Made by a program: the position numbers and the translations under genes
Shown here: in pieces, positions 1 through 64,000 of the stretch
Layout: every line of letters begins with the position of its first letter
Position numbering within the stretch: the stretch's first letter is position 1
Notes under the pieces: model-generated
The model's input: the letters and a program-made list of their open reading frames with translations, nothing else
Databases searched by the model: none
What the model was told of the DNA's origin: nothing
Source of the DNA: an uncultured Bacteroidota bacterium
Lineage (GTDB): Bacteria; Bacteroidota; Bacteroidia; Flavobacteriales; Flavobacteriaceae
Direction: 5' to 3'
Assembly: GCA_902550325.1 (NCBI GenBank)
Contig: CACCYT010000003.1
Coordinates: 37,283 to 101,282 of the forward strand
DNA: 64,000 nucleotides

Positions 1-2
1 AA

Positions 3-119
3 AATATAAAAGATCTACAAACAAAATCATCATTTGTAAAAATCTCTAAAGCTGGTTTAGATGAAAGTCACCCACACAATATAACCATTACGAAAGAGTC
101 CCCAAATTATTCTAGATAA
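3..119 (+). CDS. guaB: IMP dehydrogenase, C-terminal fragment (5' truncated by window edge)
   Basis: Frame 3 reads [38 protein letters not shown], matching the characteristic GuaB C-terminus ([21 protein letters not shown]). Confidence 0.88.
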
Positions 120-120
120 A

Positions 121-885
121 TTGAGACTGCTATTCTTTTTTATATTGTTGATTGCTTGTGATATTAAGAATGTTAAAGATGATTCTGTAATTGCTAAGGT
201 TGGAGATTATGAACTTAGGAACAGTGATTTGATAAACGTACTACCAACCAATATTAGTGAAATTGACTCAACTCAATTAGTAGAAAAATATATAAGTAAC
301 TGGATAATCAACAAATCCCTATTTGATAAGGCTGAAATAAATCTCACTGAATCAGAAATAAATGAAATAAAAAATAGCACCAACAAGTATTACGAGGAAC
401 TTATTATTGATAAATACAGGTCTAAGTTGCTTATTAACAATTATGACACAATAATAGACTATGATGAAATTCAAAACTATTATGATAGTAACCTTGGTAA
501 TTTTCTTCTTTCAAACGACATAGTTAAAGCTAGATACATAAAGTTGAACAATAAAAACTATAATATCAGAGAAATTAAGCGAAGGTTCAGAAGGTTTAAT
601 TCTGATGATAAAATATTTTTTGATTCAATCTCAATTCAAATTTCAAATTATTTTCTCTTAGACTCAATTTGGATTAACGCTGATTTGTTTTTTAAAAAGA
701 TTCCAACTCTAACCCAAGATGAAATTAAAAGAATTGTTAAAAACAATTTATATTTTGTTAAAGAGGACTCTTTGGATGTATATTTGATTAAAGTTAATGA
801 TAAAAAAAATGATGTCAGAAGTTTCCCCTATCGATTATATCCAGGATCGTTTGTCAGAAATTTTACTGAACAAGAAAAAAATTAA
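121..885 (+). CDS. Lipoprotein, SurA/PpiC-like N-terminal region (peptidyl-prolyl isomerase family)
   Basis: TTG start; lipobox-like LLIAC; 'VIAKVGDYELRNSDL' resembles the SurA N-domain; directly upstream of a SurA-like gene. Confidence 0.6.
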   Translation: MRLLFFFILLIACDIKNVKDDSVIAKVGDYELRNSDLINVLPTNISEIDSTQLVEKYISNWIINKSLFDKAEINLTESEINEIKNSTNKYYEELIIDKYRSKLLINNYDTIIDYDEIQNYYDSNLGNFLLSNDIVKARYIKLNNKNYNIREIKRRFRRFNSDDKIFFDSISIQISNYFLLDSIWINADLFFKKIPTLTQDEIKRIVKNNLYFVKEDSLDVYLIKVNDKKNDVRSFPYRLYPGSFVRNFTEQEKN

Positions 886-920
886 ATATTTAAAAAAAAT
901 TGAAAAAGAACTCTTAGAAA

Positions 921-2303
921 ATGAATAAACTATTAACGATGTATAATAAAGTTGTTTTATTGTTTTTTACGCTTTTTACACTATTTCTTCATTCACAAAA
1001 TGATGATTCTTTCAAAAAGATAAAAATTGATGGTGTTGCAGCTGTAGTTGGTGATTTTGTTATTTTGGATTCAGACATTGATAAGACTTTAATTGACCTT
1101 CAATCTCAAGGTGTTTCAACTGAAAATCTTGATAGATGTAATTTGTTGGGAAAATTGATGGAAGATAAACTTTACGCACATCATGCTGAACAAGATAGTT
1201 TGGAAGTTGATAATCAACAAATTCAAAGTTATGTTGATCAAAGTATTGAATATTTCACATCACAATTAGGCAGTATAGAAAAAGTATTAGAATATTATAA
1301 AAGGAAGGATGAGCAAGCATTCAGACAAGAGCTGTTTGAAATCAATAAAGTAAATCAGTTAGCTCAGTTAATGCAAACTACCATTATTGACGAAATTGAA
1401 ATCACCCCTGAAGAGGTAAAAAGTTTTTTTGATAATATACCAAGATATGACTTACCAATTTTTGGGGCTGAACTTGAGATCTCACAAATTATTGTTAAGC
1501 CTGAGGTTAGTGATGATGATAAACAAAAAATTATTGATAGGCTGGAATCTATTAAAAATGATGTTGTTGTAAATGGCTCAAGTTTTGCCACAAAAGCAAT
1601 TTTATATTCTCAAGACCCAGGAACTAGACCAATGGGAGGTAAGTTAACGCTAGATAGAAAAAGACCTAGAACTGTTAAAGAATTTAGAGATGTTGCCTAC
1701 AGGCTTAAACAGGGTCAAGTTTCAGACCCATTTGAAACAGAATTTGGTTGGCATATTTTAAAAATTGAAAAAATAAGAGGACAAGAAATAGACATAAGAC
1801 ACATACTATTAATTCCAGAAGTTTCAAACTATGCATTAATTGAAGCAAAAAATAAAATCGATCTTATAAGAAAAAGAATTGTTGATAATGAATTGTCATT
1901 TGAGGAAGCAGCAATGTCATTTTCTGATGAAGAAACTACAAAAAATAATGGTGGAGTTTTAATCAACCCAACAACTGGCGATACAAGGTTTGAATTAACC
2001 AAAATTGACCCTGTTTTGTACAACCAAATCCAAAGGCTAAAAGATAATGAAATTTCGGCACCATTATTGGAAGAAGATCGTACAGGAAATAAGAGTTATA
2101 AATTGATAAAAATTAGTAATAGATTTGATGAACATGTCGCTGATTATTCCAAAGATTTTTTAAAGATTAAAGATCTCGCCATGAAAGAAAAACAACTCGG
2201 TACTATTCAAAAGTGGATGAACGAAAAGATTGAAGAAACTTATATTTCCGTTAATCAAGATAGTAGAGATTGTAATTTTTCCAATAAATGGTTAAAAAAA
2301 TAG
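921..2303 (+). CDS. surA: SurA-like periplasmic peptidyl-prolyl cis-trans isomerase
   Basis: Signal peptide, 'IDGVAAVVGDFVILDSDID' N-domain, two parvulin-like repeats (GTRPMGGKLT..., TTKNNGGVL...). Confidence 0.85.
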   Translation: MNKLLTMYNKVVLLFFTLFTLFLHSQNDDSFKKIKIDGVAAVVGDFVILDSDIDKTLIDLQSQGVSTENLDRCNLLGKLMEDKLYAHHAEQDSLEVDNQQIQSYVDQSIEYFTSQLGSIEKVLEYYKRKDEQAFRQELFEINKVNQLAQLMQTTIIDEIEITPEEVKSFFDNIPRYDLPIFGAELEISQIIVKPEVSDDDKQKIIDRLESIKNDVVVNGSSFATKAILYSQDPGTRPMGGKLTLDRKRPRTVKEFRDVAYRLKQGQVSDPFETEFGWHILKIEKIRGQEIDIRHILLIPEVSNYALIEAKNKIDLIRKRIVDNELSFEEAAMSFSDEETTKNNGGVLINPTTGDTRFELTKIDPVLYNQIQRLKDNEISAPLLEEDRTGNKSYKLIKISNRFDEHVADYSKDFLKIKDLAMKEKQLGTIQKWMNEKIEETYISVNQDSRDCNFSNKWLKK

Positions 2304-5300
2304 TTTCAGTTTTAGTTTCCACAAGACTAACTGCATTTCTTTTTTTATTTTTTTCGGCTTCCATGGCTGTAGGTACTTTTGTTGAAAGTAAACACGGAAC
2401 TGATGCTGCTAAAATCTTAATCTATAATGCTAGGTGGTTTGAATTCATTATACTAATATTTCTAGTAAATTTTATTTTTAATATAAAAAGATATAGTCTT
2501 TTGAGACGTGAAAAACTTGGAATACTTCTACTTCATTTATCATGGATACTTATTATAATAGGCGCAGGTGTAACCAGATATATTGGCTATGAGGGTGTAA
2601 TGCCAATTAGAGAGGGCACGACTACTAATCAATTTTTATCCTCAGATACCTATCTAACGGTTCTAGTAGATGGAGAATTAAATGGGTCACAGCAGAGAAA
2701 AGAGTTTGAAAGCAAGGTTCTCTTCTCGGAATACAAAGACAAAAGCTTAATAAAATCAAAATTCTTTAAAGGTCAAAATTTCAGATTCGGCAATCAAATA
2801 TTTAACGTAGATTTTATTGATTACACAGAAAATGTAGATTATCAGGTTGTTGAGTCTGGATCAGGCTCAAAGTTCATTAAACTTGTGGAAGCTTCCAGCG
2901 GTGATAGACATGATCATTACATTGAATCTGGACAGGTAACCAATCTTCATGGAACCCTAATCGCTTTCAATAATTTTACTATTGGTGCAATCAACTTTAG
3001 TGATGAAAATGGTGTTCTTAAAATTCAAGCCCCCTTCGAAGGATCATACATGCGAATGATTGATCAAAAGAGAGGTACAGTTATTACAGGTGAAGTCCAA
3101 GATTTAGAGCTAAGATCACTGTACCAAATTGGAGGGTTTCAATTTGTTATACCCGATGGTATAGTTAGAGGGGCATATCAGATTGTAAAAAATGAAACAG
3201 AAGAAACCAATCAAAATTTATTACGACTAAAATTTTCACACTCTGATAACTCAAAAGAAATTAATTTATTGGGTGGTAGGGGAGTGACAGATAATTACGA
3301 AAGGTTTTCATTGGGCGAATTGGATTTCTCAGTTAAATACGGATCATTAATTTCGGAATTGCCATTCTCGATAAAACTTAATGATTTCATAGCTGAGAAA
3401 TATCCTGGAACTGAAAAAAGTTACAGTAGTTTTATGAGTAAAATATCTGTAGAGGAAAACGAAAATTCTTTCGATTATGATATATACATGAATAATATTC
3501 TCAACCACCAGGGTTATAGATTTTTTCAAGCTTCTTTTGATCCAGACGAACTTGGTACAATCTTATCTGTTAATAAAGATTTTTATGGCACCTTCTTAAC
3601 ATATGTAGGATACATAATTCTTTACATAAGTTTATTAACAATTATGTTTTATGGAAGAACTCGGTTTAAAGACGTTGCTAGGAGATTAAACAACCTAACA
3701 AACAAGAGATTAACAATTATTTTCTTTTTAGTTATACCAGCGATGGTTTTTTCTCAGCACAGTAATCATACAACAAATACAGCTATACCTGACTCATTAA
3801 CAAAAAAATTTATTGTAAATGAAAGTCACTCAAGTAAATTTGGTCAATTATTAATTCAGGATTCTGGGGGCAGAATGAAACCAATCAATACATTTTCCTC
3901 AGAATTGCTAAGAAAAGTTAGCAAATCTGATAGGTTTCAATCAATGAACTCTGATCAGGTGTTATTGTCAATTTTCAGAAATCCTTTAGCATGGTATTCA
4001 GAACCAATTATTTATTTAAAAAGAGGAAACGATAGTATCAGATCTATTTTAAATATTCCAAAAGATCAAAAATATGCTGCTTTTATGGATTTTTTTGATT
4101 TTACAGGAAAATACAAGTTGGCCCCTTTTTTAGAAGATGCTTATAAGTCCTCATTGCCCAACCAGTTTGAAAAAGACTTTATTGAGTCTGACCGTAAAGT
4201 AAATCTTATGTACTCTGCTCTGGAGGGAGATATTTTAAAAATATTCCCAATACCCCTCGATCAAAATAATAAATGGATTGCACCAAATGAATCAAGTGAT
4301 TATTATTTTGAAGAGTTCAAAGATTCGTTATTCATAAATAACATAATTCCACTATACTTAAGATCTCTTGATACAGGTGTTTCAACAAGTAATTATGCAG
4401 ATGCAAATCAACTTCTTGAAAGTATAAAAGGTTATCAATTCAAATATGCATCAGATATAATTCCCTCTGATAAAAAAATACAAGCTGAAATATTATATAA
4501 CAAGTACGATATTTTCAGAAATCTATTTCTTTATTATTTTCTCGCCGGTTTACTTTTTTTTCTATTCATTATACTAAACATCTTCTCTGAAAATAAATTG
4601 ATAAATAATTTTATGAAATATATTTTCATAATTTTTCGATCATCAATTGTTGTATTATTTATAGCCCATACTTTTGGATTGATTGCTAGGTGGTATATTT
4701 CTGGTCACGCTCCATGGGGAGATGCATATGAATCAATGATTTACGTAGCCTGGGCTACAATGGGTATTGGACTTCTTTTTATAAAGAAATCAGATTTGAC
4801 ACTTGCCTCAACTTCTTTTGTCACATCAATGATTTTGATGATAGCTCATTGGAATTGGATGGATCCGTCAATAGCAAATTTAGTTCCAGTTTTAAATAGT
4901 TACTGGCTAATGATACATGTATCTGTGATTGTTGGAAGTTATGGACCATTTGCCTTGTCAATGATACTAGGTTTTGTCTCTTTGCTTTTAATTGTTTTTA
5001 TCACAAAATCTAATAAGGAAAAAATTAAAAACCAAATCTCTGAACTCACGATGATAAACGAATTGTCTGTAACTGTTGGGTTAATAATGTTAACAATCGG
5101 TAACTTTTTAGGTGGAATGTGGGCTAATGAGAGTTGGGGAAGATATTGGGGTTGGGATCCAAAAGAAACATGGGCTCTGATAAGTATTCTGATATATGCT
5201 TTTATTCTACACATGAGATTGATTCCTAAACTTAGAGGAAAATGGTTATTTAATCTAATGACAATCTTAGCATTTGCGAGTATTGTTATGACATACTTTG

Positions 5301-5446
5301 GAGTTAATTTTTATTTGGTTGGATTACATTCATATGCCTCAGGTGATAAAGTAATAACACCCAACTTTGTCTATTGGAGTATTTTTATCGTGTTGACTTT
5401 AGCTACTTTGTCGAGATATAAATTTGTTAGATATCTTAAAAAATAA
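2288..5446 (+). CDS. ccsBA: Fused cytochrome c biogenesis protein CcsB-CcsA (ResB-ResC)
   Basis: N-terminal ResB-like TM region; C-terminal CcsA signature 'WGRYWGWDPKETWALISILIYAFILHMRL'. Confidence 0.9.
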   Translation: MVKKIVSVLVSTRLTAFLFLFFSASMAVGTFVESKHGTDAAKILIYNARWFEFIILIFLVNFIFNIKRYSLLRREKLGILLLHLSWILIIIGAGVTRYIGYEGVMPIREGTTTNQFLSSDTYLTVLVDGELNGSQQRKEFESKVLFSEYKDKSLIKSKFFKGQNFRFGNQIFNVDFIDYTENVDYQVVESGSGSKFIKLVEASSGDRHDHYIESGQVTNLHGTLIAFNNFTIGAINFSDENGVLKIQAPFEGSYMRMIDQKRGTVITGEVQDLELRSLYQIGGFQFVIPDGIVRGAYQIVKNETEETNQNLLRLKFSHSDNSKEINLLGGRGVTDNYERFSLGELDFSVKYGSLISELPFSIKLNDFIAEKYPGTEKSYSSFMSKISVEENENSFDYDIYMNNILNHQGYRFFQASFDPDELGTILSVNKDFYGTFLTYVGYIILYISLLTIMFYGRTRFKDVARRLNNLTNKRLTIIFFLVIPAMVFSQHSNHTTNTAIPDSLTKKFIVNESHSSKFGQLLIQDSGGRMKPINTFSSELLRKVSKSDRFQSMNSDQVLLSIFRNPLAWYSEPIIYLKRGNDSIRSILNIPKDQKYAAFMDFFDFTGKYKLAPFLEDAYKSSLPNQFEKDFIESDRKVNLMYSALEGDILKIFPIPLDQNNKWIAPNESSDYYFEEFKDSLFINNIIPLYLRSLDTGVSTSNYADANQLLESIKGYQFKYASDIIPSDKKIQAEILYNKYDIFRNLFLYYFLAGLLFFLFIILNIFSENKLINNFMKYIFIIFRSSIVVLFIAHTFGLIARWYISGHAPWGDAYESMIYVAWATMGIGLLFIKKSDLTLASTSFVTSMILMIAHWNWMDPSIANLVPVLNSYWLMIHVSVIVGSYGPFALSMILGFVSLLLIVFITKSNKEKIKNQISELTMINELSVTVGLIMLTIGNFLGGMWANESWGRYWGWDPKETWALISILIYAFILHMRLIPKLRGKWLFNLMTILAFASIVMTYFGVNFYLVGLHSYASGDKVITPNFVYWSIFIVLTLATLSRYKFVRYLKK

Positions 5447-5480
5447 TTTTTGGAATTATATTTGATCTTTAAGTTTTAGT

Positions 5481-6089
5481 ATGAGACTATTTATTTTGTT
5501 TTTTTTCTTTATTAGCTACAGCTATTCGCAGGTAGAAAGTAGTAATAGGAAAATTGAGTTACCACCTCCATCCAAAAAGACCCTAATTCCACCCGTTACA
5601 AAGCAAAACCCCAATGCCTTTACGATATTAAAAAATCCAAACAACCCTCAAAAATCTATTATGGAGCAGGATAGCGAATTTTTCGCTGACCCAGGAAAAA
5701 AATATTTAAAAAAACTAAAGATTGATGAAAATAAAAAAAATCCGAATGAATACTTAGGAGACGCTTACTTAGGTGATGTATCAACTGTTTCCAAAAAAGC
5801 AAATATTGTTTGTAGAGATTTTGAATATATGGACGGTGATCGTGTTTCAATTTTAGTTAATGATGAAGTGATCGTTGAAAATCTAACATTAACATATGAT
5901 TTTAGGGGAATAAACTTAAAATTGAAAGAAGGATTTAACAAGATTGATTTTGTAGCGTTAAACCAAGGATCATCCGGACCTAACACTGCTGAACTAAGAA
6001 TTTACGATGATTCAGAAAACCTGTTGTCCGCTAACCAATGGAATTTAGCAACTGGTTCCACTGCAACCCTAATAATTGTTAAAAAGTAA
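5481..6089 (+). CDS. Secreted hypothetical protein with proline-rich N-terminus
   Basis: Signal peptide followed by 'IELPPPSKKTLIPP'; beta-rich C-terminal half. Confidence 0.6.
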   Translation: MRLFILFFFFISYSYSQVESSNRKIELPPPSKKTLIPPVTKQNPNAFTILKNPNNPQKSIMEQDSEFFADPGKKYLKKLKIDENKKNPNEYLGDAYLGDVSTVSKKANIVCRDFEYMDGDRVSILVNDEVIVENLTLTYDFRGINLKLKEGFNKIDFVALNQGSSGPNTAELRIYDDSENLLSANQWNLATGSTATLIIVKK

Positions 6090-6091
6090 TT

Positions 6092-7066
6092 TTAGAATCT
6101 ATCTAAAAGTTCAGACTGCTTTCTTATTGAGCTAACAAATTCACTTTTGAGTTTTTCAACCAATTCCTGAACACTTGGACAATCATTTATGCTTGTAACT
6201 CCGTGTCCCGCGGACCAGATTGTTTTCCATGCCTTAGCTTCAGCCTCCGCGGCACTTAGTTCCTTACCAAAGTCAATTTTCTTTGTATTCTTCCACATTT
6301 CCTCAGTAATTCCCATTGCTTCTAGACTTGGTTTTAAAAAATTAGCATTTACACCCGATACTGCAGCAGTATATACAATATCATTAGCATCAGAATTAAT
6401 TATCATGTCTTTATATCCGTCTTCAGCAAGACTTTCTTTCGTATTTATAAATCTGGTACCCATGTATGCAAAATCTGCTCCCATTTGTAAAGCAGCAGCA
6501 GCATCAACGCCAGTACTTATGCAACCTGATAGTATTAAGGTTTTGTTAAAAACTTTTTTCACCTCAGAAATTAGTGACATAGGGTTTAAGGTGCCACCAT
6601 GTCCACCAGCCCCTGCTGAAACTAAAATTAATCCATCAACACCTGCCTCAGATGCTTTTTCCGCGTGTCTTTTTTTGATTATATCATGATAAACTAACCC
6701 ACCATATGAGTGAACAGCTCCAACAAGCTGTGAGACTGCTCCTAATGAAGTTATCACTATTGGAACTTTATGTTTTACACAAATTTTTAAATCTGCACGT
6801 ATTCTAGGGTTTGTATTGTGAACAATTAAATTAACTCCAAATGGAGCTGCTTTCTTTCCTGTTTCTTTCTCAAATTCAGAAAGTTCATCTTTAATTTGTA
6901 TTACCCATTGTTCAAATCCTTCAGTAGTTCTATGATTTAAAGCAGGAAAAGTTCCTACGATTCCATTCTTGCAACATTCTATTACCAATTTTGGACCAGA
7001 GATTAAAAATAAGGGCGCAGCTATAATTGGAATTGATAGGTCATTGTAGAAATTAGGTTTGCTCAT
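6092..7066 (-). CDS. NAD(P)H-dependent flavin oxidoreductase / nitronate monooxygenase family
   Basis: NMO/2-NPD-like TIM barrel: 'IIAAPLFLISGPKLV', 'GAGGHGG', 'GADFAYMGTRFI'. Start moved from 7132 to MSKPNF at 7066 to avoid overlap with the upstream gene. Confidence 0.82.
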   Translation of the reverse strand: MSKPNFYNDLSIPIIAAPLFLISGPKLVIECCKNGIVGTFPALNHRTTEGFEQWVIQIKDELSEFEKETGKKAAPFGVNLIVHNTNPRIRADLKICVKHKVPIVITSLGAVSQLVGAVHSYGGLVYHDIIKKRHAEKASEAGVDGLILVSAGAGGHGGTLNPMSLISEVKKVFNKTLILSGCISTGVDAAAALQMGADFAYMGTRFINTKESLAEDGYKDMIINSDANDIVYTAAVSGVNANFLKPSLEAMGITEEMWKNTKKIDFGKELSAAEAEAKAWKTIWSAGHGVTSINDCPSVQELVEKLKSEFVSSIRKQSELLDRF

Positions 7067-7076
7067 AGTTGAATTA

Positions 7077-7820
7077 TTACCATCTTGGTTTTCTTTTTTC
7101 CCGAAAGGATTTAATGCCTTCAATGAAATCATCTGATTTTTTTAATTTATGTAATTCGTCATTTAATTTACCAATGATTTTTTTATCCACATAAATATTT
7201 TGAAAAGATTTTAAACCACTAACAATAGCATTCGGTGATTTTTTGGTAATTGTTCGAACCCAATTCGATATATTTTCCTCCAAATCAATGTCATTTATTT
7301 CATCAATCACATTCATTTCTAAACAATCTAAAGCACTGACTGAGGAACCTCTTAAACACCAGTCCAATGCTTTTTTTGCTGGCATTACTTTTATTAGTGC
7401 ATCTAAAACTTGGAATGGAAATAAACCCCTATCAACCTCGGGGAGGCAAAGTTTAATATTTGATTTTGATACAACATAATTACAGCATAGAATTAGTAAA
7501 ACTCCACCGCCATATGCATCACCCTCAACAACAGCAAGTTTGGGTTTGTGTAATTGATTAAATATTTCTGAAAGAGAAATGGAATCATTACTTTCCTTAA
7601 AATCATACAAGTCTAAACCTGAACAAAAAATATTGCCAGTTGCCCTATACACAACAGCTCTAATTAAATTATTTTTATTTGCATATCTGGTGCATTTCAT
7701 CAGCTCATCAAGCATTATTGAGCCAATTGCGTTTTTTTTCTCAGGACGATTCAAAGTAATTTCAAGTACAAAGTTTTTTTCATTGACTTTTAAATGTTGG
7801 AAGTTTTTAAAATCTTTCAT
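7077..7820 (-). CDS. Enoyl-CoA hydratase/isomerase family (methylglutaconyl-CoA hydratase-like)
   Basis: Crotonase motifs 'LNRPEKKNAIGSIMLDEL', 'VEGDAYGGGVLLILCCNYVVS'. Confidence 0.83.
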   Translation of the reverse strand: MKDFKNFQHLKVNEKNFVLEITLNRPEKKNAIGSIMLDELMKCTRYANKNNLIRAVVYRATGNIFCSGLDLYDFKESNDSISLSEIFNQLHKPKLAVVEGDAYGGGVLLILCCNYVVSKSNIKLCLPEVDRGLFPFQVLDALIKVMPAKKALDWCLRGSSVSALDCLEMNVIDEINDIDLEENISNWVRTITKKSPNAIVSGLKSFQNIYVDKKIIGKLNDELHKLKKSDDFIEGIKSFREKRKPRW

Positions 7821-7826
7821 GTTAAT

Positions 7827-9431
7827 TTACATTCTAAAAGTACCAAATGAATCACTACCTTTTATATCTTCTTTATAAATCACCTCAACACATAACCTTA
7901 AATACTCCCTTGTATTTCTTGGATCTATCACCGAATCATCCATCACATTCGAGGTGGTATGCCAAATTGATGCTTTTTTTTCAGAATCAGAAATCAAATT
8001 TTTTTTGTCACGATTCAGTTTACGTTTATCTATCTTTTTATTTGCTTTTAAAGCTGAATTTATTTTAATAATTTCCATAACACCAGCAAGTTGTTCAGCT
8101 CCCATAACCCCCGATTTTACGTTTGGATATGCAAATAAAAACCTTGGGTTAAAAGATCTTCCACACATTGCATAATTTCCTGCACCATATGAATTACCAA
8201 CCAATAATGTTATGTGTAGCACCTCACTTCCAGCAACTGCATGAATTAATTGAGATCCATGATTGATTATTCCATTTTGTTCGTGCCTTCTACCAACCAT
8301 GAATCCAGTTGTATTTTGGATAAACAAAAGTGGAATATTTGATTTATTTGCAAGTTGTATAAATTGAGTAGCCTTTTTAGCTGATTCACTAAATATGACC
8401 CCATTACTTGCAAGAATGCCTATTTTCTTATCATTTATCTTTGACCAACCACATACTAGAGTAGGACCAAAACTTTCTTTAAATTCAAAGAACTCCGAAT
8501 TATCAACAAATCTTACAATTAAATCACGAATATCGAACGGATTTTTTAAATTAAAAGGTATGATTCCTAAAATTTCATTTTTATCAAATTTTGGAGGATT
8601 AATGTCAGTATGGGAATCGAAGCTTACGTCTTTAATATTGAATTCTACAATTTTCCTTGCAATTTTAATAGCTTCATCTTCGGATTTAGCAAGAAAATCT
8701 GAAACACCAGAAATATTGCTATGCATCTTTGCACCTCCCAATTCTTCCTCATTAGACTCTTCATTTGTAGCCATTTTTACTAGGGGAGGACCAGCCAAAA
8801 AAACTTTTGCTTGATCTTGTTGCATAATGGTATAATCAGACATACCGGGGAAATATGCACCCCCTGCTGTGGCATTACCAAATACTACTGATATTGTTTG
8901 AATGCCATTTTTACTTCGAGATGACATTTCTTTAAATATTTTACCATAATTATTAAATACAGTATCCTGATCCGGAAGATTTGCTCCTCCACTTTCAACT
9001 AGATTTATAGTTGGAAGTTTATTTTCTTTTGCGATTTCGCATAGGCGAAGGTTTTTGAGACTTGTAGCATAATCGACAACACCTCCTTTTTTTGTTCCAA
9101 TATTCGCATTTATTATACAAAGTTTTTTTGAAACAAAAGCAATTCCACAAATGGTTGTCCCACCAGGGCCGAATCCATTTTCATGATTTAACCCTGCAAG
9201 TGGCATTAATTCAAGAAATGGACTATCTAAATCTATAAGTTTTTTAATTTTTTTGGTTGCTAAAGATTTACCTCTTTTTTTTGCTTGATCAAGTGCAGTT
9301 TCTGAACCTAAAATCTTTGTTTTATCTAAATTCTTATTAAGATCGTCAATTAGCTTTAACATTGCTTTTTTATTGGACTTAAAAGATGCGCTCCTGTTAT
9401 TAATTGAAGATATAAATGAGTTCATAATCAT
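7827..9431 (-). CDS. Acyl-CoA carboxylase carboxyltransferase (beta) subunit, methylcrotonyl/geranyl-CoA carboxylase-like
   Basis: 'FGPGGTTICGIAFV', 'LVESGGANLPDQ', 'GNATAGGAYFPGMSDYTIMQ', 'FIQNTTGFMVGRRHEQNGIINHGSQLIHAVA'. Confidence 0.87.
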   Translation of the reverse strand: MIMNSFISSINNRSASFKSNKKAMLKLIDDLNKNLDKTKILGSETALDQAKKRGKSLATKKIKKLIDLDSPFLELMPLAGLNHENGFGPGGTTICGIAFVSKKLCIINANIGTKKGGVVDYATSLKNLRLCEIAKENKLPTINLVESGGANLPDQDTVFNNYGKIFKEMSSRSKNGIQTISVVFGNATAGGAYFPGMSDYTIMQQDQAKVFLAGPPLVKMATNEESNEEELGGAKMHSNISGVSDFLAKSEDEAIKIARKIVEFNIKDVSFDSHTDINPPKFDKNEILGIIPFNLKNPFDIRDLIVRFVDNSEFFEFKESFGPTLVCGWSKINDKKIGILASNGVIFSESAKKATQFIQLANKSNIPLLFIQNTTGFMVGRRHEQNGIINHGSQLIHAVAGSEVLHITLLVGNSYGAGNYAMCGRSFNPRFLFAYPNVKSGVMGAEQLAGVMEIIKINSALKANKKIDKRKLNRDKKNLISDSEKKASIWHTTSNVMDDSVIDPRNTREYLRLCVEVIYKEDIKGSDSFGTFRM

Positions 9432-9518
9432 TTACTAAGATAGCTAATATATCAGTAAATTATCAACCAACAGAGTGTTATAAATTATCTCAAAAATAAA
9501 TTGTTATATTTAGCTTTT

Positions 9519-11183
9519 ATGAACGAAAAATTTTACGATTTTCCATTTTATAAATGGGAAAAAGAAAAAGCAAATGACCCCTTTTTAAGACAACCCTTGG
9601 GCGATGATTGGGAAGAATATACTTGGGCTGAAGCAGGAATTATGGCAAGAAAATTAGCAACTGCTATTGAAGGGTACAATCTTCCTCCTAAGTCTCATAT
9701 TGGATTGATTTCAAAAAACTGTAGAGAGTGGGTTATAGCTGATCTAGCTATTATGATGTCAGGCCATATTTCTGTCCCTTTTTTTCCAACTCTAAAATCA
9801 TATGAATTAGAAAATCTTATTGATTTTGGAGAAGTTAAATTATTATTTGCAGGTAAATTAGAGAATTGGGAAGAACAAAAAAAAGGAGTTAAAAATGTAC
9901 CCTTAATTTCCTTTCCAACTTATCAAAATCATTCTACAATTGATAACTCTGTCAAATGGGTTGATATAATGAATGAAAATGAACCAAAAAAAGATGATTA
10001 TTATCCTAAAATGGACGATATATGGACGATAATTTTTACATCAGGCACAACTGGTGATCCTAAAGGGGTTGTATTAGATTACAAAACAGTTTTTTTAACC
10101 AAGATCATCATTGAAAGTGAAGTAAATCCTCTTGCTGTTGATAAAAACGGTAATAATACTTTTATTTCATATATGCCTCTGAATCATATCTTTGAAAGGG
10201 TTGTCATAGAGTTTTCGTGCCTCAGATACGGTGGAACCATATCATTTGTTGAATCATTGGAAACATTTGGTAAAAATCTAGCAGATGTCCAACCTACTAC
10301 TTTTGCAGGTGTACCTCGAATTTATAATAAATTTAAAGAAAAGGTTCTTGAAAAAATGCCACAAAAAAGATTAAATATTTTGTTAAAAATACCGTTGATA
10401 TCAAGTTTGGTAAAGAAAAAAATTAAGAAATCTTTAGGTTGGTCAAGAGCTAATGCAATTGTTAGTGGAGCTGCATTTTTACCTCAGGCATTAATAGACT
10501 GGTATAAGATATTGGATGTTAACATACTCAATGGTTACGGTATGACTGAAAACTGTTGTGTATGTTCCTACTTAGATACTATAAATAAAGAAGGAAAGGG
10601 TTCAGTTGGTATACCATGGGATGCAGTTGATATAAAGATTGGTGATGAAGGAGAAATATGGACTAAAAGCCCATATTTATTAAAAGAATATTACAAAAAT
10701 AAGGAACTAACAGCGGAAGTCATTAAAGATGGCTGGTTCAACACTGGTGATAAAGGTTACTTGGATGACAAAGGATATCTATTTATTACAGGAAGAGTAA
10801 AAGATATATTTAAAACATCCAAAGGTAAGTATATTGAACCCTCTGTGATTGAGGCTGAGTTTGAAAAAGCTAATCTTTTTCAACAGGTTTGTGTTGTTGG
10901 TTTAAATTTGCCTCAACCAATACTACTGGGTGTACCTAATGAAATTGCCTTATTAAATAAACAAGTCACAACTGAAAGGATAAAAGAGTTTTTACATCAA
11001 ATTAATTCAGGAATGGATAATTATAAAAGAATAGAAAAGGTTGTTTTTGTAAAGCAAGAGTGGACCCCTGACAATAACCTAACAACTCCAACTCTTAAAA
11101 TCAAACGAGCTAAAATAGATGAGAGGTTTTCCGAAAATTATGAAAACTGGTATAAACAGAAAGAAAGTATTTTGTGGGAGTAG
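9519..11183 (+). CDS. AMP-dependent synthetase / long-chain fatty-acid CoA ligase
   Basis: AMP-binding motif 'IIFTSGTTGDPKGVVL', 'GYGMTENC', 'GWFNTGDKGYLDDKGYLFITGRVKDIFKTSKGKYIEP'. Start MNEKFYDF at 9519 preferred over 9501. Confidence 0.88.
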   Translation: MNEKFYDFPFYKWEKEKANDPFLRQPLGDDWEEYTWAEAGIMARKLATAIEGYNLPPKSHIGLISKNCREWVIADLAIMMSGHISVPFFPTLKSYELENLIDFGEVKLLFAGKLENWEEQKKGVKNVPLISFPTYQNHSTIDNSVKWVDIMNENEPKKDDYYPKMDDIWTIIFTSGTTGDPKGVVLDYKTVFLTKIIIESEVNPLAVDKNGNNTFISYMPLNHIFERVVIEFSCLRYGGTISFVESLETFGKNLADVQPTTFAGVPRIYNKFKEKVLEKMPQKRLNILLKIPLISSLVKKKIKKSLGWSRANAIVSGAAFLPQALIDWYKILDVNILNGYGMTENCCVCSYLDTINKEGKGSVGIPWDAVDIKIGDEGEIWTKSPYLLKEYYKNKELTAEVIKDGWFNTGDKGYLDDKGYLFITGRVKDIFKTSKGKYIEPSVIEAEFEKANLFQQVCVVGLNLPQPILLGVPNEIALLNKQVTTERIKEFLHQINSGMDNYKRIEKVVFVKQEWTPDNNLTTPTLKIKRAKIDERFSENYENWYKQKESILWE

Positions 11184-11223
11184 TTTTTTATTAAATCCTT
11201 AAATTAGTGAGAAATTTAAAAAA

Positions 11224-11754
11224 ATGAGAAATTTAATATTATTGATACTATTTTCTGTCTTTACCTTTTCTTGCGATACGCCCACAAAACAAGAAGCTGA
11301 AATGGAGAGGGCACCAGGTTTTGCTCGAACTCAAGCTGGAGAGCAGTATAGCGCTAATGATGCTAATCCAGCGAACTTGGATATTTGGGATAAATACATT
11401 GATGCTCACAACAATCGTGATTTGGAATTAATTGCTAGTATGAATATTGATTCTACTCAGATGGGAGATTTTAGAATTTTAAGTCCAAATGGACAAATCA
11501 TTAGGGGATCTGATACCCAAATTGAATTCTTAAAAGGTTGGTTTGAGGCTGAAAACCCAACATGGAGAACATATTTTTCCTACACAATGAAAGTTGACGG
11601 TCAAAATGGTGAATGGGTGATTTCGGGAGCTGAGTTAAAAAGAACTGTTGACGGACAAGAGGTTACTACTTATGATGTTGCCGATGTTTACATTGAAGAG
11701 GGAAAAATTGGTGCTTTTTGGGTCTTTCGCAGAGATGCTGTTCCAACAGAGTAA
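11224..11754 (+). CDS. Lipoprotein with NTF2/SnoaL-like domain
   Basis: Lipobox-like FTFSC; 'YIDAHNNRDLELIASMNIDS...' NTF2-like pattern. Confidence 0.65.
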   Translation: MRNLILLILFSVFTFSCDTPTKQEAEMERAPGFARTQAGEQYSANDANPANLDIWDKYIDAHNNRDLELIASMNIDSTQMGDFRILSPNGQIIRGSDTQIEFLKGWFEAENPTWRTYFSYTMKVDGQNGEWVISGAELKRTVDGQEVTTYDVADVYIEEGKIGAFWVFRRDAVPTE

Positions 11755-11774
11755 TTCAGATATATTCATAAAAA

Positions 11775-11800
11775 TAGGGAGATTTCTATCTCCCTTTTAT
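11775..11800 (+). terminator. Rho-independent terminator
   Basis: AGGGAGAT-ttc-TATCTCCCTTTT hairpin plus T-run after the 11224-11754 gene. Confidence 0.7.
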
Positions 11801-11956
11801 ATCTTAATCGTTATGAACAGAAATTCATCACTTGATGACTTTATAAAACACTTAGAAAATAGAATAGAAATAGGTGATTATAAAAATTCTGTTCACAAAA
11901 TAACATTTATGACGACTTTACATGTCATAAAAAAAATAATTCGAGAAAAATAAATT

Positions 11957-14269
11957 ATGAAAAAGTTATTACTATTAACATTATCATTATTCGTTTTCAT
12001 TTCATGTGAAAACAATAATGAATTAAAATATTTAAATAAAGAGTTGAGTGTAGACGAAAGGTTAGATGATTTAATGAAAATGATGACTTTAGAAGAAAAA
12101 GTTGCTCAGATGACTCAATTTGTAGGTTTGAATTACATCACTGACGCTGACAGAAACATGACTGCAGAAGAAATTCTTAACAGTGATAGTAGAGCATCAT
12201 ATCCAGGTCTTTTAAAAAGAGATATTGCTAAAATGGTTAGTGATGGAAAAATAGGCTCTTTTCTTCACGTATTAACTCTGAAAGAAGCCAATAGATTGCA
12301 AGAGTTGGCACAGAAGTCTAGATTGAAAATTCCATTACTAATTGGAATTGATGCGATTCATGGCAATGGAATGGTAGCTGGCACAACAGTTTATCCCTCT
12401 CCAATTTCATTGGCATCAACTTTTGATGAAAAAATTGCTCACCAAATCGGCAAAGAAACAGCTATTGAGGTGAGAGCTTTCGGATCACATTGGTCTTTTA
12501 CACCAAATATAGATGTTTTGAGAGATCCAAGATGGGGAAGAGTCGGTGAGACTTTCGGTGAAGATCCGTATTTAGTAGGTAATTTTGGTGTAGAGATGAT
12601 CAAAGGTCTTCAATCTGAGGATTTCTCTGGCTATGATCATGTAATTGCTTGTGCAAAGCATTTTGCAGCTGGTTCAGAGCCTGTTAATGGGTTAAATGTG
12701 TCACCAATGGATATATCAGAAAGAACCCTGAGGGAAATTTATCTAAAACCTTTTAAAAGAGCTGTAGATGCAGGTGTTTACTCTGTGATGGCTGCACATA
12801 ATGAAATAAATGGTATTCCGTCTCACATGCACAAAGAATTATTGACAGATGTAATGAGAGATGAATTTGAGTTTGATGGTTTTTATGTCAGTGATTGGCT
12901 TGATATAAATAGAATTAACAGTCTACATAGAATTGCTAAAGATTTTAAGGAGGCCATATTTTTTGCTGTTGATGCTGGAATGGATATGAACATGCATGGT
13001 CCAAATTTTTTGGAAAATGTTGTAAAATTGGTTGAAGAAGGGAAATTAAGTCAAGAAAGGATTGACTTCTCAGCAAGAAAAATATTATATGCAAAATTTA
13101 AATTAGGTCTATTTGAAAATCCATTTGTTGATCCAAACGAAATACAAAACAAAGTCTTTACGAAAGAGCACAAAGAAACTGCACTTAATGCAGCTAGAAA
13201 ATCCATTGTATTGTTAAAAAACGATGGAATATTACCAATGTCAAAAAACAAGGGTAGAAAGATATTGGTAACAGGACCAAATGCAAATAATCATTCTGTT
13301 CTTGGCGATTGGGTTTGGGCTCAACCTGATGAAAATGTAACAACAATTTACGAAGGAATAAACTCACTTGGATCAAGTAAGGGTTTTAATATTGATTTTT
13401 ATGATTCAAACGAAGATATAAGATCAATTTCTGACAGTGATATTAGAAAGACAGTTAACTATGCTAGAAATTATGATCAAATAGTTGTGGTTGTTGGAGA
13501 TAACTCTCAGAGAAATTTAAAAAATAAAAAAACTGCTGGTGAGAATATGGGTAGAGCAAATTTAAATTTAGCCGGAAAACAATTACAATTGGTAAAAAAG
13601 TTAAAGGAAATCAACAAAAATGTTGTTGTTGTATATGTTAATGGAAAACCTATCGCAGAGCCATGGATTGATGAAAATATTTCTGGTGTAATTGAGTCTT
13701 GGGAATCTGGTAGTATGGCTGGAAAAGCTGTGGCTGATGTTCTTTTTGGAGATTTTAACCCAGGAGGGAAGCTTCCTTTAACTTTTCCAAGAAGTGTTGG
13801 TCAATTACAAATGATTTATAACCACAAGCCCTCTCAATATTTTCATAAATATGCATTTGAAAAAGTTACCCCATTGTATCCATTTGGACATGGTTTAAGT
13901 TATTCAAATTTTGAATATTCTGAGTTTAAAGTGAATGGAGTTGTCAATGACGAAATTTCTATTTCTGTTAGTTTGACAAATGATAGTGATTTTGATGGGG
14001 AAGAAGTTGTTCAATTATACTTTAGAGACTCCTATAGTTCAGTTACAAGACCTGTTAAAGAATTAGTCCGCTACAAAAGAATTTTGATTGGATCAGGTGA
14101 AACTGTAACAGTTGATTTTAAAGTTGATGTTAAAGATTTAGCATTTTATGATATTGATATGAATTTTTGTGTTGAGATGGGTGAGTTTGAGTTTATGGTT
14201 GGTGGATCTTCTAATAACAATCAATTAATTAGCGAAACTGTTGAAATTAAAAAAAGATACGAATACTAA
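11957..14269 (+). CDS. bglX: Glycoside hydrolase family 3 beta-glucosidase (BglX-like)
   Basis: Lipoprotein signal; 'MTLEEKVAQMTQF', 'VSDWLDINRI', 'GKLPLTFPRSVGQLQMIYNHKP', C-terminal Fn3-like domain. Confidence 0.9.
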   Translation: MKKLLLLTLSLFVFISCENNNELKYLNKELSVDERLDDLMKMMTLEEKVAQMTQFVGLNYITDADRNMTAEEILNSDSRASYPGLLKRDIAKMVSDGKIGSFLHVLTLKEANRLQELAQKSRLKIPLLIGIDAIHGNGMVAGTTVYPSPISLASTFDEKIAHQIGKETAIEVRAFGSHWSFTPNIDVLRDPRWGRVGETFGEDPYLVGNFGVEMIKGLQSEDFSGYDHVIACAKHFAAGSEPVNGLNVSPMDISERTLREIYLKPFKRAVDAGVYSVMAAHNEINGIPSHMHKELLTDVMRDEFEFDGFYVSDWLDINRINSLHRIAKDFKEAIFFAVDAGMDMNMHGPNFLENVVKLVEEGKLSQERIDFSARKILYAKFKLGLFENPFVDPNEIQNKVFTKEHKETALNAARKSIVLLKNDGILPMSKNKGRKILVTGPNANNHSVLGDWVWAQPDENVTTIYEGINSLGSSKGFNIDFYDSNEDIRSISDSDIRKTVNYARNYDQIVVVVGDNSQRNLKNKKTAGENMGRANLNLAGKQLQLVKKLKEINKNVVVVYVNGKPIAEPWIDENISGVIESWESGSMAGKAVADVLFGDFNPGGKLPLTFPRSVGQLQMIYNHKPSQYFHKYAFEKVTPLYPFGHGLSYSNFEYSEFKVNGVVNDEISISVSLTNDSDFDGEEVVQLYFRDSYSSVTRPVKELVRYKRILIGSGETVTVDFKVDVKDLAFYDIDMNFCVEMGEFEFMVGGSSNNNQLISETVEIKKRYEY

Positions 14270-14272
14270 AGA

Positions 14273-16810
14273 TTAGTCAACAGTCACAGTTCCATTAACA
14301 GTAATTGTACCACTATTTGTAAGTGTACCATGAATTGTAAGTGTTCCGTCAATTGTTAATGAGGCACCTGATTTAACTGTCAAATCTCTTAAATCAACTG
14401 AACTAGAAATTACTGGAGCATTTCCAGCATTTTCAATAACAGGGGACTTATCAGCAGTTGGCACTACATTCAAACCCCAGTTTCCGGATGTATTCCATGC
14501 TTGACTTTCACTACCATCCCAATGATTAGAAAGTTCATAAGCACCAATATCATCAGAATTGCCTTGCGGACGATTAATGCCACTCACATCGTTTTCTGGG
14601 GCATAACTAGCATCAGCTGCATCAATTGCATCACTCCATGAGCTTGATAATTTATAGTCTCTATTGGATAAATTATTATCATCTGCATTAATGAATTGCC
14701 CATTTGATGTAATAAAGTCCGATGCGCTTAAACTTTGATTACCACCGGCTACATTCGTTCCAGATCCAGCAATATTTTTATTTGAACCAAAATTTACGCT
14801 GCTTACAGACCAATCACTTTCAACAAAGTTAACATATGCATGATCATTGGAGTTTTTAGCGAAACTTATGTTATTGTATATATTGACATTGGAGGATGAG
14901 TGGACGACAATGCCTGTATAATTTTGTCTTCCGGAACCAAGTGGTGTCTTCCATGAAGAACTTGATCCTTCACTACTTTCATATGTATGATTTCCTGCTG
15001 AAACCCAATCTGAATCATTACTAGAGGGAACTTCACCATTTTTATAGACAGTATTGTTGTAAACATTAGCATAATCAGTTTTGTGGACAACAACACCATT
15101 CATGCCATTTCCATATGAGACATTATTAGCAAAAAGAAAAGTTCCATAATAAGATCCATGAGGATTATAATTTGGGTTTGATCCCCCAGAATCATCAGAA
15201 TCGTAAGAGTTTCTAGTTATGTAGCATCCTGATCCATCTACAATTTTATTTCGACCTCCACACGCGTAATCATCTTTGTTGGGATCATATGAACCACTAG
15301 TTGAACAATCATATGATGGATTGAAATAAACAATTTTATTGATATTAGCATATGTAATATTATTGGTGATCCTCATTTTAATTTTTGTTGAACTAGTATC
15401 AGCATCTCTATTTCTACTTTGAGCTACTACAATTCCACTTTCACCATTGTAAGACCACCAGGTGGTATTGTAAACAGTATTGTGAGAGACTCTTACATAG
15501 TCAGAATTATTAAATCTAATACCAGAGTTAGGACAATCATAGACACTATTATTATGAATATTAACGTAATATCCACCCCAAACTACAATTCCCCTTCCAT
15601 GATACATGTTTCTTGTTGCACTAGTATTGGATGAACTTGCTGTACGAAGGTTTATTGCATTTGTTCTGTTTGAGCTAGCTTCAGCATATGTTATTTCTTG
15701 GTTTGGTCCCTGAATTTCAAAACCTGCAACCTCAAGAAATGTAACAATCCAATCTAAATTATCATCTCCTGCATTGCTGCCTTCTGTTCCTGATCCAAAC
15801 TGAAACCCACCCTTACCATCAAATAAAATTTTTGGCGTTTCATGAACACCACTATCATCTACATAGTTCCTTATTATTATTGGGCGGTCAACTGAGCCAT
15901 TCTTGTCAGCTAAAATTTTACTACCACTATTTGCTGAACCATTTCCGCTGGAATCATAATTGGTATATCTATCAATTTTTAGATATGGATCATTATTATC
16001 AGACCCCGCACTAGTTGAACTCGGATTATCAGGCCAAGTATCATTTGTTCCATCCCAGTTGTCATTTTTATAAGTACCTGCTCTTACAAACACTAAATCT
16101 CCAGGATTCCAATTGTAATTTAGTTGAATAGCGTTATCAATATTCTGAAAAGGTGATGCCTTTGTTCCACTTCCATTACTTGTATCACTACCATTAGTTC
16201 CGTCTCCAACATACCATGTATTAAAAGTTCCTTTTTCTAAAACGACATTATCAAGCCTATATGTCCCAGCTGATTTAAAATTTATTCTAAGCCTTCCAAG
16301 ATTAGTATGTGAGGCAGTAGGGGTACTTAGTTGAAGCCTCATGTAATGCCAACCTTTATATCTTATTGTATATGATGCACTTGACAGGAAAGTGCCTTCA
16401 GCTCCACTTTTAACAATATTAAAATCTAATTCATCTCCAATTTCTCCTTTGATATAAAAGGAAATATTCCAACTATCACTTGTTGATACATCAAATAAAT
16501 AATTAGAATTTGAATTTTTTGTCATGACTCTAACATTATTATTAGCATAATCATCAGAACCTGCAACAACAACCTTAAGTGATTTTGCGTCTGTTGAACC
16601 GACTGTATCAAAGAAAAAATCAGAATCGTCAGCAGTGATTGTACCATCACCTCCTCCAGTATACCAATATGTACTTAGACCAGAGCCATCAAAATACCCT
16701 CCCTTATTATTAGAGTCTGATACAGTATTTAGTATCCCACTATTTTGTGAGTGAGAACTAATACTAATTAGAAATACTAATGAAAAAAAAAATCTTTTTA
16801 GAAATTTCAA
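14273..16810 (-). CDS. Secreted right-handed parallel beta-helix protein (polysaccharide lyase-like) with N-terminal CBM-like domain
   Basis: Signal peptide; 'WYVGDGTNGSDTSNGSGTKASPFQNIDNAI' and repeated N-rich beta-helix rungs (VYNNTVYKNGE, NIYNNISFAKN). Confidence 0.75.
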   Translation of the reverse strand: MKFLKRFFFSLVFLISISSHSQNSGILNTVSDSNNKGGYFDGSGLSTYWYTGGGDGTITADDSDFFFDTVGSTDAKSLKVVVAGSDDYANNNVRVMTKNSNSNYLFDVSTSDSWNISFYIKGEIGDELDFNIVKSGAEGTFLSSASYTIRYKGWHYMRLQLSTPTASHTNLGRLRINFKSAGTYRLDNVVLEKGTFNTWYVGDGTNGSDTSNGSGTKASPFQNIDNAIQLNYNWNPGDLVFVRAGTYKNDNWDGTNDTWPDNPSSTSAGSDNNDPYLKIDRYTNYDSSGNGSANSGSKILADKNGSVDRPIIIRNYVDDSGVHETPKILFDGKGGFQFGSGTEGSNAGDDNLDWIVTFLEVAGFEIQGPNQEITYAEASSNRTNAINLRTASSSNTSATRNMYHGRGIVVWGGYYVNIHNNSVYDCPNSGIRFNNSDYVRVSHNTVYNTTWWSYNGESGIVVAQSRNRDADTSSTKIKMRITNNITYANINKIVYFNPSYDCSTSGSYDPNKDDYACGGRNKIVDGSGCYITRNSYDSDDSGGSNPNYNPHGSYYGTFLFANNVSYGNGMNGVVVHKTDYANVYNNTVYKNGEVPSSNDSDWVSAGNHTYESSEGSSSSWKTPLGSGRQNYTGIVVHSSSNVNIYNNISFAKNSNDHAYVNFVESDWSVSSVNFGSNKNIAGSGTNVAGGNQSLSASDFITSNGQFINADDNNLSNRDYKLSSSWSDAIDAADASYAPENDVSGINRPQGNSDDIGAYELSNHWDGSESQAWNTSGNWGLNVVPTADKSPVIENAGNAPVISSSVDLRDLTVKSGASLTIDGTLTIHGTLTNSGTITVNGTVTVD

Positions 16811-16843
16811 AAAAATAATTTTAATAAAGATATTATATATTAA

Positions 16844-16878
16844 AAAACCCTTTGCAAATGCAGAGGGTTTTTTTTTAC
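16844..16878 (-). terminator. Rho-independent terminator (bidirectional appearance)
   Basis: AAACCCTTTGC-AAAT-GCAGAGGGTTTTTTTTT; T-run on both strands; ends the minus-strand unit 19291-16893. Confidence 0.8.
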
Positions 16879-16892
16879 TTAGAAAGATTTAT

Positions 16893-17042
16893 TTACGATC
16901 CCCAACCTGGTGTAGGTGGAGATTGTGCAGCACTCTTTTGCGGGTTAAGAACAATGAAAGTACCTACTGCAGTCATGGCAGCGTATTTTCCAAACTTCTT
17001 AATAGCTTCTTTTCTAGTTATTTTTGTTTGTTTCTTTTTCAT
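16893..17042 (-). CDS. Short secreted peptide precursor (49 aa), uncalled in the supplied ORF track
   Basis: Minus-strand ORF MKKKQTKITRKEAIKKFGKYAAMTAVGTFIVLNPQKSAAQSPPTPGWGS*; starts 5 nt after the stop of the T9SS protein and is followed by a terminator. Confidence 0.75.
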   Translation of the reverse strand: MKKKQTKITRKEAIKKFGKYAAMTAVGTFIVLNPQKSAAQSPPTPGWGS

Positions 17043-17047
17043 TGTTA

Positions 17048-19291
17048 TTAGTTTAATTTAAATTTCTTAACAGTTAATCCTTCTTCAGACTCTATTCTTA
17101 AGATTTTCATCTTGCTATCCAAGTCATTAATATTTGCCTTGTGTCTAAAATCAATCTCTTTAATTAATCTTCCTGAGTAGTCATAAATCTTAGCCTTATA
17201 TCTTTCGTCTGAATTACCCATAATAGTTAGTTCAGAGTTCGTATTTTTAAAAATTCTAAGATTATTATCCGTTGGTAGTTCAGGGATTAATTGATCAGTA
17301 AAGTGTAAATAAAATCTACCTAAACCATTTAATTCATCAAATAAATCAATTTTAATTTTTTTATCAAATTTAACAATTCTGTTGGTCAGTTTATCTTCAA
17401 GAAATACATTATATATCTCATTAATATCTCTTTCGATAAATGATAGTTCAATTTGTGAGGATTTTGTTTCTATTCCTATAGGAATAGTAATGTTTCTTAA
17501 GTCAGAATATGGCAAAGATTGTTCCCATAGATCTATGCCTTCATCATTTTCTAATAGTCTAGTATAAATATATGCCGAGTTTTTTGTAAAAAATTTACCA
17601 CCATCATAGCCCGGATCTAGTCCTTTAGTTGTTTTGTCACTAAAAAATAGTTTGATGTTGTCTGATTCAGCTGAATCTAAATCTTGAATTTTTATATTAA
17701 TACGACTAATATTTTCAGAATAACCTGATGCAACTGGGGTGTTAAAATTACGATGACTTCCCGATAACTGCATGTCTTCATGAAAATATAAAGTTGCAGT
17801 ATTTGGGGTACCACCTCTCATATTAATAAAAAATCCTTCTCCAGGAGCAATATATTTAACAGTGGGTTCAGATGCTCCATAAAGATCCCAAGAACTTCCG
17901 TTCCATGCATATACATAAGTATAAGTATTATGCAAAGGACCGTCATTTTTACTTATAAAATTTGCATCAGTTCCTGAGTGTCCGGTTACATTACCATTTA
18001 ATGCCAGGTATGATGGATACGGATTGCCAATAAAATTCCAAGATGTACCAGCATTTGTTGCCGTAAATGTAACAGATGTTCCAGTTGTTACTGCTGTACC
18101 TGAAAATGTTACATCTTGTGTTCCTGACCCACTTGCACTGATTAAGTAACCTTGACCGTTTGTCAATGTTGCTGAATTCCCTGAGGGGTCATAGTATGAA
18201 TAAGTATTAGACGCATTATCGTGAATACCAATAGCGCTTTTGGATGATCCAGAAACAGTACCAGTTCTCAAACTGTTATTGTCAATGACATCTTGAACAG
18301 ATTCTCCTGTAACAGGGACTCCAACTAAGGTCCATTCACTATCACCATCAACAGTCCTTACAAAGTCTAAATTATACCCATCAGTATCAAGTTTATTGAT
18401 AATTGATCCAGAATTGGATTTACTAGTCTTTAATATAAATTTTCCAGAACCATCGCTCGCCATATTTTTTGCTGCAGCTGTCCCTGTAGATGTTAAACTT
18501 CCGGTAACGTTAACCGTTAAACTAGAGGCAGAAAGTTTAATTTGTCTTGCACTAACATCCCCATTGACCGTTATTCCACCAGTGGATGCGGTTCCTCCGG
18601 TATAGTCACTGTTATCGTCAGCTGCCCCGTAAAACAATAAGTCTCCTCCCATGTTTGACATGCTAACGGTTGAACCAAATGTTACAGTGTGTAGGTCTGC
18701 AAAAATCAAGTCTCTGTCATTACCTCCACTTGTAATTGTTCCGTTAAATGTGAGAGAATGCCCATCTTTATCAAAGATAAATTTGAGTGATGTATCATCT
18801 GAAAGGGTTAGAGTACTTGAACTTGAAAAAGTTATTGAACTATTAGCATGAGAAGAGGTGCCTAATTTGAATTGTTTTGTAACGGTTGAAGTAGCATCCA
18901 ATGTTATATTAGCATTTATTGTCCATTGAACGTTTCCTCTGTTGTGCTGCCAAACCTGAGTTGTTCCAGTACCTTGTAAAGTAAGTGTATTGGAGCCGCC
19001 TGAGGCTTGATCAAGGGTCCATGAACCTCCTGTTGATCCACCATGTTTAAATTGTTTTAATGTTATATCGGCATCTAAAGTAATAGTCGTCGAACTTCCA
19101 CCACTGATTGTTACTACAGCCGATGAACCTGACGGATATCCAGGACTTCCACTACAAGTCCAATTACCAGTGTTTGTCCAGTTTGTATTATTTGCATTAT
19201 CAGCACCAGTCCATGTGCAAGCACCATTTACTTGGCTATTACATATAAAGGGGAATGAGAATATGATTAAAATAAGTAGGATTTTTTTCAT
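17048..19291 (-). CDS. T9SS type A sorting-domain secreted protein with beta-strand repeats
   Basis: Signal peptide; C-terminal 'LRIFKNTNSELTIMGNSDERYKAKIYDYSGRLIKEIDFRHKANINDLDSKMKILRIESEEGLTVKKFKLN' typical of T9SS type A CTDs. Confidence 0.85.
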   Translation of the reverse strand: MKKILLILIIFSFPFICNSQVNGACTWTGADNANNTNWTNTGNWTCSGSPGYPSGSSAVVTISGGSSTTITLDADITLKQFKHGGSTGGSWTLDQASGGSNTLTLQGTGTTQVWQHNRGNVQWTINANITLDATSTVTKQFKLGTSSHANSSITFSSSSTLTLSDDTSLKFIFDKDGHSLTFNGTITSGGNDRDLIFADLHTVTFGSTVSMSNMGGDLLFYGAADDNSDYTGGTASTGGITVNGDVSARQIKLSASSLTVNVTGSLTSTGTAAAKNMASDGSGKFILKTSKSNSGSIINKLDTDGYNLDFVRTVDGDSEWTLVGVPVTGESVQDVIDNNSLRTGTVSGSSKSAIGIHDNASNTYSYYDPSGNSATLTNGQGYLISASGSGTQDVTFSGTAVTTGTSVTFTATNAGTSWNFIGNPYPSYLALNGNVTGHSGTDANFISKNDGPLHNTYTYVYAWNGSSWDLYGASEPTVKYIAPGEGFFINMRGGTPNTATLYFHEDMQLSGSHRNFNTPVASGYSENISRINIKIQDLDSAESDNIKLFFSDKTTKGLDPGYDGGKFFTKNSAYIYTRLLENDEGIDLWEQSLPYSDLRNITIPIGIETKSSQIELSFIERDINEIYNVFLEDKLTNRIVKFDKKIKIDLFDELNGLGRFYLHFTDQLIPELPTDNNLRIFKNTNSELTIMGNSDERYKAKIYDYSGRLIKEIDFRHKANINDLDSKMKILRIESEEGLTVKKFKLN

Positions 19292-19373
19292 AATTAGTCA
19301 TTAAAGTATTAATTTATTAAATAATTGGTAAAAAACAAAGTAAAAAACTGAGGATTATATAGATCGATCAATT

Positions 19374-20171
19374 TTAACCAAAGTCACTAGATATATTTTC
19401 TTTTATACCCTCAAGATGTTTAAAATAATCAAAATCCTTAGTGTTGTAGATTAGAATTGAGATTTGACCTCCATTAGACTGGCTAGGGTCATGAATTAAT
19501 ACATCAATTTTTAGATCGCCTTTTGTAAGAGTAAAGACTAAATCAATTGATTTTTCATCACTAAAAAAATCATCACTAATGGTATATTCACCATTGATTA
19601 GTTTTTTGTGACTGTCGTTTTGTTCACTACTTCTCTTATCATTAATAGACATGGGTTCTCTAATTTGATCAGAGTATCCAACAGAGCTTAAAAAATCTAA
19701 AATCCCTTTTAGGCTTTCTTTGTAGTTATTTGCTGTTCCTGCTTCAGAGCTAAATAATTTAACACCTATCAGACCTTCTTTTGGTGTATAATAAAGTTTT
19801 CCAAATAGCTCAACTTCAATGATTGAAACATTTTGAAACTTACCACTCAGATTAGGGTCACCCAATCTATCACCCGGACCCAATACTTGATTTAATTTTC
19901 CTTCTCCAACACCATCCCAACCACGTGGGTCATTTTGTAAACTAAATTTGTGATTCACACCAGGAAATGTAATATTGTAGTATTTACTGTACTTATTTGT
20001 CTCATACTCATTAGTAGCAACTTCTCTCGTCATACCATTGTAGAATCCACCATATAGTTTTGTATTTAGAATTATTTCATTAAGTTCTTTTAGTACGGGA
20101 TTTACTTGCTTTTGAGCATAAAAAACATTTGAAAAAATAAAGAACGAAAGGATTTGAATAATTTGTTTCAT
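19374..20171 (-). CDS. Secreted hypothetical protein
   Basis: Start MKQIIQILSFFIFSNVFYAQK (signal peptide) at 20171 preferred over 20207. Confidence 0.6.
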   Translation of the reverse strand: MKQIIQILSFFIFSNVFYAQKQVNPVLKELNEIILNTKLYGGFYNGMTREVATNEYETNKYSKYYNITFPGVNHKFSLQNDPRGWDGVGEGKLNQVLGPGDRLGDPNLSGKFQNVSIIEVELFGKLYYTPKEGLIGVKLFSSEAGTANNYKESLKGILDFLSSVGYSDQIREPMSINDKRSSEQNDSHKKLINGEYTISDDFFSDEKSIDLVFTLTKGDLKIDVLIHDPSQSNGGQISILIYNTKDFDYFKHLEGIKENISSDFG

Positions 20172-20230
20172 TTTCAATTGTAAATATACTAAATGTATGA
20201 AAATCATTAAAATGAAAATAAAAACATTAC

Positions 20231-21667
20231 TTAATTACCAGCTCTTTTAGATAAAAGGTCTGAGGGTGGATATAAGTCTTTTTTATGTTTTTGAATTAAC
20301 TCTTTGATTTTTTCTATAATCTCCGGATTATCATCTGCTACATCGTACTTCTCTGACGGATCTTCATTCAAATTAAATAATATCGGAGTATTTAAAACTC
20401 TTTTTTTGTTCTTTGTTACATAATTTTTGGCATTGTAATACTTACTAACATTATACTCATAGGCTCCCTGGGTAATAAAATGAGCTTTGTAATCATTTAG
20501 CCTCGCTGCATATATTTCTCTTTGTCTGTAAAATAAAATAGATTTCCTCTCACTAGAATTGTGATTAATTAGCGCGTTTTTTATGCTGAATCCATCAATG
20601 ATTCTATCATTAGGAATATCAATACCTGCAAGATCTAAAATAGTAGGAAAAATATCCAATGTAGACCCCAAGTCACTAATTGTACCGGATTTTATTGCTC
20701 CTCCCCAAAACAGTCCGGGAACTCTTTGCCCCCCTTCCCATGTCGTACCTTTACCTTCTCTTAGTAGTCCAGCTGATCCTCCGTGAGTGTCATAAGGTAA
20801 CCAAGGACCATTGTCTGATGAGAAAATGACTACGGTGTTTTTATCAAGATTCTCCTCAATAAGTTTTTTCATTATCCTACCCATATTAAAATCTATTTCT
20901 TCAATAACATCACCATAAAGACCTGCCTTACTATTTCCATAAAAATCCTTGGAAGCATATAGTGGGGTATGAGGCATGCTGTGAGCCAAATAAATAAAGA
21001 AATTATCTGTTTTATTTTTATCTATAAAATCAATTGTCTTATCTGTGAATCTTTTTGTTATGGTTTTTTGGTTTGCTGGTCTCTCTATGATCTGAGTATT
21101 TTCAATTATTGGAACATTATAATTATCAGAATTTATATCATCTGATTCGTATTGCTGCCAATAATTATTTCCTGGACAACAAGTAATACCATTAATTTTA
21201 TCCATATCATTTGAATATGGAATACCGTAATAATAGTCAAAACCGTGGCTAGTGGGTAAGTACTCTTTTTTGTGACCTAGATGCCACTTACCAATTGCAG
21301 CAGTTTTATAACCATTTTCACTTAGTTTTTCAGCAATTGTAATTTCCGTAGATGGCAATCCAAATTCTGAGTCTGGAAATAATACCCTATCCTCTTTACC
21401 AATCATCCCGTTTCTGATGGGTAGTCTTCCTGTTAATAATGCGGCTCTACTGGGTGTGCAGACACTGGAAGCTGAATAAAATTGTGTCCATTTTTGCCCT
21501 TCAGTAGCCATGATGTCAAGATTGGGTGTTTTTATGGTTGGATGACCATAACTGGCAACATCTCCATAACCCATATCATCAACAAATACAACAATGAAGT
21601 TTTTGTTTTTCACAACATTATCGCAGGAAAATAGTATGAAACAGAATAGTAAAACAAATCTTTTCAA
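20231..21667 (-). CDS. Sulfatase (type I, arylsulfatase A-like)
   Basis: 'FIVVFVDDMGYGDVASYGHPTIKTPNLD', FGly motif 'CTPSRAALLTGR', 'AIGKWHLGHK', 'DNGPW'. Confidence 0.92.
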   Translation of the reverse strand: MKRFVLLFCFILFSCDNVVKNKNFIVVFVDDMGYGDVASYGHPTIKTPNLDIMATEGQKWTQFYSASSVCTPSRAALLTGRLPIRNGMIGKEDRVLFPDSEFGLPSTEITIAEKLSENGYKTAAIGKWHLGHKKEYLPTSHGFDYYYGIPYSNDMDKINGITCCPGNNYWQQYESDDINSDNYNVPIIENTQIIERPANQKTITKRFTDKTIDFIDKNKTDNFFIYLAHSMPHTPLYASKDFYGNSKAGLYGDVIEEIDFNMGRIMKKLIEENLDKNTVVIFSSDNGPWLPYDTHGGSAGLLREGKGTTWEGGQRVPGLFWGGAIKSGTISDLGSTLDIFPTILDLAGIDIPNDRIIDGFSIKNALINHNSSERKSILFYRQREIYAARLNDYKAHFITQGAYEYNVSKYYNAKNYVTKNKKRVLNTPILFNLNEDPSEKYDVADDNPEIIEKIKELIQKHKKDLYPPSDLLSKRAGN

Positions 21668-21680
21668 AGCATTAATATAA

Positions 21681-21714
21681 AAAAAAAGAGGCGAATTAAA
21701 TTCTCCTCTTTATC
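21681..21714 (-). terminator. Rho-independent terminator
   Basis: On minus: AAAGAGGAG-AATTTAATTCG-CCTCTTTTTTTTT, between 22447-21734 and the sulfatase. Confidence 0.75.
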
Positions 21715-21733
21715 CAATTTTTCAAAACAATTC

Positions 21734-22447
21734 CTAATTAAACGAACCGTAGTCCTTTAGTATTGTTAAACTGTAGTGATTTAAGATTTTGGTTTCTCCT
21801 TTTGTTTGGTGATATTTTGTCCAATCGTCCACATTTTTTTCACCCTCTGCTTTAGCCATTATCAGTTCACCCAGATTGTCTGCACCAAGAGCAACCCAGT
21901 GTGTTGCTGTACCATCTCTATTAACACCCATGGGAGCACCAACATCGTAAGTTCCATAAACAACCATTCCTCCATTTGAAGAATCTTGAGTATCCATAAT
22001 AAGTTTAGCAAACGCTGCTAACCATTTTGCTGGATCAGAAATTTCAAGGTCATAAATTTGTATGTAAGGTTTTGTTGCAGGGTTTACTCCATTCGAGCCC
22101 AAAATTCTGCCTGTGTATCTTGGACCGCGACTTTCAACAAGTGGGTCAAGCTCACTTAAGTGTTTAGCCCATTGTTCACGGGTTTTTGGCTCAACTAAAC
22201 CCCAGTTTTCAGTATCTCCAAAACGTACTAGTCTGTGTGAACCATCAACATTTCCTCTATCCATTCTTTCCAAATAAGCACCACCTGATTTAAACTCAAC
22301 TCCGTCAAAAAAATCATCATAGGCAGCGGCAATTTCACCTTCGTTACTTCTTTCAGCATTGAAGTAGTAAACAGTAAATGATGGTGTTTGAGAAAACGAA
22401 AAAGTAAAAAACAAACTAAACATTAATAACATTATTGTATTCTTCAT
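21734..22447 (-). CDS. Secreted hypothetical protein
   Basis: Signal peptide; long ORF with no recognised family. Confidence 0.6.
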   Translation of the reverse strand: MKNTIMLLMFSLFFTFSFSQTPSFTVYYFNAERSNEGEIAAAYDDFFDGVEFKSGGAYLERMDRGNVDGSHRLVRFGDTENWGLVEPKTREQWAKHLSELDPLVESRGPRYTGRILGSNGVNPATKPYIQIYDLEISDPAKWLAAFAKLIMDTQDSSNGGMVVYGTYDVGAPMGVNRDGTATHWVALGADNLGELIMAKAEGEKNVDDWTKYHQTKGETKILNHYSLTILKDYGSFN

Positions 22448-22599
22448 AATTTTGATTTTTGAATTAATTATTTAAGTTAATTATTACATTCTCATTATTC
22501 AATATTCATAATTATTAAATTATCAATTAATGAAAAAATTATATTTTTCTTAATCTAAGGCTTTATTATTTACATTATTTTTAAAAAAATTAATTTATT

Positions 22600-23118
22600 A
22601 TGAAAAAACTAAACATTAAATATTTTACAGTAATGTTAATATTCTTATTTGCAGCATGTGAAGCTCCTACTGTAGGCTATAATACTTACGAATGGGCAAA
22701 AGATTACAAATTTGCTATAGGTTCCGAAGAAAGTATAGAGGTTGCATTAAATTTTGATAAAGCATGGGCTGATCGTGATTTTGAGACAATGACAACTTTT
22801 GCTTCTGATTCAGTTAAATTCTTCTTCGGAAACGGTATTGAAAGGGATTTTGACTATGTTAAAAATTCTGCACTTACTCAAGATTCAATAAGGTCTGCAA
22901 ATGCTTCCTCTGTTGAAAGTGACTTAAAGCACGTTTATTCTCTAGTTTTAAACCCTGATAGTGGGTGGGAGCATGTCAGAACACACGTCGTATATACTTT
23001 TACTGATTCTTTAGGTAACATAAACAAGTGGAGACAATTTGAGAGATTTGCAGTCAAAGATGGTAAAGTTCAACGATTTGCTGGCTCAGGGCAAGATATT
23101 CCAGAAGAAACCGAATAA
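22600..23118 (+). CDS. Lipoprotein with NTF2/SnoaL-like domain
   Basis: Lipobox LFAAC; 'ALNFDKAWADRDFETMTTFASDSVKFFFGNG' NTF2-like. Confidence 0.68.
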   Translation: MKKLNIKYFTVMLIFLFAACEAPTVGYNTYEWAKDYKFAIGSEESIEVALNFDKAWADRDFETMTTFASDSVKFFFGNGIERDFDYVKNSALTQDSIRSANASSVESDLKHVYSLVLNPDSGWEHVRTHVVYTFTDSLGNINKWRQFERFAVKDGKVQRFAGSGQDIPEETE

Positions 23119-23128
23119 ATTAAATAAC

Positions 23129-23635
23129 ATGAAAAATTCAATTTTAATAACATGTATTTTTGCTTTGTTTTTTACCTCATGTGGAGATATTCCATTTGAC
23201 ACCTCGGAAAGAGGTGGCTTGATGATGGCAACAGACGATAAGACAATAATCATTGAAAGCCTTGCTAAAGCTTATACAGAAGGAAATTTTGACATTGCCA
23301 AAGATTATTTCGCAGAGGATGGTGTTCATAATGTCAATAATGATGAATATACCAACGATGAAATCATAGCTGGATATAATTTTCATTCATTACTTTATGA
23401 TGAAATGGAGCATTTAACCCCATGGGTGACTACTATGTATTATAATGATGGTAGTATTTATACAAACCAATGGGCTGAATGGACTGGAAAATCTAAAATT
23501 ACTGGTGAAGTTCAGACAAATAATTTCCACTGTTGGTGGAAGTGGGAGGGAGATAAAATCGTTTCTACTGCTTGTTATTTCGACACTACAGATATAGACA
23601 AGGAGGCCGCCCTTTATGCAGAGCAGAGTCAGTAA
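23129..23635 (+). CDS. Lipoprotein with NTF2/SnoaL-like domain
   Basis: Start MKNSILITCIFALFFTSCGD at 23129 (track start 23039 overlaps the upstream gene); 'SLAKAYTEGNFDIAKDYFAEDGVHNVNNDEYTNDE'. Confidence 0.65.
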   Translation: MKNSILITCIFALFFTSCGDIPFDTSERGGLMMATDDKTIIIESLAKAYTEGNFDIAKDYFAEDGVHNVNNDEYTNDEIIAGYNFHSLLYDEMEHLTPWVTTMYYNDGSIYTNQWAEWTGKSKITGEVQTNNFHCWWKWEGDKIVSTACYFDTTDIDKEAALYAEQSQ

Positions 23636-23652
23636 AAACTTTTTACTTAAAT

Positions 23653-23690
23653 AAAAAAAGGGAATCTAAATTATTAGTTTCCCTTTTTTT
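23653..23690 (+). terminator. Rho-independent terminator
   Basis: AAAAAGGGAATCTAAATTATTAGTTTCCCTTTTTTT hairpin. Confidence 0.8.
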
Positions 23691-23722
23691 GTTACACAAA
23701 CTTTTGAAAGTTCGAACTTTTT
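23691..23722. repeat. Imperfect direct repeat copy 1 with TTCGAA palindromic core
   Basis: gttacacaaacttttgaaagttcgaacttttt; 26/32 identical to 26251-26282. Confidence 0.6.
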
Positions 23723-23848
23723 AAATGGTCCTAATTGTGTTTTAATCCAAGAATGTGATGCTTTTTTTAATCTTATATTAAAATATTGAAAACAAAAATG
23801 TGAGCTATATTATTTCTGTAACTATAGTTTGGAAAGATTTTGACCACA

Positions 23849-26179
23849 TTATTTTTCATTAATTTCAACGAAAGCAGGGACTTCAAATGTACTTTTATCA
23901 ATCAAAGTTTTATCAGTATAGGCATCTAATTCAAACATGTTTACATTTTTAATTACGTTATAAATTTTTCTTGCTTTTACTGCGTCTTCATTTAATGCCC
24001 TGGAATGAATAATTTTATCGTTGTTGTAAGGATCGCTAAAGCTATCCACAAAAAATCGATTAAATTTATTAGTTAGACCATAGATATCACTTATCAGATA
24101 AACTTCCTTCGATTGATCATTATTCAACATATTCATTTTATAAATTTCATATGAAAATTCTTCATCAGTTGTGGAGTAATACTCAAGAAAATAAATAAAT
24201 TTTAGAAAATTTTCATTATGAGATTTGTTTTCATTATCAATAAGCAAACTGCTTAAATAAGAAATATATAAGGCATTGTAAAATGAGGCAGGGTCATCAT
24301 TAATGATCTTATCACATAGATCAGTATTGATCGAAATTTTGTTTTGGGTATTTTTGGTAAATAATGCACTTTCATTAAACTTTTTAGCATAAACACTCAA
24401 GAATTTATTGGCGTATATCATGACGTTTATGTAATCTTCATGAATTATAAATAAATTAGAAATAAAACTATTGTAGTTTATAGTAAGAAAGCGATCAAAT
24501 ATAAACTTTGTCATAGTATCTTCATCGAAAATATCAACAGATTTTAAACCATAATTAAACGCTTCATCAAAGGAATAGGAAAGAAGTAAATATTCAGATA
24601 ATTTCGAATATCCCTCAACAGTCAAAGCAAGATCGTTATATTGGAGATTTGAAAGTAATCTGTCAACATACATTTGTTGAAATGTTGGGTCTGCAAGTAT
24701 CATCCTCTCATAAAAACGAGCCAAACTATACCAAACTGCATTGAAGCTCCATGAGTCCTTGACAAATTTAGAGCTATTTTGATTTAAATATTCCTCACCA
24801 GCAATAATTTCCTGTCTGACTTCTTCTTCGTCTAATTCTTCGAAAATCCTTTTCCAACTTAAAAGTCTTTCATAAGCCACTGTTTTCATTCGAAAAACTG
24901 GATCGAAACCCTCATATGCTAAAGAGTGTTCTTTTGAATAAGATAAAATAGTACTATCATCAATTTCACCAAAAGAGTAAACCATATCTTTAGTTTTTTC
25001 GTATTCGGAATTTTCAGAATTTTTTTCTATCCATGTCCTGCTGGCTGAAAGGTAGGTAGCATCCCTGTAATAATAAGGATTGTTTTTACCAGCTAAATAA
25101 AGATTGTCAAGTTTTATCTTATAATTTTCCCAATCATTTAATTGTTCATATGCATCCAAAAGACCAGCATAAATAATAGCATTTGGAGTTGTTATATAAT
25201 ACTTGTAAGAGCCGAGTGAATTTGGATTTATTTGAATAGCTTTCTCATAATCTAAAATTGCTTGATCATAATTTCTTAAAATATGATGTGCATGTCCTCT
25301 TTTCTCAAATGCTCTATAATTATTGGGTTGTTTAGCTATTATTTGAGTAGAAATTTCGATAACCCTAGAGATGTTTTGATTTTTCAATAATATATTGTCA
25401 ATTTCAATGAAATCCTCTTCAAAATTTCCTGGATTAAGAAAAAAAGTTTGACCTGTAAGCTGAGTAGCTTCAACAGGTCTTTGATTTCCATTTGTTTCTG
25501 ACAATACCTCAGCTCTTACATTTCTAAAAACTTGATCAATTGAAGTATCCTCAAGTAACATATTTTTAGAAAGACTAATGGTATAGATGCTGTTTTCTCC
25601 ATCTCCGTCCGGTGCTGTTTGCCCTGAGTCTGTTGAAAAAGCTATTAAAGATCCCGTTGGAGGTGGTATTTTGGCTAATCCCTGACTTTTTAATGAACGT
25701 GTTGTATTCCATTTTGATTCAAATGGATTATCTCTACAAGCATCAAGTATTAAAATGTTTACTTGATTTGTTTGAGCTCTTAGGTATCTCATTATATTTT
25801 GAACACTAAAGCCGTAATCTAATACATCAAACTCTTCTTCAAAAACCTCTTTAGTAGGCAACAGAAAATTTTCATCATCAACTTGTATTCCATGACCTGC
25901 ATAGTAAACAAATGCCACATCATATTCTGATCGTTTACTACCAAATTCTCTAATGGCAGATGTCATATCCCTTTTTGTAGCGAGATTCTCCCTTATGATG
26001 ACATCAAAATCTAGAGAGTCTAAGGTAGATGCTATAAGTCTTGCATCATTCACAGGATTTTTTAATTCCCCGTTTTCATAATTTGAATTACCTATAACAA
26101 GTGCTAAACGCTTCTCATCCATTTGACTATAAAGAAAAAAGGGTAGAAATAAAAAAGTTAGAAGTCTAAAGTTTTTCAT
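23849..26179 (-). CDS. Caspase-family (peptidase C14/metacaspase-like) protein with TPR region
   Basis: 'RLALVIGNSNYENGELKNPVNDARLIASTL', catalytic His 'YYAGHGIQVDD', catalytic Cys 'ILILDACRDNPF'; TPR-like 'NNYRAFEKRGHAHHILRNYDQAILDYEKAIQINPN'. Confidence 0.9.
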   Translation of the reverse strand: MKNFRLLTFLFLPFFLYSQMDEKRLALVIGNSNYENGELKNPVNDARLIASTLDSLDFDVIIRENLATKRDMTSAIREFGSKRSEYDVAFVYYAGHGIQVDDENFLLPTKEVFEEEFDVLDYGFSVQNIMRYLRAQTNQVNILILDACRDNPFESKWNTTRSLKSQGLAKIPPPTGSLIAFSTDSGQTAPDGDGENSIYTISLSKNMLLEDTSIDQVFRNVRAEVLSETNGNQRPVEATQLTGQTFFLNPGNFEEDFIEIDNILLKNQNISRVIEISTQIIAKQPNNYRAFEKRGHAHHILRNYDQAILDYEKAIQINPNSLGSYKYYITTPNAIIYAGLLDAYEQLNDWENYKIKLDNLYLAGKNNPYYYRDATYLSASRTWIEKNSENSEYEKTKDMVYSFGEIDDSTILSYSKEHSLAYEGFDPVFRMKTVAYERLLSWKRIFEELDEEEVRQEIIAGEEYLNQNSSKFVKDSWSFNAVWYSLARFYERMILADPTFQQMYVDRLLSNLQYNDLALTVEGYSKLSEYLLLSYSFDEAFNYGLKSVDIFDEDTMTKFIFDRFLTINYNSFISNLFIIHEDYINVMIYANKFLSVYAKKFNESALFTKNTQNKISINTDLCDKIINDDPASFYNALYISYLSSLLIDNENKSHNENFLKFIYFLEYYSTTDEEFSYEIYKMNMLNNDQSKEVYLISDIYGLTNKFNRFFVDSFSDPYNNDKIIHSRALNEDAVKARKIYNVIKNVNMFELDAYTDKTLIDKSTFEVPAFVEINEK

Positions 26180-26209
26180 TTGTTAATCTTTGTTACATGA
26201 AATATAAAA

Positions 26210-26246
26210 AAAAAATCCCCAAAAATAGTTTATTATTTTCGGGGAT
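26210..26246 (-). terminator. Rho-independent terminator downstream of tRNA-Arg
   Basis: On minus: ATCCCCGAAAATAATAAACTATTTTTGGGGATTTTTTTTTT. Confidence 0.65.
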
Positions 26247-26250
26247 AACT

Positions 26251-26282
26251 GTAACCCAAACTTACAAAAGTTCGAATTTTTT
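26251..26282. repeat. Imperfect direct repeat copy 2 with TTCGAA core
   Basis: gtaacccaaacttacaaaagttcgaatttttt; see copy 1 at 23691-23722. Confidence 0.6.
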
Positions 26283-26323
26283 TGGAGGAGAATCAATTCC
26301 TGTGAATCAATTCTCCGGTTTAG

Positions 26324-26397
26324 TGACCTCGGCAGGATTCAAACCTGCAACCTTCTGAGCCGTAATCAGATGCTCTATTCAGTTAAGCTACGAGGCC
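26324..26397 (-). tRNA. tRNA-Arg (anticodon ACG)
   Basis: Minus: GGCCTCGTAGCTTAACTGAATAGAGCATCTGATTACGGCTCAGAAGGTTGCAGGTTTGAATCCTGCCGAGGTCA; cloverleaf with loop TTACGGC (ACG) and T-arm TTTGAAT. Confidence 0.93.
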
Positions 26398-26533
26398 GTA
26401 ACAGATATAGAAAGCGACATTAAACGCCCTCTTGCTTTTCTATGTACCACATCTCGTACCACACAATACATATTTAAGCCCTGTTTTGATGCGAATTTAT
26501 TACATTTATAACAATGAAAAAATTCCTTTTTAA

Positions 26534-26749
26534 ATGAATATAATAATCTTTTTAATAGGTATAATAATAACCCTTATCTATTGTATGTCTTTTGTATGGG
26601 AAATGAAGCAAGAGAAGCAACGAAAAGAGAAGGAGTTATTGGATAACAAATATTACTACACAAGAAATCCATCAAACGAAAGAATGAAACAACCTAAACG
26701 AAAGAAAGGTTCCCAGAGCAGAATGAAAAATTATAATTGGAAAAAATGA
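26534..26749 (+). CDS. Small single-TM membrane protein, basic C-terminus
   Basis: N-terminal hydrophobic helix IIIFLIGIIITLIYCMSFVW; overlaps the start of the S9 peptidase. Confidence 0.5.
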   Translation: MNIIIFLIGIIITLIYCMSFVWEMKQEKQRKEKELLDNKYYYTRNPSNERMKQPKRKKGSQSRMKNYNWKK

Positions 26750-29514
26750 AAAAACTGGTTATACTTTTATTAATAATTACTACAAACCTATACTCACAAA
26801 AAAAAGTATTGGACCATAAAGATTTTGATATCTGGAACAGAATACAAAATTCCCAAATTTCCTCTGATGGTAATTATATAATGTATTCAATTCAAAGAGG
26901 GGAGGAGGATAGTTTTTTAAAAATAAAAGACAAGAATACTAATTTGATTTTTGAACATGATCGTGGTGAGAGGGGTGTTTTTTCTTATGACTCCAAATAT
27001 GCAGTTTTTACAATTAAGGAATGGAATGATTCAATTACTGAAATGAAAAGAAGAAAAGTAAAAAAGGACAAAATGCCAAAGGATACACTTGGGATTTTCA
27101 ACCTAAAAGATAAATCTTTGATTAAATTATCACACATCAAATCATATAAAAGTCCGGAAAAGTGGTCAGGTTTTATTGCTTACACTTATGATTTTATCAA
27201 AAAAAACAAAAAACCAAAAGATTCAACCAAAACAAAAGAAAAAAGTAAAAAACCAAGTATAAAAAATGGATATCCGCTTGTTATTAGAAACTTGAATAAT
27301 AACCAGGAAGATACTATTCAATTTGTGACAGATTACACATTTTCTAAAGAACAAAAAATAATTTCATATATAACCACTGGGGATGATAATGTTATTAAGC
27401 CTGGAGTTTACATTAAAGACTTAAATAATAACTTAACAAAGCATATTTTCGAATCACATGTAAAAACAAAATACTATAAACTTAATTTAAGTAATAGTGG
27501 AAAAAAATTAGCTTTCATTGTTGACACTGATTCCACAAAATCTTATAGGAGAAATAAAGAGTTGTATGCTTGGAATTCTAAAAATGATTTAAAATTGATT
27601 TTGGATAGAAAAGCCTCACCAGAAGGTTACCATGTTTCATCAGATGGTCAAGTTAGTTTTTCAGATGATGAAACCAAATTATATTTTGGTTTAGCATTGC
27701 CCGAAATATATCAAGACACTTTACTTCTAAACGAGGAAATTGTAGATGTTGAGGTTTGGACTTATGATGAACCAAGACTGTATACAATTCAAGAGATGCA
27801 GTTAAATAATGATAAGAAAAAATCATTCAAATCTGTTTATAATTTTGATAATGAAAAAGTTATTCAAATAGCAAATAAAGATTTTCCAAATGCAATAATA
27901 TCTGAGCACGGAAATAGTGAATATGCATTGATAAGTAATCCTCAGCCATACCAATTAAGCTCTCAATGGACTGCACTTTTTTCAAAAAATGATTTAGCTG
28001 TAAAGAATATAAAAAATGGAGACTTTGAAATTGTTATAAAAGGTAATCCAAGTATGGCGAGATTAAGCCCACAAGGCTATTATGCGTATGGATACAATCA
28101 AGTTGATAGTACATGGTATACACACAACCTAAAAAAATCAAAATACACTGAGCTGACAAGAGGAAAAATATTTTACAATGAATTAAGTGATTATCCTAAT
28201 TACCCAAGTTCTTATGGTATAGCAGGTTGGAGTAAAAATGACAAAACTATTTTCATTTATGATCGTTATGATATTTGGGAGTTTGATCCGGATACTGGAA
28301 ATAGTAAGCGTTTAACAAATGGTCGTGAATCAAAAACTTCTTACAGGCTAATTAGTCTCGATAATGAAATTAAATTTATAGATACCTCGCAAAAATTGTT
28401 AATGATTACATTCAATGAATTAACAAAAAACTCCGGTTATTATGAATTTGATTATAAAAAAAATATCGGCCAACAGCTTTTGGATGGTCCATACAGATAT
28501 TCATCACCCAAAAAAGCTAGATTATCTCAAGATATTATTTATACGCGACAATCATTTATAGACTATCCTGATATTAGATTATCTAACCTAAATTTCAAAT
28601 CTGATAAAATAATTAGTAATGCCAATCCACAGCAAGTTGATTATAATTGGGGTACATCAGAATTGGTTAATTGGTCATCTTTGGACGGTATGCAATTGAC
28701 TGGAATGTTGATTAAGCCTGAGAATTTTGATCCATCAAAACAATATCCAATGATTGTAAACTTTTATGAAAAAAGTTCAAATGGTCTGCATACCCATAGG
28801 GCACCAAATCCAGGTAGATCTTCTATCAATTATAGTTTTTATACAAGTAGGGGTTATTTAATTTTTAATCCTGATGTACACTATAAGGTTGGGTATCCAG
28901 GTGAAAGTGCTTTTAATTGTGTTATTCCTGGAATAACGTCATTGATTGAAAAAGGATTTGTCGATAAGGATAATATTGGCGTACAGGGTCATAGTTGGGG
29001 AGGTTATCAAATAGCATATTTAGTTACAAAAACTGATATTTTTAAAGCAGCAGAGTCAGGAGCTCCAGTTGTAAATATGATTAGTGCATATGGTGGAATT
29101 AGATGGGATACCGGACTCAGCAGACAATTTCAATATGAGCACACACAAAGTAGAATTGGAGGAACACCTTGGGAGTATCCTCAGAGATACTTTGAAAATT
29201 CACCAATATATAATATTGATAAAATAAACACACCTCTTCTAATAATGCACAACGATAAAGATGGCCATGTTCCTTGGTATCAAGGTATTGAGTTTTTTAT
29301 GAGTTTAAGACGTTTGTCCAAACCTTCTTGGTTGTTAAATTATAATGATGCAAGACACTGGCCACTAAAAATGAAAAACAGGAAGGATTTTAACATTAGA
29401 ATGCAACAGTTCTTTGACCATTATTTGAAAGGCGCAAATATGCCTGTTTGGATGCAGAAAGGAGTTCCCGCAATTGAAAAAGGGATTAATCAGGGTTATG
29501 ATTTGGTAAAATAA
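26746..29514 (+). CDS. S9 family peptidase (prolyl oligopeptidase)
   Basis: Signal peptide, WD-like propeller, catalytic 'GVQGHSWGGYQIAYLVT', 'LIMHNDKDGHVPWYQG', 'ARHWP'. Confidence 0.88.
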   Translation: MKKLVILLLIITTNLYSQKKVLDHKDFDIWNRIQNSQISSDGNYIMYSIQRGEEDSFLKIKDKNTNLIFEHDRGERGVFSYDSKYAVFTIKEWNDSITEMKRRKVKKDKMPKDTLGIFNLKDKSLIKLSHIKSYKSPEKWSGFIAYTYDFIKKNKKPKDSTKTKEKSKKPSIKNGYPLVIRNLNNNQEDTIQFVTDYTFSKEQKIISYITTGDDNVIKPGVYIKDLNNNLTKHIFESHVKTKYYKLNLSNSGKKLAFIVDTDSTKSYRRNKELYAWNSKNDLKLILDRKASPEGYHVSSDGQVSFSDDETKLYFGLALPEIYQDTLLLNEEIVDVEVWTYDEPRLYTIQEMQLNNDKKKSFKSVYNFDNEKVIQIANKDFPNAIISEHGNSEYALISNPQPYQLSSQWTALFSKNDLAVKNIKNGDFEIVIKGNPSMARLSPQGYYAYGYNQVDSTWYTHNLKKSKYTELTRGKIFYNELSDYPNYPSSYGIAGWSKNDKTIFIYDRYDIWEFDPDTGNSKRLTNGRESKTSYRLISLDNEIKFIDTSQKLLMITFNELTKNSGYYEFDYKKNIGQQLLDGPYRYSSPKKARLSQDIIYTRQSFIDYPDIRLSNLNFKSDKIISNANPQQVDYNWGTSELVNWSSLDGMQLTGMLIKPENFDPSKQYPMIVNFYEKSSNGLHTHRAPNPGRSSINYSFYTSRGYLIFNPDVHYKVGYPGESAFNCVIPGITSLIEKGFVDKDNIGVQGHSWGGYQIAYLVTKTDIFKAAESGAPVVNMISAYGGIRWDTGLSRQFQYEHTQSRIGGTPWEYPQRYFENSPIYNIDKINTPLLIMHNDKDGHVPWYQGIEFFMSLRRLSKPSWLLNYNDARHWPLKMKNRKDFNIRMQQFFDHYLKGANMPVWMQKGVPAIEKGINQGYDLVK

Positions 29515-29527
29515 TAACTTTCTAAAA

Positions 29528-30160
29528 TTATAGTTTTAAGCTCAAGAAGAGAAAAAAAACAAATATTGCTAGGTATAAGTTAACTGAAAATTTTAGCTCT
29601 TTATATTTAAATAGAAGCTGATAGAAAGATTGAGTAAGTAAACCTGTAACAAACCAACCACTATAATTTGATAATGGCACAATTGAATCTTTAAACTCCC
29701 AAAAATCAAGATTAGGGGCTACAGGTTCAATAAAAAAATCAATAAATAACATCAATAGTGAACCCAATAGAATTGATGGGATTTTTCTCCCTTTACATAT
29801 TTGGTTTGAAATACTTCCAGAAATAGTAGTAAGGATAACCCAGTTCATTCCAATTAAAAAAGGAACTCCGAAAAGTTTAGGGCCTAGATTTCTACCATAT
29901 GAATATTCACCAAATAATAAACCATAATTAACTCCCAAGAATTCAACAAAGATACCTGTCCAAAAAATCAGAACTATACAAAGTAATTCACGTTTATGAA
30001 GTTTAATTTGATTAACCATCAAAAGGAGGCTTGTTAAGAATAAATTTATGGGCGTAAAGGACGCAAAAAATATAAAATCATAGAATAAGAGACCCAGTAA
30101 TCCAGAAATATGTACTAACCATATTAGAAAAATTGATAAGTATGTTTTATTAATTTTCAA
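29528..30160 (-). CDS. cruF: Carotenoid biosynthesis protein, CruF-like carotenoid 1,2-hydratase (DUF422 family)
   Basis: Multi-TM protein, 'EFLGVNYGLLFGEYSYGRNLGPKLFGVPFLIGMNWVIL', 'DFFIEPVAPNLDFWEF'; in a carotenoid operon. Confidence 0.85.
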   Translation of the reverse strand: MKINKTYLSIFLIWLVHISGLLGLLFYDFIFFASFTPINLFLTSLLLMVNQIKLHKRELLCIVLIFWTGIFVEFLGVNYGLLFGEYSYGRNLGPKLFGVPFLIGMNWVILTTISGSISNQICKGRKIPSILLGSLLMLFIDFFIEPVAPNLDFWEFKDSIVPLSNYSGWFVTGLLTQSFYQLLFKYKELKFSVNLYLAIFVFFLFLSLKL

Positions 30161-31610
30161 TTAGATCGGATATAATTTTTGATGATAATATACAAAGTGG
30201 TATACCACCTCCAGGATGAACACTTCCTCCACAGAAAAAAACATTTTTTATCTTCTTAGAAAAATTTGGATGTCTTAAAAATGAAGAAAACAGATCATTG
30301 CTGGATGTTCCATATAAAGAGCCTAAATATGAGTTTGTGTTTTTGTCCAAATCAGCAGGACTATAAACTTTTTCTTTGATCAGCTTTCCCTTGATATCAA
30401 TATTTAAAACTTTTTCAATTTTCTTGATAATAATTTCTTTTAGAATTTTAATTTCTGAATTCCAGTTTTGATTTGCGTTGTGTGGTGCGTTAACCATAAC
30501 AAACCAGTTTTCAGAATTTTTAGGTGCGTCATTTTTTACATCCTTGGATGTTATATTTAAATAAACTGTTGGATCATTATAAATTTGTTTTTTTTCAAAA
30601 ATTGATTCAAATTCTTTTTTGTAATCTGATGAAAAAAAGATATTATGCAAGTCTAAATCAGTTTTTATATTCTTCATGCACCAATAAAAAATTACTGCTG
30701 AACTCGATCTCTCAGATTTAAGTGATCGATGACTAATATTATTGCCTAAGAGTTTGGTGTAGAAATGATGAGTGTCTACGTTTGAAATAATATAATTTGA
30801 CAAGATTTTTTTATCATTATTAATTTCCAAAAATTTAATCTCATTATTCTCAATTTTTAATTTGGTTACCTCACTTTTGAAATGAAATTTAACCCCAATT
30901 TTTTTTGCTAGATTAAATAAACTATTTGTTATTTCATGCATTCCACCCTCAGGAATATACGTTCCATAATGATTTTCCAAATGTTGGATTAAGCTCATCA
31001 TACCAGGTGTTTTGTAAGGAGATGAACCATTGTATGTTGCGTAACGATTAAAAATCTGAATCAAATACTTATTTTTTAACTCCTCACTATTAACCTTACT
31101 TAGCGTCTTGTTTATTTGAAAAATATTGACATTAAAAAGTGCTTTAAGAGTATCTATGTTAATATAAGTTGATAGTTTGTGAAGTGATTTTTTTAAAAAA
31201 ATCTTTTCAGTAAGATTGTATTTCTTTTCCGCTTTTTTTAAATAATTTTTTACACGAGAACTTGGAATATCAAACTCCTTTTCAATCTCTTTAAAAAACT
31301 TTTTTTTGTTTGAGTAAGCTGTGAATTTTTTTCCATCATCCCAAAAGTATTTGCAATGAATTTTTTTCTTTTTGTAATTGAAAAAATTTCGGGGATTTTC
31401 GTTAGAAATTGTAAAAAGCTCATCTACTAGGTGAGGCATTGTAAATAAAGAGGGTCCTGCATCAAACCTAAAATCACCTAATTTAAAAGTACTTAATTTG
31501 CCTCCTGGATAATTATTTTTCTCATAAACATTTACATCAAAACCTTGATTTTTGAGTCTAATTGCTGAGCAAATACCTCCAATTCCTGAACCGATGATAG
31601 CTACCTTCAT
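30150..31610 (-). CDS. crtD: Carotenoid desaturase, CrtD/CrtI family
   Basis: Rossmann 'VAIIGSGIGGICSAIRLKNQGFDVNVYEKNNYPGGK', C-terminal 'NVFFCGGSVHPGGGIPLCILSSKI'; CrtD inferred from CruF neighbour. Confidence 0.82.
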   Translation of the reverse strand: MKVAIIGSGIGGICSAIRLKNQGFDVNVYEKNNYPGGKLSTFKLGDFRFDAGPSLFTMPHLVDELFTISNENPRNFFNYKKKKIHCKYFWDDGKKFTAYSNKKKFFKEIEKEFDIPSSRVKNYLKKAEKKYNLTEKIFLKKSLHKLSTYINIDTLKALFNVNIFQINKTLSKVNSEELKNKYLIQIFNRYATYNGSSPYKTPGMMSLIQHLENHYGTYIPEGGMHEITNSLFNLAKKIGVKFHFKSEVTKLKIENNEIKFLEINNDKKILSNYIISNVDTHHFYTKLLGNNISHRSLKSERSSSAVIFYWCMKNIKTDLDLHNIFFSSDYKKEFESIFEKKQIYNDPTVYLNITSKDVKNDAPKNSENWFVMVNAPHNANQNWNSEIKILKEIIIKKIEKVLNIDIKGKLIKEKVYSPADLDKNTNSYLGSLYGTSSNDLFSSFLRHPNFSKKIKNVFFCGGSVHPGGGIPLCILSSKIISDLIEN

Positions 31611-31612
31611 AT

Positions 31613-32281
31613 TTAAAATTCCCGAGTTTTGATATCAATTATTTCAAATCTTGCAAAAAGATCCTCGCTATACCATTTTCTTTCTCTTGTTTTTTTAATG
31701 ATCTCTGAATGCGCTTTATTTTTATAAGCAAAATCGCTAATAGCCTTATGATTTTTCCAAATACTAAAGGTTGCTTGTGACAAAAGGGGTAATTCGCCTA
31801 TGCCTTTGTAAAACTCAACTCCATCAGCATTCTTAATTGAATCAGATGCAGATGATACATTTAACCAAAATTCTAATTGTTTACTGAGTTTTATTTTGCC
31901 CCTGGTAATAACACCAATTTTATTATTCACATTAGTTTTTTTACTTCTGTTTACTTTAAAAGGATTAATATTGTCCCATAATCCATTTGAAAAAATAGGT
32001 TCCATAATGTAATCAACTCTTTTTTTTGCTTTCTTTTTTATTTCTTTAGCATGATTGCTATTTTCAATAAAATCATTTATTAGATCATGTTTTTTCCAAA
32101 CACACAGTAATGAATAAACATTAAAATCGGGGTAGATAAATCCTCCTTTACCACCTGTCCCAAGCATTTTATAGAATGTTAAATCCTTTTTATTTTGAAA
32201 ATATTTTTTAGATTCGACCATTTGTTTAAACGCCCAAAACTTATTTGATTCGTAGTGAAAAAATGAAATGGATACCACCAT
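31613..32281 (-). CDS. crtA: CrtA-like (spheroidene monooxygenase family) carotenoid 2-oxygenase/hydroxylase
   Basis: 'MVVSISFFHYESNKFWAFKQM', 'YKMLGTGGKGGF', 'GIGELPLLSQATFSIWKN', 'RERKWYSEDLFARFEI'. Confidence 0.8.
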   Translation of the reverse strand: MVVSISFFHYESNKFWAFKQMVESKKYFQNKKDLTFYKMLGTGGKGGFIYPDFNVYSLLCVWKKHDLINDFIENSNHAKEIKKKAKKRVDYIMEPIFSNGLWDNINPFKVNRSKKTNVNNKIGVITRGKIKLSKQLEFWLNVSSASDSIKNADGVEFYKGIGELPLLSQATFSIWKNHKAISDFAYKNKAHSEIIKKTRERKWYSEDLFARFEIIDIKTREF

Positions 32282-32354
32282 GGTTTTACCATATCAAAAT
32301 TAATGCTATTCTGTTAATTGAAAATATAATATCTTTATTTTTTAATTAATTTTT

Positions 32355-33500
32355 TTGAAAAAGAATTACGATTTTATTTTCTGTGGTTATGGTCTATCTT
32401 CCTCTGTAATTCTTTTTAAAATGTCAAGTATTGACTATTATTTAGATAAGAGAATCTTAATAATAGAGAGTAAAAAAAAGGATATAAATAAAACATGGTG
32501 TTTTTGGGATAATAATAATTCAAAGTGGAATCCTTTTTTGTCTAAAAAATGGTCAAAATTAAACTTTAAAACCAATGATTTAAGTTTAGATTTTGAATTA
32601 AATGACATGTCTTATAACATGATAAAGAGTCAGGACTTTTTTAACGTAATTAAAAAAACTGTAAAATCTAAAATGAACGTTGAAGTTTTGTATGATGATG
32701 TTTTGTCAATTGATCAGCAAACAAATACTGTTAAAATAAATACTTCAAACAATTCATTTATAACTGACAAAGTTTTTAATAGTATTCCAACTTTTTCCCC
32801 TTATAATGAAAATTCAAATTTGAAAATGCTATTACAACATTTTAAGGGTTGGACAATCAAAACAAAAAATAAATGTTTTGATCAAGAAAAGGCAACTATA
32901 ATGGATTTTTCAATTGATCAAAAAAATGAAACTCGTTTTTTTTATATTCTTCCTGTAAGTTCAGACGAAGCATTGATTGAATTTACGCTCTTTTCAAAGA
33001 AAAAATTAAATGATTCTGAATATGACAAAGAAATTTCAAACTATTTATTTAAAGCTGGTATATCAGAATACAAGATTATTAGTAATGAAAAGGGAATAAT
33101 ACCTATGACTTGTTTTGATTATTCAAAATATAATTCTAAAAATCTTATTAACATAGGTACATCCGGGGGTTGGACAAAACCTTCAACTGGGTATACTTTT
33201 AAATTTATAGATAAAAAATCAGATCAGTTACTAAAATTTTTAGAAAAAGAAACTGATTTTAGAAAATTTAATAAAAAAACAAGATTTTGGTATTATGACA
33301 GAATATTTTTAGACGTTTTGTATTACCAAAATCATCTTGGCTCACATTTATTTGAAAGACTCTTTTTGAAAAATAAAATTGAAAGAATTTTCAGATTTTT
33401 AGATGATGAGTCAAATATACTTGATGATTTAAAAATCCTTTTATCATTTCCAAAATACCTATTTACAAAAACTTTTTTTAAGACACTTTTTAATAAATAA
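32355..33500 (+). CDS. crtY: Lycopene beta-cyclase (CrtY family)
   Basis: TTG start; 'YDFIFCGYGLSSSVILFKMSS', 'KTWCFWDN', 'GTSGGWTKPSTGYTFKFI'. Confidence 0.85.
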   Translation: MKKNYDFIFCGYGLSSSVILFKMSSIDYYLDKRILIIESKKKDINKTWCFWDNNNSKWNPFLSKKWSKLNFKTNDLSLDFELNDMSYNMIKSQDFFNVIKKTVKSKMNVEVLYDDVLSIDQQTNTVKINTSNNSFITDKVFNSIPTFSPYNENSNLKMLLQHFKGWTIKTKNKCFDQEKATIMDFSIDQKNETRFFYILPVSSDEALIEFTLFSKKKLNDSEYDKEISNYLFKAGISEYKIISNEKGIIPMTCFDYSKYNSKNLINIGTSGGWTKPSTGYTFKFIDKKSDQLLKFLEKETDFRKFNKKTRFWYYDRIFLDVLYYQNHLGSHLFERLFLKNKIERIFRFLDDESNILDDLKILLSFPKYLFTKTFFKTLFNK

Positions 33501-33619
33501 TATAAAATACTAGAAATCAATTAATTATTATATTCTTATTTAAAGGGACTTTAAATATCAAAATCATAAAAAAACATACTAAATTTTATCAAATCAATAA
33601 TTTTTGGTATATTTATGGC

Positions 33620-33690
33620 AAGTCCCGTGTAGACTGGGATTTATAATATAGTCGCGGGTGGAGAGAACGCATCCTGAAAAATCGTTACAT
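33620..33690 (+). ncRNA. Candidate structured cis-regulatory RNA (glutamine-II/'downstream-peptide' riboswitch-like)
   Basis: Hairpin CCCGT(33624-28)+GACT(33632-35) / AGTC(33650-53)+GCGGG(33654-58), followed by interleaved GGA(33660-62)-AACG(33666-69)-TCC(33672-74)-CGTT(33683-86), an H-type pseudoknot; upstream of a short DUF4278-like ORF. Confidence 0.5.
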
Positions 33691-33714
33691 ATGTTTTAAA
33701 TTTAAAATGAATGT

Positions 33715-33852
33715 ATGAAGACTTCAAACCTAACTATTCAAAAATATTTAACATACAGAGGAGTTAAATATAATCCAAACAATATTACTAGAGATAATAA
33801 AAAGTCATCTAATAATTTGGGAGTTTACAGAGGAGTAAAATTTGCTCTATAA
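33715..33852 (+). CDS. Short DUF4278-like protein (45 aa), uncalled in the ORF track
   Basis: MKTSNLTIQKYLTYRGVKYNPNNITRDNKKSSNNLGVYRGVKFAL*; paired LTYRGVxY / YRGVxF motifs as in DUF4278; followed by a terminator. Confidence 0.7.
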   Translation: MKTSNLTIQKYLTYRGVKYNPNNITRDNKKSSNNLGVYRGVKFAL

Positions 33853-33871
33853 AAAAATAAACTTTAATTGT

Positions 33872-33904
33872 AATTAAGGCTCTATTATTAGGGCCTTTTT
33901 TTAT
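33872..33904 (+). terminator. Rho-independent terminator
   Basis: AAGGCTC-TATTATTA-GGGCCTTTTTTT. Confidence 0.8.
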
Positions 33905-33911
33905 CTAAATT

Positions 33912-34862
33912 TCAATCTTTAAACATTTTAACAATAAAATCACTGTTACTGGTCTTATAACCCCTGTACATGCCTGGTGAGTTAAATTCCATCATAACAT
34001 TTCCATTTTTATCTATTCCAATTACACCCCCAGTTGCACCCATATTGCCAACTTTGTCGTGTATTGATATCCGTGCTGCATCTCTCAAGGTTTTGTTTTG
34101 ATATTCCATCATTGCAGAAATATCATATGCAACTACATTTCTAATAAAATACTCTCCCCATCCTGTTGCAGAAATTCCACATGTTTTATTGTTTGCATAG
34201 GTTCCAGCACCTATAACTGGAACATCTCCAATTCTATTCCATTTTTTATTCATCATTCCACCAGTTGAAGTTCCTGCTGTTATATTCCCAGACTTATCAA
34301 TGGCCACACAACCAACAGTGCCATATTTACTGTCTTTTATTCTTTTGATCTGATTTAGCTGACTTTCTGTTATAAAGTAATCGTTGCTAATTGTTTCTAA
34401 TCCAACATCTTTCGCAAAATTTTCTGCACCTTCTCCTGATAAAAAAACATGCTTTGATTTTTCCATAACCGCACGTGCTGCTGAAATAGGATTTTTAATG
34501 ATTTTTAAGGTTGCAACTGCTCCAGCGTTTAAGTCTTGACCTGTCATAATCGAGGCATCCATTTCAACTGTTTCCTCATTTGTTAGTACAGAACCTCTTC
34601 CTGCATTGAAAAGTTCAGAATCTTCAAGTATTTTTATAGTTTCTTCAACAGCATCAATACTTTTACCCCCATTCTCAAGAATGGAATACCCAACCTCGAG
34701 AGCTTCTCTTAACTTATCCTCATATTTATCTTGTAATTCTTTGGGTGTATTCTCTCTTATAACTGTCCCAGCACCACCATGAATTACTAATGCATAATTA
34801 TTTATTGATTTTTCACAAGAAAATAAAAGTAAAATGATAATAAATTTTAAATATTTAATCAC
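33912..34862 (-). CDS. Isoaspartyl peptidase / L-asparaginase (Ntn hydrolase), lipoprotein
   Basis: 'VIHGGAGTVIRENTP', 'NAGRGSVLTNEETVEMDASIMTG', nucleophile motif 'KYGTVGCVAID', 'TAGTSTGGM'. Confidence 0.9.
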   Translation of the reverse strand: MIKYLKFIIILLLFSCEKSINNYALVIHGGAGTVIRENTPKELQDKYEDKLREALEVGYSILENGGKSIDAVEETIKILEDSELFNAGRGSVLTNEETVEMDASIMTGQDLNAGAVATLKIIKNPISAARAVMEKSKHVFLSGEGAENFAKDVGLETISNDYFITESQLNQIKRIKDSKYGTVGCVAIDKSGNITAGTSTGGMMNKKWNRIGDVPVIGAGTYANNKTCGISATGWGEYFIRNVVAYDISAMMEYQNKTLRDAARISIHDKVGNMGATGGVIGIDKNGNVMMEFNSPGMYRGYKTSNSDFIVKMFKD

Positions 34863-35048
34863 AGTGAGTTTTTTGTTATAAAGTACCTGTATCCAATAAT
34901 TAGTAACTGCATTTTTGAGGCTTTATTTAATTCTAATCCATTTTTTGAATAGCTAGGGAGTATTATTTTGTTCAATTTTGCTAGAAGTTGATATATGCTT
35001 TTCATTTCTATCGCAATATACAATTCATGTAGTATCTTAGCAAAGTAT

Positions 35049-35978
35049 ATGTTAAATCAGCTTTTTTTTCTGATAGTCGGTCTTTTAATGTTAGTTACAG
35101 GAAGTAATTATCTTTTAAAATCCTCAGTTGACCTATCACTAAAGTATAAAATTTCAAAAGTAGTTATTGGATTAACAGTGGTTTCAATTGCAACCTCAGC
35201 ACCTGAACTTTTAATAAGTATAAGTTCAGTTCTGAAAAACTCTAGTGACATTGCAATTTCAAATGTTATAGGCTCGAACATAGCAAATTTCGGTCTTGTT
35301 TTAGGTCTTGCACTTTTCTTCTCAAAAATTAAAATCAACTCCAAATTAATATATGAAGATTGGAATTTCTTAATGATTGTAAGTGTGATTTTTTCTCTCT
35401 TTGCTTTAACAAAATTAGAAATTAGTAGGATTGAAGGCATAGTACTTTTTACTTTTTTAATTGCGTCTCTGATTTATATTTTTAAAAACTCAAAAGACAA
35501 TGAGGTAGCCTCAAATGAAAAATACCGTACAAACACCAAGTTGATTGCTATTATAGTTATATCGAGTTTAATGCTGTTTTTTGGATCTGAATTTTTTGTT
35601 GATTCATCAATTTATTTTGCAGGTTATTTTGGTGTTTCTGAAAGAATTATTGGTTTAACAATTGTTGCAATAGGAACAAGTCTACCAGAGGTTGTTACAA
35701 CATTAGTAGCTGTGTTCAAAAAGGAGCTAGACATTTCTGTAGGAAATATTATTGGCTCAAATATTTTTAATATTTTGGCTGTTATAGGGATAACATCGAT
35801 TATTAAGCCTTTAAAAATTACAAATAAATTAAATCTTCAATTTGATTTATCAATAATGTTTGTTTTCATGTTATTCTTATTTCTTTTTTATTCTTTTTCA
35901 AAAACAAAAATATTAGGAAGAATTCATGGAGTTATTTTACTTGGTTCATTCGCCATCTATTACCTCGTTATTATCTAA
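35049..35978 (+). CDS. Calcium/sodium antiporter (CaCA family, YrbG-like)
   Basis: Two inverted repeats 'TSAPELLISISSVLKNSSDIAISNVIGSNIANFGLVLGL' and 'GTSLPEVVTTLVAVFKKELDISVGNIIGSNIFNILAVIG'. Start MLNQLFFL at 35049 preferred over 34995. Confidence 0.9.
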   Translation: MLNQLFFLIVGLLMLVTGSNYLLKSSVDLSLKYKISKVVIGLTVVSIATSAPELLISISSVLKNSSDIAISNVIGSNIANFGLVLGLALFFSKIKINSKLIYEDWNFLMIVSVIFSLFALTKLEISRIEGIVLFTFLIASLIYIFKNSKDNEVASNEKYRTNTKLIAIIVISSLMLFFGSEFFVDSSIYFAGYFGVSERIIGLTIVAIGTSLPEVVTTLVAVFKKELDISVGNIIGSNIFNILAVIGITSIIKPLKITNKLNLQFDLSIMFVFMLFLFLFYSFSKTKILGRIHGVILLGSFAIYYLVII

Positions 35979-35983
35979 AAAAA

Positions 35984-36008
35984 AACACCCCAATCGGGGT
36001 GTTTAGTA
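35984..36008. terminator. Bidirectional Rho-independent terminator
   Basis: AAACACCCCAATCGGGGTGTTT between convergent genes. Confidence 0.85.
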
Positions 36009-36028
36009 ATTAAAATCTATTAGACTAA

Positions 36029-37036
36029 CTAGACTTTAGCTGATTTAACAGTTTTTATAATTCTAGCTGCGATTTTATAAGGATCACCATTTGATGCAGG
36101 TCTACGATCTTCTAGCCATCCTTTGTAGCCTTTCTCTACCGTTATAATAGGGATTCTAATCGATGCTCCTCTGTCAGAAACTCCGTAACTGAATTGCGTG
36201 ATAGATTGAGTTTCATGCTCACCAGTTAATCTTTGATCATTATATGCACCATAAACAGCGATGTGTTCATTGACAACAGGTCTGAAAGCTTCACAAATAG
36301 CTTCATAAGTTTCTTTGGAACCACAATTTCTTAGAGTTGAATTTGAAAAGTTGGCATGCATTCCTGAACCATTCCAATCAGTTGCTCCCAATGGTTTAGG
36401 ATGATACTCAATCGCTAGACCATAATCCTCGGCTAATCTTTCTAAAAAGTAACGAGCTACCCAAATTTCATCTCCAGCTTTCGCTGCACCTTTTGCAAAA
36501 ATCTGGAACTCCCATTGACCAGCAGCAACTTCAGCATTGGTTCCTTCAATGTTGATTCCAGCATCGATACATATATCTAAATGTCTATCCATAATTTCTC
36601 TTCCGAAAGCATTTTTTCCACCAACTGAACAATAAAATTGACCTTGTGGGGTTTGGTCTTTAGGGAAACCTAATGGCAGGTTGGTTTCAGGATCCCACAA
36701 GAAATATTCCTGCTCAAATCCAAACCAAAAATCATCATCATCATCATCAATAGTCGCTCTTCCGTTTGATTCATGAGGTGAACCATCAGAACTTAAAACT
36801 TCATTCATAACAATAAACCCATTTTTTCTAACTGGATCAGGATATATTGCAACAGGCTTCAATAGACAATCTGAAGAACCACCAGGTGCTTGTTGAGTTG
36901 AACTACCGTCAAAAGCCCATACTGGACAATCTTCTAGTTTACCACTAAAATCTGATACAACTTTTGTTTTACCTCGGAGGCTTTGGGTTGGCTTGTATCC
37001 ATCCAACCATAAATATTCAAGTTTAGATTTACTCAT
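36029..37036 (-). CDS. glnA: Glutamine synthetase, eukaryotic-like GSII type
   Basis: 'LEYLWLDGYKPTQSLRGKTKV', 'CPVWAFDGSSTQQAPGGSSDCLLKPVAIYPDPVR', 'YGVSDRGASIRIP'; length ~335 aa typical of GSII. Start MSKSKLEY at 37036 preferred. Confidence 0.92.
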   Translation of the reverse strand: MSKSKLEYLWLDGYKPTQSLRGKTKVVSDFSGKLEDCPVWAFDGSSTQQAPGGSSDCLLKPVAIYPDPVRKNGFIVMNEVLSSDGSPHESNGRATIDDDDDDFWFGFEQEYFLWDPETNLPLGFPKDQTPQGQFYCSVGGKNAFGREIMDRHLDICIDAGINIEGTNAEVAAGQWEFQIFAKGAAKAGDEIWVARYFLERLAEDYGLAIEYHPKPLGATDWNGSGMHANFSNSTLRNCGSKETYEAICEAFRPVVNEHIAVYGAYNDQRLTGEHETQSITQFSYGVSDRGASIRIPIITVEKGYKGWLEDRRPASNGDPYKIAARIIKTVKSAKV

Positions 37037-37243
37037 AATAGATTTATTTAAGATCAAATAAATGTATAGTTATTTTGCAAAAAAAAATGATACGTAATAT
37101 CAAAGTTTTCCGTTTTTATGAACATCATAATTTTAGTCCTTAAAAATTATTTTTTTATTAATAAATAGACTTAAAATATGTTTTTTCTTCAATAGTAATT
37201 AACAAATAAATTGGTCAATTTTTTAAGTAAAAACAATAAGCAT

Positions 37244-37251
37244 TATCTTTG
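37244..37251 (+). promoter_or_regulatory. Bacteroidota-type -7 element TATCTTTG
   Basis: TAnnTTTG match 17 nt upstream of the TTG start at 37268; no clear TTG -33 box at the usual spacing. Confidence 0.35.
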
Positions 37252-37267
37252 ATAAATAATTAGTCTT

Positions 37268-38437
37268 TTGAATATCGACAACAAATATTATCACAGGGGT
37301 GTTTCGTTCGACAAAAAAGATGTTCATGACGCTATAAAGAATATCGATCAAGGTCTATATCCCAATTCATTTTGTAAAATTATTCCTGACATAATTAACA
37401 ATGACGACGAAATGTGTCTTGTCATGCATGCTGATGGTGCAGGTACAAAATCATCACTAGCTTATGCATACTGGAAAGAAACCAATGACTTGTCTGTTTG
37501 GAAAGGAATCTCTCAAGATTCTCTAATCATGAACATTGATGATCTTATATGCGTTGGAGCTACAAAAAATATAGTTGTATCCTCGACAATTGGAAGGAAC
37601 AAAAAATTAATTCCTGGTAAAGTTCTCAAAGAAATCATTGAAGGAAATGAGAAAGTTATTAAAATGCTAAACTCTTTTAATTTGAATATAATGTCGTCAG
37701 GAGGTGAAACTGCTGATGTTGGAGATTTAGTCAAAACAATAATTGTTGATAGTACAGTTTTTACTAGAATGAAAAGAGACGATGTGATTGAAAATAAAAT
37801 AAAATCTGGTAATGTAATTATTGGCCTTGCCTCATTTGGAAAATCTACGTATGAAGAAGCATACAATGGTGGAATGGGTAGTAATGGGTTAACCTCAGCA
37901 AGACACGATGTGTTTAGTAATGAATATAAAAAAAAATATCCCGAAACTTTTGATAATGAATTAACTGAAAATTTAATTTATACAGGATCAAAAAAACTAA
38001 CTGATCCTGTTGACGGAGTTGAATTAAATGCTGGTAAATTAGTTTTATCACCCACTCGAACCTATGCACCTATAATCGATAAAATATTTCAAAATATTGA
38101 TAGAAAAAGTATCAATGGCATCATTCATTGCAGTGGAGGCGCACAAACAAAAGTTTTAAATTTTATTGATAGGTTACACATTATAAAAGACGATTTATTT
38201 GAAATACCACCACTTTTCAATATGATTCAAGGAGAATCAGGAACAAATTGGAGAGAAATGTATCAGGTTTTTAATATGGGACACAGGATGGAAATATATG
38301 TTGATAATAAATATGCAGATGAAATTATATCCATCTCTAAAAGTTTTAATGTTGATGCTAAAATAATTGGTAAAGTTGAAGATTGTGACGCAAAAAAATT
38401 AACAATTGTTTCCGAAAAAGGAAAATTTATTTATTGA
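37268..38437 (+). CDS. purM: AIR synthase / phosphoribosylformylglycinamidine cyclo-ligase-like protein
   Basis: TTG start; '[17 protein letters not shown]', '[16 protein letters not shown]', '[12 protein letters not shown]', C-terminal '[10 protein letters not shown]'. Confidence 0.82.
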
Positions 38438-39507
38438 TGTTAGAAAAACTTAAAGCATTAGAGGAAAAATTCAAAGAACTATCTAATTTGATTATTCAAC
38501 CTGATATAATGTCTGACCAAAAAAAATACGTTAAGATCAGTAAGGAGTACAAGGATTTGAAAGAGATTATCGATAAAAAAACAGAATATGAAAATGTTTT
38601 AAAAAATATTGAAGAGGCTAGCGATATTATTAAAAATGAGCATGATAAAGAAATGCTTGAATTAGCAAATGCTGAAATGGTGATCTACAAAGAAAATTTG
38701 GTTAAGTTGGAGGATCAATTAAAAGTGTTGTTGATTCCAAAAGATCCTGACGATTCAAAAAATATTGTTATGGAATTAAGAGCTGGTACGGGGGGGGATG
38801 AAGCAAGTATTTTTGCTGGAGATTTATTCAGGATGTACTCAAAATATGCTGAAAAACGGGGCTGGAAAGTCAATCTTGTAGACTTTAATGAAGGCACTGC
38901 AGGTGGCTATAAAGAAATCATCTTTGAAATAAATGGAGAAAATGTATATGGAACCATGAAGTTTGAATCCGGTGTACACAGGGTTCAAAGAGTTCCCCAA
39001 ACTGAAACGCAAGGTAGGGTCCATACTTCTGCATCAACAGTCATGGTTTTACCCGAAGCAGAAGAGTTTGATGTTGATTTGGATATGCAAGATGTAAGAA
39101 TTGAACGGACAACATCGACAGGTCCAGGAGGACAATCTGTTAATACAACCTACTCAGCAATTAAACTTCATCATGAACCTACCGGTATTATTGTAAGCTG
39201 TCAAGATCAAAAATCACAACATAAAAATCTTGAAAAAGCTCTTAAAGTACTGAGATCAAGATTGTATGAGCTAGAAATTAGTAAAAGAAAAGAAGAGGAT
39301 TCACAAAAGAGGAATTTGATGGTATCTTCAGGTGACAGATCTGCTAAAATAAGAACCTACAACTACCCACAAGGAAGAGTTACAGACCATAGAATCAATT
39401 TAACCTTGTATGACTTACAAAATATTGTTAACGGAGATATTGATAAACTTGTAGAGGAACTTAAACTTCATAATAATATAGAACTAATGAAAAGTGATAA
39501 GCAATGA
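38437..39507 (+). CDS. prfA: Peptide chain release factor 1
   Basis: '[30 protein letters not shown]', GGQ motif '[36 protein letters not shown]'. Confidence 0.93.
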
Positions 39508-40301
39508 AATTAAATCAATTAGAGCGCAATATTAAATCTAAAAAATCATTTTTATGTTTAGGTTTAGATACGGATATTGATAAAATACCAAAATATCTAT
39601 TGAAGCATTCCGATCCTGCATTTGAATTCAATAAGATTTTAATTGATGAGTTAAATAAAAAAATTGTTGCAGTAAAAATCAATACGGCTTTTTATGAAAG
39701 TAGAGGAGCATCCGGTTGGACTTCTATGGAAAAAACCATAAAATATCTAAATAAAAATTATCCCGAGCTTTTTACTATTGCAGATGCCAAAAGAGGAGAT
39801 ATTGGAAATACATCAAAAATGTATGCAAAAGCTTTTTTTGAAAACTTAAATTTTGACTCAATAACTCTGTCTCCATACATGGGAGGGGATACTGTAACTG
39901 AATTCCTTGATTATGAGAATAAATATCCAATTATACTTGCTTTAACGTCAAATAAGGGCGCTCAGGATTTTCAATTGCCAAATAACTTATTCGAAGATGT
40001 TATAGTTAAATCTAAAAACTGGAAAAATTCAGATAAAATTATTTATGTAGTTGGAGCAACAAAATCTGATTTTCTAAAAAAAATCAGAGATATTATACCT
40101 GATAATTTTTTATTAATTCCCGGAATCGGTGCCCAAGGTGGAGACGTAGACGAAGTAATTAAATCCTGCACAACGACTGAAAATAAAAAGATATTGATCA
40201 ACATATCTAGATCAATAATTTATGCAGGAAATAACGAAAACTTTGTTATTGAGGCAGTAAAAAAAGTCGATGAATTTAATAGTTCTATTAATTTTAAATA
40301 A
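39504..40301 (+). CDS. pyrF: Orotidine 5'-phosphate decarboxylase
   Basis: '[14 protein letters not shown]', catalytic '[15 protein letters not shown]', '[15 protein letters not shown]'. Confidence 0.92.
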
Positions 40302-40337
40302 AAAGGGCCGTTACCGGGAAGTAACAGCCCTTTATAA
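40302..40337 (+). terminator. Rho-independent terminator
   Basis: AAAGGGCcGTTACcgggaaGTAACaGCCCTTTATA. Confidence 0.8.
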
Positions 40338-40382
40338 TTAGAAAAAATTAAAACAACTAACTAAAAATTATAAATTTTCTAA

Positions 40383-41606
40383 TTATTTTACACTGAAATC
40401 AGCGTATGCACTAGTACCATGCTCAGCAATATCAAGACCTTCAGCTTCTTCAGCTTCAGATACTCTAAGACCTACTAAGGCTTTTACTATCAATACAATT
40501 AAACCAGCTCCAATGCAACAGAATATACCAGCTAACCCAATGACAGCAGCTTGGATAGCAAGTTGAGTTCCACTTGCTAAGCCACCAAAAATACCTACTG
40601 CTAGAGTTCCCCACATACCACAAAATAAGTGAACAGGGATGGCTCCAACAGGGTCATCAAGTTTTGCTTTATCCAGTAGATAAACGCCACCAAGAACAAT
40701 TGGACCAGCAACTATACCAATCAGGATTGCTTCATAAGGTAACATTTGATCTGCTCCAGCTGTAATTCCAACTAATCCCCCTAGAACACCGTTCATGAAC
40801 ATTGTAATATCTAAGGTTCCGTATACTAATTTAGCAGTTAATGCACAGGCTATTCCACCTGCAGCTGCTGCTAAACATGTTGTTACTAAAGTTAGAGATG
40901 TTAATGCTGGGTCAGCAGATAATACTGAACCTCCATTAAATCCGAACCATCCTAACCATAGGATTAGTACTCCAGCTGCTGAAAGAGGTAGATTTGAACC
41001 AGGAATCGCCACTGGATTTCCATCTTTGTCAAACTTACCTTTTCTAGCGCCTAAGAAGAATATTATGATTAGAGCTCCCCAACCACCTACAGAGTGTACC
41101 AAAGTAGAACCTGCAAAGTCATAGAAACCCAATTCAGAAGCCCATCCGCCTCCCCATTGCCAAGAACCAACAATAGGATAAACAATAGCAACATACAAAG
41201 AAGCTATTAATATGAATGAGAAAATTTTAATTCTTTCAGCGACAGCTCCAGATATAATTGTAGCGGCAGTAGCAGCAAACATAGCTTGGAACAAAAAGTC
41301 TGTCCAGTATGTATAGCCACCGTCAGCATAAGTTAACTGATCGTAACCTTCACCTGGATCAATGAAAGGCCCAGCAAAGCCAACCGTTCCACCCATGACA
41401 AAGTCACCAGGATACATGAGGTTGAAACCTACTAAGTAATATATAATAATACCAGCTGTGATTACGAAAAAGTTTTTAAACAATATGTTGACAGTATTTT
41501 TCTGTTGTGTTAATCCAATCTCAAGGAAAGAGAATCCAAGGTGCATGAAAAACACAAGAAACGTACATACCATCATCCATACGTTGTTTGTAGTTAATAA
41601 TTCCAT
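40383..41606 (-). CDS. amt: Ammonium transporter
   Basis: Amt family: 'TNNVWMMVCTFLVFFMHLGFSFLEIGLTQQKNTVNIL', 'DFAGSTLVHSVGGWGALI', 'GFNGGSVL'. Confidence 0.93.
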   Translation of the reverse strand: MELLTTNNVWMMVCTFLVFFMHLGFSFLEIGLTQQKNTVNILFKNFFVITAGIIIYYLVGFNLMYPGDFVMGGTVGFAGPFIDPGEGYDQLTYADGGYTYWTDFLFQAMFAATAATIISGAVAERIKIFSFILIASLYVAIVYPIVGSWQWGGGWASELGFYDFAGSTLVHSVGGWGALIIIFFLGARKGKFDKDGNPVAIPGSNLPLSAAGVLILWLGWFGFNGGSVLSADPALTSLTLVTTCLAAAAGGIACALTAKLVYGTLDITMFMNGVLGGLVGITAGADQMLPYEAILIGIVAGPIVLGGVYLLDKAKLDDPVGAIPVHLFCGMWGTLAVGIFGGLASGTQLAIQAAVIGLAGIFCCIGAGLIVLIVKALVGLRVSEAEEAEGLDIAEHGTSAYADFSVK

Positions 41607-41636
41607 ATATATTTATTTTATAGTTATTGTTTAGAG

Positions 41637-42287
41637 TTATAGACTAAATCCAAAAACTAGAAATGCAGCTTCTGCATCTGGGTTGTAAATAAATGACCCA
41701 AATACTGGCAATGAATAGTCTTCAGTAATAACGATATCTTTAGATCCGCTTAGTGAAATATTGACTAAACCACTGTCACCACCTGCATAAAAAGCCCCAG
41801 CACCATCACTACCATAACCAATTCCTACGCCTACAGGGCCAATTGGAAATCCAGCTTCGATATATAATGCTTCTAGATCAGTAAAATATCCGACTGTTAA
41901 GTCTACAGGACCTAAACTTGTAGAACCGCTAACTTCGATGTCCCCATCAAAAACGCCTCCTGCAGAATAAGTTCCATCAGCACCAGGAAAAGAGTAATTA
42001 GTTACTGTTAAAGCAAGTGGACCAAAGTCATAAGAAACCCAAAGGTCTAACTCATTACCGCTTGCATCGTCGTTGAGACCAAAGCTTCCCCAGATACCAC
42101 CTGTAAGGTTACCAGCGCCAAGCTCCATCCAAGGTTGAACATGTGGCCCTGTACCAAATTGAGTACCTCTCCAGACGTAAGAACTAGCTACATCAGCTCC
42201 GAAGTCTTGAGATTTTATTTCCTGTGTGGGAGTAAAACAAAAGATTAAACTCACAAGGAATAAATTGTATTTAATAAGTGTTTTCAT
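41637..42287 (-). CDS. Putative outer-membrane porin-like protein (TorF-like) paired with amt
   Basis: Signal peptide; 'GADVASSYVWRGTQFGTGPHVQPWMELGAGNLTGGIWGSFGL'; ends in aromatic/hydrophobic 'AAFLVFGFSL'. Confidence 0.65.
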   Translation of the reverse strand: MKTLIKYNLFLVSLIFCFTPTQEIKSQDFGADVASSYVWRGTQFGTGPHVQPWMELGAGNLTGGIWGSFGLNDDASGNELDLWVSYDFGPLALTVTNYSFPGADGTYSAGGVFDGDIEVSGSTSLGPVDLTVGYFTDLEALYIEAGFPIGPVGVGIGYGSDGAGAFYAGGDSGLVNISLSGSKDIVITEDYSLPVFGSFIYNPDAEAAFLVFGFSL

Positions 42288-42465
42288 AATTATAATTATT
42301 TATTTACTTAAATGTATTTTATTTTATAAATCAGCAATGTTGATAAGTCTTCTATTGCTATATTTTTATGGAATTTTAAATTTTCAAGTCCAATACCTGA
42401 GTAATTCATAAAAATTATAGCCCTAAATTTTTAATATAATATTTGAAGGTATTTAATAGTCTGTT

Positions 42466-42840
42466 TTACAAGTATTTACTTATTTTCACACCCATATATA
42501 CAAATAAAATACCTATTGTAATGCTTAATAATAAGTAAGAAAAAAAATAAAAAAGCTGGTTATTATTAATTAATGTCAAACCTTCTTGACTGAATGATGA
42601 AAAAGTAGTAAACCCTCCACAAAAACCAACAGTAAACAAAATTAAAAGAGAGGAATTGAATTCAGAGTTTTTAATAGACCAACCAAGAGCCAAACCAATT
42701 AAAAAACATCCCAATAGATTAGCTATAAAAGTCGGGTAGGGGAAATCAAATTTTTTTAAATAAATGATTTCAGAAATAAGGTATCTACAAACAGATCCCA
42801 AACCGCCGCCAATAAAGATCAATAATATATTTTTAATCAT
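42466..42840 (-). CDS. crcB: Fluoride ion channel CrcB/Fluc
   Basis: 'GGGLGSVCRYLISE', 'PYPTFIANLLGCFLIGLALG', 'GFCGGFTTFSSFSQE'. Confidence 0.9.
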   Translation of the reverse strand: MIKNILLIFIGGGLGSVCRYLISEIIYLKKFDFPYPTFIANLLGCFLIGLALGWSIKNSEFNSSLLILFTVGFCGGFTTFSSFSQEGLTLINNNQLFYFFSYLLLSITIGILFVYMGVKISKYL

Positions 42841-43021
42841 TAACAAGTTTTTTTAGAACCAAAAGCAATGAAAAAAAAACTATGAAGCCAATTAAAACCC
42901 AATGCACTCCTTTGTAAGTATTTTTAAGAAATTTTAAATCTTTTCTATAGGTATAAATAATAATAATCGTAAAAGTAATTACAAAAAAAATAGCAAAAAC
43001 CAGTTGTCCGGATGTAAACAT
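42833..43021 (-). CDS. Small two-TM hypothetical membrane protein
   Basis: Hydrophobic 62-aa ORF overlapping crcB start; TATATTTG -7-like element just upstream of the ATG. Confidence 0.5.
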   Translation of the reverse strand: MFTSGQLVFAIFFVITFTIIIIYTYRKDLKFLKNTYKGVHWVLIGFIVFFSLLLVLKKLVND

Positions 43022-43039
43022 GGATCAAATATAGCTTAA

Positions 43040-43693
43040 CTATCTAGATCCTAAGCTAGTCCAATCGTCAATATCTTTCACTTCCCATTCAGAATTTGAC
43101 GTACTGGTACCAGATGAATTTTCCCAATTTGAATTTCCCTTATTGATTGATGATTTTCTAACAAGTGTATGATCCTTGGTTGCACCAGTTACCCCTGCGA
43201 CATTCCATCCGGCAGGTCCTGGGTCAGAGCTTTGAACACCAATAACATCTAAAATAACAGTATAGTTTCCTGACGAGTCAATTCCAAATATAGCGACAGC
43301 GTCATTTCCATTATAGTGTACTGGACTTTCATAGGGCAAAGCTAAGTTGGCCTTATCCAATATTGCTTGGTCAGCTGCATCAGCTGCAATAATGTAAAAA
43401 GAATTTGCAGCTAATGTGCCAGTTAGGGCCAGTTCTCGTTCGCCATTGTCACCCCACGCAGTTCCATTGTTTGTACCTTTGATTTGATAATTGGATAAAT
43501 TCACTGAGGAGGAGCTAGGGTTATATATTTCCACATATTTATTATTGCTAGATCCCTCAGCATATTCAGAAAAGAAAAGATTTATCAGCTGTCCGTCAGA
43601 ACCATTATTTGGATCACTGATATCGGAGCTATCATCAGAACTGTCACTGCACGCAAAAAGAAATAATATAAAAATTAAAAAAAATCTTTTCAT
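43040..43693 (-). CDS. Lipoprotein with lamin-tail domain (LTD)
   Basis: Lipobox FLFAC; 'LFFSEYAEGSSNNKYVEIYNPSSSSVNLSNYQIKG'. Confidence 0.8.
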   Translation of the reverse strand: MKRFFLIFILFLFACSDSSDDSSDISDPNNGSDGQLINLFFSEYAEGSSNNKYVEIYNPSSSSVNLSNYQIKGTNNGTAWGDNGERELALTGTLAANSFYIIAADAADQAILDKANLALPYESPVHYNGNDAVAIFGIDSSGNYTVILDVIGVQSSDPGPAGWNVAGVTGATKDHTLVRKSSINKGNSNWENSSGTSTSNSEWEVKDIDDWTSLGSR

Positions 43694-43705
43694 AGTGCTA
43701 TGCTG

Positions 43706-44878
43706 TTAGTCTATTGTATGACCACCCAAGTATGTCCAAGTGTTTTGTGGATATACAATCCACTCAGAGTCACTTTCACTAGTTCCTCTAGAGGCATCCC
43801 AGTCTGAATTCCCCTTTTTTACACTGGGTTTTCTAACAAGTGTGTGTTCTTTTGTTCCATTGGTTGTTCCTGCTACATCCCAACCAGATCCAGGATCACC
43901 TTGCCAGTCACCAAGAACGTCTATTACTGTGAAGTTAAACCTAGTTCCTTTCACTAATTTAAACCCATCATCACCATTTGACAAATACCTAAATAGGTGA
44001 TCTGCTTTTGCAACAATTGATGCATCAGCAGAAGGGTTAGCAATAACATAAACACCACCAGCTGCAATTTTAGCACCTGCCGGGAACTCATTCCAATATT
44101 CAAAGTCACCAGGTGTGGTTGGAGCATTGGAAACATTTGGAAATGCATACTCTGTTAAATCAACTTCAGCACCTGTTGGATTATAAATTTCTAAGTATTT
44201 GTTGTTACTTGTACCTTCAGCATATTCACTAAAAAATATAGTAGTGGTTACAACTGGATCTGGATCAGGTGCATCAGGAAGTGTGATTGATGCTGTTCCA
44301 ATATTGCTGTCGTACTCACCATCATTGGCTTTGAAAGTAAAGGAATCAGACCCATACGCATTAGCGTTTGGTGTGTAGGTAGCCGTACTGCCACTTAAAC
44401 TTACGGAACCTTTGGAGGGTTGTCCAACAATTGAAAACGTGATGCTATCTCCCTCAGGATCAGATCCAGTTAAAGTAATCGCTATTGCAGAACCGTCTGA
44501 AGTTGCTGATACATTATTAACGGTAGGAGGGTTGTTCACATTTCCAGTAATTGTGATTGTAATGTTGGCTATATTACTAACATTATTTTCCGAATCGTAT
44601 ACTCTGTATGAAAAATTATCTACACCATTTGTATTGTCGTTGGGTGTATAAGTTAAAACATCACCTGAGACTGAGCCAGTTCCCAAACTAGCGTAAGATT
44701 CAAGTGCATAAATTATACTGTCGCCATCAGGATCTTGTCCTAATAATTTAACAGTAATTGTTGCTCCTCCATCAGTAAGACCGGTTACATCTTCAGCAGT
44801 TGGATTGGCGTTGTCATCAGGGGAACATGAAATAAAAATAAAGATTGATAATAATAATAGTGAGTATATATTTTTCAT
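43706..44878 (-). CDS. Lipoprotein with tandem Ig/cadherin-like repeats and C-terminal lamin-tail domain
   Basis: Lipobox FIFISC; repeated 'GSDPEGDSITFSIVGQPSKGSVSLSGSTATYTPNANAYGSDSFTFKANDG'; 'IFFSEYAEGTSNNKYLEIYNPTGAEVDL'. Confidence 0.82.
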   Translation of the reverse strand: MKNIYSLLLLSIFIFISCSPDDNANPTAEDVTGLTDGGATITVKLLGQDPDGDSIIYALESYASLGTGSVSGDVLTYTPNDNTNGVDNFSYRVYDSENNVSNIANITITITGNVNNPPTVNNVSATSDGSAIAITLTGSDPEGDSITFSIVGQPSKGSVSLSGSTATYTPNANAYGSDSFTFKANDGEYDSNIGTASITLPDAPDPDPVVTTTIFFSEYAEGTSNNKYLEIYNPTGAEVDLTEYAFPNVSNAPTTPGDFEYWNEFPAGAKIAAGGVYVIANPSADASIVAKADHLFRYLSNGDDGFKLVKGTRFNFTVIDVLGDWQGDPGSGWDVAGTTNGTKEHTLVRKPSVKKGNSDWDASRGTSESDSEWIVYPQNTWTYLGGHTID

Positions 44879-45059
44879 TGTGTGAGTACTTATAATTTAA
44901 TTACAATAAATATATTTTTTTTTTGCAAACTATGATGTTAATAAATCTTTATTTATTTCACTTTTGAGGATTTTAAATTTTTAGACAAAAAATCTGTAGA
45001 TATCAACAAAATATTCCACCCTATTATTTTAATTTTATAATTAATAAAAATTATTTCAC

Positions 45060-45443
45060 ATGAAAAAACAGTTGAATGCAGTTAAAGATTTCCATGATAC
45101 ATTTGGTTTGAATTATAATGATTCTCCAACAGTAGATTTGGGAAAAAAAATTATTGAGTTAAGATTTAATTTAATGAAAGAGGAAAATGAAGAGTATATT
45201 GAAGCTGCAAGAAATAATGATATTATTGAAATAGCCGATGCTCTTGGAGATATGCTTTATATTTTGTGTGGGACAATAATTGAGCATGGAATGTCTGACA
45301 TCATAGAGGATGTTTTTGACGAGATTCAAAAAAGCAATATGAGCAAATTGGGATCAGATGGAAAACCAATATATAGAGAAGATGGTAAAGTCATGAAGGG
45401 TCCTAATTATTTTAAACCAAACTTTTCAAAATTTTTCAGTTGA
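45060..45443 (+). CDS. MazG/HisE-like nucleoside triphosphate pyrophosphohydrolase family protein
   Basis: 'LRFNLMKEENEEYIEAARNNDIIEIADALGDMLYILCGT' (EExxE...D...D pattern). Confidence 0.78.
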   Translation: MKKQLNAVKDFHDTFGLNYNDSPTVDLGKKIIELRFNLMKEENEEYIEAARNNDIIEIADALGDMLYILCGTIIEHGMSDIIEDVFDEIQKSNMSKLGSDGKPIYREDGKVMKGPNYFKPNFSKFFS

Positions 45444-46485
45444 TTTTATATTTCCAATTTTCAAAATCATTGGATATATTGTATTGGATGTTGTTTAATT
45501 TTTCTTTAAGAAAACTTGATATTGAATTTTTTTCAGAATTGAGTGTATACAATTGATCTCTGTGTCCAAAGGATTTTATCGGCAAGACGACAACTGCTGT
45601 TCCGCTTCCAAATATTTCTTTTAAATTTCCTGATTTATGCTCTTTTATAATTTCATCAATCGTAATTTCTCTTTCATAAACATCAATCCCATAAAACTTA
45701 GCAAGTTCGATTATGCTTTTTCTTGTTATTCCATCTAGAATACTATCAGAAGTTGGCGAAGTGATTAGTTTATTACCAATAACAAAAAATAAGTTCATTG
45801 TACCAGCTTCCTCAATTGCATTGTGATTATTTGAATCAGTCCATATAATTTGTTGAAATCCCTGTTCAATTGCTAGTTTAGTAGGGTAGAAGGCAGCTGC
45901 ATAATTTCCAGCAGCTTTTGCATAACCCACACCACCCTTAGCAGCTCTGCTGTATTTTTCTTCAATCTTGACACTAATTTCCATGTCACCGTAATAGGAT
46001 TTACTAGGGCTACATATGATTAGGAATGTATATTCATTAGCTTCAGATGCATTGATTGAGGGCTCAGATGCATAAACAAAAGGTCGAATATATAGAGCAT
46101 TTCCAAAACCTTTTTTTATCCATTCAGAATCAATTTTTAACAATTTATTCAAACCATTAAAAAATATTTTTTCATCAATTTCAGGAATAGCTAATCTTTG
46201 GGAAGACTTATTAAATCTTTTAAAGTTTTCGTCAGGTCTGAATAGAAATAAATCATCATCTTCGCTTTTAAAACACTTCATTCCTTCAAAAATTGCTTGT
46301 CCATAGTGAAGTACTCTTGCGGAGGGGCTTACTGAAATATTTTTATAAGGTCTAATTTCACCAGACGACCATTTTCCATTTTTATATTCAGAAATAAACA
46401 TGTGATCGGTAAAAATTTTACCAAATGTTAGATTTGTAAAATCCACATCGTCTATTCTTGATTTTTCAATAAGATTAATTTTCAT
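45436..46485 (-). CDS. ilvE: Branched-chain amino acid aminotransferase
   Basis: 'VLHYGQAIFEGMKCFKSEDDDLFLFRP', 'YIRPFVYASEP', 'VGYAKAAGNYAAAFYPTKLA', 'EEAGTMNLFFVI', 'EIFGSGTAVVVLPI'. Confidence 0.92.
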   Translation of the reverse strand: MKINLIEKSRIDDVDFTNLTFGKIFTDHMFISEYKNGKWSSGEIRPYKNISVSPSARVLHYGQAIFEGMKCFKSEDDDLFLFRPDENFKRFNKSSQRLAIPEIDEKIFFNGLNKLLKIDSEWIKKGFGNALYIRPFVYASEPSINASEANEYTFLIICSPSKSYYGDMEISVKIEEKYSRAAKGGVGYAKAAGNYAAAFYPTKLAIEQGFQQIIWTDSNNHNAIEEAGTMNLFFVIGNKLITSPTSDSILDGITRKSIIELAKFYGIDVYEREITIDEIIKEHKSGNLKEIFGSGTAVVVLPIKSFGHRDQLYTLNSEKNSISSFLKEKLNNIQYNISNDFENWKYKIN

Positions 46486-46494
46486 CTAATAATG

Positions 46495-46523
46495 TTGTGA
46501 TATAAAATTACAAATTAACTTTG
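46495..46523 (+). promoter_or_regulatory. Bacteroidota-type promoter TTG-N18-TAACTTTG
   Basis: TTG at 46495-46497, TAACTTTG at 46516-46523, upstream of ATG 46542. Confidence 0.55.
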
Positions 46524-46541
46524 TATCAATTCAATCTTGAA

Positions 46542-47438
46542 ATGAAATTTCTAATAACAGGTGGAACAGGGCTAATCGGAAAAAATATTGTCCAATTATT
46601 GATCAGAAATAATCATCATATTAATATTCTTTCTCGAAAGGAAAAAGACAATTCAGAAAATTTAAGTTTTTTCAAATGGAACCCTAAAAGACAAACGGTT
46701 GATTATGATTCAATTAATGATGTTGATATTGTCATTAATCTCGCTGGTGAAAATATTTTTGGTTTGTGGACAAGCTCAAAAAAAGAGAGGATATTAAAAT
46801 CAAGACTTCAGTCTCTAAAACTCTTAAAAAAATTAATAAAACACAGACCAAATAAAGTCAAGCAAATAATTTCTGCATCTGCAATTGGCATTTTTCCAAA
46901 TTCTCAAGAAGCTGTTTATAATGAAGATTCAGATTTAGTGGGAAAAACATTTTTAGCCAATGTTGTTAAACAATGGGAAAAAGAAATTGAGTCTTTCAAA
47001 GAATTTAGAATTGCTATTACAACCATAAGAATAGGTATGGTTTTTAGTGAACTTGGTGGCATTATAAAAGTTTTAAGATTTATTTTGAATTCTAGAATTT
47101 TATTCCTTGTTGGAAATGGTAATCAAAAAATTTCCTGGATTCACATAGAGGATCTTTCAGAAATTTTTTACAAATTATCATTAAAAAACTACAACGGTTT
47201 AATTCATGCAGTAAATAATAACCCAACAACTATGTTGGATTTACTTAAAAAACTCTCTGATAATTACAGCTTTTGTTTTAAAATCTTTACTCCAAATATA
47301 ATTTTGAAATCATTGTTTAAAGTTTTTTTTATGAAAGATTTTTATGATGATATTGTAAATTCAAGTAAGAATGTTGTTTCTACGGAGATGAAAAAAATAA
47401 GTCATAAGTTCAAGTATATTGAGTTAAATGATTTGTAA
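46542..47438 (+). CDS. TIGR01777-type NAD-dependent epimerase (YfcH-like)
   Basis: 'MKFLITGGTGLIGKNIVQLL', 'INLAGENIFGLWTSSKKERILKSR', 'WIHIEDLSEIF'. Start at 46542 preferred over 46521. Confidence 0.87.
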   Translation: MKFLITGGTGLIGKNIVQLLIRNNHHINILSRKEKDNSENLSFFKWNPKRQTVDYDSINDVDIVINLAGENIFGLWTSSKKERILKSRLQSLKLLKKLIKHRPNKVKQIISASAIGIFPNSQEAVYNEDSDLVGKTFLANVVKQWEKEIESFKEFRIAITTIRIGMVFSELGGIIKVLRFILNSRILFLVGNGNQKISWIHIEDLSEIFYKLSLKNYNGLIHAVNNNPTTMLDLLKKLSDNYSFCFKIFTPNIILKSLFKVFFMKDFYDDIVNSSKNVVSTEMKKISHKFKYIELNDL

Positions 47439-47452
47439 AAAACCATGACATT

Positions 47453-47484
47453 TTGGCAATTTAGTTTTATTGGCAGTAAATTTG
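47453..47484 (+). promoter_or_regulatory. Promoter upstream of grpE-dnaJ with paired TTGGCA boxes
   Basis: TTGGCA at 47453-47458 and 47470-47475, TAAATTTG -7 element at 47477-47484; grpE ATG at 47498. Confidence 0.5.
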
Positions 47485-47497
47485 AATAAATCTTAAC

Positions 47498-47992
47498 ATG
47501 CCCGAAAAAAATAAAAAAACTGCAACTAAAAAACCTACTTTAAAGGACCAAATTAAATCATTAAATAATGATATTGAATCTGAAAAAGACAAGTATTTAA
47601 GACTATTTGCCGAGTTTGAAAATTTTAGAAAAAGAACTTCTAAAGAGAGGATTGAGTTATTCAAAACTGCATCAAAAGAGCTAATGTCAGCTTTATTGCC
47701 GGTACTGGATGATATGGATAGAGCATTAAAAGAGTTTGAGAAAGACAATAATGTTGATTATACCGGTTTCAAATTAATACATAACAAGTTTTACGACACC
47801 CTAGTAAGCAATGGTTTATCAAAAATTGACGTTAGTGCAGGAACAACATTTGATGCTGAAAAACACGAAGCTATTACTCAAATTAAAGCTCCATCCAAAA
47901 AAATGGTTGGTAAAATAATTGATGTGGTCGAAAATGGTTATTTAATAGGTGATAAAATTTTAAGATATCCTAAGGTTGTAGTTGGAAATTAA
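47498..47992 (+). CDS. grpE: GrpE nucleotide exchange factor
   Basis: '[46 protein letters not shown]', C-terminal '[41 protein letters not shown]'. Confidence 0.93.
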
Positions 47993-47994
47993 AA

Positions 47995-49098
47995 ATGAAG
48001 GAGGATTATTATAAAATATTAGGTTTAGATAAAAACGCAACTGACTCAGAAATTAAGAAGGCGTACAGAAAATGCGCTATTAAATATCATCCTGATAAAA
48101 ATCCAGGAGATAAAAAAGCTGAAGAAAAATTTAAAGAAGCTGCAGAAGCCTATGAGGTATTAGGAAACCCCGAAAAGAAATCAAAATATGATCAATTTGG
48201 ACATTCAGCCTTTCAAGGTGGCGGTTTTGGTGCTGGTGGTATGGATATGGAAGATATTTTTAGTCAATTTGGAGATATATTTGGAAGTGCTTTTGGTGGA
48301 TTTGGTGGATTTGGTGGTTCATCTAGATCTAGAACCAGTAAAGGAACTAACCTTAGGATTAAAGTTTCATTAACAATTGACGAAATAGCAAATGGCACAA
48401 ATAAAAAAATTAAGGTAAAAAGAAAAGTTCAAGCTCCAGGGATAGAATATTCTACCTGCCATGTTTGCAATGGTACGGGTCAGGTTACTAAAATAACCAA
48501 TACAATATTAGGGAGAATGCAATCTACTTCAATTTGTAACAATTGCGGTGGAACTGGTAAGATTGTTACAAAAAAACCACCTGGTAGTGACTCAAATGGT
48601 CAAATTTTAGTAGAGGAAACAGTTGATGTTAAAATTCCAGCAGGGGTTGAGGATGGAATGCAGTTGAGAGTATCAGGAAAAGGAAATGATCCAGTTTCTG
48701 ATGGAATTAGCGGTGATCTTTTAATATTAATTGATGAAAAAGAAGACTCCAATTTAAAAAGAGAAGGAAACAACCTTCACTTTGATTTATATATAAGTAT
48801 CTCTGATGCAGTTCTTGGCGCAAGTAAGGAAATTGATGTTGTTGGAGGAAAAGTTAGGATCAAGTTAGAACCTGGTTTACAATCTGGAAAAATTTTGAGA
48901 TTGAAAAATAAAGGACTAAAAGCTCTGAATGGACCCGTTGGTGATTTATTGGTTCATGTTAATGTTTGGACGCCAAAAACAATGAACAAACAACAAAAAG
49001 AATTTTTTCAACAAATGAAAGATAGTGAACATTTCAAGCCAAACCCCGATAAAAATCAAAAATCCTTTTTTGATAAAGTGAAAGATATGTTTTCTTAA
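47995..49098 (+). CDS. dnaJ: Molecular chaperone DnaJ (reduced zinc domain)
   Basis: '[35 protein letters not shown]', G/F region, two CxxCxGxG motifs. Confidence 0.93.
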
Positions 49099-49114
49099 GT
49101 TTGTAAAAAAAACA

Positions 49115-50278
49115 ATGCCAAATATATTAATTGTAGAAGACGAAGAAGCTATTCGAAGAGTACTAAAAAAAGTACTTACAGAAGACGATAATAAAAATAA
49201 AATTATTGAGGCATCTGATGGGGTAGAAGCAATAAATAAAATTAAATCAGAAAATCTTCAACTTGTAATCTGTGATATTAAAATGCCAAAAAAAGATGGC
49301 ATTGATGTTTTAAATTTTCTAAAAACGTTTGATGATAAAATCCCTATAATAATGATTTCCGGTCACGGTGATTTAAAGACCGCAGTTATGGCCATGAGAA
49401 AAGGTGCATTTGATTTTATTGAAAAACCACCAGATCTGAATAGTTTATTATCGTCTGTTAGAGAATCTTTAAAAAATAAAGTTCAGCTAAAAAAGAAATC
49501 AAATAAGCAAACCAAACAAACAAAATATGATATTGTTGGTGAATCAAAAAAAATACTAGAGTTAAAACAAATAATTGAAAAGATCTCTCCAACCAATGCA
49601 AGAGTAATGATTTTAGGTCCAAATGGTTCTGGAAAGGAACTTGTTGCAAGACAAATTCATAATAATAGTCTAAGATCTGATGGACCATTCATAGAAGTAA
49701 ATTGTGCTGCCATTCCATCTGAATTGATTGAAAGTGAATTATTCGGTCATCTAAAAGGATCTTTCACTTCTGCCCACAAGGATAGAGTTGGTAAGTTTGA
49801 GGCTGCAAATAATGGAACAATTTTCTTGGACGAAATAGGTGATATGAGTTTATCAGCTCAATCAAAAGTATTAAGGGCGATTCAAGAAAGTAAAATTCAA
49901 AAAGTTGGTAGTGAAAAAGATATTTTTGTAGACTCCAGAATTATTGCAGCAACAAATAAGGATTTAAAAACACTAATTAAAGAAAATAAGTTCAGAGAAG
50001 ACTTGTATCACAGAATAGCTGTTATAGAGCTAAATGTACCAAAATTAGATGACAGAAAAGATGATATAATTCTTTTAGTTGATCACTTTTTAGAGCAATT
50101 ATCCAATGCCAACGAGAATGAAATTTTCACCATGGATTCTAAGGCAGTCAAATTACTAACCACCTTTTCATGGAAAGGTAACGTTAGAGAACTTAGAAAT
50201 GTGATAGAAAGACTAACAATTTTATCAGAAAATAATAATATTAATTCTGATGATGTTAAGAAATTTTCTGGAAAATAA
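49115..50278 (+). CDS. Response regulator with sigma-54 interaction-type AAA+ domain, no C-terminal HTH
   Basis: REC 'NILIVEDEEAIRRVL...VICDIKMPKKDGIDVL'; AAA+ 'GPNGSGKELVARQIH', 'ELFGHLKGSFTSAHKDRVGKFEAANNGTIFLDEIGDMS'; ends shortly after 'WKGNVRELRNVIERLTIL'. Confidence 0.88.
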   Translation: MPNILIVEDEEAIRRVLKKVLTEDDNKNKIIEASDGVEAINKIKSENLQLVICDIKMPKKDGIDVLNFLKTFDDKIPIIMISGHGDLKTAVMAMRKGAFDFIEKPPDLNSLLSSVRESLKNKVQLKKKSNKQTKQTKYDIVGESKKILELKQIIEKISPTNARVMILGPNGSGKELVARQIHNNSLRSDGPFIEVNCAAIPSELIESELFGHLKGSFTSAHKDRVGKFEAANNGTIFLDEIGDMSLSAQSKVLRAIQESKIQKVGSEKDIFVDSRIIAATNKDLKTLIKENKFREDLYHRIAVIELNVPKLDDRKDDIILLVDHFLEQLSNANENEIFTMDSKAVKLLTTFSWKGNVRELRNVIERLTILSENNNINSDDVKKFSGK

Positions 50279-50280
50279 TA

Positions 50281-51648
50281 ATGAGAATTACAGTAATTTT
50301 TCTTTTCACACTTACGCTTTCTTCACAAACCGATGAAAAGGTTATTTCATCAATTTTTTCAAAAGCTTTAACTGAGAGTAAATCATACAATTGGTTGGAT
50401 CACCTATCAAATCAAATTGGGGGAAGGCTTTCTGGATCACTTGAAGCTCAAAAAGCAGTTGAGTGGTCTAAAGATGAGCTTGATAAACTCGGTTTTGATG
50501 ATGTTTATTTACAACCTGTTATGGTTCCAACATGGATACGTGGTCCCAAAGAATTTGCATTAATTGAAACTGAACCTGGAATTACTTTTAATGTTAATAT
50601 TACTGCCCTTGGTGGGTCAGTTGCTACCCCATCAGTTGGTTTAAAAGCAAATGTTGTTGAGGTAACTGATCTTGAAGAGCTCAAGGGGCTGGGAAAAGAA
50701 AAAATTGATGGTAAAATTGTTTTTTTTAACAGACCAATGGACCCTACATATATTAGCACTTTTACATCATATGGTAAAGCTGTTGATCAAAGAGCTGTTG
50801 GCACTATGGAAGCATCAAAATATGGTGCGATTGGTGTGATTGTAAGGTCAATGACGCTTAGGGTTGATGACTTTCCTCACACAGGTGGTTTAACGTATGG
50901 AAACCTACCAAAGAGTAAGAGAATACCAGCTGCTGCAATCAGTACTAAAGGAGCTGATAAATTAAGTGACCTACTCAAAATAAAACCTAATTTAAAATTT
51001 CTCTTTAGGCAACAAAGCAAAACCATTAGAGATTCTCAATCTTATAATGTAATTGCAGAAATCAAAGGTTCTGAATTCCCGAACGAAGTTATTTTGGTTG
51101 GAGGTCACCTAGATTCTTGGGATATTGGTGATGGAGCTCACGATGACGGTGCAGGGGTTGTTCACTCAATGGATTTACTTAACATTTTTAATAAAATATC
51201 TTACAAACCAAAAAGAACAATAAGAGTTGTTTTATTTATGAATGAAGAAAATGGAGGAAGAGGTTCAAACAAGTATAAAGAGATAGCTGACCGAGATGGA
51301 GTTAATCATATATTTGCGATAGAATCTGATGCCGGGGGTTTTAGACCCCTCGGTTTTTCTTTTACTTGCAGTGACAGTAATTTTTTGAAGATTTTAGAGT
51401 GGAAAAAACTTTTTGCACCATATTTTGTTAATGTTTTCATCAAAGGCGGTAGTGGTGCAGATATATCCAATCTAAGAAAACCAGACAATATTTTAGCAGG
51501 TTTGAGACCAAATTCTCAAAAGTATTTTGATTATCATCACACTGAAATTGACACTTTTGAAAATGTTAACAAAAGAGAATTAGAATTGGGTTCAGCAGCT
51601 GTAGCCTCACTGGTTTATTTATTTGATAAATACGGCATTCGGAATTAA
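50281..51648 (+). CDS. M28 family metallopeptidase (carboxypeptidase Q-like)
   Basis: 'VILVGGHLDSWDIGDGAHDDGAGVVHSMDLL', 'FMNEENGGRGSNKY', 'DYHHTEIDTFENVN'. Confidence 0.9.
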   Translation: MRITVIFLFTLTLSSQTDEKVISSIFSKALTESKSYNWLDHLSNQIGGRLSGSLEAQKAVEWSKDELDKLGFDDVYLQPVMVPTWIRGPKEFALIETEPGITFNVNITALGGSVATPSVGLKANVVEVTDLEELKGLGKEKIDGKIVFFNRPMDPTYISTFTSYGKAVDQRAVGTMEASKYGAIGVIVRSMTLRVDDFPHTGGLTYGNLPKSKRIPAAAISTKGADKLSDLLKIKPNLKFLFRQQSKTIRDSQSYNVIAEIKGSEFPNEVILVGGHLDSWDIGDGAHDDGAGVVHSMDLLNIFNKISYKPKRTIRVVLFMNEENGGRGSNKYKEIADRDGVNHIFAIESDAGGFRPLGFSFTCSDSNFLKILEWKKLFAPYFVNVFIKGGSGADISNLRKPDNILAGLRPNSQKYFDYHHTEIDTFENVNKRELELGSAAVASLVYLFDKYGIRN

Positions 51649-52235
51649 TGTTCGATAAATTAAAAAGCCTGGATATAGACTTGTTAGTCTTTCTTAACAA
51701 TTTAGGAAGTGAACAGTTTGATTTTTTATGGCTCATAATAACAAACAAATACACTTGGATACCACTTTATTTCTCTTTAATATATCTACACTTTAATTCT
51801 ATAAGGTTAAAAATTAGATCAATTTTTTTATTTTTCTTTGTTATTGGACTATTGATTTTATTTACAGATCAGTCTAGTAATTTGTCTAAGCATTTTTTTG
51901 AAATTTTACGTCCTTGTAACGATGAATCTGTTTCAAGACTTATTAGAGTAGTTAAGACGGGTTGCGGAGGTTTGTATGGGTTTTTCTCAGCTCACGCAGC
52001 AAATTCTTTTGCTATAGCAACTTTCTTTTATTTCACACTCAATAAGTACAACAGAATAGGAAAACTTCTCTTCATATGGGCAACAGTAGTTTCTTACAGT
52101 AGGGTTTACTGTGGTGTCCATTTCCCCTCAGATATTGTAATTGGTGGTGCATATGGATTAATTGCAGGATACATAGCTTATATTTTTTATCAAAATCTGA
52201 TGAAGAATCAGTCTTTTTTCAGTAAATCAGAATAA
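51648..52235 (+). CDS. PAP2-family phosphatase
   Basis: 'FFSAHAANSFAIATFF', 'SYSRVYCGVHFPSDIVIGGAYG'. Confidence 0.87.
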   Translation: MFDKLKSLDIDLLVFLNNLGSEQFDFLWLIITNKYTWIPLYFSLIYLHFNSIRLKIRSIFLFFFVIGLLILFTDQSSNLSKHFFEILRPCNDESVSRLIRVVKTGCGGLYGFFSAHAANSFAIATFFYFTLNKYNRIGKLLFIWATVVSYSRVYCGVHFPSDIVIGGAYGLIAGYIAYIFYQNLMKNQSFFSKSE

Positions 52236-52801
52236 TTAGATTTAAATTTTTCAATTCTAGGGACAGATACATTCCATATGTAAGGATTGTTTGGGTTTTT
52301 TATTTTGTAATCTTGATGATAACTTTCTGCCAAATAAAATATTTCAAAATTCTTAACCTCTGTAACAATTTGGTTATATACTTTATTGTCAAGTAATCTT
52401 TTGATTTCTTTTTCAATTATAATCTTTTCTTCATTAGTCTCGTAAAAAGCAATAGATCTGTAGTGTGGCCCAATATCTGGCCCTTGTTTGTTTAGAGTTG
52501 TTGGATCGTGTGAGGCAAAAAAGACTTCTACGAGTTTTGAAAAACTTATTTGATTAGGGTTGTAGGATACTTTTATACTTTCTGCATGACCTGTTTTTCC
52601 AGTAAGAACTTGCCTGTATGATGGGTTTTTCAGCCAACCACCAGAGTATCCTGAAACGACATCATTAACGCCCTCTAAGCTCTCATATATAGATTCTACA
52701 CACCAAAAACAACCAGATGCAAAATATGCATTCTTTAGTTCAGTTTGTCCGTAAGAAATTGATAAAAAGAAAAATATTAAAAATCGGACTTTAAACTTCA
52801 T
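52208..52801 (-). CDS. msrA: Peptide-methionine (S)-S-oxide reductase
   Basis: 'YFASGCFWCVESIYESLEGVNDVVSGYSGG', 'HDPTTLNKQGPDIGPHYRSIAFY', 'YHQDY'. Confidence 0.94.
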   Translation of the reverse strand: MKFKVRFLIFFFLSISYGQTELKNAYFASGCFWCVESIYESLEGVNDVVSGYSGGWLKNPSYRQVLTGKTGHAESIKVSYNPNQISFSKLVEVFFASHDPTTLNKQGPDIGPHYRSIAFYETNEEKIIIEKEIKRLLDNKVYNQIVTEVKNFEIFYLAESYHQDYKIKNPNNPYIWNVSVPRIEKFKSNYSDLLKKD

Positions 52802-53906
52802 TTATTACACTTATTATTTTTCTTGAGTAATTGACCCAGGAGAATTTGTTTTTGAGGTGCTTGAGATTTTCAAAATTAAAATTTTTATCATTTAAAGCAT
52901 AATTGATAACCTTACTCATGCTTTTAACATTAGCTTCACAAATATATCCATTTCTAGAACTTATAAATTCTCCTATTCCACCAACTCCAGTAGTTACAAT
53001 TTTCTTTTCAAAACCTATTGAAAGAGCAGTTACGCCACTTTGAGATGAAGTTTTGTTAGGCTGAATAACTAAGTCTGCAATTGAAAACCAATGATTAATA
53101 ATATTTCCCTCCACATACTCATCAAAAATTTTAATATTTTTTTCAATCCCTAGCGTCTTAATTTGACTTAAATATTTTTTCTTATCACTATAAAATTCAC
53201 CAACAATCAGTAATATTAACTTTTGATTTTTTTTTACTAGCTCAGCCATTGACTCGATTAAAAGGTCAAGACCTTTGTAGTCTCTCACCAAACCAAAATG
53301 TAATATATATCGATAATTTGAATCTAATTTTAAAATTTTTAAAGACTCATCTCTATTAAGTATCTTGTTATTTTTAATTGGGTGGTATAATTGTTTAATC
53401 AGTAAACTATTTGAACAAATTTTTTTTAATGAATTGGTTGAGTTTTTTGACAGAGTAATTGCAATATCAAGAGAATTTAGATAAAACTTTAGCATAGGAT
53501 AATCTAAGGGGAATCTCTCGTGTGGAAGAACATTATGAATTATACCAACTTTTTTTATAGATTTTTTACTATATCTGTTTATAATTCCAAAAAGAAATGA
53601 TACCACAGGGTTCCAGTGTGTAGTGATAATTGTATCAATCTCTTTTTCATTAATTATTCTAATAACTTTTTTATGGTCAAATGGATTATAAATATTAAAA
53701 TTTTGAAAATTTTTATCATTAGTTCTTGATTTTATAAACTGTGATTTTCCAGGAAAAAGAAAGTTTGGGTAATTTTTTTTTAGTGATATAACGAAAACAT
53801 TACATAAATCTTTTAGATTTTTATACGATATATAATTAAATTCTGAAATACCACCTCTTAGTGGTGGGTGAGGACCAATAATTAAAATTCTTTTATTGTT
53901 CTTCAA
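52791..53906 (-). CDS. Glycosyltransferase (GT4-like)
   Basis: 'ILIIGPHPPLRGGISEF', 'ILHFGLVRDYKGLDLLIESMAEL', 'ADLVIQPNKTSSQSGVTALSIGFEKKIVTTGVGGIGEFI'. Confidence 0.85.
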   Translation of the reverse strand: MKNNKRILIIGPHPPLRGGISEFNYISYKNLKDLCNVFVISLKKNYPNFLFPGKSQFIKSRTNDKNFQNFNIYNPFDHKKVIRIINEKEIDTIITTHWNPVVSFLFGIINRYSKKSIKKVGIIHNVLPHERFPLDYPMLKFYLNSLDIAITLSKNSTNSLKKICSNSLLIKQLYHPIKNNKILNRDESLKILKLDSNYRYILHFGLVRDYKGLDLLIESMAELVKKNQKLILLIVGEFYSDKKKYLSQIKTLGIEKNIKIFDEYVEGNIINHWFSIADLVIQPNKTSSQSGVTALSIGFEKKIVTTGVGGIGEFISSRNGYICEANVKSMSKVINYALNDKNFNFENLKHLKNKFSWVNYSRKIISVINEV

Positions 53907-56900
53907 CTATTATCCAGTTTCCGGAGTTAATAAGGTTTTGAGCCTGTTTAAACTTTAGTTCTTTTTTTTCACCGCTTTGCATATTTCTGACAGTCACCCT
54001 TTCATTTCTTCCTATTTTTCTCTTTTCTCGAGTTATTGTTTCAACCATATTATTTTTTTGAGAAACATTGCCACCAATATCTCTGTTTCGCCTGGCTAGC
54101 TCATCACTGTTTAGAACTTCCTCTTTTGAGGTTTTATAAGCTTGTTGTCTTCTTGTCTGTCTATCTTCTTTAATTTCATCTGGATCTCTACTTGGTAAGT
54201 CAGCCTTCATTAAAAAGGTTAATATATCCTTATTTAAATTATCAATCATTGAGAAAAAAAGCTCTTTTGCCTCAAACTTATAGATAAGAAGTGGATCTTT
54301 TTGCTCATGAACAGCCAATTGAACTGATTGTCTAAGTTCATCCATCTTTCTGAGATGGGTTTTCCATGTTTCATCAATAATAGCCAACGATATATTTTTT
54401 TCGAAATCATCAATTAACTTCTTTCCTTTTGAATCATAAGCACTTTTTAAATTAGTAACAATATTCATTGTTTTCTTTCCATCAGTAAAAGGGACAACAA
54501 TTCTCTCATATCTATTTTTAGGGTTTTCATGTACATTTTTAATTATTGGAAAAACCTTATTTATATTTTCTAGATTTTTTCTTTCATAATTTTCTAATAT
54601 ACTTTTGTATAGGCTATTAACTAGTTTGACCTCATCCTGTGATTCAAATTCATTTTTACTTATAGACGATGTAATTCCAAAACATCTTATTAAATTAAAT
54701 TCAAAGTCCTTAAAATCATTTTTATTTTTAGCATCTAAGTAAATACTTTCAGCACTTTCAAAAATCATATTTGCAACATCAACTTTTAACCTATTTACAT
54801 CTAAAGCATTCTTCCTCTTCTTGTATATCACTTCTCTTTGCATATTCATTACATCATCATATTCAAGAAGTCTTTTTCTTATGCCAAAGTTGTTTTCTTC
54901 AACTTTTTTTTGTGCTCTTTCGATCACAGAGTTCATCATCGAATGTTCAAGTACATCACCTTCTTTGTGACCCATTCTATCCATCATTTTCGAAACTCTT
55001 TCAGTTCCAAATAACCTCATTAAATTATCTTCTAGTGACACAAAAAATTGAGTACTCCCAGGATCACCCTGTCTACCGGATCTTCCTCTTAACTGTCTGT
55101 CGACTCTTCTAGAATCATGTCTTTCAGTTCCGATTATTGCTAATCCACCCTTGTTTTTTATGTTATCTGAAATTTTAATATCTGTTCCACGTCCAGCCAT
55201 ATTAGTTGCTATAGTAACTATACCACTTTTTCCTGCCTCTGCCACTATATCAGCTTCTTTCTTATGTAATTTTGCATTTAGTACATTGTGATGAATTTTT
55301 TTTCTTGTTAGCATTCTTGAGAGTAATTCAGAAATTTCGACTGATGTTGTACCAATAAGAACTGGTCTCCCAGAATTTGACAATTCTGCAACACAATCTA
55401 TTACGGCGTTGTATTTCTCTCTTTTTGTTTTGTATACTAAGTCGTTTCTGTCATCTCGAATTACAGGTTTATTCGTAGGAATTTCGGTAACTTCAAGTTT
55501 ATATATATCCCAAAATTCACCTTCTTCTGTAACTGCTGTTCCTGTCATACCTGACAATTTTCTGTACATTCTAAAGTAGTTTTGTAAAGTTATTGTGGCG
55601 AACGTTTGGGTAGCATCCTCAATTTTTACATTTTCTTTAGCCTCAATTGCTTGGTGCAATCCGTCTGAATATCTTCTTCCTTCCATTATCCTACCAGTTT
55701 GCTCATCAACAATCATTACTTTGTTGTTCATCAAAACATATTCAATATCCTTTTCAAATAAAGTATATGCTTTTAAAAGCTGATTCATAGTGTGAATTCT
55801 TTCACTTTTCTCATTAAAATCATTAAAAATTTTATCTTTTTTCTCTGCTTCCTTTTCACTTGAGTAATTTTCATTTTCAATGTTTGCAATCTCGGAAGAT
55901 AAATCAGGAAGAATAAAAAAATTAGAGTCATTTATATTATCAGATAAATGATCTATCCCCTTATCTGTTAACTCTATTTGATTGTTTTTTTCATCAATTG
56001 TAAAATATAAATCTGCATCAACCTTTGGCATTTCCCTATTATTATCTTGCATGTAAAAGTTCTCTGTTTTAAGAAGAGTTTGTTTTACTCCCTCTTCACT
56101 CAAAAACTTTATAAGGGCTTTGCTTTTTGGTAAACCTCGGTAAGCTTGTAAAAGTTTAAATCCTCCATTTTCATTATCTCCTGACATTATAAGTTTTTTT
56201 GAATCTGATAAGATTTTAGTAACAAGCTGTTTTTGAGTTTGAACTAGGGAAGAAATTTTGGGTTTTAATATTTCAAATTCGTGATTATTTCCTTTTGGGA
56301 CAGGTCCAGATATAATTAGTGGAGTTCTAGCATCATCAATTAATACAGAATCCACTTCATCTACTATAGCATAACTGTGTTTTCTCTGAACTCGATCCAC
56401 ATTTCTGTTTGCCATATTATCACGCAAATAATCGAATCCAAATTCATTATTTGTTCCATATGTTATATCAGCCAGATAAGCATTTTTTCTTTCAATTGAG
56501 TGAGGTTTATATTTATCAATACAATCAATTCTAAATCCATGAAACTCAAAGATTGGTGCCATCCATGTGCAATCTCTTTTTGCCAGGTAGTCATTTACAG
56601 TAACCAAGTGAACACCATTTCCTGTTAGTGCATTTAAAAATACAGGTAATGTAGCAACAAGTGTTTTTCCCTCACCAGTTTGCATCTCTGCTATTTTTCC
56701 TTTATGAAGTGCAATTCCTCCAATCAATTGAACATCATAATGGACCATATCCCAAATAATTTCTTTTCCAGCAGCGTCCCATGTGTTACTCCAAATTGCT
56801 TTACCATTTTTTATTGAAACATAATTTTTGGTATCAGCATACTCAGCGTCCATATCAGAGGATGAAACCTCAATATATTTATTTGAAGCAAATCTTTTTG

Positions 56901-57258
56901 CAGTTTCTTTGACCAGGGCAAAGGCAGTGGGTAAGATTTTATCTAACAATAAATCTAATTGATCAAGGTATTCACCTTCAATCTTATCAATTTTATTGTA
57001 ATTTTTTTCATTTTCATCTATGTTGGTTGATTTTGAAATTATTTTTTTTATTTCATCAATTTTACTTTGGAATGGTTTTTTTAAATCTGTAATTTGTTTT
57101 TTTAAATCAGTTTTTACTGATCTAAGCTGATCATTATTAAGTTTTTCTAAATCAAATCCTTTTTCATGAATTTTCTTAACAATGGGTTCGGCTTCCCTTA
57201 AATCTTTCTTGGACTTATTGGGAATAAATACTTTAAGAATAGAATTTAATAAGCTCAT
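53893..57258 (-). CDS. secA: Preprotein translocase ATPase SecA
   Basis: 'GKIAEMQTGEGKTLVATLPVFLNALTGNGVHLVTVNDYLAKRD', 'MAGRGTDIKIS', 'RRVDRQLRGRSGRQGDPGSTQFFVSLEDNLMRLFG'. Confidence 0.96.
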   Translation of the reverse strand: MSLLNSILKVFIPNKSKKDLREAEPIVKKIHEKGFDLEKLNNDQLRSVKTDLKKQITDLKKPFQSKIDEIKKIISKSTNIDENEKNYNKIDKIEGEYLDQLDLLLDKILPTAFALVKETAKRFASNKYIEVSSSDMDAEYADTKNYVSIKNGKAIWSNTWDAAGKEIIWDMVHYDVQLIGGIALHKGKIAEMQTGEGKTLVATLPVFLNALTGNGVHLVTVNDYLAKRDCTWMAPIFEFHGFRIDCIDKYKPHSIERKNAYLADITYGTNNEFGFDYLRDNMANRNVDRVQRKHSYAIVDEVDSVLIDDARTPLIISGPVPKGNNHEFEILKPKISSLVQTQKQLVTKILSDSKKLIMSGDNENGGFKLLQAYRGLPKSKALIKFLSEEGVKQTLLKTENFYMQDNNREMPKVDADLYFTIDEKNNQIELTDKGIDHLSDNINDSNFFILPDLSSEIANIENENYSSEKEAEKKDKIFNDFNEKSERIHTMNQLLKAYTLFEKDIEYVLMNNKVMIVDEQTGRIMEGRRYSDGLHQAIEAKENVKIEDATQTFATITLQNYFRMYRKLSGMTGTAVTEEGEFWDIYKLEVTEIPTNKPVIRDDRNDLVYKTKREKYNAVIDCVAELSNSGRPVLIGTTSVEISELLSRMLTRKKIHHNVLNAKLHKKEADIVAEAGKSGIVTIATNMAGRGTDIKISDNIKNKGGLAIIGTERHDSRRVDRQLRGRSGRQGDPGSTQFFVSLEDNLMRLFGTERVSKMMDRMGHKEGDVLEHSMMNSVIERAQKKVEENNFGIRKRLLEYDDVMNMQREVIYKKRKNALDVNRLKVDVANMIFESAESIYLDAKNKNDFKDFEFNLIRCFGITSSISKNEFESQDEVKLVNSLYKSILENYERKNLENINKVFPIIKNVHENPKNRYERIVVPFTDGKKTMNIVTNLKSAYDSKGKKLIDDFEKNISLAIIDETWKTHLRKMDELRQSVQLAVHEQKDPLLIYKFEAKELFFSMIDNLNKDILTFLMKADLPSRDPDEIKEDRQTRRQQAYKTSKEEVLNSDELARRNRDIGGNVSQKNNMVETITREKRKIGRNERVTVRNMQSGEKKELKFKQAQNLINSGNWIIVEEQ

Positions 57259-57316
57259 CAGTTATTGATGATAAATTTAATGAAAAAACGCTTGCTAAGT
57301 AATTGATTTTTGGAAA

Positions 57317-57541
57317 TTAATATTCTTCCTCATTCCAGAGGTAATCTTCTTGTGTTGGAAAATCTGGCCAAATGTCTTGAATTGAATCGTAAACTTCACC
57401 ATCTTCATCTTCAATTGCCTGTAGGTTTTCAACAACTTCAAGGGGAGCGCCAGTTCTTATTGCATAATCAATAAGTTCATCCTTGTTAGCTGGCCATGGT
57501 GCATCGCTTAGATATTGTGCTAGTTCTAGAGTCCAATACAT
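57317..57541 (-). CDS. DUF2795-like small acidic protein
   Basis: 'MYWTLELAQYLSDAPWPANKDELIDYAIRTGAPLEVVENLQAIEDEDGEVYDSI'. Confidence 0.75.
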   Translation of the reverse strand: MYWTLELAQYLSDAPWPANKDELIDYAIRTGAPLEVVENLQAIEDEDGEVYDSIQDIWPDFPTQEDYLWNEEEY

Positions 57542-57603
57542 TGGTAATAATTTTTTTGCAAAAATAATTTTTTAATTCTCTTGTGCAATAATTTGTTGAA
57601 AAA

Positions 57604-59178
57604 TTAACAAAAATTATTTTTTTGTGTCAAAACTCTTGAGAAAAAAAATGCAGTTAATATTATAATAAAAAATAAGGAGATCCTGTAAATAAAATCACCA
57701 TAAATAGTGTAAAAAGTTATTTTATTATTAGAACCAATTCTCTGGTTTATCAAGCCCTCCTCTTCGTACGCAATAGTCTTAATTACTTCGCCTTTATAAT
57801 TTATGATTGATGATATGCCGGTATTTGCGCTCCTAACTATATTTTTTCTTGTTTCAATTGATCTTAATTTAGCATAGGAGAGATGTTGTTTGTGCCCCTG
57901 TGTGTTATCCCACCAACCATCATTAGTAATTATTGCCAATAAATTTGCGCCATTTTTTACATATTCACCAACATACTCTCCATAAACAGATTCGTAACAT
58001 ATAATTGGAGCAATTTTGATATCTTTCTTTGTATTAAAAACCGATCTATCGTACTGATATCCCCTTGAATACGACAAACCTCCAAAATCGATTAATAGAG
58101 ATCCGAGTATTGGTTCTAAGACGTTTTTGTATGGCATTTTTTCAATGCCAACCACAAGTTTTGATTTTTTATAAATTTCAAAATCATCTGAAACAAATAA
58201 TGCTGCATTGAAAAGATCTAACCATCTATTGTTTTCTAGCTTATTTGAAAAACTTTGAACCTTGGTTGAGTCATCAAAGACTTGATAAAGTTCAATCCCT
58301 GTTAAAATTTCAGTATCATAAATCTTATTTATTTGTTTTAGTTTCCTAATCAAATTAGAGTAGCTAAGAGAGCTAAGCAGAGAACCATCACTAAAATAGG
58401 TTTCAGGAAGGATAACTATAGAGTTTCTGTTTATTTCATCCGACAAAATCGATTCCAAATATTTTAAATTTTGATCATTACTTCTATTAAACTTTTCATT
58501 ATAAGGATCAATATTTGGTTGAACAACAACTGTTTTTATTTCACTCTCTTTAATTGTAATATTTTGATAAATTAATAATGAACAAAAAATAGGGAGAAAA
58601 ATAATAAATGTAAGAGTCAATATTTCTGACTTAAAGCTTTTCATAGCCTGTATTTTTTTTACACACATATATGCTGTAAAATTTGAACATAAAACCCATA
58701 ACGTTCCACCAAATGCACCTGTATATTCGTACCACTGAATTATAGTTGTATTTTCCGAAAAAACATTACCCAGATTCAACCAGGGCCATGAAAAGTCCCA
58801 ATTGAGATGAAATTTTTCAAAGCATATCCATAGCGTAATAAAAAAAATCACGGATAATCTATCTCCAAGCTTTTTACGGAATATCAGAGAAATAAAAACC
58901 ACAAAGCTCATAAGTGCTGAATTTACAATTACAGCAAATAACATCCCAAAGAAAGAAGCATAGTAGAGCCAATAGGTTGTAATCAAATTCCAGGTAAAAA
59001 ATGTAACAAAAGAGAATATGGTTAAAGTCACATTGTTTTGATTTCTGTAGTTATCTACCAAAGAAATCAAAGGAATAAAAGCGAAAAATATAAAAAAATA
59101 CAACCCATATGTTGGCCAAGATATTCCCAGCATAAGTCCTGAAAAAATACTTAAAAAAAAATGATTTCTAAATTTCAA
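57604..59178 (-). CDS. lnt: Apolipoprotein N-acyltransferase
   Basis: N-terminal TM helices plus nitrilase domain 'IVILPETYFSDG', 'IAPIICYESVYGEYVGEYVKNGANLLAIITNDGWW', 'RSANTGISSIINYKGEVI'. Confidence 0.9.
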   Translation of the reverse strand: MKFRNHFFLSIFSGLMLGISWPTYGLYFFIFFAFIPLISLVDNYRNQNNVTLTIFSFVTFFTWNLITTYWLYYASFFGMLFAVIVNSALMSFVVFISLIFRKKLGDRLSVIFFITLWICFEKFHLNWDFSWPWLNLGNVFSENTTIIQWYEYTGAFGGTLWVLCSNFTAYMCVKKIQAMKSFKSEILTLTFIIFLPIFCSLLIYQNITIKESEIKTVVVQPNIDPYNEKFNRSNDQNLKYLESILSDEINRNSIVILPETYFSDGSLLSSLSYSNLIRKLKQINKIYDTEILTGIELYQVFDDSTKVQSFSNKLENNRWLDLFNAALFVSDDFEIYKKSKLVVGIEKMPYKNVLEPILGSLLIDFGGLSYSRGYQYDRSVFNTKKDIKIAPIICYESVYGEYVGEYVKNGANLLAIITNDGWWDNTQGHKQHLSYAKLRSIETRKNIVRSANTGISSIINYKGEVIKTIAYEEEGLINQRIGSNNKITFYTIYGDFIYRISLFFIIILTAFFFSRVLTQKNNFC

Positions 59179-59225
59179 TTAAATCTGATTATTTTAGCAA
59201 CGAAAATATAAACTAAAAATAACAT

Positions 59226-59951
59226 TTGAAATTAATTAAGTTACTTCCAAATATTCTTACCATTTTTAATGGATTATGTGGCGTTCTTGCGATAGTATTC
59301 ATAGTTGATTATGTTGACTATTCTTTTCCCAAAGAAATTAGTTATTTTATTGCTTTTTTATTGATTCTTATAGCATCTGTTTTAGATTTCTTCGATGGAT
59401 TTGTTGCCAGAAAGATAAATCACACATCCAAAATGGGCTCACAACTTGACTCATTTTCTGATTTAATTTCATTTGCATTGGCTCCAAGTTTTCTCGTTTT
59501 TGATATTATGCAAAATAGTGATCGATTTATGGAAGTTAAACTCTCTGATGGCTCTTTGCTTCCCTACTTGTCTTTTTTAATTATTCCATTTGCAATGTAT
59601 CGGCTAGCAAGATTCAATAACTCGATTAATTCTGAAAACTTTACTGGTTTACCAACTCCTGCTGTTGGAATATTTTTTATGGGATTGCCTTTTTTACCGT
59701 TTAAGCTCACATTTATTATTTTGATCAGCTTGATTTTAATTTTTTCATTTTTAATGGTAAGCAGTTTAAATTTCTACTCTTTGAAGCCCAGTATAACTCA
59801 AAATAGAACATTTTTGAAGACCTTTGTGTTAGTTGAACTTATTTCATTAATTGTATTAATTGTTACAAAAACGGATCTGATTAACTTTTTCAGTATCTCA
59901 GTTTTAATGTATCTTTCGCTGAACCTCTTTTTCGTTTCTTTAAGCAAATAA
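59226..59951 (+). CDS. pssA: CDP-diacylglycerol--serine O-phosphatidyltransferase
   Basis: TTG start; CDP-alcohol phosphatidyltransferase motif 'LDFFDGFVARKINHTSKMGSQLDSFSDLISFALAP'. Confidence 0.9.
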   Translation: MKLIKLLPNILTIFNGLCGVLAIVFIVDYVDYSFPKEISYFIAFLLILIASVLDFFDGFVARKINHTSKMGSQLDSFSDLISFALAPSFLVFDIMQNSDRFMEVKLSDGSLLPYLSFLIIPFAMYRLARFNNSINSENFTGLPTPAVGIFFMGLPFLPFKLTFIILISLILIFSFLMVSSLNFYSLKPSITQNRTFLKTFVLVELISLIVLIVTKTDLINFFSISVLMYLSLNLFFVSLSK

Positions 59952-59953
59952 CT

Positions 59954-60355
59954 TTAATCAGTTCTGTAGGCATTACCTCTTGCTCTATTTTCTTTATCTC
60001 CAACGAAAGAATACTCAAAAACATAGCTATTTTCGGAGGTACTTATTATCTTAACTGAAACTGCTTTTTGATCTGAAATATTTTTTGGTTTTAGCTTTCT
60101 CAAGATATATTCGCATTCTGAAACCCATGTGATTTTTGATGTATCAATTGTATTACCAAAATATTCTATCTCAATCGAATCATTCCTAATAGACTTAGAA
60201 TTGTAAACACCTGTATTTGTTTTTGATTCAAAATTAAATTCACCAACTTTAAATTTAGAACAGTTTTTTTCAGGGATGGTACAGGAAAATATTGTGACAG
60301 GAATTGTAGCTAGTATAAATTTATTTTTCAAAAGTTTCAAAAGTTTCATCATCAT
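59954..60355 (-). CDS. Conserved hypothetical lipoprotein, overlapping the upstream XRE gene
   Basis: Lipobox-like VTIFSC; start (MMMKLL) lies inside the 3' end of the XRE gene. Confidence 0.6.
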   Translation of the reverse strand: MMMKLLKLLKNKFILATIPVTIFSCTIPEKNCSKFKVGEFNFESKTNTGVYNSKSIRNDSIEIEYFGNTIDTSKITWVSECEYILRKLKPKNISDQKAVSVKIISTSENSYVFEYSFVGDKENRARGNAYRTD

Positions 60356-60656
60356 AAAACAATATAATCTTATTTATCTTTTTTTTTGAATCATTTGAGA
60401 TTTTTTTATCAAGTATATTTTTATCTTGAGAAGTTACAGGATCGGGTAGGGATGGTTCGAGACCATTTATTAACCAGTCCAATGTGTACTTAGGAAAATT
60501 TTTATTAATTCTTACAATAATTTCAAGAGTAGGTTTATTTCTTCCACTAAGAATATGCGAAAGTCTTGATCTTTGGATATTCAATTTTTTTGAAAACTCT
60601 GAAGCTGAGAGCCCACTGGCGTTTAATATTTTCTGAACTCTATCTTTGATAACCAT
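60321..60656 (-). CDS. XRE-family HTH transcriptional regulator
   Basis: HTH 'LSASEFSKKLNIQRSRLSHILSGRNKPTLEIIVRI'. Confidence 0.88.
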   Translation of the reverse strand: MVIKDRVQKILNASGLSASEFSKKLNIQRSRLSHILSGRNKPTLEIIVRINKNFPKYTLDWLINGLEPSLPDPVTSQDKNILDKKISNDSKKKINKIILFYDDETFETFEK

Positions 60657-60659
60657 ATG

Positions 60660-60673
60660 TTTACAAATGTAAA
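60660..60673. promoter_or_regulatory. Inverted repeat TTTACA-AA-TGTAAA at the XRE gene start (candidate autoregulatory operator)
   Basis: Perfect 6-2-6 inverted repeat 3 nt upstream of the start codon. Confidence 0.4.
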
Positions 60674-60987
60674 TATTTATTCAATAATATTACAAAATAT
60701 TACAAAATTTTATAAAATAAACTAACTTAAATCTAAATAATTACATGATATATATACATTTAATATACTGTCTATGTGTATTTTATAAATAATTTATAAG
60801 TTTTTTAAAAAGAAACGTAAAATTCTTTAATTATTTGTATCTAAATGTAAACAATAAATAATGAGTAATATTTAAATAAATTATAAAATTTCTCATTTTG
60901 ATAAATAATTTTCAATGATTTTTGGATTTTATTGATAATTATTTTTAAAATTCTTAATTTTACTGCTAAAACCTCAATTAAACAACT

Positions 60988-61467
60988 ATGAAATTCAAAT
61001 TAGACGAAATTGACTATAAGGTTCTTGACTTACTAATTGATAATTCTAGGATTCCTTATACTGATATTGCAAAAAAATTATTAATCTCTGCCGGTACTGT
61101 TCATGTTAGAATAAAAAAAATGGAAGATGCTGGAATAATTAGTGGTTCTTCTTTAAAACTTGACTATAAAAAATTAGGATACACTTTTATAGCTTACATA
61201 GGTATTTTCCTTGAAAAAACTCATTTAACCAATGAGGTATTGGAAAAATTAAACTCTATCCCTTTTGTAACTGTGGCTCACATAACAACTGGTCGTTTTA
61301 ATATATATTGTAAAATTCGATCCAGAAATACTAATCATGCTAAGGAAATTATTTTTATGATTGACGACATAGATGGTGTCTCAAGAACTGAAACTATGAT
61401 TTCCCTTGAGGAAAGTATTAATGATAAAAAAAGACTAATGCATAAAATTTTCAATGAAATTGGTTAG
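60988..61467 (+). CDS. Lrp/AsnC family transcriptional regulator
   Basis: 'LDEIDYKVLDLLIDNSRIPYTDIAKKLLISAGTVHVRIKKMEDAGIISG' plus RAM domain. Confidence 0.92.
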   Translation: MKFKLDEIDYKVLDLLIDNSRIPYTDIAKKLLISAGTVHVRIKKMEDAGIISGSSLKLDYKKLGYTFIAYIGIFLEKTHLTNEVLEKLNSIPFVTVAHITTGRFNIYCKIRSRNTNHAKEIIFMIDDIDGVSRTETMISLEESINDKKRLMHKIFNEIG

Positions 61468-61472
61468 TTTTT

Positions 61473-63419
61473 ATGAGAAAACTAACTAAAAAGGAGAGAT
61501 TTCAAGAAAAGGTACTTTCAAGATATCAAGTATACAATAGTGTTTTTGCTACTCTTCCATATGATTCAATTTCAAATACAGGACAACTTTTACCAATCCT
61601 CACAAGTTTGTGTGAACAGGGTTTTAAAAATAAGTCTGAGCCAAAAGATATTATTGAAAATTTTTTTTCCAAGTACTGTGATGAATATACCAATAAAGAA
61701 AGAGTTTCTCTATTATTCAGGTTTATTCAGTACATAGAAAGACAAGTTGTTCTATTTGATGCCATAGAAGATGCATCTTTCAAAGACATAAATAACGTTG
61801 ATGGAATCGGTACCCTCAGAAATCTCAAGGAGGAATTTGAAAATAATCACACCAAAGAGGATCTAACTAAATACCTAAATAAGATTTACATAAGACCTGT
61901 TTTAACAGCCCACCCAACTCAATTTTATCCTGGCTCTGTCCTAGGTATTATAACAGATTTATCAAAATCTATCAAAGAAAATGACTTAAAAAATATTAAA
62001 GATTTATTATCTCAACTTGGAAAAACCCCTTTCTTTAAATCTAATAAACCAACTCCCTATGACGAGGCAGTAAACTTATGTTGGTACTTAGAAAATGTTT
62101 TTTATAACTCAATAGCTGATATTCTTAAATATGTAAGATCGAATATTTCTGAAAATAATTTCAAGAATTTTAACTTAATATCTCTTGGATTTTGGCCAGG
62201 TGGAGATAGAGACGGTAACCCTTTTGTAACAACAAAAACAACATTAAAAACAGCCCTTAAACTCAGGTCTGATATACTTAAAAACTATTATCGTGATGTT
62301 AGAAAATTAAGAAGAAGGTTAACCTTTAAAAATATAGAATCTGAAATATCAGAAATTGAAAATAGACTTTACATGAGTATGAATCAAGACTCTATTAATG
62401 TTGATCTTGATCTCAATGATTTACAATTAAGACTTAACAAAATCAGACAAATTTTAATCAATGATCACCAGTCTTTATTTTTAGAACAACTGGATGACTT
62501 AATTCTTAAGGTTAAAGTTTTTGGTTATCATTTTGCAACACTTGACATCAGACAAGATTCAAGAATTCACTCATATGTTTTTAGTAAGATTATTAAAAAG
62601 ATAAAACCTGATGATTACAGTAAATATATTGATTCATGTAAGTATAATTTAGAACAATTGGTTAGCTCAGCAGTCAAAAACAAAAAAAACAAACAGTTAA
62701 AAGCTTTTACTAAGGAGAACAGAAAGGTTTTGGATCAACTTTCAATTTCCAGCTTCAACTCATATCAAAAATTTAAAAACCACCCAAGTTTTTTAAGTTA
62801 TTTGGAAAATATGACAACAATTAAATATTATTCCAAGACAAACATTGGAAGTAGACCTTCGAAAAGGTCAGGTGATGATTCTAAGTTCGATTTTGACAGT
62901 TTAAGAGCAATTCCGTTCGTTGGTAGTTGGGCACAGTTAAAACAAAATGTTCCCGGTTTTTTTGGTTTTGGAACTGCGCTCAATCAATTTTACAAAAAAA
63001 ATAATTTTAAATCAGTCAAAAAGCTTTATGAAGAAGTTCCATTTTTTAGGGCTTTGGTTTCAAATAGTATGATGAGCTTAAATAAGTCTTTTTTTGAACT
63101 AACTGCCTATATGTCTAAAAATGAGATCTATGGAGAATTTTGGAATATAATATATGATGAGTATTTATTAACAAAAAAAATGCTATTAATGCTTACTGGT
63201 TATAATGAGTTAATGGAAAATGAACCTGCTAACAAAGCTTCGGTTGATATTAGAGAAAAAATAATTTTACCCTTAGTAACAATTCAGCAATATGCTCTTC
63301 AACACATAAATTTTTTGAAAAGGAATAATCCAAAGTCTTTAAATGAAATTAATACATTTGAAAAAATAGTCACTAGATCTCTCTTTGGAAATATAAATGC
63401 AAGTAGAAATTCAGCGTAA
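61473..63419 (+). CDS. ppc: Phosphoenolpyruvate carboxylase homolog lacking the central catalytic segment
   Basis: 'RPVLTAHPTQFYPGSVLGIITDL', 'FWPGGDRDGNPFVTT', 'LDIRQDSRIH', 'TNIGSRPSKR', 'LRAIPFVGSWAQLKQNVPGFFGFGTAL'; 648 aa with no (G)xSDxxKDxG or GRGG motif. Confidence 0.85.
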   Translation: MRKLTKKERFQEKVLSRYQVYNSVFATLPYDSISNTGQLLPILTSLCEQGFKNKSEPKDIIENFFSKYCDEYTNKERVSLLFRFIQYIERQVVLFDAIEDASFKDINNVDGIGTLRNLKEEFENNHTKEDLTKYLNKIYIRPVLTAHPTQFYPGSVLGIITDLSKSIKENDLKNIKDLLSQLGKTPFFKSNKPTPYDEAVNLCWYLENVFYNSIADILKYVRSNISENNFKNFNLISLGFWPGGDRDGNPFVTTKTTLKTALKLRSDILKNYYRDVRKLRRRLTFKNIESEISEIENRLYMSMNQDSINVDLDLNDLQLRLNKIRQILINDHQSLFLEQLDDLILKVKVFGYHFATLDIRQDSRIHSYVFSKIIKKIKPDDYSKYIDSCKYNLEQLVSSAVKNKKNKQLKAFTKENRKVLDQLSISSFNSYQKFKNHPSFLSYLENMTTIKYYSKTNIGSRPSKRSGDDSKFDFDSLRAIPFVGSWAQLKQNVPGFFGFGTALNQFYKKNNFKSVKKLYEEVPFFRALVSNSMMSLNKSFFELTAYMSKNEIYGEFWNIIYDEYLLTKKMLLMLTGYNELMENEPANKASVDIREKIILPLVTIQQYALQHINFLKRNNPKSLNEINTFEKIVTRSLFGNINASRNSA

Positions 63420-63421
63420 AC

Positions 63422-64000
63422 TTAGCAGCTGTAATAATTGAAAGCTTTTAAAATAGTTGATTTGGGGACATCAACATCAAAAATAAGATCACCTATATTT
63501 TTGAGAAGAACAAATTTTATCTTTTCATCAATATTTTTTTTATCGTGATACATTAATTTGATGATACTATTTATAGTTGAAGCATTAAATTCAATTTTTG
63601 GGTAAATTTTTAGAAGATGATTTTTAATTTTATCAACCATTTTAATTTCAAATCCACATATCACATTTGATATATAAGATTCTATTATTAAACCTATTGC
63701 GATTGATTCGCCATGCAGCAGATTATTACTTGTTGACATAAAAAATGTCTCGATTGCATGGCCTATAGTATGTCCAAAATTTAGACCTTTTCTAAGCTGC
63801 TTTTCGTATTTATCTTTAGTAACAAAACTTTTTTTTATTTTTATTGAGTTTGTTATTATTTGAGATGAAAAGTTAATTTTATCACAATTAGTTAGTTGAT
63901 TAAATTTTGAATTTGTTCGGGATATTAAACTGTGTTTATAAATTTCACAATAACCACTTCTGATTTCTCTTTCCTCAAGTGTATCTAAATACTGAAGATC
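63422..64000 (-). CDS. aroB: 3-dehydroquinate synthase, C-terminal part (5' end beyond window)
   Basis: Frame is open past the called Met at 63739: 'LRKGLNFGHTIGHAIETFFMSTSNNLLHGESIAIGLI', the AroB GHTxGHAxE/LLHGE signature. Confidence 0.88.
   Translation of the reverse strand, partial: DLQYLDTLEEREIRSGYCEIYKHSLISRTNSKFNQLTNCDKINFSSQIITNSIKIKKSFVTKDKYEKQLRKGLNFGHTIGHAIETFFMSTSNNLLHGESIAIGLIIESYISNVICGFEIKMVDKIKNHLLKIYPKIEFNASTINSIIKLMYHDKKNIDEKIKFVLLKNIGDLIFDVDVPKSTILKAFNYYSC

Follow-up and report, generated by a model that had tools for sequence, protein, structure and literature searches.

A probable cis-regulatory leader RNA preceding very short ORFs in marine Flavobacteriaceae and marine phages: a candidate riboswitch

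Riboswitches of the glutamine-I and glutamine-II classes are found in cyanobacteria mainly before genes with DUF4278, a domain that also makes up the N-terminal part of IF17, a glutamine synthetase inactivating factor, and glutamine riboswitches were stated there to be restricted to cyanobacteria (PMC6316151). In the core of glutamine-II the strand CGUU comes first and is followed by GAACG (PMC6698751). Yfr6 of Prochlorococcus, a transcript of ~200-250 nt, unites a conserved 5′ RNA with a short ORF (PMC2864571), and reports of glutamine riboswitches in phages cover T4-like cyanophages together with, as predictions in phages of other hosts, a pelagiphage and an OM43 phage (PMC9004378, PMC9964418, PMC9602691). 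A literature search of partial coverage returned no account of the element described here or of DUF4278 in flavobacteria.

The window, that is the whole analysed stretch of 64,000 nucleotides from an uncultured member of Flavobacteriaceae, contains at 33620-33852 a compact unit whose coordinates and letters, read from the sequence, match the earlier description. A lycopene cyclase gene resembling crtY (Pfam PF05834) lies on one side of it and an asparaginase gene in convergent orientation (PF01112) on the other, in agreement with the gap named in the earlier note, and a gene of GSII glutamine synthetase is 2.2 kb away. The order between the flanks is promoter box, GC-richer RNA stretch (33622-33686), 45-aa ORF and terminator; structured RNA, short ORF and terminator, proposed earlier as one unit, were thus all found:

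33608 to 33615, forward strand: Bacteroidota-type -7 promoter box TATATTTA (TAnnTTTG-like), read from sequence
33622 to 33640, forward strand: P1 hairpin, GUCCC (33622-33626) with GGGAU (33636-33640) and 9-nt loop GUGUAGACU, by covariation and RNAalifold
33632 to 33653, forward strand: PK1, GACU (33632-33635) with AGUC (33650-33653), H-type pseudoknot on P1, by complementarity
33656 to 33674, forward strand: P2 hairpin, GGGUG (33656-33660) with CAUCC (33670-33674) and loop GAGAGAACG, by alignment and RNAalifold
33666 to 33686, forward strand: PK2, AACG (33666-33669) with CGUU (33683-33686), H-type pseudoknot on P2, by complementarity
33715 to 33852, forward strand: 45-aa ORF MKTSNLTIQKYLTYRGVKYNPNNITRDNKKSSNNLGVYRGVKFAL, DUF4278, class A peptide, by Pfam PF14105 and purifying selection
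33878 to 33902, forward strand: intrinsic terminator GGCUCUA-UUAU-UAGGGCC-UUUUUUU, 7-bp hairpin and seven Ts, read from sequence

For the 65-nt element the most fitting model is a pair of H-type pseudoknots in tandem with a GC linker. Folded thermodynamically by itself, the window copy did not rise above shuffles (z -0.37), so that the evidence for structure is comparative. In an alignment of 66 sequences, 42 columns of which are fully invariant, standard pairs fill 99.2% of the cells of the proposed structure vs 94.5% after shuffling. P1 passes through the pair types CG/AU/UA/UG and UA/AU/GC and has 46 cells in which both partners changed (0 of 500 shuffles), which gives the 5′ leader the conserved covarying structure characteristic of a riboswitch. 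P2, GGGUG/CAUCC (or CACCC), is paired in 100% of the 66 sequences with a change from G-U to G-C in 20, and the GGA/UCC stem suggested by the earlier note proved real as part of this 5-bp helix; RNAalifold, unprompted, returned the same two hairpins. GACU/AGUC of PK1 and AACG/CGUU of PK2 are complementary in 66/66 sequences and invariant, and no variant of PK2 emerged from viral sequences when the AACG positions were left free in the scan. Since neither ever varies, covariation cannot prove either pseudoknot and the support comes from complementarity and geometry; both H-type pseudoknots in tandem occur in 0.15% of shuffles retaining the P1 and P2 hairpins. The data for PK1 are accordingly compatible with pairing and do not prove it. 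The AACG/CGUU contact, previously read from one copy, was seen in all 66; of the two contacts in this half of the element for which covariation was to be sought, GGA/UCC shows the G-U to G-C changes of P2 and AACG/CGUU is invariant. From the longer hairpin CCCGU+GACU/AGUC+GCGGG, also proposed earlier, the GACU/AGUC contact persists in all copies, and the lower stem CCCGU/GCGGG was rejected, having no double-sided change and an outer pair broken in 8/66 sequences. It competes with P1 and P2, GUCCC/GGGAU being the helix that covaries, and could be an alternative conformer. Phage copies with an open frame from the element into the ORF allowed the reading of a hidden protein, which was discarded: in the window copy TAG and TGA interrupt that frame, and the changes follow P1 pairing.

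With a 261-base query, five congeners were found to carry the whole unit and a further three only the RNA, set in other genome contexts. The element is 100% identical to that of the five congeners at 77-99% identity of flanking genes and 58-96% of the upstream spacer; among congeners possessing the unit, the two most distant give values of 100% (element), 86-88% (ORF), 77-82% (flanking genes) and 58-64% (spacer). Within the genus it was found in 9 of 23 genomes, most of them incomplete, and such sporadic presence is as expected for an element gained and lost. Covariance-model search over 795 genomes separated copies at ~80-103 bits from noise at ≤26 bits in the 399 genomes of the family, nine of which gave strong matches, and among the 396 genomes of the order retrieved the window's own copy alone. 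The core pattern was met in 13 IMG/VR contigs, with a few extra by looser patterns, and in 110 GTDB stretches. Of these stretches 68 show the signature of P1 and come, with few exceptions, from MAGs or SAGs of marine Flavobacteriaceae; the remainder are attributable to chance. About 79 distinct copies are known in streamlined marine Flavobacteriaceae and marine phages, distributed by the type of ORF as 40 of class B, 19 of class C, 14 of class A and 6 truncated, degenerate or other. One genome (G371, 7% contamination) has three copies, including a degenerate extra one (L361, C1:70041-70115) with T in the second loop (GAGATAACG), and a contig labelled Bdellovibrionota (L240, JAURDE010000199.1) carries the element and a class-C flavobacterial gene, probably through a binning error.

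The ORFs preceded by the element belong to unrelated families of tiny proteins: YRG/DUF4278 (class A), 'ALEPNQGHA' (class B, of the form M..KIMVALEPNQGHA) and 'MKYYNKTRT' (class C, of the form MKYYNKTRTIEQKVTDRE). The 45-aa product in the window scored 26.6 bits against Pfam DUF4278 (PF14105, cut-off 25.3), as its likeness to this domain had been suspected from the letters, and longer homologues reach 29-41 bits (best 41.4). Conservation of the short ORF, on which the earlier proposal also depended, is evident from its 86-88% identity in the distant congeners and from pN/pS of 0.33 for class A; with 0.29 for class B and 0.27 for class C this indicates purifying selection, and hence real peptides. 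All 6 DUF4278 genes among 60 relatives stand directly behind the element, and in a control set of 14 genomes DUF4278 occurs in the cyanobacterium Synechococcus elongatus alone. The suggested link with the "downstream-peptide" theme holds. The class-C protein is a conserved 40-aa product of Flavobacteriaceae (L381, L382, L383), encoded with or without the RNA upstream and having no Pfam or NCBIfam match; as an obligate target it was rejected, because at least three relatives have the gene without the element, which implies that the RNA was added upstream of it. At four loci (L283, L263, L269 and L270) the interval that separates the MKYYNKTRT ORF from the element contains short frames resembling the class-B start and ending early (MSEKFMSFF in L283), as would result from decay of the class-B peptide or from its conversion into a leader peptide.

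The promoter box is located 7-10 nt upstream of the element, and in many host copies a TAnnTTTG-like box stands immediately before P1, so that mRNA should begin at or just before P1. The ORF follows at 20-45 nt in classes A and B and at 80-180 nt in class C; in the former two classes 43 of 51 ORFs have a terminator-like site behind them. An additional hairpin CGUUA/UAACG, able to compete with PK2, is present in 15/29 host B-class copies (2.6 expected) and 6/18 C-class copies (1.4 expected), and in no class A or phage copy; it is a candidate expression platform limited to some members of the family. In many host copies of class B the promoter is overlapped, ~20-45 nt before P1, by an inverted repeat TGTGAA-N8-TTCACA (L225, L234, L241, L251, L293, L298 and L301; GCGAAAACACTTATTTCGC in L254), a possible transcription-factor operator that would place such units under dual control. 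At one locus of a different lineage (L252) the unit adjoins exchanger and GSII genes, being 1.2 kb from GSII; these neighbours are 44% (exchanger) and 87% (GSII) identical to those in the window, and as both neighbourhoods may descend from one ancestral placement they are counted once. A variant element with GATCC/GGATC as P1 (L296, 7260-7338, reverse strand; L362 in G371) sits before an operon of a SusC/TonB-dependent receptor and a SusD-like protein, with no tiny ORF, and at L009 (G018, 1496-1600, forward strand) a strong terminator comes directly after the element and the ORF is absent.

Several viral contigs are T4-like as read from their genes (tail tube and sheath, GroEL/GroES, NadE). 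Another phage contig (L066) has a GroEL gene and a 22-aa YRG peptide, and phage copies are preceded by the promoter boxes TATATTTAT/GATATTTAT. Among 50,697 records of named phages neither a full-length DNA match nor a peptide match was found, and three short DNA matches were taken as chance. Search for the glutamine-II sequence in phages by blastn gave no match, and a comparison check on pelagiphage HTVC008M found no glutamine riboswitch.

Membership in the glutamine-II family, proposed in the earlier note, was not borne out. With cmscan against Rfam 15 (4227 models) only chance-level matches were obtained for the window and its relatives; RF01704 and RF01739, the two models suggested for comparison, gave none even at E≤10, and for RF01704 (gathering score 33) nothing exceeded the cut-off in 31 genomes including that of the window. 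The order expected for RF01704 (5′ CGUUCA strand, P1, ACGC linker, P2 with the GGGAACGG loop strand) is absent, as here GAACG precedes CGUU, and both families were therefore rejected, for glutamine-II also on account of the reversed strands. The setting of RF01704, upstream of short ORFs that often encode DUF4278, is reproduced.

All this is best accounted for by a new cis-regulatory leader RNA acting on downstream tiny proteins, a riboswitch candidate that we regard as probable with some reserve. The element is a conserved structured RNA with covarying P1 and a fixed place between promoter and ORF; the ORFs are under selection and terminators follow them, and hosts and phages alike carry the element before several unrelated ORF families, as expected of a sensor serving several genes. 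The unit would represent a small autonomous mRNA, its promoter firing 7-10 nt ahead of the RNA domain (P1/PK1 and P2/PK2), with a very short ORF 20-45 nt further on and usually a terminator. Working in cis, the 65-nt domain would bind a ligand (a metabolite or, less likely, a protein) in a candidate site built from loops and linkers that do not vary, and the pseudoknots, lying near the ORF start, would by their state set the output of the small protein. Regulation in cis is inferred, and the ligand would report nitrogen status, glutamine being the leading guess owing to DUF4278 and to the phage parallel with cyanobacterial glutamine riboswitches, a parallel that is striking but indirect. This explanation is opposed by the lack of a uniform expression platform across classes A, B, C and phages, by the ORF-less L009 locus, which suits a trans-acting RNA, and by class B and C peptides having no known nitrogen link.

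As a special case of this candidate, the two tandem pseudoknots might form a structurally unrelated third class of glutamine (or nitrogen-status) riboswitches, with the ligand and targets of glutamine-I and -II in a different fold and converged on DUF4278 control, possibly by a strand-swapped CGUU/GAACG helix. DUF4278 targets, carriage by T4-like phages, streamlined marine genomes, the GSII neighbourhood in two lineages and the glutamine-II core letters of PK2 with its flanks argue for such a class; reversed strand order, no Rfam similarity, the unrelated peptide controlled by most copies (class B), a copy before a SusC/TonB receptor and the chance that a 4-bp helix may coincide make it doubtful, and we are equally hesitant about this class jointly with its extension to control of two further, undescribed tiny-protein families. 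That the 5′ domain is itself the active product, a dual-function or trans-acting small RNA with a secondary short ORF, appears unlikely: autonomous promoter-RNA-terminator units at differing places of the genome, invariant unpaired letters and L009 conform to it, while three ORF families under purifying selection, the fixed position of the element upstream of them and the addition of the RNA to class-C genes existing elsewhere without it do not. Rather improbable is a ligand-free role as a passive 5′-end stabiliser or translation enhancer of a short, highly expressed mRNA, since the 42 invariant columns, loops and linkers included, far exceed generic need and the element is rare in the family, even though it begins at the inferred transcription start and precedes, in hosts as in phages, tiny proteins of unrelated kinds with no uniform switch. 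Scattered presence in varied contexts, phage copies and the degenerate extra copy in G371 could also be produced by a mobile or recombination site acting as DNA; compensatory changes in P1, constant orientation between promoter and ORF and the lack of a recombinase regularly nearby leave this reading a very slim chance.

Under the favoured reading as a cis-regulatory leader, heterotrophs abundant in the ocean, and the viruses infecting them, possess a candidate regulatory RNA of strong conservation without Rfam entry, linked with three tiny-protein families that have scarcely any annotation. A Bacteroidota counterpart of the glutamine riboswitches on DUF4278 targets would clearly exemplify convergence in RNA sensing. 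Compact H-type pseudoknots in 5′ leaders are shared with SAM-II, preQ1 and fluoride riboswitches, from which the element differs by two pseudoknots in tandem, tiny-peptide targets and no Rfam match. Yfr6 similarly joins a 5′ RNA to a short ORF, but its leader is a Downstream-peptide RNA with no sequence match to the element. Glutamine-I (glnA motif, RF01739) stands upstream of gifB, coding for IF17 with its N-terminal DUF4278 part, and its core letters GGAACG may be a further likeness to the element; its three-way junction with loop E is unlike the fold proposed here, and no Rfam match connects them. The closest likeness is to glutamine-II (Downstream-peptide motif, RF01704), an RNA of ~60 nt with a CGUU/AACG pseudoknot in the leader of very short ORFs, with DUF4278 targets in marine bacteria. 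The core letters thought earlier to be those of glutamine-II are indeed shared (the CGUU/AACG helix of PK2, the G in front of it and the GC before P2), though in swapped strand order, and are to be taken as a lead, not as homology. Glutamine-II has its pseudoknot strands reversed relative to the element, which possesses an extra upstream P1/PK1 pseudoknot, and whereas glutamine-II belongs to cyanobacteria, the element belongs to Bacteroidota and extends to peptides other than DUF4278.
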